Shown: piece after piece, positions 1 to 64,000 of the stretch
Layout of the letters: the number at the start of each line of letters is the position of its first letter
How positions within the stretch are numbered: position 1 is the stretch's first letter
Source: Paracyclopina nana
Taxonomy: Eukaryota; Arthropoda; Copepoda; Cyclopoida; Cyclopettidae
NCBI GenBank assembly: GCA_019096065.1
Contig: JAGUCH010000001.1
Location: 17,546,001-17,610,000 of the forward strand
Direction: 5' to 3'
Length of the DNA stretch: 64,000 bases
Translations under genes and position numbers: made by a program
The notes under the pieces: generated by a model
Seen by the model: the letters and a program-made list of their open reading frames with translations, nothing else
What the model was told of the DNA's origin: nothing
The model's database searches: none

Positions 1-601
1 CTAGAGCTAAAGCTAACTTAAGACTTGAGAGTCACAAAAGTCACCTAAGTCAATTGCCAACCAAAGCTAAATTAAGTCAAATTATGTCTCAAGTTTGAGT
101 GATACAAATTGACATGCAAGAAAGTTGGGCAAGGCATTTAGAATACAAATTTTCTATTGGCTTTTCAATTCCAAAATTTGATTTGAAGTTTGAGCCAGAC
201 TTAAAAAGTGGCAAGACTTCATAAAATGAAATGAGGTATTTGAGCTTATTTTCTCTCTAGTGCTTTGCTGTAGGTAGTCATTAGGTCAAGTGCTGTTGAA
301 GATTTTTCAAAAGTTTTCTCATGGAAATTAGCGCAAATCTCCATTTTGTTAATGATGGTAGCCCCGAAATTCTATTCTTGGTCCTCGCGTTGATAGATTG
401 CCTATCATTAAATGCGCATTAAGTATGCGTGAGAATACTTGACCATGTGAAAGAAAGTCAGATCATAGAGCACATTTACGGCCCTAAAGAGATCCTTTGT
501 CGGCAATTTGGAGCCACCTCGGGGCTCCTGGCCCCTTAAAAAGTCAACAAGAGGAAATTAAGTGACTTTAACTCAGACTCAAAATTCTATGACTTAAAAC
601 C

Positions 602-762
602 CAAAATTTGACTAGACTCAAAACTTGACTAGGACTCAAAACTTGACTAGGACTCAAAACTTGACTAGGACTCAAAACTTGACAAGGACTTAAAACTTGA
701 CTAGGACTCAAAACTTGACTAGGACTCAAAATTTGACTAGGACTCAAAATTGGATCAGGACT
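602..762. repeat. 18-bp minisatellite
   Basis: About nine tandem copies of an 18-base unit close to ACTAGGACTCAAAACTTG run through this block, with drift at both edges (AATTTG, GGATCAGG variants). It is a simple tandem array with no conserved reading frame. Confidence 0.9.
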
Positions 763-2724
763 TCAAAAATTTGGCTAATAGTAAAAATTGGACTTGAACC
801 TAACAATTGGAATAGGACTCAATAATTCAGAATTTGGTAGAAAATTGACTCACAATTTGACGGAGAATTGACTTGGAATTGAATTCACGTCATACTCGGC
901 CGTTTTTGATTGTTAGAAAACCGTTTTGACTCACCAGTGTCCCAGTGTGCACGAGGATCTTGAAGTAATGGATCGATTTTAAGAGCAAGGTGCTCATTTA
1001 CCATTCGGCGTCAATGCTTTCAATGATATATTCAAGAGGTTCAGGTGGGAAACTTGCTATTTTGTAGCCGTAAATCCGGCTTTTTCTCGCTTGTTTTGGT
1101 AACGCTCACTTTTCGCGAAAAATCGCTGCTTTGTTTATTTACTTTTTTCGGCGCTACCAGACAACACTTTCTGAATGTCTCATTTTCCCCTCAAAAATAG
1201 CCAAATATTATTCAAACTTTAGATCTTTAATTTTTAATGTTTTTTTTGTATTTTTTTGCGCAAAAATACAATTTTTTGAGGCAGGAAGTGGAGCAGTTGA
1301 GGAGATCTACAATTGTGAAATGATGATTATGGTTTGGCCATTTGATTTCGGTCGATAAATCTTGGAGTAAGTACTGACTTTTTTTTCCAAGACTTGAGCA
1401 AAATTGGTATCGCCACGAATTTCCGAGGAAATCATGCGCACACTGGGCCGACATGCCTCAAAAAATGCCACAACTTTTGAAGGGGAAACATTCAAGAAAG
1501 AAAAAATTCCCGAACTTTTCAGAGTTCAAAATTCAAATTTTTTTTGTTTTACATTTGCGTTCCCCAGTGTGCTGAAGAGGAATTGAACTTTGAGCTTTTT
1601 GGGCTTCCCAATAATTGACCAGAAAATTGTGATCTGTTTGAATGTTCACGAATTGTCACTGTACGAGATCAAAATAAGACATTTCTTGACATTTACAGCC
1701 ATTTTCAGCCAAAAAATGCGCTTTTTCAATTGCCCAAGAACTTAAAGTATTTTTTTGGGCATTTTTTAATTTTTTGAAAATATGTCATTTTTTTAAAAAT
1801 TTGGAATGGTTGAATAAAATTGGAGCACTTGGAATTCGGTTGAAAGACCAGATGCAAAACGGTCTTGAATTCAAAAGATTTGATCTTGAAATTGGGGGAA
1901 AAAGGCCATAAAATCCGGTGGGGATGGCCGCCATTTTATGACAGCTTTGAGATGGGATATTCAAATATCCAGTCTGAACTATACGTTTTTTGGTCAAATT
2001 GGAGACCACCAATTTTTGTATTTTGGAACTGTGTGATCATTATCTGCCAAGGATTATTGGGGGGGTTTGAAGGGCACACACTCCCAGCGTGCACACATTA
2101 CTAACTTTTTCCTCCCAGGAATTGGAGCAATTTCTCGATTTTGAAGTAGTGCACAAAACAAGGATCTTTTATTTTTTTCACATGATGATTGATATATTAT
2201 TTTGAAATTATATACCATTTTCCAGTGATGAAAGGGCATTGATTGGGAAAGTTGCCCCAAGCTGGCTACAAAATGGATTTTGCACTTGCATTGTTCTATT
2301 TTTACTTCTATTTTAAATATTTTTTAAGAATTTATGGCTAAAATACTCTATTTTAGCAAATCAAGCCAAAAATTGGCTAGATTTGAAAAATCCTTGATAA
2401 ATATATGAATTTAAAGATATGGAGGTTTTTGTTGCGAAATGTCTGCATATTTCAAATAATGCCAAATAAATTGCTTTTTGCTATTGATAATTAAGCATGG
2501 TCATTATTTTGGGAACGTTATTTTTTGTTCTATGATTGACTGGCTTTTCGTCTCTCATTTTTTTTTTTCAAAGTATTGGTTTTGCCCCAGGGGAATTTCC
2601 CATGGCTAAACTAGGCTTAACACGTGGATCACCTTGTAGTTTCAACGCAAGGAAAAACGCCATCAACAATTCATCATTATCATAATTTTTGGCAAAACTG
2701 CCAAATTCAAAGTTTTTTTAAAGA

Positions 2725-3115
2725 CTAGAGTCTGATACTGAAAAACCCGAAATGCCTCAAAATTGAAAAAAATTCTTCATTTTAGTCAAATATTTGATAC
2801 TCCAATTAGAAACTAGTTCTAGCCAGAGTCTGACCCTAAAAAAGGCAAACTAGCATAGAAAGTAGTCTGATTCATAAAAAACAAAACTTTTAAAATATGA
2901 GATTTTGAAGTATTCAAAACAATGTTAAATATTAAATATCTAGAGTATGACCCTTAAAAAAGCAAACTAGCTTAAAAAGTAGAGTCTGATCCTTAAAAAA
3001 CCAAAAACATTCCCCCAACAATGGCAAATCCTTAAAAAATAGTCTATAAATTAATTTTTTTATAGAGTCTTAAGGAGCAAACTTGAAAAAGTAGACTGAT
3101 TCATAAAAAATAGAA
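2725..3115. repeat. degenerate repeat with GAGTCTGA/CTTAAAAAA core
   Basis: A loosely repeated unit with the core GAGTCTGATCCTTAAAAAA followed by CAAACTAGC recurs about five times at uneven spacing. Copies near 2827, 2943, 2986 and 3065 are the clearest. The array is old and degenerate. Confidence 0.6.
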
Positions 3116-3267
3116 ATGAGTTTGTTTTCATGTGGATCACCCTCTAGAAGCCAATTTCAATCCATCAAAATTGTAGCTTATTCGAAAAGAAGAAGGAAAT
3201 GATGGTATTCTTTTCTTGCATGCTGATGACACAGTTGTCACGTCGTTGGATTTTCCTTCTTTTCATA

Positions 3268-3425
3268 TACAGGCTGACCCACAATTTTCGCAACTTTTTC
3301 CAATTCCGGGCTCGAGCTCAAATTCGACGCGCCATCACTTCCAAAAAAGCTGACGTAAGCGTGCAAGATGCCCCAAAATTGTCGACTCGAGTTGTTGTGT
3401 TCCAAAAATAGTGGGACAGCCTGTA
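3268..3425. mobile_element. 158-bp MITE-like element
   Basis: The ends are inverted: TACAGGCTG at 3268-3276 and CAGCCTGTA at 3417-3425, with further partial pairing inside (CCCACA against GTGGGA). This layout, with a short non-coding interior, fits a small non-autonomous element. No clear target-site duplication was seen, so the superfamily is not assigned. Confidence 0.55.
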
Positions 3426-4405
3426 TTCACCTGATGATTACCCAGAAGCCAAGTAATAATCAGCTTCTCACCATTTTTTCTGGATTATCACGAGAAAATG
3501 ACAGGTTTGAGCCTCAAAAAAAAGGGCCCAGTTTTTTAAAGTTTAAAAATCTTGATTTACAAAAAATGATTCAATTAAGGTGAAAGCTACTCAAAAACGG
3601 TTGAAATAATAATACTTTTCGTGTGAATTTGTTGACACGTGACATGATCACTTTTGTGTGTGGGAAACCAGCACCAGACTGGTTTATTACCGTGGTGGTG
3701 TGCAGGTGAACCAATTAAAAAAAAGGTGGGAAATTTGGATTTTTTTCAAATTTCAAATTTCATCTGCTTTTCATGCCCACTCAAGTGCAATTTTTGGAGT
3801 GGGAAGGACACTGACTGTGAGTATACAGCTAATTTGAGAATTATTTTTGTTCCAGGCAAAAGTTGTGGTTTTGTCCATTTTTCATTGTTTTCAGCAGTGA
3901 TTATTATTATTTCTGACAAATGCCAATTGAGAACATAATAGGGAAAGTAGTTCAACTAGCAAGGTTTTTTCTTTCCCAAATTGCCAAGAAATGTGTAACA
4001 ATGCCTTGAAATTAAAAATGAAGGTATTTTTGTTTTTGGCTATTAAAAAATATCCTTTCTCTGTTGAGAAATGAGTTTGCAACATGATCACACGTTCCAA
4101 ATTCCTGGAGTCTTGAAGGTCAAATGTCAAATGTCTCTAGAGACTTTTTGTGTCACACTTTTGTAACATGACCATTAGATCTTTTCTGGCTGGAAAAAAT
4201 ACATGTCCAAATCCTAGTGAAAATAAAAAAGAAGATTTAGCTCCTGTTCTTCACAAACAGGTGGCACAGATGCCAAAGATGGAGCAGTGGCATTTTTTTC
4301 CACTCAGTCTCACGATGATTTTTGTCCACTTCAAAAATCCTCGGGGAATTTGGACACTAAATTATTCAAAGAGTTTTACAACTGAGAAAAGCTCACAGTG
4401 TCAAC
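3426..4405. other. non-coding stretch
   Basis: Nothing beyond unique AT-rich sequence and short shadow frames is seen between the small MITE-like element and the larger terminal-inverted-repeat element. Confidence 0.5.
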
Positions 4406-5601
4406 AAGGATAATGTATCGCTCCACTCAATTTAGTTTTGTTTCCAGCCAAGATTTATTTGCCTCGTTTCCTTAAAAACGTACGGCATCCTTTAATGAAA
4501 TGCTAAAGTTATCGCACTTATGGTTAATCAGAGCACTTCAAACTCTCATGAGTTAGCAAGGTGGCAAAAATGGTCTGATTGAAGCTATCAAAAGTTATCA
4601 AAAGTGCGCAGCAATGATAAAGGAGGCTGAAGCAAAACGCAATTTAACAGAAGGAATAATTTTCCTTCATAGGTGAACACTGCATTAGCGCCATTTAACA
4701 TCTCTGAATTGGCCAAGGTCCACATGAAAACAAATGTGGTTTCTCAATAATCATCGTTGTTTTGCCAAATGATGCCTGACTTAATTTTTGGATGTTTATG
4801 CAATCGACGAAAAAAAATACAAATATGGATTGGTGAAATCACAATTTTGCCAAATTTCTTTGGGAGTGAAATGAGCGGCTGCTGAGAGTTCACCATGGAA
4901 ATTTCTGATGCGAGGGTAGCCCGCAAAGTATTATGTTGTCTCACTTATGAAATGGCTGTAAAGCATGCACAACTCGTGCTAATGGCCAGCATGCGTACGC
5001 GCATAGAACCTCGTGATACGAATATGGGAATAGATTGTTTGCCGATCCTATCGCTCCATATAATTCATTCCCATCAACAGCAAAGATCACGTTTTTTCGT
5101 GGAGGATGATGCTCCAACAGCAGCAGCAGCCACCAATTCGAAGAAAAAAGTGTCGATCATCTACAAACAATTTCCATGCTAACTTCTCATGAACTGCTCA
5201 CTTCAGACCTTTGCTAATCTTCAGCAATTGTAGCGACGACAATTTAAATTAGTTTTCTTCATGGCCGAAACTCTGTTAGCTATGAAAGTGTATAAATTAT
5301 TGCGTCCATAAAGTCTATTATGCGTTCTTTGCCTATTTATAGGAAAATATTTCCTTCTGTTCAATTGCGTTTTTCTTAAGCCTCCTATGTCATTACTGAG
5401 CACTTTCGATAACTTTTGATGGCTTAAATCAGACCATTTTTGCCACCTTGCTAACTCATGAGAGTTTGAAGTGCTTTGACTTACCAGAAGTGCGATAACT
5501 TTAGCATTTCATTAAAGGATGCCGTACGTTTTCAAGGAAACGTGGCATATAAATCTTGGCTGGAAACAAAACTAAATTGAGTGGAACGATACATTATCCT
5601 T
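4406..5601. mobile_element. non-autonomous DNA transposon with ~270-bp TIRs
   Basis: The left arm (4406-4680) and the right arm (about 5325-5601) are inverted copies. Both begin AAGGATAATGTATCG at the outer end and share long blocks such as CGTACGGCATCCTTTAATG, with roughly 90 percent identity near the ends and less inward. The interior has one short open frame (4895-5182) with no recognised transposase motif, so the copy is probably non-autonomous. The flanks (CAAC on the left, TTTT on the right) give no obvious target duplication. Long TIRs resemble foldback or MULE-like elements, but the family is not assigned. Confidence 0.8.
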
Positions 5602-6769
5602 TTTTATGGAAACAAGGCATAGCTGAACACTCTATTAGTTAGGTTAGAATTAAATTTGCTTGAATTGTTTTTTAAGCGCAAAAACATAACTTTGATGTTA
5701 TTTAGCTAGCACTAGGTGAAACTAGGTAAACTGTGTGTTTGACTTGTAAATAAGAAGAATCTGGCGAAATCATGGGTTGCTTTTGACTAGCTCTACCTTG
5801 TGATTACCCGTTAGCGCGCTTTCCTTTAAAGACTGTCATCATTTTTTCCAACCTACTCAAGTAGATGATATCTGAACTACCAACCAGACATTATAGCTTT
5901 TTGATAAACGACCCAGTAAAATTACAAATCAGCCTTTATACTTCTTCTTCTTCTTGGTTGGTCAAATCAGTCATTATTATTTCCACATATCTCCCAGACT
6001 CCACAGTGGGCAAAGCTGGCTGAAAAATGTTTCAATTGACCATTTTGCAATGCACAATGCTTCTGCAAGAGTGCCATTTTTTTCTCACGTGCCAAGGCAA
6101 AAAGTGCAAATTTTCAGTCTAGACTCCTTTTTATTTGACTACTGCTGTCCATTTGCTTTAACATTGAGTCAGTTAAAATGTCACTTGGCATGAAAAGTAA
6201 ACGAGCATGTGAAGTTGTCATTTTTCAATTTGCAAAAAATAGATCTATTTTCAAAAAATGTTTTTGGCATCTAAGGCAGAATAAGTGCAACTTCTTAGGA
6301 AAAAAGGAAAGCCAAGAAAGCTCTCAGCTTTTCCACAGATCTCTACTTTATCAAGCTTATCTCATTTGACATCCATGCACACGCAAAAAGCTATTCCAAA
6401 TAATTCAGTAAAAGCAGGTAATTGGCAGGGTACATCCACAGTTACCTACTGTCTAGAAGAAATCAGATTTAAAAATCCACAGCATTCTAATTTGCCATAA
6501 TTTATTGAATTTGTTGAAAATTTGCTTTAGTGGGCAATTTTGAGCTATGAAAAGGCTAGATCATGATTCTTAACACAAAAAATTGAATTGTTAGGATACA
6601 TCCACAGATATCTACTGCCTTAAGGAACTTCAAAATTCTACAGAATTCTAATTTGCTATCATCGCTTGAATTTGCTAAGCCATATAGAGAGGGCAATTCT
6701 GAGCTATGAAAAGGCCAGATCATGATTTTTAACATATTTTTGAAAAGCATAGATGTCTATGAGGATGCT
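5602..6769. other. non-coding stretch upstream of AP-2 gene A
   Basis: No gene is recognised. Two related blocks (about 6420-6560 and 6590-6730) share phrases such as CATCCACAG, CTACTG and GAGCTATGAAAAGG, so a segment of about 165 bases has been duplicated here. Confidence 0.5.
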
Positions 6770-7000
6770 GTAAAAGTGCGAGAGCGCGCGGACGTTGATG
6801 CTGAGATCACGGTTGAGTTGGCTAGCTGTTCTCATTCGTCGGTCGGCGAGTTTCCGTCACCTGCGGGGATTTTCGTGCGGGTCAAACGGCGCTTTGACGC
6901 GAGAAAAGCCGTTGGGGAGTGGGCAAGCGTCAAAGAACCGCTAAAAGCGCCGGTGGTCAAAATTCAGCTGATGCTGAAAAGACAACAACCTGAAGCACAG
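6770..7000 (+). promoter_or_regulatory. CpG-rich patch upstream of AP-2 gene A
   Basis: Composition changes sharply from AT-rich to CpG-rich, with many CG dinucleotides (GAGCGCGCGGACG, GGTCGGCGAG, AACGGCGCTTTGACGCG). It ends about 170 bases before the AP-2 start codon. An open frame of 98 codons crosses it but has no recognisable domain. The likeliest reading is a promoter or proximal regulatory region, possibly including 5' UTR. Confidence 0.5.
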
Positions 7001-7082
7001 TTCAAGTTTGCCACTTAAGTCACCTGGTCACACTACGCGTAATTTTCCTTTTTTTGGGTGGTGTGAAACGCAAGAATAGGAG

Positions 7083-7120
7083 GATAAAAGCGAAAAGTTT
7101 CCCCTGCAGCGCACCCAGCT
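7083..7120 (+). promoter_or_regulatory. candidate TATA box of AP-2 gene A
   Basis: GATAAAAG at 7083-7090 is the best TATA-like site upstream of the first coding exon. A start about 30 bases downstream would fall in GCACCCAGCTG and leave a 5' UTR of roughly 60 bases. No strong initiator is visible, so this is tentative. Confidence 0.35.
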
Positions 7121-7172
7121 GTTGAGCAGTGAATGACTTTACATGCATTTGCATAGCATACATGATCTCAAG

Positions 7173-10100
7173 ATGACGACTGCTATGGAGGTAAGCTACT
7201 ATGTAAGTTCACACTCTTTAAAAATATTCTCAATTGTCTCTTAAAAATATCCTCTCGAATTTGGCGGAAAATTGGGATTTCCTTCAAAAAATGCCTTTTC
7301 TGGTCGGGATTGCTTGAAAATTGAATTTACGCCTTTTCTAAGGCAGAAAATGCATTTTTTAAGGCAGACTTGAATTTTCTCAAATCTGCTTGACTTTTTT
7401 GCATTTTTGCTTATTTTTTGGCTAATTTAAAGGGTGATTTTCCGAAAAAAGGCACGTGTCTTAAGTGTTTTTCCGGCTAGTTGCACACTTGGTTTTTAAC
7501 GCGATTTTTGAGGTTCAAATTGTTTCCGTTTATCCGGTTGAGTGGGGAAGCGGAACCGAGTTCTCTTTTTGAAATTCTTTACCTTTTTCAGGAGCGTCTC
7601 AGTCACGGAATTTCGGCGTCCGGATTCCCGGGAAACCACCGAAGTTCGGATTTTCAGCCTCCCTATTTCCCGCCCCCTTTTCCAAGTCAGCAGCCGACCC
7701 CGCAAGAAGTTTTTGCAGCCCAAAATGCCCACTTGGCTGACCCCTACAATGTCACAAATTCACTCCACTCATTTCAATCATCTCAGGTAAGCACAAATTA
7801 AAAATCCGGGAATTCAAAGCTTTTTTCCTGAGAGCTTTTTTGCTTCTTAAACCCATATCATCAACTTTTTGCTCTCCACTGACACCTTGTTTGATGTATA
7901 CCAAAAAAAGGGCCCAGCAGCTGATGTCAACAAATTGAAACCATATTTTATTCCTTTTCCAGGCAAATATGCATGCAGCCTTTGGGTATGATCGAAGAGA
8001 TCCCTATGCAAGATTACCTTTGGAGTCGCACGTTTCCAGTGCCAATGATCCATCCACTACAACCATCACCTCTGTCAACAATGTAGATCACGTAAGAAAT
8101 TGTATTTGTGAGGCATATATATGATAGGGAAAAAAGTGGGATTTCTACATGATGCGGTGAGCAGGACTGGTGAACCGCATAGGCTTCAAATGTAGGGGTC
8201 TGGTTTCCTCAAGATTGCCGACAATCAATGTTTGCGTGTGCCACCACATATGTGTATTGCTGGTCAAGACTCCATGATGATGATGATGGAGATGATGGTG
8301 GTGATTTTCGTCCTACCAGAAACTTGAAAAACTGCTTTGATTTTTTCTCCGCCGCCGCTCGAGCCCATAACTCGTTTTTCAAGCCTACCTCAGTACTTGT
8401 GAGTCTGGGAAAAAATGCATAAAGTACAAGTTTGATCAGCTTGCAATTTGCAAACTATTTTGCTTCAATGACTTTCTGCAATTGTGCTCTCTTGTGGGAC
8501 TTTGAAGCGTTCATGAATCAACCAGGTGTCCCATAACTCTTAACCGGTTGATCCAATCTTGCAGCTAATTAAGTAAGAAATACTCTATATGAAAAGTTAG
8601 GAGACACTTATTATTGGAGTTTTGACTTGGGCTCAAAGTTGGAGCATCTAGCTGAGCTGGATGTGATACTCGCTTTTTGGTGAGTTAAACAAGACCAGCG
8701 TTATTATCCTCACACACCACCATACCATCTACATAATGCATGAGAAGCCAATGTCATGTTCAAGTAGTGAGTGGAGGAGCGCGTGCTCCTGCAATCTTTA
8801 AAGGGGTGATTTTTTGCCCAGCACACAATAAACACTGGGTATTCGGTGAAAAATGGGAGTAAATGGCTGAGAGGTAAGCGAAGCTCCAGTAGTAAAAAAG
8901 CACACGGAGAAAATTAATTTCTGCTCTTGTTCCATATTTGGAAGGCAGGTCCACATAATTCATGTGTGTTGTTGGTGGGAATTTGCTCAGATTTGGACCT
9001 GATGAAGTCCAATGTTTACAGTGAAAACATTGAGAACCATTTTGTGATTAGTTGAGCTAGGCTGGATATTTGGAGAGGAGCTTCCCCCCCTCCATACACA
9101 CTATGTCATCATCATCATGAGAGAACAAAGCCAATCTTGAGTGTTTTTGCAGTCAAGAGTAGCTTATAGTATGATATGCAAAACTGCCATTTGCAATCCA
9201 GATGGAAAAAAAGTAATCAAGGACTGGACTAAGCATATTGCAAGTGTTTTCCTAATGTCTGAGAAAATGCAAAAATAATTAGTTATTTGCACACAGGATG
9301 TAATTTTCAGATTGCTTTAATTTCTACCTTCCATCACTGCTGCTCTAATTTGGGAAAGATCCTTTTTTATGCCATGCTATGCAAAAAAAACACCATCTTC
9401 TTATTGTGAGAAATTGATGATTTTTTATGTATAGCACAGATTATCTTGCATGATATAAAAGTAGTCTTTTATTCAATCAAGTTTACTGCTCCACATGGTG
9501 AAAAAAAAAAACATCATTTCCCACACTCCACTAGCTGCTATTGAATATCAAGCTCCAAAATTTGTGCACTGATTATTACCAATTTTTTTCTTCTTCTTTC
9601 AGAATGTGGAGAATGACCAAGCCTTTATCACTGGTGATCCTGGCTTCCAAATTAAAAGGGAGAATGGTGAGTTTTACTCAGGTCCGTTGCTTTTCTCCTT
9701 CTTTTTCAAATCATCTTTTACTTATTTTCTATTAACTCCTTTAAGCAAAGAGCTGACAAGTTCGTCTGTCAGCTCTTTGTTTCTAGGCTCTAAGTATATG
9801 TCAGGCAACCCAGCCCTAGGCAAATTGGGAATCACTTTTGTCACCATGCCAAATTCCTCTTGATGCAGTACACAGAAAAACTAGTATTTTTTCTAAAAAT
9901 AACTTTTGTGGATAGGATAAAAAAATGCAGTCCAGATGCTGGATTCATTTTTTCATTTTTGTTTAATCAAGTCTCTCTTTTTTCCACACTGACATTTGTA
10001 AGATCATTAGTCACAGCTGCTCACCATAGAAGCATCACTACTAGGGTTGGCATTATTTCCTGGAAATTTGATGAGCCCATTCAGCATACATGGGTGAATT

Positions 10101-13100
10101 TTGGAGAGGAAATCACGTTTTGGCGAAAATGAATTAATGAAGCAGCACAAAGTAGGAAAGGAGTTTGAGTTCTCCTCGGTGGGGGAGATGATATCTTTGC
10201 TTAGTCTCGCAAAAATGGCTACACCCTTGGGCTATGTAGTGGTGCACTCCAAAATATGAGGTAGAAGAAGAAGGAGCAAGGGGAAAATCCTGGATTGCAT
10301 TGATTTCTTGCTCTCTCCCCTCCTCCTCCATAGTTATGATCCAGCAAACTTTAATGGTGATCATAATGATTAAAAAATATGTCGAACAATGGCAGTGGTG
10401 GTGGCTGAAACACCATGAAGCAGTCACCACACAGAAAATTTATTTAATGCTTTTTTGCTCAGGAAGCAATTTGAAGGAAATTTGCTGGGCTGGATTGCCT
10501 GTGGCATGGTTGCAAGTATGACTTCTTAGCGTACTGCAAGTGTCGCTGACCGCTTAGCCATGGCACATTTACTATGTCAATTTGTCTTTCAGGTGTGAGA
10601 GCACGAGATCCCAACACTAAAGATGGGCTTTTATTGGCCACCTCCCCTGTGGACATCTTTTGTTCAGTTCCTGGCAGGCTATCTCTTCTGAGTTCAACAT
10701 CAAAGTACAAAGTCACAGTGGCTGAGGTTCAGCGAAGGCTCTCCCCACCTGAGTGCTTGAATGCCTCTCTCCTAGGTGGAGTTTTAAGGAGGTGAGTGAT
10801 TGATGCCTTCATTAACCTTTCTTGTCACCTGCTGTAAACAACTATAGTGCTTTGAACAAGGCAGCTTCTGTGCTCTGAGCTCAATCAGATTTCTTCAACT
10901 TGTCAGCTATCTGGTGGGTCTTCTTCCACCAGCACAATTAGGGTAATTAAAATGCCTGCTGCAAGAAACAATTTTCAAAGATGGCAGCCAGTTCACCTCC
11001 TTATCACCAATTGGGGATCTCATCTCTCCATTTTTTCTTCCAAAAATAAATCAAGGGGTTCATTTGGGAGGCTTTGTTATCAGTGAAGGCGGATCTTGAT
11101 GAGCACTAGTTTTATTAATAAGGAAAAGCATGACTTGGCTACATTCTCTCATCTTTTCTCATTAGAGCAAAATCAAAAGATGGTGGACGCAATCTGAGGG
11201 ACAAGCTGGACAAGATTGGAATGGCTCTGCCAGCGGGAAGGCGCAAGGCAGCAAATGTCACCCTCCTCACCTCTCTGGTGGAAGGTAAGCCATTTTTGAC
11301 CACACTTTTATTTACTAATTGGGGGGTGGGGAGCAAAAGTTATTTTATGCATCTTGGCTCCAAACCCACTCTGAGTGGCCTTTTTGGCCCACCGCTTCCA
11401 AAAAAGAACGAGTGGCATGCCCCACCAGCCGCATTGAATGGAAACTGGACCATTCTATTTGGCAGTTATAATTTTGATTTACTGCCAGCCATGATGAATA
11501 ATGAGAGATTGTAATTAGTAGCAAACAAATAATGTGTGTGTGTGTGTGTGTGAGTATTGAGTCGTGAGAAAAATTTCTGTTGTTGCTGCTGCTGCTGCTA
11601 CTTGTTGTGGTTCACAACAACAAAAAAGTTACGACACGTGGACACGAAACCATACAATTTTGAAAGTTATTGAGGAAATGGTCGATCACACAAAAGCCTT
11701 TTTTAAACGCAAAAAAATTGACCTGTGGTAAACCAAGCCACCGAAGAAAAGTAGTTCACTCTCTCACGGAAATAACTGGCTCTCTTCTCTTTCTTTTTGT
11801 GACAAGATGAATGGCTGATTTGACAGATGGATGGCCATTAACACCTTGGCTAGTGGGGGGACACAAAGCGACAATTTACATATGCTGCTCACTTACACAA
11901 CGGTCAAACTGTCTTCTTTGCCTGTAACGCTTGTATCGGCTTGAAGGAGTGGAGTGAGGAGAAAAGTGCACAAAATAACTTTTGCTCACAAGGCCCACAT
12001 TAGTATAATAAAGTGGCCTCAGTTTTCCCCTAGCATGCTCAGGTGGGGAAATGAGTGGGGGGCTTATCGTTCTTTTTTTGCCACTTAATGACAACATGAC
12101 TTGCATCTTTGCCATTTTTCAGGTGAAGCCATCCACCTAGCCCGAGATTTTGGCTACGTGTGTGAAACCGAGTTCCCGGCCAGACAAGTGTCTGAGTATT
12201 TATGTCGCCAACACACTGATCCAGCCGAATTGTACAGGCGAAAGGAGCTCGTTTTGGCTACCAAGTAAGATTTCTACTTTTACAGTAAATAAAATAGGCG
12301 TGAGCCTAGCTGTGATGGATTGCATCCATCAAAATGTGATCCCCATACTTAAAAGGAGTCCAAACACATGATGGCAATCCCTCCCTCATTGGCTAGGCTC
12401 AGCTCGAAAAATGACCACACATGTGATTGTACTAGCTGGAATTCCAATGGGATTCGAATGACGATAGATGTGGCCTTAATGATATGGCGTGGCTGCTGCT
12501 TTTGGCCAACTGTGCATCCCAAAGATGGATGAACATTAAATGAGCCCCCAAAACAAAAAGATAACAAATATTCTCTGCTCTTTTCCAGGGTGATCACAAA
12601 AGAGTTGATGGACTTGCTGAACCAGGACAGGTCCCCCCTTTGCAACACCAGACCCCAGCAAATCCTGGAGCCTGGCATTCAGCGCCATCTAACGCATTTC
12701 TCACTCATCACACATGGGTTTGGGTCGCCTGCAATTGTGGCTGCTCTCACCGCAGTCCAGGTAATTGCTCTTCGCCTATATTTAGCTGAGCAATTTGCAT
12801 ATTTTCTGTCACCACCAGCACACAGCACAGCAGTCAGCCAGGATCAAAACACAATAGACTGTAGAGCCACCAATTTAAAACAATGGCTTCTTTCAATAGT
12901 ACACACACCCAAGACCTCAGGAATTTGAATTGAGAGTCAGTTAAGGCTGCTTTTCAGGCTGAGCAACTCGAACAGACAAGTTTAAGCCCTTGTGAATTGA
13001 AAATCTCTGAATATAAAATGATTGCTGGCGCTAAATTAAGAATAGTGGGTTCTAAACATATTTTCAAGTTTGCTAGCACTATTCTTAAGAGTCTAAGTGA

Positions 13101-13668
13101 ATCATTAGCTCAAGCGAAAACAGCCAAAAAGAACGCTAAAAGTGGGCTTGACTCAATTTGAAATTAAAACCCAAACAGACATTTTTAAGCCACGCAAAAT
13201 TGAAGATATCAAAATACAAACTCATTACTGGCTCAAAAGTGTGCTTTATAGGCTCTAAACATATTTCCAAGTGTTTTAACACCATTCAAAGCAGTCAAGG
13301 CTTGCAATCAACCCAAGCGAAACCTGCCAAAAAGAACGCTAAAAGTGTGCTCGACTCAATCCGATGCTGTGCTGGCTTTGTTTACATGATTTGAACAACC
13401 GCAATTTCCTGGCTGTAGTCATAATTTCTTCTCAGGGCAGTTCTGGGAAAACCAGGCATGCTCTAAAAGAGACGCGTGGCTTGATATGGGAATTTTGTGT
13501 CTCTTTCAGAACTACCTGAATGAAAGTCTCAAGTATTTGGACAAGTCCTACCCCAACACATCACTAGCTGGTCTCCATACGCCAATGTCTGACACGAAAC
13601 CGATTTACATCGACACCAAGGCGCTCTTGGGTCACCACGTGGACAGCAACAAGAACAACACGAAATGA
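7173..13668 (+). CDS. TFAP2: AP-2 transcription factor, gene A (9 coding exons)
   Basis: This nuclear transcription factor binds GCC-N3/4-GGC sites as a dimer. The exons are 7173-7190, 7592-7786, 7963-8091, 9603-9666, 10593-10791, 11166-11284, 12123-12264, 12589-12760 and 13510-13668. All have GT-AG borders and consistent phases, giving 398 residues. Exon 1 encodes only MTTAME. The activation region carries [11 protein letters not shown] (residues 26-36), nearly identical to vertebrate AP-2. IKRE (131-134) fits a sumoylation consensus. From [13 protein letters not shown] (156) onward the basic region and helix-span-helix are intact, including [36 protein letters not shown] and [15 protein letters not shown]. 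The tail has [10 protein letters not shown] and LLGHH, shared with gene B. Family assignment is certain. The start is inferred from the first ATG in a short exon next to a good donor, so other first exons may exist. Confidence 0.96.
9746..9779. repeat. 34-bp hairpin with CAAAGAGCTGACA arms
   Basis: CAAAGAGCTGACA (9746-9758) is followed by an 8-base loop and its exact inverted copy TGTCAGCTCTTTG (9767-9779). The same 13-mer or close variants recur at many other places in the window, so this may be the collapsed ends of a small element. It lies in intron 4 of AP-2 gene A. Confidence 0.75.
11533..11552. repeat. (TG)n microsatellite
   Basis: About ten TG dinucleotides run uninterrupted in intron 6 of AP-2 gene A, followed 30 bases later by a short CTG run. 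Confidence 0.95.
12959..13368 (+). repeat. tandem duplication with coding-like conservation, intron 8 of gene A
   Basis: Two diverged copies of about 200 bases lie head to tail (12959-13157 and 13158-13368). Both can be read in one frame and give similar peptides: the first has [19 protein letters not shown] and the second [20 protein letters not shown]. Both then continue GSKHI and end [11 protein letters not shown] or [11 protein letters not shown]. Many differences fall at third codon positions. The first copy follows a good acceptor (TGCTTTTCAG). It could be an alternative exon, a remnant of another gene, or an old coding element. No family is recognised. Confidence 0.5.
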
Positions 13669-15559
13669 ATTCTGGTTTTTCAACGTGAACAAAACAACTT
13701 TGCAGAGACTGTGATTATTTTTATTTCCAATTGTGTGTGTAGTAGTTGATGATGATGTACTAATTTGTTGATACAAATCAAACGCCCCGACCATTTGCTC
13801 AGAAACCAATAGATATTAATTAGTATTATTGATTAATCATAGTATTTTATTTGTTTTTCCCCCTCACATTTTGCCTCTCTTTTTGAATTCTGCTTGTGCC
13901 AAAAATGTAAAATTCCATGTGTGTGCCTGTAAATTAGCCTGAAATGCATTTTTTAGGCCAGCTCCCCCCAAAAAAAATATCAATTTTTTTCCACTCCCTC
14001 CAAAATTTGAATTTTGAATATTGTATGGACCAGTGCAATACTTATTTCTTATGTAACATACTCCTGTATTATCCCATATTTTTCTTCCCTTTTTTTCGAA
14101 ATAAACATGACAAGAATCCAATTTGGGCTGATGATGAAAAATTCGCGCCAAAATGTTGGCTGTCAATTTGTGATTAATATGCTGCACAGCAGGCCTCATT
14201 TTACCTAGTTAGGGCGGCCGCTTTTCTAATTATTGACACTTAAAATTGGGGGCGCATCTAAAATGCCGCACCAATTACGCAAACAACCGCACATCTCCCT
14301 CTTTTTTGTAAATAAATCTAATTCTGTCTTTCCAGTGAAAAAATATGGCAAATGATCGACTGAAATGCAAAAAAACTTTTTTAGTGTCAAAACGGTGCTA
14401 GTTTTTTCAGGCGCTATTCTTAAAAGTGCGGAATTTTAAAATTCTTGTTTTTCCTCTGATAAATCAAATTTTACTAAAAAAAATACCAGAATGATAGAAA
14501 CGGTCATAGTAATAATTGTCCATTGTCAAAGTAAATATTAGGTACTGGGCAGAAATATCAAAATCAAAAAAAGGATTGCGCCCAAATCGATCTTGCACGT
14601 CTTTCTGACGCAGGTAAGTGTTACTTTTTTGGTATCTCATACATTCGTACATTTTATGGAAGAAAACGCCAAATTATAGAAGAAAATAGGTCTAAATAGA
14701 TTTTTTATGGAACTTTTGACTTTTTTTCCGTCTTCGCAAAAATAGCGCCCAAAACGATATTCGGATCTTTTTAAAAAAACGAAAACCATCACTTTGCTTC
14801 TAAAACCTGGATGCATTTTTATTTCGTATTAAGCATAGAATATGTAAACACGCAGAGATGAGGCCAAATTGCATTATTCCATGAAAAATGCACATTGCCT
14901 AACAAGATCAGTGCGTGTTTACCCAAGCTGTGCATACAAGCGGCTAATTTAGTAGGACCCCAGATGATCCATTTAGCATCCAACGAAGAAGAAGGAATGC
15001 GCGGGGTCGGTTTCAATTAAAAATAAGCAAATGCACCACTCTTTTTTTGAGCTGCTGTGTGCGGGTGGTCTAACAAATTGTCACCATTGATTGGCTGAGA
15101 AGCGTGATAAATCGGGGGTATTTTTAGATTCAATTTCCGCCCAGAGTCGTATCATTTCGTATAGAGGAGAAGATTTCGGTTTTTCTTGCCAAGCTGTCCA
15201 ATCAAGTTTCCTATGTACATTTTTCAAGATGGCAGCAGCTACAATCTCAATTCTTGAGCATATAATAGTCGCTTTTTTCTCGCATTTTTCACAAAATATT
15301 GAAGTTTCTCCATTCAAGCAACTCCATCAAAGTGCTGAGAAACGTTTATGACTTACGCTCTTTTTAACTCTTCGCTCTTCTTGAAAAGCTTCGCTAAGTT
15401 TCCAAAACCTTCGCTCAATGGTAAAAAGATTTGTCTTTACTGAACCTTAATCTTTACGAAATCATCATTAGTTTTAAATATTTCCTCTTTCCTCAGAATT
15501 CATTCTGATTACAAAACCTCCTTTTTCACTTATTTCCTCCTTGTGTTAGAGCCTTATTC
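13669..15559. other. 3' flank of AP-2 gene A and non-coding stretch
   Basis: The 3' UTR of gene A should begin here. After that the sequence is AT-rich with short shadow frames only. No second gene is recognised before the minisatellite at 15.6 kb. Confidence 0.55.
14100..14105 (+). terminator. candidate polyadenylation signal of AP-2 gene A
   Basis: AATAAA lies about 430 bases after the stop codon and is the first canonical signal seen on this strand. A second candidate is near 14312. Which one is used cannot be told from sequence alone. Confidence 0.4.
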
Positions 15560-16195
15560 GCACCTGGACAAAAAACTTTGCTCATAACAAACATATTCGC
15601 TCCGTAGCAAGAAACCTTCACTCCTTAGCAAAAAAACACTTCGCTCACAAACAATAAAACCTTTCTCACTTCTTCACTCTTTTGCGAATAACCTTCACTC
15701 CTAAGCAATATAATTCCTTCGCTCCTTAGAAAAAACCTTTGCCCACAAACTATGAAACCTTCGCTTCTTAGCAAAAACCTTCGCTCCTTAGCTAAAACCT
15801 TCGCTCATTATCAAGAAACCTTCGCTCATTATCAAGAAACCTTCGCTCATAATCAAGAAACCTTCGCTCATTATCAAGAAACCTTCGCTCGTTATCAATA
15901 AACCTTCGCTTATTATCAAGAAACCTTCGCTCATTATCAAGAAACCTTCGCTCATTATCAAGAAACCTTCGCTCATTATCAAGAAACCTTCGCTTATAAT
16001 CAAGAAACCTTCGCTCATTATCAAGAAACCTTCGCTCATTATCAAGAAACCTTCGCTCATTATCAAGAAACCTTCGCTCATTATCAAGAAACCTTCGCTC
16101 ATTATCAAGAAACCTTCGCTCAATATCAAGAAACCTTCGCTCATTATCAAGAAACCTTCGCTCATTATCAAGAAACTTTCGCTCATTATCAACAT
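15560..16195. repeat. 21-bp minisatellite (TTCGCTCATTATCAAGAAACC)
   Basis: The array is ragged at its start (15560-15780) and becomes very regular from about 15788 to 16195, with some nineteen copies of a 21-base unit. Because 21 is a multiple of three, one minus-strand frame stays open for 135 codons as a heptapeptide repeat (SEGFLIM). This is almost certainly a by-product of the period and not a gene. Confidence 0.92.
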
Positions 16196-16698
16196 CTAAG
16201 CTCCTTTATCTTATTATTTCATACTTTGAACAAACCTTTTATGCTTGGTTTTACATTCAGGCTCAATTGTTAGTGAAGATCACAAGTGGTAAAAATGGGA
16301 GCCTCTTCGCTCACGCTCAAAGGTTTTTCGTTCTTGTTGTTTGGCGATTCAACCCAAGCCGCTGCTTTAAAAGATTTTGCACTTAATCGTCTTTGCCGGA
16401 TGTGGACCATCAAGCAGAGCTTCAATTGACGAACTTTTGGTAGTGGAAAAGTAAAGCAGCGCACCTTTTCTTTTCATTTTTCCTTCATGCAGTCTATTGA
16501 CCCAATGTGGAGCAACAATTGTGGCTTTATGATGAAAAGGGAGTAGGACAAAAAAATGTAACAAATGATTCTGTTTCTTTATTATTGAATCAGTTCTGGT
16601 CCAATTTGTGAAGGAAAACTGGTTTTTAAACTTGTTTACCATACATAAAGGTTTGCTGCTCTCAGTAGTTGTTTTGAGGCTGTCAAAGTGGCTACACA
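16196..16698. other. non-coding stretch upstream of the CLIP-like gene
   Basis: This is unique sequence with no recognised gene. It should contain the promoter of the downstream secreted-protein gene, but no clear TATA or initiator was found. Confidence 0.4.
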
Positions 16699-17209
16699 AT
16701 GATCAAAATTGGCTTTTTACTGCTGCTGCTGTTGTTGTGCCAAATTGGCCTGATTCTCAGTGGAAAAATTATTTACCCCCAGGATTTGACGAGATTCTAG
16801 GAGGTGAGAGAGGAAACTAATATTCTATCTTTTCACAAGAGAAATGTCTCAATTTTCAGAAGAGGTCTCTAACAGGTTTTTAACCAGTGATTCTAAATTT
16901 GTTGAGTGTAAACAGTTGCAAGAATGCCCTGAAATGAATGATTGGGTGGATGAAAATCCTGATAACATCTACAGGCTGCTGCCCTGCTCCACTCACAGGG
17001 AGGGAATCCTGGTGGAAGAGGGCAACTTTTTGTGCCCTAATAAGAACTCAGGGCAAAAGGTGACCAAAATTGAGCTCAACTGCAATTGCATCCCTTTGAC
17101 TCAGTGCTCATTCCTCATGGAAGCCTTTGTGGCCTCCAAAGACTTGGCTGGCCTCCAAAAAGTGCCCATTTGTGACTTTGATCAGTGGATGCCCAAATAT
17201 TGCTGCTGA
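16699..17209 (+). CDS. small secreted CLIP-like protein (possible frame slip)
   Basis: An ATG at 16699 starts a strong signal peptide ([17 protein letters not shown]). A donor GAG/GTGAGA follows at 16804, and an acceptor TTTTCAG leads into an exon from 16861 to the stop at 17207-17209. That exon encodes about 115 residues with ten cysteines. Its second half (NCIPLTQCSFL, then VPICDF, ending KYCC) matches the spacing of a CLIP domain, and the first half looks like a second, diverged one. There is no serine protease domain, so it could be a stand-alone CLIP or binding protein. The signal-peptide frame meets a TAG just before the donor. The neighbouring frame (FDEILG, then EEVSN) joins the second exon correctly. 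A one-base slip in the A5 or C5 run near 16763-16780, or loss of the gene, would explain this. The call is likely for a host secreted-protein gene and uncertain for its integrity. Confidence 0.55.
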
Positions 17210-17614
17210 ACACTGTTTAGCACTACTCTACTAAAGGAAGAGATTAATCTCTTTGTCATGAATCATATTTCCAAGACAATAATGAAGAAGCCCTGGGAAA
17301 ATTGAACATGCTCCATTTTTATTAACAGTTTTTTCTCAGCTTGAGCTGAGCTGGCCAATAATAATACAGAAATGGCTTGCTCTTCAGTATAGCTGGGAGT
17401 TTGGCTCCAAAATCAGATAAATCACGCGAAAAATGAAGCAACAACAACAACAATATTTTCTTGAATCTGAAGTGTCATCTTGTGATATTGAGAACACCAC
17501 TGAGGTAATTTGTAGTGGAGCAATTTGGAAGTCGATGATAATCCCAAAATAATGACATCATTTGACACACCACATGTTGAATGAAGAAAAAACTCCAATG
17601 ACAAGTTTTGACAA
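17210..17614. other. 3' flank of the CLIP-like gene
   Basis: No gene is seen. The stretch separates the CLIP-like gene from a dispersed repeat copy. Confidence 0.4.
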
Positions 17615-18047
17615 CTTTTTCGTTAGATGGCGCTTTGTGTGCAAGTATTCTTGGAGAAACTGCCACGCGCGAAACTTGTCACGTGATTAAGAGCGGCAAT
17701 TTGATTGGCTTGAATGCGGAGCTAATCCTGATAAATTTGGTTTCGACAATGCAAAGCTTGAAAATTTGCGTTAATTTTAATTATGTTTTAAAATACGTCA
17801 TACAGGATGCGCCTCGAATACTGCGACCGCAAAATAGCAAATTTATTTACTTCTTTAAGAACAGCGTACATTTTCCAAGCCGCATCCTGTAATCCTGTAT
17901 TTATCAAGTTTTTGGCATAAGTGCTCCGAAAGCCAAACAATTGCCAATTTTCGATCATCTATGTATAGCAGCCATGACAAATGTACTTGGTCAAGTTGCC
18001 ACGCGAGATGGCGCTGCAAATCTAGCGACTTTACGCCTTTGCCTTAT
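17615..18047 (+). mobile_element. dispersed repeat, copy 1
   Basis: This segment is present again in reverse orientation at 48049-48590. Shared landmarks, in order, are CTTTTTCGTTAGATGGCGCT, GCGCGAAACTTGTCACGTG, TACAGGATGCGCCTCGAATA, and an end with TAGCGACTTTACGCCTTTGCC. Inside lies a smaller hairpin with TACAGGATGCG at 17812 and CGCATCCTGTA at 17881. No transposase is visible. It is a diverged interspersed element of unassigned family. Confidence 0.75.
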
Positions 18048-20165
18048 TGCGGAAGATTTCATATCTATTGAGAAGCGTCCAGAGCAGATGTTTCCATTTT
18101 ATGATTGCACATAGTTTAACATTTGCTGAGCCATGGTTTGGGTCACACTTTTCATGATGTTGTGCTTTGTTGAGCTGCCACAATTTCACAGCGCATCAAT
18201 CCTTGACCAGATTTTGAGCTCTTCGTCACGTGTTAATTATTCCCCTGATTTCATCGCTGGAATTTGGCACACACACACACTCACATCTGTCCATGTTTGA
18301 TCCAAAATCTTGTTGTCTTGGCAGGCTCGGCAGGAGTTCTAATCATCAGAAATTCGGTTTGTTATTAACAAGTAGCAACAAACTCCTGCTGAGCAGTCAC
18401 GATTGAGTTGTTCTTTTCACACTTTATGACCTTTCGGGCTGAGACCTTTTGAACTTGCTAAATAACAGTTGAAGTAATGCCAACTCTGAGCATGTCTGCA
18501 GCGAAAGCAAGTTCAATTAAGTGATGGCTTGGGCAAGCCTCTCTATTTACTTGAAAAATGATTTTTTTTTTTTTGCGAAAACCATTGGAGCTTTTTCATT
18601 CAGCAGCCTTTGCTTAATAGACGTGAGTCATTTTAAGTGCAGCTGCACTCGAAAGCAAATCCGCTAATGTAAAACCAGTCAAACCAGTAGCAACAGAAGG
18701 CAGATCTGTAAGAGCTCAATCTTATTTGCTAATAAGGGACTTTGAATTCTTGACGAACGCTTACTTGCTAAAAATTATTCCTGGTTTTTTTGGCATTCTT
18801 TGACGTACATCCTACAAGGCCTTATTACTTTCATGCAAGAAACTCGACCACGTTTAAACTCAACCTTGGACCAAAATTGCCTAAAAAATATAGGCTCGTC
18901 TTGAAGAAGCTCCAACCTTCATATAGCGCGTGCCCGCAATTTTCAGCTGTTTCTCGAGTCCGCCACTCTTTACACTAGAGTTTTTAGTTTCTGCTCCGTG
19001 ACATCAACTGCTTCAAAAGCTCTGATAATAGTCTCATTTTTTCAACTAAATACTCACTCTTAAGCATGGAAGAGTGTTTCAAGGAATTATTCCACCTTTC
19101 TCATGGGGTCATTAGGTGGTACTTTATTAAGCAATTTACTACTTTTAAATGTGTTAATTGTCGAGCCACCCATGCAGAGGTCAGCCTACGGGTCAAAGCA
19201 GCAGCAGAAAATGGCAATGACCCCTGGTTTCCTGTATTGCTCTTTATCATGTGTGTGAGAAATCTTTTGAAGTTGCCGTTCAAATAGACTAGGGTTGTTA
19301 TTTTTACAAGCTTTCCCTCTGATTGGACAGACACGTGGCTTCATCACGAGGTGGATTATTGTGGTTGCCACACTTGACAACATTTTTCACTCTTTCATAT
19401 CTTTCCACCAAGAAGTCTAGCACTCACTTTTTGCAATAGAGTCCAGCTCATTAGCATGTTTCAGTCTTGTTCCTTTCACAGTTGAGCTAGGGGGAATTTA
19501 AATGTTCAAAGTGAACTGTCAACCCTGGCCACGTGGCCACTTGTACAAAAGGCTGAAAGAGCAAATGAGCTGAAACAATTACACACACAACCATTTCAGC
19601 TGATTTCAAAAGGGACAGAAACTCCTCTCAGATTTCATGTGCATATGAAACTGGCTTAATTAGATTTCTGAACCAAATTTCAAACTGTGGACAGCACTGT
19701 CTTTTTTTTTTTTTTTTTTTTTTTTTTGGTGGCCTTGACTGGTTAATAGAAAACACATTTTTTGTTCTAATGTGACACACCAAAAGAAGTTACAGTTGTC
19801 CTTGTAATTGCGGTGGAATTTAGCTCTTTGCAGCTTTTTGTCCAGCCAAATGGCCACCATGTTCTTTTTTCCAGAAAAAGCCCAAAAAAATCTAAGTAGA
19901 AAAATATTTTTAGAAAATATTCTACAAAAGCTGCAAAATAAGGATAAGGTGGTTTTATGGCACCAGCTCCCCACAGTGTGCATCAAAGAGTCACGCTTTG
20001 ACACAGTGGAAAAATTACACATTATGCCAAAGTTGATTTTCAAGGTTTTTGCTTTGGTTAAGAAAGACTTTGATTCGCAGTACGCAATGTGATGCCTGCA
20101 GGTTTTTATCGTTGTTAGCATTGTCATGCATGGGAAATTAGCCTAAAGGGAACAACGAACGAAGG
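18048..20165. other. non-coding stretch with a long T run
   Basis: No gene is recognised. Short frames on both strands (18790-18978, 19066-19287, 19660-20127) show no motif, and one of them owes its tail to a homopolymer. Confidence 0.5.
19701..19727 (-). repeat. T27 homopolymer
   Basis: Twenty-seven uninterrupted T residues would be a poly(A) tail if read on the minus strand, as left by a retrotransposed RNA. The sequence upstream on the minus strand (20110 down to 19728) is not recognised and no target duplication was identified, so retroposition is only a possibility. Confidence 0.7.
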
Positions 20166-20257
20166 TGGATCCCTGAGGAGCCAGAAAAAGGGCCCAGGGT
20201 GAAATGGGGAACTCCAGCCTACGGGAATCGGACAGAGTGCCCCAAGCTGAAAATTCA

Positions 20258-21120
20258 ACGATATTGGGACGCAATTTTGCCTATGGCTCTTAGGACTTCC
20301 ATAGCGTACTGCCAGACACTCTTCAATGCGAAAATAACAATACAAACCTACATTGAGCAGTTTTGGGACAAAACTTTCAAATTTTTTTTTTATGGCCGAG
20401 AATTTTGCAAAATTTATCTCACCTCTGGCTGATGAAAATAGCGATTAATCCAAATGTAAGTCATTTAAGAGTAAGAGGCAAACATATATTATTACCAGAG
20501 CAAGGCGAAACAAACTTTGGAAAAATTTCAGACATAAACGCAACTCTGTCAAGTTGCAAGAAAACACTGCTTTTAAGTAACTTTATTTATATTTTTAATT
20601 ATTATACAGACAATGGCGCTTAGGACTTCCATAGGGTACTTCCAAACATCCTTCCATGCTAACATAGCGACAAACAAACATAGCGCAGTTTTGGGACAAA
20701 ACTTTCAATTTTTTTTTTTTTTGGCCAAGAATTTAATAAAATTGATATCACCTGAGGATGATAAAAATAGCGATTAATCCAAATGTAAGTCAGTTTTGAA
20801 TAAGAGGCAAACATACATTAATGCCAGTGCAAGGCGAAACAAACTTTGGAAAATCTTTGTACATAAATGCAAAACACTGCTCTTAATAAACTTGCCTTTT
20901 AATGGCCTTTAAAGGCTTTAATGATATTGGGACGCAATTTTGCCTATGGCTCTTAGGACTTCCATTGCGTACTGCCAGACACTCTTAAATGCAAAAATAA
21001 CGATTAAATCCAACATCGTGCAGTTTTGGGCCAAAACTCTCAAGATTTTTTTTAATGTCCCAAGATTTAAAAAAATTTATCTCACATTCGCTTGATAAAA
21101 ATAGCGATTGATCACAACAC
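20258..21120. repeat. three diverged ~330-bp direct repeats
   Basis: Copies begin near 20258, 20610 and 20918. Each has GGCGCTTAGGACTTCCATAG or GGCTCTTAGGACTTCCAT, then CAGTTTTGGGACAAAACT, then a T-rich run with GGCC and ATAGCGATTAATCCAAATG. The copies are unequal in length and diverged, suggesting an old tandem amplification. Confidence 0.8.
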
Positions 21121-22389
21121 AATGCAGATTTCTCTAAGAAGCAAATATGCATTGATACCAACCAAGACTAAAAATAATATTTGAAAATTGTTCGAAATGA
21201 ATTCAAATTTGGCGAGTTGCGAGGTCCAAAAACTGCTTTTAAAAGGCATTTTCACCTCAATAATGAAAGTATACTACGCTTGTTTGCAACCATACGATTT
21301 GGCCACACAGTTTATGGCCAGATTTTAAGCTAGCGCAAAAAAGGTAGCGCAGGTTTTATGATGCAAAATTAGTCCTACGGAAGTCACGTCTCTACAGTAG
21401 TAGTACCTTTCTGCTAATTATAATTGTTGATATTTATCTGGCCGGAGATTTGCATTTTTCCCCATAGATGGCCAGAAAATCCACAAGCAGATAATTACAG
21501 ACAAATATATAATTGGCAATCCAATAATGCGGACTTTTCGGTCGCCAACTTCTCCACCCTTGTGTCCCGTGAAGGCTGCCCCTGGCTCACTCGTGGACAC
21601 CCACCAGGGCCACCGTTGATGGGACACCAAAAAGGCTAACTAACTAGCTAGCTAGCAAGCCATTTGGCCCTTCTGAAAGGTTATTTACTGTTTCAATTCT
21701 CCCAAACTCATTTACAACAGCCGAATAATGGTCAAACTACCATACAGATTTAGTGAACAACAACAATAACAAAACCATTCCTTGACCCTCCGCCCACAAA
21801 TTTTTTGCCCCAATTTTCACTTTCAAATGGACTTTTTTCTCCTAGAAAAAAATGCTCTAACTAATAATGGGATTTTTTGCTGAATATAAAAGTCAGCACT
21901 TTTCATTTACATCTCTTTAGAAGATATTTAGATGCTACAGATAAGATTTGAAATTGATGATTTTCTCCGCTTTTGAAGTGCTTTATTTGGCTCGAAATTC
22001 GTGCACAAAGCAGCAGCAGGGGATGAAAAAATGGCAGGAATTTTCAAAATTCATTAAAGATTGCCAGGAAAACATTACTTCGTCATTAGTGCCTATTTTT
22101 TGCCAAATGAGAGTGGAATGGCAAAAAAGAATCGATTTTAGGAGGGGAAATGTAATATCAAGTGTGCAATGAGTGTGAGTAATTTCACGCATTGTCTTCC
22201 CTTTGAAAGATGCTGCTACAAGTTTTGGAATTTATCGATTCACGAGCTGAGCATGATGTCAAAATATGAGAAAGCAGCTTATGCTCAAAGTACGCCAGAC
22301 ACTGATAATTACAAATGTCAATATTAAGTTGCGATATAGAAGAGTGTCTTAAAATCAAGAAATAGTGACTTGAACAAGCATGTTCAAAA
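21121..22389. other. non-coding stretch
   Basis: No gene is recognised. A 74-codon open frame at 21948-22172 lacks an ATG and any motif. Confidence 0.45.
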
Positions 22390-22890
22390 AGGTTTTTTTA
22401 TGGAAATTGAAAATGGGACTATTTTGTAAAAGAGGTGAAAATGAGACAATTTTGATTTTTAGGAAGTGAAAATGGGACAATTTTTTTGTTTTGAAGAAGT
22501 GAAAATGGGCCTATATTCAGATTCTAAAACTGTGAAAATGACTTTTGAAGAAAAGTAAGCCTTGGACTTCCATTAAGATTTTAAATTGTGAAAATGGAAC
22601 CATTTTGACTTTTTAATAGTGAAAATGGAACTATTTTGACTTTTTAATGGTGAAAAAGGGTACATTTTAATTACTTAATAGTGACAATAGGACTAGTTGC
22701 ATTCAAAAAAGTAAAAATGGGACAATTTCGTTTTTGTAAAGTGAAAATGGGACAGTTTTGATTATTTAAAAAGTGAAAATGGGACAATTTTGATTATTTA
22801 AAAAGTGAAAATGAGACTATTTTTATTTTTTAATTGAAAATTGGACAATATTGATTTTTAAATATGAAAATGGGACTATTTTTGAGATTT
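22390..22890. repeat. ~26-bp minisatellite (AAGTGAAAATGGGACAATTT)
   Basis: About eighteen degenerate copies of GTGAAAATGGGACAATTTTG with A/T-rich spacers are seen. The unit length varies between about 22 and 40 bases, so the array is old. Confidence 0.85.
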
Positions 22891-23399
22891 TCATAGCTCT
22901 TCAAAAGTAGAGGAATGAGCAGTGGCTGTTGTACTTTTGCTCTACAGCTTTGCTATGCAGCGTCATGTGGATCCCTGAATTGTTGATAATTTCCGAATTC
23001 CTCATCACTGAAATTCCAATCAAATCATGAGATTTTTTACCCGACAGAAGCCCGGTGCACAGTGGGCGCCCATTTTATGAGACAGCTTTGGAAAAATTCA
23101 TTGAAAAGCTTCTTCAGTTCAACATTTTGCTGCCTGCCTTTGAGAAAAAGTCAAAAACAATCAGTAATTACTCTGAGCTCCCATGCTGCATAATAATAAT
23201 AATGCTGAGCAGCAACGGACAAACAAAACAATTACCTTCTCTTTATTGTCATGTCAAATTTTCATGAGCTCATTTTTGCATAAATGATCACTACTACTGC
23301 TTCTCATCATCATTCCAGTGATTCAGAGATCCTTATCTTGGCCCCAATTCAACTTTATGCAAAATGCAAGAAACATTTCGGCTCAAGTCTGCTCTAAAA
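22891..23399. other. non-coding stretch
   Basis: Nothing is recognised beyond short microsatellite-like runs (AATAATAATAAT near 23192). Confidence 0.45.
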
Positions 23400-25140
23400 T
23401 CAGTCAAAATTCATGCCCAGCTGACCCAAGTTTAAGTCACAACAACTTTGGCTCAGTTTAGCTCAGCATGGCTCAGTTCAACCCAAATGGCTCAGATCAG
23501 CTCTGTTAGGATCAGTTTAATATAAATTTGCTCAGTTTTATATAATTTTTCTCAGTTTGATGTAATTTTTCTCAGTTTGATGTAAGTTGGCTCATTTGAA
23601 ATCAAATAGGCTTCGTTCAGTTTTATTAGAATCGATTAAACTCAGTTAAGCCCAGTTTAGTTTTATTGAACTCAGTTTGACTCAGTTAGGATAATCTAAT
23701 ACATAACATATTTATGCTTAGTTTAAATCATTAGGCTCTGTGTAACTCAGTTGTGCTCAGTTGCATTGATCAGACTCTGTTGGAAAATGATTTGATCAGT
23801 TGAGCTCAGTTAAACTCAGTTGGGCTCAATTTAACTCAGTTGAGCTGAGTCTAACTCAGTTGGGCTCAGTTTAACAAATTGTAACCAAACATGACTCGGT
23901 TTTCTATGATGAGCTCAGTTAAACAACTCCTTGGATAGACCACGACAAACCAGACTTGGATCGACAAAACGAATCGTCCTTGGATCGACTATCATAGCAC
24001 GCATACCTCAGATACACCAGAACTTACAGTCTTTAGTTACACTAATAAACTTACTATACCTGGATCGACAAACAAACCATCCTTGGATCGACTATTAGAA
24101 CTATTGGATCGATGCGAGAAATCCGCCTTGGATAGACTAGAAAAGCATATTTTGGGGGTGGCATATTATGTTCATGTTGTTATTATGTTCTTCTAGTCTA
24201 TCTATAGACAGTCTGTTTTAACAGTCGATCTAAGGATGATCCATTCTTCTGCCAGTCTATCTAATTACAGTTGGTTCTAGTCGACGGCAGTCAATCCAAG
24301 TACGATTCCATCTTGTCGATCCAAGGGCTGGATGTTTTTATAGTCAATCTTGGGGCTATATGTTGCATTCTATCCAGGGACAGTGTGTTCTAGTCGATCC
24401 AAGTATGGCCGCCCATTTAGTTTTTCTCAGAAAGCCCCAAGTTCCCCTTGGTGCTCAGTTTAACTCATTTACACCCAGTTTTTATTCAGTGAGGCTCGTC
24501 CAACTCAGTGAGGCTCAGTTCAACTCAGTAAGTCTCAGTTCAACTCAGCTTGTCTTGGTTCATCTTAGTGAGGCTCAGTTGAAATCAGTAATGCTCAGTA
24601 AGGCTCAGTTCAACTCAGCTTGGCTCAGTTCAACTCAGCTTGGCTCAGTTCAACTCAGCTTGGCTCAGTCCAACTCAGTAAGTCTCAGTTCAACTCAGTA
24701 AGTCTCAGTTCAACTCAGTAAGTCTCAGTTCAACTCAGTAAGTCTCAGTTCAACTCAGTAAGTCTCAGTTCAACTCAGTAAGTCTCAGTTCAACTCAGCT
24801 TGGCTTGGTTCATCTCAGTGAGGCTCAGTTGAAATCAGTAATGCTCAGTAAGGCTCAGTTCAACTCAGCTTGGCTCAGTTCAACTCAGCTTGGCTCAGTC
24901 CAACTCAGTAAGTCTCAGTTCAACTCAGTAAGTCTCAGTTCAACTCAGTAAGTCTCAGTTCAACTCAGTAAGTCTCAGTTCAACTCAGTAAGTCTCAGTT
25001 CAACTCAGCTTGGCTTGGTTCATCTCAGTGAGGCTCAGTTCAAATCAGTAATTCTCAGTTGAAATCAGTAATGCTCAGTTCAACTCAGTAAAGCTCTGTT
25101 TAAATCAGTTCAACTCAGCTTAGCTCAATTGCTCAGTTAG
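23400..25140. repeat. CTCAGT satellite with higher-order structure
   Basis: The basic unit is about 20 bases (CTCAGTTCAACTCAGTAAGT). It is degenerate from 23400 to 23900 and highly regular from about 24460 to 25100. Within the regular part a composite block (CTTGGCTTGGTTCATCTCAG, then a GAAATCAGTAATG stretch) returns near 24545, 24795 and 25005. Groups of units have therefore been amplified together as higher-order repeats. Confidence 0.92.
23925..24410. repeat. inverted CTTGGATCGAC repeats inside the satellite
   Basis: The first half (23930-24135) has repeated CTTGGATCGAC or CTTGGATAGAC. The second half (24195-24410) has the reverse complement, GTCGATCCAAG and GTCTATC variants. The two halves are arranged around a centre near 24165, interrupting the CTCAGT array. 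No coding function is seen. Confidence 0.8.
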
Positions 25141-25752
25141 TTTTCAATGCTGAGCTCAATTTTTAGTCACAGCTTCTTTGCATTCTATTGAGATATTCCA
25201 GCTTCATCAGTGAGATATTCCAGCTTCATCAGAGCCTTAAAAATGTCATCTGGAGAATATCTCAGCCAATTGCTTAATAAAAAATCTAGATTTCTATTTG
25301 GACAGATCTGGAGCAAAGATATAAGGCACACATATAAAGCAAAGTGACACATCTCCTATAATTAATGAAAATCGTGAGAAATTCTCATTGACATCAATAT
25401 CCTGATGATGTAAAAAATGGATGATGGAGATTTATAACAGAAGTGTTGTGGAACTATTTTATTTTCTGTTAAGTCACCTTCACACCATCAACAATGGGAG
25501 TAGTGAAAAAAAGCCCAAGTAGGAATTTCTGCCCACAGTGGAATTGAAAAAGATTGAAATGTAGTAGGAAGAAAAGTGCAAAAAGTGACGGGTTGTAAAT
25601 TCTAGGGCTATTTTAGCATTGCACAGGCTGATTTGCATAGTTCCCAGAAAATCATTAGAAAAACTTTTTAAAGCAAGATCCCCAAGAAAAAAGATGGCTA
25701 CTCGCAGAAATGCAATATTTTCAAATTGAGAGCAATTCTAATGCCTAAAAGG
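25141..25752. other. non-coding stretch
   Basis: No gene or clear repeat is seen, except a short direct duplication around 25195-25225 (GAGATATTCCAGCTTCATCA twice). Confidence 0.5.
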
Positions 25753-26263
25753 AAAGAGCTGACAGCTAATTTTGTGTTCAATATTAAGAACCTGATTTCA
25801 TAGTTTATCTTTCAGCTTGTAAAAATGTTTGAATTTTGATTGGCTGGAATATTGTTTTGACTTCTGTCAGCTGACAAAATATTTGAATCCTTATTTCATT
25901 CATTGGACGAAATGTTTGACTCTTGATTGGCTGGAATATTTGTTTTGATTCAGTCAGCTGACGAAAAGTTTGAATCTTGATTGAAATATTTGTTTTTAAA
26001 TTCTGTCAGCTGACGAAAAGTTTGAATCTTGATTGAAATATTTGTTTTTAAATTCTGTCAGCTGACGAAAAGTTTGAATCTTGATTGAAATATTTGTTTT
26101 TAAATTCTGTCAGCTGATAAAGTGTTTTGAATTGCTATTGGCCCTAATTTTTGTCAGCTGGCAAAAGTCATAATTCTGAAAAGCTTTCTTTTATTCCAAA
26201 AGATAAATAAGATTTTAATTTTTAAAAAAGGTATTTTCCAAATTAGAGCAGTGACAGCTCTTT
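25753..26263. mobile_element. candidate MITE enclosing a CAGCTGAC minisatellite
   Basis: The outer ends are inverted: AAAGAGCTGACAGC at 25753 and GTGACAGCTCTTT ending at 26263. The interior has about seven copies of a 40-52-base unit with TCAGCTGACGAAAAGTTTGA and TTGATTGGCTGGAATATTTG, three of them almost identical. The end motif also occurs elsewhere in the window. The element boundaries are plausible but no target duplication was verified. Confidence 0.5.
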
Positions 26264-27540
26264 GTGTTTTAGGCTCTACTCTTGATGAAGAACTGAGAAG
26301 GGGCCACACAAAGTGTGCAGCATAGCAGTAATGTGAGAAGAAAAATGCGAGCTTGATGTCTTTGTGAGCTTCGTGATCATCAACCTGCTGTTATTTTAGG
26401 CTGCAAAATGCAAAAGTTGAGATCATCATAATTGGCCAAACCACCTTATTATGGCCATTACAACAAAATCTCTCCATCCCTCGAGTAATCCAAGGCAGTC
26501 GTTACTCCTCGGACGCCTATCCAGATTTCAGTTGAAAAACGGTTTCAAATCTTTAATTTCCCATCTTGGAGGTCGTTTTTCTTGTATTTGGAAGCAGCAG
26601 CAGAAGAAATAGCTACTTTGTTCAATTGATGACCAAATATTGGGACTATAGACTCTGGAATGTTGCTGTATAATAAACTCGGCTTTGCTGAGCTAATTTG
26701 TGGCAAATTATCATTCCTCAAGTGTGAACCACTCTCCACGTCCGGTCACAGTTAGAGCCCTGTTTCGTGCAGAGATGGGCAACTTTGGAATCTGCCCATT
26801 TTCTTACTCTTTTTTATTTTGGCTCAAATGATTTCAAGGTACTTTTCTATTAAAAAAAGCTTAAAACTGAATGTTGCAATTGTAGTTCCAGTAATTGCCT
26901 ATATTTCTTTAGAAACTCAAAAACTTGAATTTATAAAAATTTCCCATGTAGAAGAAACTTTTCTGAAAAATGCATTATTATCGTTAAAAAAGCTAAAAAA
27001 TTAATACTTAACTTATTTTCTGAATTTCAACCTTTTGCATAAAATAGGTTTCTTTTTAGAAAAAGCTCACAAAGTGCCCATATTTCTTATTTCTAATAAT
27101 CCTCAATTAAAAAGTAATTTGCTTATAAAAATGGCAATTTAAAACAAAGTGCCTATATTTTTGAATTATGACTTTATAAAAAAGTAGTTCATGACTGGCA
27201 TTCACAGGTAAATTCAAAGTTTTTTATTCTAACTACGCCTCTCTGATCAGCATAGGACTCTATAATGAGCTTTTAAAGTCAAGCTGGACGAGAGCTAGGG
27301 GAACTTAATAAAGGCTGGGGTCAGAATTTCACAAGAAGGAAATATTTTGTTAAATTAGCAGGTGTCATCTGAAGTGCATCATCATAAATTGTCACTTTTG
27401 TGGATGTCACATAGATTGTTACAGCCCATTTCACGCCCATTTTTCTGTCCTATTGAATTCCTTTTCATGAAATAAGTAGCCAAGAAGAGATTCCCCGCTG
27501 TTCATAATGACGTTGAAAAAACAATGGAACAACACGCTTT
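26264..27540. other. non-coding stretch
   Basis: No gene is recognised. A block near 26476-26522 (TAATCCAAGGCAG, then CTCGGACGCCTA) resembles one near 36620-36662, suggesting another dispersed repeat family. Confidence 0.5.
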
Positions 27541-30179
27541 TTAACAGCTCCTGACTGTAAGCCACAGGCAATCCTGATACAAGGTTTCGGATTCGAAAAT
27601 CAGTTTTTTGGCCCAAATCCCTTGTAATGGTGTGAAAAGTACGAAAATTAAGTTTCATGACCACTGGACCACTCTAGGGTGGTCAAGTGGTGCGGTAAGC
27701 AAAAGGCTGTTTAGATTAAGGCAAAAATGAATGGGGGCCTAGCTGGAGGTGTGGGTATGGCCAGAAATCAACTATACCCTAATTATCTAGGCCCTGGGGG
27801 GGTCTCTAGGTGTCAGGGAAAAAAAGTTGAAAAACGTAAACAAACTAGTTGAAAAATGGCCAAAATTCACTTTTTCGGACCCTACTTTGAGGGCATTTTC
27901 CTTCCATGTCAGTGGATGGATTTTTGATTTTTCAACTCTGGATGAAAGTCAAAGATTGGAACTGTCATTACAAAAAAGAAAATTCATTATATGTCTGCAG
28001 ATGGAGCTCCTGGAGCGATTCAAAAATGCACATTTTTTACAAAAATGCCTTTACAGTAAAACAGATAAAACCGACAAGTGAAAGTGAAGTCATGGACAAA
28101 CTTATTTTTGTCATCACAAACATGTCAGTGCACACCCAGAGGCTTCTCCCAAACAAAAAAATTCAGGATACATAGGCCCTGCCCCTGGCCAGGAGCCTGG
28201 GCAGTCCCATTTATTCTCTGCTGCAGCAGCTACATAGGCCAACAGGGAGCCCCTGGCTCCCATGTCAGTGGATGAAAGTGTCCTTTTTCAGCCTCCTGAG
28301 GTCTGTGCTGGCCTGGAGGCTTGGGCCAAGCAAAAAAATTCAGGGTACATTGGCCCTGGCCTGGAGCCTGGGCGGTACCTGTTATGCTCTGCTACAGGAG
28401 GCTGAAAAAGGACACTTTCATCCACTGACATGGGAGCCAGGGGCTCCCTGTTGGCCTATGTAGCTGCTGCAGCAGAGCATAACAGGTACCGCCCAGGCTC
28501 CAGGCCAGGGCCAATGTACCCTGAATTTTTTTGCTTGGCCCAAGCCTCTAGGTCAGCACAGACCTCAGGAGGCTGAAAAAGGACACTTTCATCCACTGAC
28601 ATGGGAGCCAGGGGCTCCCTGTTGGCCTATGTAGCTGCTGCAGCAGAGCATAACAGGTACCGCCCAGGCTCCAGGCCAGGGCCAATGTACCCTGAATTTT
28701 TTTGCTTGGCCCAAGCCTCTAGGTCAGCACAGACCTCAGGAGGCTGAAAAAGGACACTTTCATCCACTGACATGGGAGCCAGGGGCTCCCTGTTGGCCTA
28801 TGTAGCTGCTGCAGCAGAGCATAACAGGTACCGCCCAGGCTCCAGGCCAGGGCCAATGTACCCTGAATTTTTTTGCTTGGCCCAAGCCTCCAGGCCAGCA
28901 CAGACCTCAGGAGGCTGAAAAAGGACACTTTCATCCACTGACATGGGAGCCAGGGGCTCCCTGTTGGCCTATGTAGCTGCTGCAGCAGAGCATAATAGGC
29001 ACCGCCCAGGCTCCAGGCCAGGGCCAATGTACCCTGAATTTTTTTGCTTGGCCCAAGCCTCCAGGCCAGCACAGACCTCAGGAGGCTGAAAAAGGACACT
29101 TTCATCCACTGACATGGGAGCCAGGGGCTCCCTGTTGGCCTATGTAGCTGCTGCAGCAGAGCATAATAGGCACCGCCCAGGCTCCAGGCCAGGGCCAATG
29201 TACCCTGAATTTTTTTGCTTGGCCCAAGCCTCTAGGCCAGCACAGACCTCAGGAGGCTGAAAAAGGACACTTTCATCCACTGACATGGGAGCCAGGGGCT
29301 CCCTGTTGGCCTATGTAGCTGCTGCAGCAGAGCATAATAGGCACCGCCCAGGCTCCAGGCCAGGGCCAATGTACCCTGAATTTTTTTGCTTGGCCCAAGC
29401 CTCTAGGCCAGCACAGACCTCAGGAGGCTGAAAAAGGACACTTTCATCCACTGACATGGGAGCCAGGGGCTCTCTGTTGGCCTATGTAGCTGCTACAGCA
29501 GAGAATAAATGGGACCGCCCAGGCTCCTGGCCAGGGGCAGGGCCTATGTATCCTGAATTTTTTAGTTTGGGAGAAGCCTCTGGGTGTGCACTGACATGTT
29601 TGGGATGACAAAAAAAAAGTTTGTCCATGACTTCACTTTCACTTGTCGGTTTTATCTGTTTTACTGTAAAGGCATTTTTGTAAAAAATGTGCATTTATGA
29701 ATCGCTCCAGGAGCTCCATCTGCAGACATATAATGAATTTTCTTTTTTGTAATGACAGTTCCAATCTTTGACTTTCATCCAGAGTTGAAAAATCAAAAAT
29801 CCATCCACTGACATGGGAGGAAAATGCCCTCAAAGTAGGGTCCGAAAAAGTGAATTTTGGCCATTTTTCAACTAGTTTGTTTACGTTTTTCAACTTTTTT
29901 TCCCTGACACCTAGAGACCCCCCCAGGGCCTAGATAATTAGGGTATAGTTGATTTCTGGCCATACCCACACCTCCAGCTAGGCCCCCATTCATTTTTGCC
30001 TTAATCTAAACAGCCTTTTGCTTACCACACCACTTGACCACCCTAGAGTGGTCCAGTGGTCATGAAACTTAATTTTCGTACTTTTCACACCATTACAAGG
30101 GATTTGGGCCAAAAAACTGATTTTCGAATCCGAAACCTTGTATCAGGATTGCCTGTGGCTTACAGTCAGGAGCTGTTAA
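27541..30179. mobile_element. 2.6-kb foldback element with TTAA ends
   Basis: The left arm (27541-28395) and the right arm (about 29430-30179) are nearly identical inverted copies. Both outer ends read TTAACAGCTCCTGACTGTAA when read inward. The inner part of the right side is expanded into seven 171-bp tandem units, while the left arm has about one and a half units in inverse orientation. TTAA at both borders fits the target-site preference of piggyBac- or Kolobok-type transposons, although the TTAA is also part of the palindrome. No transposase is visible, so the element is non-autonomous. High arm identity implies recent insertion or gene conversion between the arms. Confidence 0.88.
28396..29500. 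repeat. seven 171-bp tandem units
   Basis: Units begin with AGGAGGCTGAAAAAGGACAC at 28396, 28567, 28738, 28909, 29080, 29251 and 29422 (the last is partial). Differences are few (CTAGGTC, CCAGGCC and CTAGGCC variants; AACAGG against AATAGG), which shows recent amplification. The open minus-strand frame of 159 codons follows from 171 being a multiple of three and is not a gene. Most units carry GCC-N4-GGC, the AP-2 site class. Confidence 0.95.
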
Positions 30180-30307
30180 GCCCTTAAAACACATCTTTAA
30201 AAGCTTAAGATAATTTTTAAAAAGTAGCTCTTACCTTCATAATCCCAGGTAATTTGAAAAACACTTTAAAAGTCGCCTTTTTTAGCACGAAATTCGCTCT
30301 GAAACTA

Positions 30308-30525
30308 AGTCAACGCAGTAAACTGAAAAGGTAAACAAATCGGAACTTTCGGAACTTTTTAACTCTCACGCAACCTCTCATAACGCATAAACTCTTTAAA
30401 ATTGAACTCTTCTTTGTTTAAGAGATTAAAAATATGATTCAGCGCTAAATTAAGTCAACGCAATAAACTGAAAAGGTAAACAAATCGGAACTTTCCGACT
30501 CTCACGCAACCTCTCATAACAAAGT
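30308..30525. repeat. direct duplication of ~80 bp
   Basis: The phrase AAGTCAACGCAGTAAACTGA and the following AAGGTAAACAAATCGGAAC, then CTCTCACGCAACCTCTCATA, occur twice about 137 bases apart (30308-30390 and 30445-30525). Confidence 0.85.
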
Positions 30526-30655
30526 CTTCTTTTTTAAAGAGTTTAAAATAACGATCAAACATGTAAAAGTGCAGAATGAACAAAAGGAACGCGGCGCGGA
30601 AATGCCATAACATAATTTGATGAATGACTTGCATATTTTTTGGGTGGAAACAACG

Positions 30656-30685
30656 AGCGCTCGCGCTTGCGCGCGCGCGCGCGGT
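30656..30685. repeat. alternating CG/GC run
   Basis: A run of GCGCTCGCGCTTGCGCGCG continuing through GCGCGCG sits in AT-rich surroundings. Such alternating purine-pyrimidine tracts can adopt Z-form DNA. No gene start is recognised beside it. Confidence 0.7.
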
Positions 30686-30942
30686 TTTGAGCGTTGCCCG
30701 TTGTTCTTTGTACCATATCCATCGTAATTGTTCTTAAGTAGTGGGCTGAGCATTTTTGATTAATGATCCGGCCAAAACTTGAACAACAACAACTACGCGC
30801 ACAAAACTCATTCATAGACCTTGAGTCCATCTTTTTTTCTTAATTTGAATTTTGAGCATTTTTTTTATAAAAAGCGGAAAAAGAACCTCCATTTGACGAA
30901 AATTATATCAAAATATGCTTAGAATTGTAGATCACAATCTGA

Positions 30943-30990
30943 CACACTGGGCCGAAAGAACAAAGGATATTTCATCTTCGGCCCAGTGTG
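30943..30990. repeat. 48-bp hairpin, CACACTGGGCCGA family
   Basis: CACACTGGGCCGA at 30943 is mirrored by TCGGCCCAGTGTG ending at 30990. The same arms form hairpins at 34576-34635 and, diverged, at 39116-39241. It is probably a miniature inverted-repeat element family. Confidence 0.8.
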
Positions 30991-31419
30991 ATGATCAATC
31001 ATCAGATGATAAAAAAATGCCTTTTTTAAAATTATTATTAAGTGCAAAATTATTTTGGGGGCATTTTGACTGCACGCTTTGACAGGCGCAAAAATGGCTT
31101 CTTTTTTGGTGCACTTTAGTGATGAAGTGGTGAAATTTTGAAGCAATCAGGTGTGGAATGTTGCATATTCACATATTTTCGTCGTAGTCAATTTTACACA
31201 ATTAGAGAGCTTAATTGGCCTGGATGCGTCATAGAGTAGAACAAGTGATGGATGCATATTGCATTAACCTACCACCAGTTGTTGTTGTTGGTCAAAATGG
31301 AGCCGCTAAATATTACAAAATCTCAGCAGGAACGATTTGGCTCTCAGCTGGAAGCCGCCTAAATTTCACCCATTTCAGTTGACCAATTTTTGAATGTTAG
31401 TTTTGCTGAAATTTAGTAA

Positions 31420-32075
31420 TGAATTCAACTCCCAGAATTGCAGCCAATAGAAATTCAAACATTTCATCAGCTGACAGAAATCAAAACAACCAATCCAACC
31501 AATGGAATCAGTGCAGGTCATCAGCTGACAGAAATCGTAACAAACAATCGAGCCAATCACAATTCAAACATTTAATCAGCTGACACTACTAAAAAATCCA
31601 GCCAATCACAATTCAAACTTTTCAACAGCTGACAAAAATCATAACAAATAATAAAGTCAGCGAAAATCAAAGCAATTGAGCAATCCAGCCAATAGAAATT
31701 CAAACATTTCATCAGCTGACAGAAGTCAAAACAAATAATCCAGCCAATTGAATCAGTGCAAGTAATCAGCTGACAACAATCCTAACAAACAATCAAGCAA
31801 ATAACAATTCAAACACTTAATCAGCTGACACGAGTAAAAATAGAAATCTAGCCTAACATAATCAAAATATTTTATCAGCTGACACAAATAAAACAAGCCT
31901 TTGCAGCCAATAACCATTTTATTCAGCTGAAAGAAATCAAAGCAAAACAATCATTTCAGCCAATCACAGTTCAAAGATTTTGTCAGCTGACACAATAAAA
32001 AACAATGATTCCAGCCAATCACAATTCAAACATAATGTCAGCTGACGCAATTCAAAAACAATTGCAGCCAATCAG
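31420..32075. repeat. ~40-bp repeat array with CAGCTGAC and CCAATCA
   Basis: About fifteen degenerate units contain AATCCAGCCAATCACAATTC, AAACATTT and ATCAGCTGACAGAAATCAAA. Read in reverse complement this is the same unit as the minisatellite at 25.8-26.2 kb. Each unit combines a CAGCTG E-box with a CCAAT-box-like core. Confidence 0.85.
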
Positions 32076-33324
32076 AGATTAGGTTAGAGCCGTTAAAAAC
32101 TAATGGAAGTAGGTCAGTTTTTGAGCTTTTTTGTCCAACAACAACAACCATATCATAAAAAGGAAGGTAGCAGCATTGAGATGTCAAAAGAATGCGGAGG
32201 GGTGAAAAACAATAGGCAAATTGCATTTTTGCTACAGTGGAAGGCCCCTGTTAAATTAGGGGTTTGTTGCTCTCTCTATATATATACAGCCCTAATTATG
32301 GAAGGCACTCTGGGGCAAACAGCCCTTGAAAGCCCTTCTCCGTTTGCCCCTTTTCACGCACCTTTTCTCACACAGTGAGGCCTGCTTAGCTTACTACTTA
32401 TTATGGCCCTTTAAATTTTGACCACAATTTACTGCCAAAGCCTAAAGTTGCTCACGAGCCAAGCACATGTACCCAAGGTGTATGAAAAAGAAGGTGAAAC
32501 AATAAAATTATTATTATGGACCTTGGCCTGGAAACCTGTTTGAATTCGAAAAAAAACTTTTTTACTGAGAGGAGCATTTTTTCGGTTTTTTCTTAAGGCC
32601 ACTTACAAAAATACTTATTTAACTAAAGATATCTCAACATTAGCAAAAATGTGGGAAAATCAAAAATGACCTTTAAATATAATACTTTTTTTCAAAAGTA
32701 GATATCTGTGCATTTTCATTTCTTTTTGCTAGACAAAGTATTTTCCCTGAAGCCAAGAGATTCCCAATTAGCCTGCAGCATTTTTTGAGCACTTTTTCGC
32801 ATAGCCTTGATATTGAGACCATGACTAAGCAGAATGAATTAAACAGTACACAAAATATTTTCCTTGATTGCAGTCCTATTCAACAAAATACCTTGAATTC
32901 ATCCATATGCTCATTCTCAAGGTTTGAAAAAATTCCCAAAAAATTCATTAAGTTATGCTATTTAAAAGTAAGGTCTGAGGCTGCTTTTTTAAAGGTTGAA
33001 AAATGGAGTTAATTTTTGAGCACTGAGAAGGGGAAATGAAATGTTGTGAAACTGAGCTATGCTTATTATTACTGAAGAGGTGGAATCCTGAGTTCATTTT
33101 AAGCGTGAAATCGTTGCCACCACAGCTGGCTGAAATCTGGCTGACATTCATTAATTTCATCCTCTCCACTTGAAATGCCTTGACCAACATCAAGGACCAC
33201 AAATTAAAGAAAGTTCCACCAAAAAAACCTGCCCAAATTTTAATATTTTAATTTTACATTAAGGCCCTTTTGAATGAATTAGTTCAATCATTTTTCAATT
33301 TTAATTTTGGCTTTTTTTATTTAT
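32076..33324. other. non-coding stretch
   Basis: No gene is recognised. Short frames (32103-32378, 32785-33012, 32948-33202) have no motif or splice support. Confidence 0.45.
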
Positions 33325-33580
33325 TTTCAGTAAACTGATTTAGAACGAGTGGAAATCGTTTTACAGTAGTGTTTTATTTCATAATTCAGCCTTATTTGTT
33401 TATTTGAAGTAAACTGAATTATACAGCGCGGAATCCGTTTTACAGCAAATAAAAGCTGTATTCAATGTGTTATTGCATAATTCAGCCTTTTCGGCTATTT
33501 TAATCATTGCATATCTATTTATTCACAGTAAACTGAATTATGACGCGCGGAAACCGTTTCACTGTAAATAAAAGCTGTTT
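33325..33580. repeat. three-copy repeat with GCGCGGAAACCGTTTTACAG
   Basis: Copies near 33336, 33412 and 33532 share GTAAACTGAATTA, an ACGCGCGGAAACCGTTT-like core and AAATAAAAGCTG, separated by blocks with ATAATTCAGCCTTAT. The central core is unusually CpG-rich for the region. Confidence 0.8.
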
Positions 33581-35932
33581 AGCATAACAAAACTCGCGGA
33601 TTTTTTTTATTTTCGAAAAAGGACAATTGCAGATGAGTGGGGCCTTTGAAAACACTTTTGGCCGCCATCTTGGATTTTTTGTTGGTAGATAAGGTGGTCC
33701 AAATAGCACGTTCTTGAGCACTTGTGCGACAGGAGAGAAGTGAGGCCTATTTATTAATGCGAATTTAACAATAGGGCTTCTGGACATCATTACTCATTCT
33801 CAACCTGAGAACTTGATAGTAATTAGCCACCATGAAATTCACAGGCCAAAAAAAGGTGCTCTTGAAAAGCGTCCAAAATCAGAGAATTAACTATTTTTAA
33901 GCATCAGCAGAGCAAAAACTCTGACTTTGAATTTTTTGAACTTACCCGATATTTTTTATGTTTCAATTTTATGAAATTGCTTTATATTTTTAGGAAAATA
34001 TTAGGATAGAAATTAATTTATTAATATTTACTGGTTGATTTTTTTTCATGAGGAAGAAGCGATTTTTAAAAATTGTCCACGCTGCGATATCACGGTTTCG
34101 GTGAACGCAATTGTGCACTGAAATGGAACCACTTTGATATGGGAAGAAAACTGAAGCCGAAAACAAGCATGGGAAAGATTAGTTTCCTCTGTGGAGGTGC
34201 AACAGCAGCAAAAATGAGAAATGCGAAGAAGATTCGTTTTTTCGGAAAGGGGTCAAAAAATGTGCGCTGGAAAAATCACGTCACACCACCGCCCACTGTG
34301 CATGCAAAGGCGCCACAAAGTCTCTGAATTTAGCCCTAATTCCTGCTATAAAAGTGCAGACAGTTTTAAGTTTTCAGCTCATTTTAAAAGGGATAAAAAT
34401 CAATTTTAAAAAATTAACTTCCTCGCAGGCTCGGGTGATAATAATTTACTTGGTAATTAAAATTACATTATGACTTTTAAATGGCCCAATTTTCTTTGCC
34501 TGCGTTGCATAAAAATGAATATTTATAAACAAAAATTATTTTAAAAGCTCTTCTTTGGTTTTAGGCTGTGAGTCCCACACACTGGGCCGACGCGAAAACA
34601 GGTGTCTTTTTTACTGGATTTCAGCCCAGTGTGTGACTTGACAGTTTTCTAATTTGGAAAGGCTTCATTCATTGCGGCCATTTTTCATGGCTGAAATTGG
34701 CAATTTTTTACGTTCAAGCTCGTGAGCGGCGGAGGAGAAGTGACCTAAAAACGAGCTTTATTTGCAAGTATGAATTTCCAGGATGATGGATCGCAACTTT
34801 CCCGATCCGGGTTTTGCATTTGGCCGCGGTGCAAAAAGTCCAGCCAAATTCCTTCGGGCTGATGAATTGACCACAAGATGGCGATCAAGGCTGATTTTAA
34901 TCAACGATTTTTTTATTTTAAAAAAGCCATTTTTTCACGCGCAACATTTTATACAAAAATCACGCAACCTCAATCACTGCTATTTTTCATAAATATTTTC
35001 CTTTATAATGGAACTTTTTATTATAAAAGAAATTTTGAATTTTAGGCTTTGGAATTTTCATGTTTTTCATTCATTTTGGCTGGAAAATGCACAAAACGGG
35101 CATAAATGTCAATTTGCTCCTTTTTAAGGGCCCATAAAGAAATCCGGCTGCAAATTGCTGATCGTGGAATGCAGCCAAAAAGTCGGGAAAAGTGCATTAT
35201 CTTTAACATTGTTTGACATCCGGAATGAAAAAAGCCCCAGAAAAGTCGGCTCGCTTTCACATACTGGTTGAGCTTTGCTGCTCGAGGTTTATTTATCATC
35301 AAATAGTTTGCGCTATAATAACAGTAAAACATTTTATATACACATATGTATACTATTGGATATTACACAATGTTGGCCTCTAAAAAAATTGCAAAAAGTC
35401 CCAAATTGAACATTAGGTAAAAAGTGTTTATAAAAAAGTGATTGCACGCTGAATGTCATCAAAATTTTACATTTGTTGTTTCTTCAAATTTTTACACATG
35501 TCTCGGTTTGGCACATGAAAAATTCAGCAGGGAAATTTTTATTTGCACTTCAGGGCCTTTAAATTCAGAGAAAAAAAACTTTTCTTCTGAAAAATACTTG
35601 CATTCATTCTTGAGATTCTCAAACTATGAGGGAATTTGCGTCCGTCTTCTTTTTAATACAGTAAAATGTCGAAATTGAGCACCAGCCAGGCATCGCGCTA
35701 ATTTTTGTGGAAAATAGGGCACAAAAATTATTACTACAATATGTAATAGAATATATATGAGAATACACCATGAAATAAGAAAACTGAGCATGATTTTTCT
35801 GCGAAGATGCCTTAGAAAGAGCGACGCGCCGCCGCCCACAAGTTAAGTCCGGATTGACTCGCTCACCCGATCCGGAATCAAAACAGCAGGCCAATCAGCT
35901 CAACATTGAGCAAATACTAATATCAACAACTA
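33581..35932. other. non-coding 3' flank of AP-2 gene B
   Basis: No gene is recognised. The stretch should include the 3' UTR of gene B, and TTTATT on the plus strand near 35537 is a possible polyadenylation signal for it. A hairpin of the CACACTGGG family lies inside. Confidence 0.5.
34576..34635. repeat. 60-bp hairpin, CACACTGGGCCGA family
   Basis: CACACACTGGGC at 34576 is mirrored by GCCCAGTGTGTG ending at 34635, with a 36-base loop that differs from the copy at 30943. Arms are conserved while loops vary, as expected for miniature inverted-repeat elements. Confidence 0.8.
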
Positions 35933-56605
<20,673 letters not shown>

Positions 56606-56699
56606 GGTCAGCTGACGTCGTTTTTCACCAGCGTTGTTGACACACAGCCTCTGGGCAGGGTTGACCAAAAAGCAGCAGCAGCAGCCAAGAATTTTGGTT

Positions 56700-56900
56700 T
56701 TGCCCCAAGAACTCGCGCGCGCGCGTTAAAAAATTCGACATGAAGCGAGTTGCGATTTCGGTATCCCTAGCCGCGCTCAAGGCGGAAAATTGACCCAACC
56801 CTAGCGCTTGGACTTGTTGCTCATCAGGTTTTGGGGAGCGCGCGCGCGCCCGCGCGACTCCACCTGTTTTGTCGCGAGGCGCGCCCGCGCCCGCCAATTT
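56700..56900 (-). promoter_or_regulatory. CpG-rich promoter of AP-2 gene B
   Basis: Strongly CpG-rich sequence with CGCGCGCGCGTT and GCGCGCGCGCCCGCGCGACT lies 100-300 bases upstream of the exon-1 start codon on the minus strand. The in-frame open reading continues upstream of the chosen ATG only through a TTG codon, so the first ATG (56605) was taken as the start. No TATA box is seen, consistent with a CpG-type promoter. Confidence 0.6.
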
Positions 56901-56905
56901 ATAAC

Positions 56906-58750
56906 TTATTAGTGTTGGTCAAAACACGGCGCGTTTTCTCACTCTTCTGACTTTTCGGCCGCGACAGCAAAAATTTTGGTAATTCTGCTGACTTCTTCGG
57001 AATTTTTCCGGATTCTCTTATCATCGGCCATCTTGAGAAATGATGCAAGAGATGTGTCCACTTTTTCGACTGATGCGCATCATTGAATTCGGGCGAGAAA
57101 TGTACAATAAATTGCTTCGAGGTTATTTATGGTTTTTATCTCAAATCGGATCGATTTGGGGCCTTTTTTCAAATTGGGAATTTGAGACGTGGAATTTTGT
57201 GGCATTATTGAGAGGGCTCCAATTTCACCTAGATTTAAAAATGGTTTTTCATGCAGCGGATTTTAAACCCTGGAATCACGCAACCTCGACTTCATTCTTA
57301 AAATTATCATTTTTTGTTATTATTATAATTTTATTAAAATTATCAATTTTTTATTATTATAATTTTTATTTTGCTTTGTTTTTTAGATGTGAATAGCTGC
57401 AAAAGTGTGCAAGAGCATAGGTGTAATATTCTGAAATAGGATCATTTTGTGGCAACAAAGATGCTTTCATCCACTTCAAAAAAGCCTATTCATCAATGAG
57501 ATCAAACAGACTTATGAAAGTATTTCAGAAGAAATACATTTTTTAGCCTCTACATAAGCTAAAAAGTGTAATAAATTAGGAAAGCCTCTTTTAATCAAAG
57601 TTTGCATTCAGCTTCTCTAACAAAGAGCCCAATGTCTGGAAGCAATCTATTCTCTAAAAATTCAGCTTTACACAACGATAATTGCTTTCCAGCCAGGTTG
57701 ACACCACAAATGAGAAACTTTCCATTTCCTGACTTTCATTTGACGTCACATGCAATCAAGGCTTTGTTATACTATAAATGGGTTTCTCAGAGCTCTGAAA
57801 GCTCATCAAAATAAGCCTAATTTGGATTATTCACCATTGGATGATCCAACCGGTTTTTATCTTTTTTCAATTTGGAAGGTGGCAAATGAAGTGAGTGTTT
57901 ATTTACTTGGCTCTTTACCATGAAGGAGTTAATTGGCCTTTCCCTAGATTTCAGCAAAATAATCCATCAAATGCAATTCACAAGTATTGAGTATGTTTGC
58001 ATGCATTGTTACCAATTAGAATAATCCATTGCTTTTACCCTTCTAAGAATTAAGCGCAAGCTTCTTTATTATAATGAATAAACTTCTAAAGTTAGCTGCA
58101 TTGCTTTTCTAAAAAAAATCCTAAATATTTTCAAAGGTCTTTTGTTCTATATTTTTAGCCAAAAAGATGTACTTTCATGAGAAGTTACAGCCATCTTTTT
58201 CCTTTGTTACTCTTGCTGGTTATAAAAAGTAGAGTGTGAATAATAAAAAGAGCCAACTTTTCCTGCTTATTTCTTATGTATCAACCACTGCTTAAATACA
58301 TTTCTCATTTGAGATCTTGGTTCTTAAGAATTCCCAAGATGATCTATAATATGGAATTCCCCATTTTTTGAGGTAGACTCTATTGAAACAAAAATCTTTT
58401 AGAAAAAGCCTTGCTAATTTGCTATCTCATGAATTAGCTCATGCAGAACTTTAATAAGCGACCTTTCCTATATTCCAACAGAAGAAGTTAAAAGAAAAAG
58501 CCTGTAAAATGAGAATTTTACCGCTTATTTTGATTGCATAAAGCCTTAAAATCAAGAGGTTTAGTATTAGCATTTTTTCAAAAAATTACCAGATTTGGAT
58601 TATTTCGCATGAGCCTTTTTTGGCATTTTTGCATAACAAATGACGAAAATAGTTTGTAATGGTCTAGTAGCGCGCTCAATTTCCGTTAAAAACAACTCCC
58701 TCTCGCGGTTTATTTTTGATCAGCGCTTAGAAATGCTCCTCTCTTTGGCT
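56906..58750. other. intergenic stretch between gene B and the peptide gene
   Basis: No gene is recognised. A 118-codon plus-strand frame (57040-57396) ends in A/T-rich low-complexity sequence and shows no domain. The region is very AT-rich, especially 57300-57380. Confidence 0.5.
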
Positions 58751-58751
58751 G

Positions 58752-58782
58752 TATCAATAAAAGCGGCCTCTTTTCAGTCAGT
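58752..58782 (+). promoter_or_regulatory. core promoter of the peptide gene
   Basis: TATCAATAAAAG starts at 58752. Two overlapping TCAGT initiators lie at 58774-58782, about 25-28 bases downstream, matching the arthropod initiator consensus. The first ATG follows at 58798, giving a 5' UTR of only about 20 bases. Confidence 0.5.
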
Positions 58783-58797
58783 TTTGATACAGCCTCT

Positions 58798-59744
58798 ATG
58801 CAAGGCTGTGCCATGAACTTCAAAGCTCACATTTTGGTAATAGCACTTGATTAACTCATTTAACTTTGAAAATACAATTTTTTAATAGATTTTAGTTGGC
58901 ATTTTGGTGGCTGCAACTCATGGTTTGGGCATTGGAGGGGCCACTTTGGCCTTCCCTGAAAAGCCTTTGATTACCAGGTCCAGGTGGGTTCAACCTGGGG
59001 GAGGCCTTATGTATTTCAGGGATCCTTCACCCAGCCATTTAAGGTACCCTACCAACAGCTACAAAACCAGGACTGAGGACCAAGACGATGAAACCAGATG
59101 GCACTGGTAAAAAAAAATATTAAGCTTTTAGTTATCGAAGAATTTAGCTAAGAACTGACAAACCGCATTTAAGCTTCTTCGCAACATTTCATCTTTGGTT
59201 GTCACGCAACTTTGTCAGAGTCCGCAACTCTTTTTGCTCAAAATTACTCGCAACACTTGGGAAAATGCATATTGTTTTTCCAATGTGGACATAGATCCAT
59301 GCGATTATTATGCGTCAATGATGTCATTTGATTATTATGCGTCAATGATGTCATGTCAGCTCTTAATTTGCGTATTTGAAAACTGAATCTTTTGCAGGAT
59401 TAGTAGAAAGGCCCAGGAATATGATGAAGAAAATGCGAGGAGGCCAACTTTTGAGAGCGCTGAAGTACTTCCAACGACCTCAAGGGTCATGGAGAGGTCA
59501 TCGGATGATAACAGTAATCCCTCTTTCGAGGCTGCTGAAAGTGAGGCTGAGAAGATCCTCAAAAATATCATGAGAAGAATCAATATGCTGCGCTCCAGAA
59601 AAAGGGAGATTTTCAAGTACTCTGATTACTTTTACTAGGAAATAATTCTTTATTAATATTTTTCTTCACAGGCCAAGTCAGCCAATGGAATTGACTGCTT
59701 CCAGTTTTGTGGGGCCCAAACCACCTCTTCTTATCATGGGATAA
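58798..59744 (+). CDS. secreted, probably amidated peptide precursor (4 exons)
   Basis: I do not recognise the family. The exons 58798-58836, 58889-59106, 59398-59616 and 59672-59744 have GT-AG borders and join in frame to 182 codons. The start may instead be the in-frame ATG at 58813. A signal peptide (AHILILVGILVAATHG) spans the first junction. The middle is acidic and hydrophilic. RKR at residues 153-155 is a prohormone-convertase site. It is followed by a 27-residue C-terminal stretch (EIFKPSQP to PPLLIMG) ending in Gly, so amidation would give LIM-amide. The 55-base last intron matches the size of an intron in the neighbouring ligase gene. If that intron is retained, the protein would end in KYSDYFY instead. 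Its 3' end faces that of the ligase gene 84 bases away. A neuropeptide or peptide hormone role is inferred. Confidence 0.6.
59303..59354. repeat. 25-bp direct duplication in intron 2 of the peptide gene
   Basis: Two exact copies starting GATTATTATGCGTCAATGAT stand two bases apart. Confidence 0.9.
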
Positions 59745-59784
59745 GCCAAAAATTAATTAACAGACACCACAGCAGACAAATTGT

Positions 59785-59790
59785 TTTATT
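59785..59790 (-). terminator. polyadenylation signal of the ATP-grasp gene
   Basis: On the minus strand AATAAA lies about 40 bases after the stop codon at 59829. It is also within 45 bases of the stop of the convergent peptide gene, so the two 3' UTRs probably overlap. Confidence 0.6.
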
Positions 59791-59828
59791 GATGAATAAT
59801 ATCTTGGCTAACAACTTTCAATAAGATT

Positions 59829-61724
59829 TTAGAGGACTTGACCCAGGCAAAAGTTGACCTTGTTCCATTTCTTGCCCTGCAGAGTAGCTTTCACCAATAA
59901 GTAAGGGATTTGCACGTAAATCAGGGCTAAAAATGGGAGAGGATCATCCGGCTTCCAAATTGCATCTTGGCCATGCTGGAGAGTGTCAATGAACGAGTCC
60001 AGGCTTTTGGCACCAGTCACAAGGTCAAAGCATTCATTGAAGAGCCAATAAATCTCTCTGGTTGATTTGGCGCTCACTGGCTGATCCACAAAGTCATTAT
60101 TCAACAGAGCACATCGAATGACTTTCTCTAATTCAGCCCTCTGCAATAAGAATTGACTTACTTACTACTCGATGACGTACTTTTATAAGCTGGAAAAGTC
60201 CATGACGAGCATTAATCTATGTTATGAATAGCTAAGAAACCATGATTTTTCCAAGTTGAGTGAGTAATCTTGGGTGCAACAAGTTGCGGATTCTGCTAAA
60301 GTTGTGAACAAATCAATTGTGAAATGTTGCGATGAAGTTAAAAGGCGTTTTGTCAGATGTTTCCTCGATGAAATTAGAAAGTCGATATGTATTCTCACCT
60401 GTTTGTCATCGCTGAAGTTGACGATGGCAGAGTGAAGCCTGGGATTACACTCAATGCAGTAGGCCACATTGGTCAACTTGTCCACCATGAAGTCGAAGCA
60501 GATCATGCCTGTGATATTCTTGGCTCTCACAAATTCAGTGACCCATTTCCGGATTCCGGAATGGTCAGCCACTCGGTAACTAATCTGAATTGGACTTGAA
60601 GGGCAGATCTGGAAGAGGAAACATTTCACACAAACATTTGCTTAAGACACTTGTCACAAAGACCTGGAGCATCAGGATGTGGCCATCTTTGCAAATGACA
60701 TTTGCAGCAAATTCCTTGCCATCGATGAACTCATTTAGCACATAGGGCACTGACAAGTCCTTTTTGCCCACGTGGCCTTTGAGGAAGGCCTCAAATTCAG
60801 CCTCGTCCGAAGGGATCCTGGTCAAGTCCAACCTCTCATCCCTCTGGAGCTCCAAAGGCTTGAGGAAGAAGTGCCTATCATGGAAAAGTCCCTGGTCCCT
60901 AAATTGCCTCAGGTCAGAGATCAAATTTGGAGCTGTTGAAAGTTGCCTGAAGTCAGGCACTTTCAAGTCCAATTCTTTGCAGTCATTCAAAAAGGTCAGC
61001 TTGTCATCCAAGGCCTCAGCCATTTGCACTGAAGTCAGTGCCAAGGAGTTGAAGATTCTGCCAAATTTCCTGGCTCCAGCCTCCATTCTCTCCTTGGCCT
61101 CAGTGTCCTCCACAGCCAGGTTAATGTGGCTGACAGGCAGGAACCAGTCCACATTTTCTGAAGCCCACAGCCTCACCAGACCTTCCACATAATCCGCCTT
61201 GGATCTGGCCTCCAGATTCACGAATTTGTGCACATATTGAGAGAATCGGGTGAAACTCAGCCCATCGGCTGGATCCTTGTCAGCCACAATCACCCTGTGT
61301 CCAGCTTGGCCCATAATTCTGGCAATTTGAAGAGCTGGGGGCAGAAAAATGATAATGGGTCAGACATTTCACCCAAAGCCTGTTGAAGGAATGACGGATC
61401 GGCTTTCTGGCCCTAGTTACCTTTGGTGAGGGGAGCTCCAGTGATCAAAACAGTTTTTCTCTCATTTTCAGGCAGGAATTGGGGCAAGGCAATTTCATTT
61501 CTCAGCTTGAGCTTCAGCCAGAGAGCCAAAGTGGCCAAAATGGTCAAAGGGGCTGACCAAAGGAGAGCAGTGAGCCAGAAAAAGGCCTGAAGCCTGCACT
61601 TCCACACCTTGAGCATGGCTTGCAAGCTGTTTTTGGCCTTTGCTGAGTGGCCAAGAGCTTCAGCTTGGTAAAAAGCTGCTTTATCTTTGGCACAGCTGAT
61701 CAACTGTTGTACTTGCTCACTCAT
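59829..61724 (-). CDS. MysC-like ATP-grasp ligase (4 exons)
   Basis: MysC ligates glycine to 4-deoxygadusol with ATP, making mycosporine-glycine, a UV-absorbing compound. The exons 61724-61421, 61334-60664, 60608-60399 and 60140-59829 have GT-AG borders and consistent phases and encode 498 residues, slightly longer than cyanobacterial MysC. There is an N-terminal membrane segment (about 48-70), as in bacterial MysC. ITGAPLTKALQIAR and GHRVIVADKD (about 94-122) match the start of its first domain, and LDDKLTF aligns with LDDKFAF. FFLKPLELQRDERLDLTRIP and VLNEFIDGKEFAANV hold the ATP-grasp lysine and the E-F-I-x-G-x-E loop. CFDFM and IECNPRLHSAI (ECNPR at 378-382) hold the metal-binding Glu and Asn. 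The end DAIWKPDDPLPFL matches the MysC C terminus. TATTTATG at 61763 reads as a TATA-like box. The substrate in this animal is unknown. Confidence 0.88.
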
Positions 61725-62202
61725 TTCTCCAGCTCAACTAGAGTTGACTCGCTAAGCTCCTATTTATGTAACTCCAATACTCACAAGACAAGGGGCAAAG
61801 GTGAAAGATGACCCCAGAGCTGACATCACGGAACTTGAACATGCACGAGGAGGAAAAATGATACAATATATGAGAAGAAAAATAGAGATTTGCCTATTGT
61901 CAACAAAAGTTGTCTTCACGAGTTTGCCCTTAGTAACGCAGCTTGACAACAATTTGTTTTTGTTTACAAAACTAGCGGGATAATTGTCATTAGATGAGCT
62001 TCACGCAATAACGCGCAAAAGCTGGCTGAAAACGCCAAATTTGAATAGTGAGCAGGTAGAGAAGAGCTGGTAGCTATGACGCCTATTTTTTGCAAACAAA
62101 ATTTGGTGCAAACTTTTAATTTTGGAACAAAAAAGCATGCAAAGACATACAGATGATCCATTGTAAAATAACTTCGCTAATTTGTTCATTATTCTTTCAA
62201 GT
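61725..62202. other. upstream region of the ATP-grasp gene
   Basis: This stretch holds the presumed promoter of the minus-strand ligase gene and the leader of the candidate plus-strand exon. No further gene is recognised. Confidence 0.4.
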
Positions 62203-62394
62203 GTTGGCTTTCTAGCTTCCGATGATCCTTGTTATGATGAAGAGCTCCACAAGATTTTGGCCCTCCTTGATTTAGCTCTGGTGCATGACCATGACAAAGC
62301 TATGGTAATGGCAGTGGATTGTCTAAATAAACATCCAGGATCTTTTGGATTGCAGTCTTTCCAACAAGAGACTTCAAGTTTCCTAGCAGAAACA
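62203..62394 (+). CDS. candidate exon of an unrecognised acidic protein
   Basis: An open segment following TTCTTTCAAG encodes about 65 residues with GFLASDDPCYDEELHKILA and then HDHDKAMVMAVDC and FQQETSSFLAETG. Composition and codon choice look coding. AACAG/GTGTGT at its end could be a donor, but the frame also closes a few bases later with TAG. No ATG exists in frame upstream, and no partner exon was found. It could be one exon of a secreted protein, a recent pseudogene fragment, or chance. Confidence 0.3.
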
Positions 62395-62395
62395 G

Positions 62396-62665
62396 GTGTG
62401 TAGTAGGTGTAAATTACATGCATTGTGTGTATTTTATGTATTTTGTGTGTATTTTATGTGTTTACACTTTAGGTTCATTATGTATACTTTATGTATACAA
62501 TGTGTATTTTAGATGTTTCATAAGTATTTTTACTATTTTAGATGTATTAAGTTTATATACAGGGATTATGTGTATTTAAGGTGTAGTTGAGATGTATTTC
62601 ATGTTGATTAGGTGTATTATGTGAGTTTTAGATGTATTATGTGTATTTTAGGTGTTTGATATGTG
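62396..62665. repeat. minisatellite (TGTGTATTTTAGGTGT)
   Basis: Sixteen- to twenty-base degenerate units built from TGTGTATTTTA and GGTGTATTATG run for about 270 bases right after the candidate exon. Confidence 0.85.
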
Positions 62666-63207
62666 TCTTATGTCTTTTTTATTCCAATCATAAGAAAATT
62701 GTTATACCGAATATAAATAAATTGGTGCTATGCTTCATTGTCGATTGACATTTGCAGTACAAGTAAATGTAAACAGTTTCTTATAATTGAACATCTGAGT
62801 TTTGAGCCAAAAATTCAAAGATTCACAGGCATTTAGGGTTTAACCAGAGTTTTGGACAAGGCTTTCCAAGAGAATCGGCTCTTTTTGGATACAAGTGGCG
62901 CCAAATGTGAACCAAACATGTAGCTCTGGCTCAATTCTAATATGAAGCCCTTAAAGTGACCAAAACCTTGAAATAAAAGCCAAAAACAGCTTTTTCAATT
63001 AAGCTGTCTGGTAACTTTGCAACAAGTTCTAAAGATTCAGCTGCTGAAGGCATTTCGCTCAGCTTTTCATATACATGAAAGCAATTTTGAAAAAAAACTT
63101 TTTTTTTGAATATTTCTGAGAAGTTAACATGTGAGTCACATTTTGTGTCTGGCTGAATTGACATTCGGATAAACAAAAGGAGTTGCTAAGTGAACTTTAA
63201 TCTGCAA
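62666..63207. other. non-coding stretch
   Basis: It contains the presumed 3' UTR of the minus-strand 104-residue gene. A minus-strand frame (62937-63176) has no recognised motif. Confidence 0.4.
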
Positions 63208-63574
63208 TTATATCAAGTTTCTGTAGTTCCACTCAGCAATTCCAGATCCTGGAATGCCATTGACTTGATAGTCTACAAAAAGCTCCACATTTTTGGCCTC
63301 GGATTTCTCGCCCAGGAAATGGGCTGCCCTGGCCTTGGCCTGTACACTTATGACGTACTCATGCCCACCTTCAAGAAAAATATTGATTTAAAAATATTAA
63401 CCATATGAATAAATTGCTACCAGCTTTGATGGAGAATGCGTATTGATCCGGAGGAGTTCCAGATTCACCATGATTGGCCAGGACCAAATCGCACTCATCA
63501 ATAGGTACCACTCTTCCGGATTTGCTGCTCACAAATCCGCATTCAAGCCTTAGATCGATAAGTTTTTTAGTCAT
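63208..63574 (-). CDS. unrecognised 104-residue protein (2 exons)
   Basis: Exons 63574-63421 and 63368-63208 join in phase 1 across a 52-base GT-AG intron. The product starts MTKKLIDLRLECGF and ends GIAEWNYRNLI. It has no signal peptide or membrane segment. Alternating hydrophobic residues (VISVQAKARAA, VELFVDYQV) suggest mostly beta strands. Three cysteines lie in the first exon product. The end G-x-G-x-A-E-W recalls the last strand of lipocalin-like barrel domains, but this is only an impression and the protein is shorter than such domains. Codon use resembles the neighbouring ligase. I do not recognise the family. The ATG is the first in the exon and the frame is closed just upstream, which supports the start. 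Confidence 0.6.
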
Positions 63575-63599
63575 TCAATTACAGCCTACAATACACATT

Positions 63600-63998
63600 T
63601 GATCTTCATCGAAACATTTCACTACACATTTTAACGTTGTTTCAGCAAAGTCTGCAGCCTATTTTGCTCAAGATTGCTCACAATCACTGAGAAAATCATG
63701 ATTTTTAATGCAATTGAAACATTGAATCATGCGATTGTCACAGCTTTTCAGCAATACTTTAAAAGGAAAGCGTTATTATGAAATATTGCATTGTTGTCTG
63801 CTCTTTGTGGATAGGCTTTCGCTGTAATGAATTGCCTTATGCAAGTGTGTGGCTGTCACACGATTCTGGAAACAATCGACTTTCGAGCCTCATCAAAACA
63901 TTTCACTACACATTTTAATGTAGTTTCAGCAGAGTCTGCAGCTTATTTTGCTCAAGATTGCTCACAATCACTGAGAAAATCATGATTTTTAATGCAAT
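63600..63998. repeat. ~105-bp direct repeat, 284 bp apart
   Basis: The segment with AACATTTCACTACACATTTT through GCTCAAGATTGCTCACAATC to TGATTTTTAATGCAATTG occurs at about 63612-63714 and again at 63895-63998, with few differences. A much more diverged relative (CGCAACATTTCATC, TTTTGCTCAAAATTACTCGC) lies at 59180-59270 in intron 2 of the peptide gene. The array may continue past the window edge. Confidence 0.85.
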
Positions 63999-64000
63999 TG

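What the first reader, a model, noticed from the sequence alone, without database searches (positions are those of the whole stretch)
59829..61724. MysC-like sunscreen-type ligase encoded in an animal, probably arthropod, genome
The protein aligns by eye with cyanobacterial MysC along its whole length, including the membrane anchor, ATP-grasp core, ECNPR metal site and C-terminal DDPLPFL motif. It has three GT-AG introns and eukaryotic flanks. MysC homologues are known in bacteria, algae, fungi and cnidarians; arthropods are thought to take these compounds from food. A resident copy suggests horizontal transfer or unexpected retention, and a possible role in making or modifying a UV screen.
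Basis: partly seen in the sequence, partly recalled or inferred. Interest (0 to 1): 0.8.

Follow-up and report, generated by a model that had tools for sequence, protein, structure and literature searches.

The report
Animal gene for a MysC-type ligase
An animal genome, probably an arthropod's, carries an intact, intron-containing gene for a distant relative of MysC, the enzyme that bacteria use to build a natural sunscreen, so the animal may be able to make or alter such compounds itself, although this has not been shown.

Summary
A four-exon gene (- strand, 61724-59829) encodes a 498-residue protein with three GT-AG introns and AATAAA 39 nt past the stop. It belongs on the MysC side of its ATP-grasp family. 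A profile of 30 bacterial proteins from sunscreen loci scores it 268 bits, against 115 for a profile of 19 relatives with no sunscreen gene in the flanks held. The tree groups it with MysC at 100/100 once three long or partial rows are dropped, and at 87/91 before. It has a MysC-type hydrophobic N-terminus and C-terminal tail, and the ATP-grasp residues that I can name. It is very diverged: about a third identical to any bacterial MysC, with 22 of 56 MysC-diagnostic positions kept.

The host is an animal: two AP-2 genes share the window. Arthropod is likely from a weak CLIP match, not proven. No EVS, O-methyltransferase or MysD relative lies in the window; no host genome is held. Reading: a resident, old or fast-evolving MysC-family ligase, probably joining an amino acid to a cyclohexenone such as 4-deoxygadusol. 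Substrate and origin are open. The papers I saw report MysC in animals for anthozoans only.

The parts
61421..61724 (-). exon 1 of the MysC-like gene, from ATG; encodes the N-terminal hydrophobic segment and the start of the ATP-grasp domain
   Evidence: gene model
61509..61586 (-). hydrophobic segment, about residues 47-72 (putative membrane anchor)
   Evidence: best 19-residue hydropathy 1.68; 30 of 30 MYS rows and 1 of 21 NON rows pass the same >1.6 test; residues checked
61335..61420 (-). intron 1, 86 bp, GT-AG
60664..61334 (-). exon 2, N-terminal and central ATP-grasp subdomains (K213, K260, E309)
60609..60663 (-). intron 2, 55 bp, GT-AG
60399..60608 (-). exon 3, C-terminal ATP-grasp subdomain (FDF, ECNPR)
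60438..60452 (-). ECNPR motif, residues 378-382
   Evidence: role as metal/ATP site recalled
60141..60398 (-). intron 3, 258 bp, GT-AG, in-frame stops; carries one copy of a dispersed repeat
   Evidence: (I15)
59829..60140 (-). exon 4 with stop TAA; MysC-type C-terminal tail
59928..59948 (-). DDPLPFL motif, residues 460-466
59785..59790 (-). AATAAA polyadenylation-type signal, 39 nt after the stop
59150..59266 (+). copy of the repeat found inverted in intron 3 (74% complementary)
   Evidence: I15, D13
63588..64000 (+). two further copies of the same repeat
   Evidence: D13
10595..13665 (+). DNA-binding-domain exons of an AP-2 transcription-factor gene (host marker); borders by eye
35936..46815 (-). 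DNA-binding-domain exons of a second AP-2 gene, opposite strand (host marker); borders by eye
16808..17206 (+). exon with a CLIP-like cysteine pattern (arthropod hint)
   Evidence: Pfam CLIP E 0.017, 15.8 bits, below the cut-off of 20

Best explanation
A resident gene of an animal, most likely an arthropod, encodes a divergent MysC-family ATP-grasp ligase, probably anchored to a membrane by its N-terminus. By kinship with MysC, the enzyme would use ATP to activate the enol or keto group of a cyclohexenone (4-deoxygadusol or gadusol type) and join it to the amino group of an amino acid, giving a mycosporine-type UV absorber. Shown: gene structure, family side, kept ATP-grasp residues, animal context. 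Inferred: membrane topology, the reaction itself, and the source of the cyclohexenone (food, symbiont, or genes elsewhere in the genome). The many changed MysC-specific residues make a shifted amino acid or ring substrate quite possible.
For: Intact 498-codon frame over four exons with a polyadenylation-type signal. MYS profile 268 bits against NON profile 115 bits; each of 19 NON rows prefers NON, and each of the 4 MYS rows tested (of 30) prefers MYS, when left out. MYS plus query form one side of a branch, 100/100 with 49 rows and 87/91 with 52 rows. Of the 80 loci fetched by the genome scan, 75 hold a MysA or MysB relative (74 both; 62 hold a MysD relative); in four of the five others the match lies within 0.9 kb of a locus end, the fifth is L069. 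The query keeps 22 of 56 MysC-diagnostic positions against 0-8 of 53-55 in 20 NON rows; it keeps 25 of 32 family-wide positions, including K213, K260, D364, E378, N380 and R382; E309 is among the kept diagnostic ones. Hydrophobic N-terminus in 30 of 30 MYS rows, 1 of 21 NON rows, and in the query. The AlphaFold model of a bacterial MysC (L005, mean pLDDT 85) is an ATP-grasp fold whose nearest solved structures are PurK, a carbamoyl-phosphate-synthase-type protein and L-amino acid ligases.
Against: 34 of 56 MysC-diagnostic positions have changed; three bacterial MysC proteins left out of the set keep 46 of 61, 55 of 57 and 55 of 57; 7 of 32 family-wide positions have changed too. End branch 2.98-3.45 substitutions per column. 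NF005315 scores the query 213 bits, below its 406 cut-off and below two non-sunscreen relatives at 333 and 364. The hydropathy peak of 1.68 is at the low end of the MYS range, 1.67-3.04. No pathway partner lies in the window. No expression or enzyme data.
Confidence: 0.6

Rival explanations
1. Repurposed MysC descendant: an old animal gene of MysC origin that kept the ATP-grasp chemistry but now joins other partners (for example another enol, acid or amine) and has no part in sunscreen metabolism.
For: 34 of 56 MysC-diagnostic positions lost and a long branch; no partner genes within 64 kb.
Against: MysC-only residues and the anchor and tail layout are kept (D178, D211, T273, S330, Q333, Y336, H384, Y426, W427, E431 and W487 among the 22). 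Animal genes of one pathway need not cluster.
Confidence: 0.3
2. The host is a cnidarian, where MysC is already known, so the gene is expected.
For: MysC homologues are reported in Acropora and Nematostella (PMC3640398 and PMC4426668, passages); AP-2 is not limited to arthropods (recalled).
Against: CLIP-like exon at 16808-17206 (weak); arthropod-looking AP-2 wording (recalled, not tested).
Confidence: 0.07
3. Chimeric contig or contaminant: the last 6 kb comes from an alga, fungus or other eukaryote.
For: No strong repeat joins 57.5-64 kb to 1-56 kb; the best shared stretch is 27 bp at 89%, E 0.007.
Against: The tetranucleotide profile of the last tenth is typical (mean correlation 0.889; range of the ten pieces 0.876-0.917). 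The repeat in intron 3 also lies on both sides of the gene. GC of the bins beside the gene, 0.37 and 0.36, is ordinary for the window; the bin with the exons has 0.45.
Confidence: 0.06

Closest known systems
MysC (ATP-grasp, 4-deoxygadusol to mycosporine-glycine) of cyanobacteria and actinobacteria
   Same: Family side in tree and profiles, hydrophobic N-terminus, ATP-grasp core, ECNPR, DDPLPFL region, and W487, F492 and G495 of the C-terminal tail.
   Different: 29-35% identity in the scan, 34 of 56 diagnostic positions changed, four exons in an animal genome, no mys neighbours in the window.
Anthozoan ATP-grasp homologues (Acropora, Nematostella)
   Same: MysC homologue in an animal genome, reported with the other three pathway genes (PMC3640398 and PMC4426668, passages).
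   Different: Sequences could not be compared here; the host here is probably not a cnidarian.
Non-sunscreen ATP-grasp proteins of NCBIfam NF005315 (PRK06849)
   Same: Same family-wide ATP-grasp residues.
   Different: 1 of 21 passes the hydrophobic N-terminus test; no mys neighbours in the flanks held; different tail; the query scores 115 bits on their profile against 268 on the MysC one.
Vertebrate gadusol pathway (EEVS and MT-Ox)
   Same: Animal-encoded cyclohexenone sunscreen metabolism, suggested to be horizontally acquired (PMC4426668, passages).
   Different: Makes gadusol with two enzymes; the term ATP-grasp has 0 occurrences in the text held.

Membership tests
MysC | groups with proteins of sunscreen gene clusters rather than with other ATP-grasp relatives | tested here: met
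   tree support 100/100 (three rows dropped) and 87/91; profiles 268 v 115 bits
MysC | ATP-grasp catalytic residues | tested here: met
   K213, K260, E309, D364, E378, N380, R382 kept; roles recalled; 7 of 32 family-wide positions changed
MysC | N-terminal hydrophobic segment before the ATP-grasp domain | tested here: met
   1.68 against threshold 1.6; MYS 30 of 30, NON 1 of 21; bacterial start codons were not checked
MysC | family-specific conserved positions | tested here: inconclusive
   22 of 56 kept; above the NON rows (0-8 of 53-55), below three left-out MYS rows (46-55 of 57-61)
MysC | score above the NCBIfam NF005315 cut-off | tested here: not met
   213.1 against 406 bits. The model gives 333 and 364 bits to two non-sunscreen proteins, 399.9 to one with mys neighbours and passes two proteins without mys neighbours (418.6 and 432.6 bits), so it does not define MysC
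MysC | genes for EVS/DHQS-like synthase and O-methyltransferase in the same cluster (bacteria) or genome | tested here: inconclusive
   none in the 64-kb window; no genome held
MysC | ligates glycine to 4-deoxygadusol | not testable with these tools
   needs an enzyme assay

The most novel reading that the evidence does not exclude
An arthropod has its own MysC-type ligase, held in its genome long enough to gain introns and to diverge widely, and uses it to turn dietary or self-made gadusol-type rings into its own UV screens or eye filters. Arthropod mycosporines would then be partly home-made, not only eaten.
Probability: 0.3. Interest if true: 0.8.

Novelty: new member of a known kind. Interest (0 to 1): 0.52.

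Why it matters
Mycosporines in zooplankton are explained by diet or symbiotic bacteria, and synthesis by the animals had not been shown there when that was reviewed (PMC7073964, 2020, passages). [quoted passage not shown] A resident MysC-type gene outside that group makes synthesis or salvage by a bilaterian directly testable with one enzyme assay and one genome search. If the function has shifted, it is a case of a sunscreen ligase recruited to new animal chemistry.

Tried and rejected
Unrelated ATP-grasp family: rejected by profile, tree and diagnostic-site tests. Recent transfer from one bacterial group: not supported. Query held with cyanobacteria gives p-AU 0.382; query held with actinobacteria gives p-AU 0.537 and a likelihood 3.02 higher than the free search, so that search was not exhaustive; the basal place has only 70/92. 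Viral or phage carrier: no relative in viral contigs with the two-protein alignment or with exon 2 alone, none in phages. Partner genes in the window: no MysA match at E 10, MysB best E 3.2, MysD best E 1.4. Host by RNA genes: no Rfam family and no tRNA (bacterial-code search) in the window. Host by other protein domains: of the 252 frames of at least 60 residues listed, 242 were scanned with Pfam (count) and 10 were not. Apart from AP-2, only CLIP (E 0.017), HTTM (0.0044) and four families at 0.001 to 0.007 came up at or near E 0.01, all at chance level but CLIP. Solved structure of MysC by sequence: none. Literature: ten searches showed no arthropod MysC in their listings; five of them listed only part of a larger or slightly larger result (30 of 36; 25 of 647; 25 of 176; 15 of 17; 15 of 10,048, uninformative). 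The terms ATP-grasp and mycosporine do not occur in the main text held of PMC13389597 and of the HGT compendium PMC13342648; supplements could not be read.

Full report
WHAT IS THERE. On the minus strand, exons 61724-61421, 61334-60664, 60608-60399 and 60140-59829 join to 498 codons ending in TAA. Introns of 86, 55 and 258 bp start with GT and end with AG; 86 and 55 are not multiples of three, and the third holds stop codons in frame, so the frame exists only after splicing. AATAAA lies 39 nt past the stop. GC of the coding sequence is 0.48 and GC3 0.58; six frames around the AP-2 exons have GC3 of 0.46-0.60, though those frames include intron sequence.

WHICH FAMILY. NCBIfam gives NF005315 (PRK06849) at 213 bits, E 6e-63, under its cut-off of 406; Pfam gives ATP-grasp_3 at E 2e-4, just under its cut-off. 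NF005315 covers two kinds of bacterial protein: MysC proteins and relatives without mys neighbours. It gives 333 and 364 bits to two of the latter, more than to the query, and passes two others (418.6 and 432.6 bits; loci L146 and L145), so it cannot decide. A tblastn of 72,556 plasmid records found 9 with a match: Nostoc sp. HK-01 at 32% and E 6e-49, the other eight at E 1e-14 to 3e-9. The Nostoc gene follows genes annotated as 3-dehydroquinate synthase and O-methyltransferase and stands, with one other gene between, before a D-Ala ligase-like gene, as in a mys cluster.

A scan of genome contigs returned the best 80 of 321 related stretches, at 29-35% identity. Of these 80 loci, 75 carry a MysA or MysB relative, 74 both, 62 a MysD relative (over 50 bits). 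The five without A or B are L026, L046, L053, L070, whose match lies within 0.9 kb of a locus end, and L069. NF005315 searches of 149, 292 and 296 genomes, drawn by phylum, found 7, 43 and 9 genomes with a match at E 1e-15 or better; fifteen further stretches were fetched. Thinning at 72% identity left 51 of 155 open frames: 30 with at least one mys neighbour in the locus (MYS) and 21 with none (NON). For nine NON rows (L093, L094, L133-L137, L149, L150) the locus is only 3.8 to 6 kb long, so absence of neighbours is weak there.

BLASTP of the query gives 155-216 bits to the 30 MYS rows; of the 21 NON rows, 16 get 47-86 bits and five no hit. Profiles of each group give the query 268 (MYS, 30 rows) and 115 (NON, 19 rows; L137 and L147 dropped as very long or partial). 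In leave-one-out controls the four MYS rows tested score 575-621 v 191-226, and all 19 NON rows prefer NON. The query is thus on the MysC side but far out.

TREE. With 52 rows the query joins the 30 MYS rows at 87/91, on an end branch of 3.45. With L137, L147 and L093 dropped (49 rows) the split is 100/100, the query is basal to the 30 MYS rows at 70/92, and its end branch is 2.98. The program warns that long branches meet. Holding the query with 15 cyanobacterial rows (p-AU 0.382) or with 14 actinobacterial rows (p-AU 0.537; likelihood 3.02 better than the free tree) is not rejected. So no donor is indicated, and an old presence or fast evolution is likely; without eukaryotic MysC sequences retention and transfer cannot be told apart.

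RESIDUES. Of 32 positions shared by both groups the query keeps 25, among them K213, K260, D364, E378, C379, N380, P381 and R382; seven differ. Of 56 positions conserved in MYS but rare in NON it keeps 22; three MYS rows left out keep 46 of 61, 55 of 57 and 55 of 57, and 20 NON rows keep 0-8 of 53-55. Changed positions include Y, H, T, N and T of MysC at query positions 264, 313, 315, 335 and 383, here L, N, I, S and L. This fits a MysC descendant whose ring or amino acid pocket may have shifted. The hydrophobic N-terminus passes the same test as 30 of 30 MYS rows, near its lower limit (1.68; MYS 1.67-3.04).

FOLD. A bacterial MysC (L005, 17 sequences in the alignment) was modelled at mean pLDDT 85, pTM 0.86, with a long N-terminal helix at residues 9-47. 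Foldseek lists PurK, a carbamoyl-phosphate-synthase-type protein, L-amino acid ligases and biotin carboxylases; TM-scores by query length are 0.39-0.57 in the 50 rows shown. No solved structure is found by sequence at E 0.01 for the MysC profile, and none of use for the query. The query itself was not modelled.

HOST. The window holds two AP-2 genes on opposite strands. The joined DNA-binding domain of one matches the PDB entries for AP-2-beta and AP-2-alpha at E about 1e-106. An exon at 16808-17206 matches the CLIP domain weakly, 15.8 bits against a cut-off of 20, with the C-x5-C ... C ... CC pattern that I recall for it; CLIP domains are known from arthropods (recalled). A repeat in intron 3 recurs at 59.15 kb and twice at 63.6-64 kb, on both sides of the gene. 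The tetranucleotide profile of the last tenth is not an outlier. No strong repeat links this end to the first 56 kb, so a chimera is unlikely, not excluded.

HOW IT MOST LIKELY WORKS. MysC converts 4-deoxygadusol and glycine to mycosporine-glycine with ATP (established knowledge). The kept ATP-grasp residues suggest an active ATP-dependent ligase; the N-terminal segment suggests that it sits on a membrane. I infer that it joins an amino acid to a cyclohexenone. [quoted passage not shown]

PRINT. Only passages were read: PMC3640398 (among metazoans the shinorine genes only in anthozoans), PMC10142268, PMC7073964, PMC9298759, PMC9394291, PMC4426668, PMC4083563; PMC13389597 and PMC13342648 gave no passage. 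The listings of the ten searches show no arthropod MysC (calls and their limits in Tried and rejected); subscription journals are mostly not held.

VERDICT. A real, resident and probably functional MysC-family gene in an animal, probably an arthropod; reaction and origin open.

Noticed in passing
window 10595-13665 (+) and 35936-46815 (-): Two AP-2 transcription-factor genes lie tail to tail in one 64-kb window; one exon stretch of 173 nt is 82% alike (I10), so they look like an inverted duplication.
   Followed up: partly
window 27541-30179: Inverted repeat with 569-bp arms, 99% complementary, around a tandem array of 171-bp units (copies 93-100% alike), GC 0.51 in the 28-30 kb bin.
   Followed up: no
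window 15711-16276, 24428 onward, 49443-49943, 44066-44345: Several minisatellites with 20- or 21-bp spacing; the one near 15.8 kb is open in at least four reading frames.
   Followed up: no
window 58889-59745 (+): What looks like a small spliced gene of unknown family, ending about 85 bp from the stop of the MysC-like gene, tail to tail; exon borders judged by eye.
   Followed up: no
window 63211-63574 (-): Apparent two-exon frame of unknown family; no Pfam match for either half.
   Followed up: no
L086, L091, L092 (genome G005); L104, L152 (genome G322); L110 (genome G352): Some cyanobacterial genomes carry two or three MysC-type copies, in part side by side.
   Followed up: no
L138-L147, L149, L150: NF005315 proteins of cyanobacteria without mys neighbours in the flanks held form a sister group of unknown function; two of them pass the family cut-off, so NF005315 hits should not be read as sunscreen genes by default.
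   Followed up: partly
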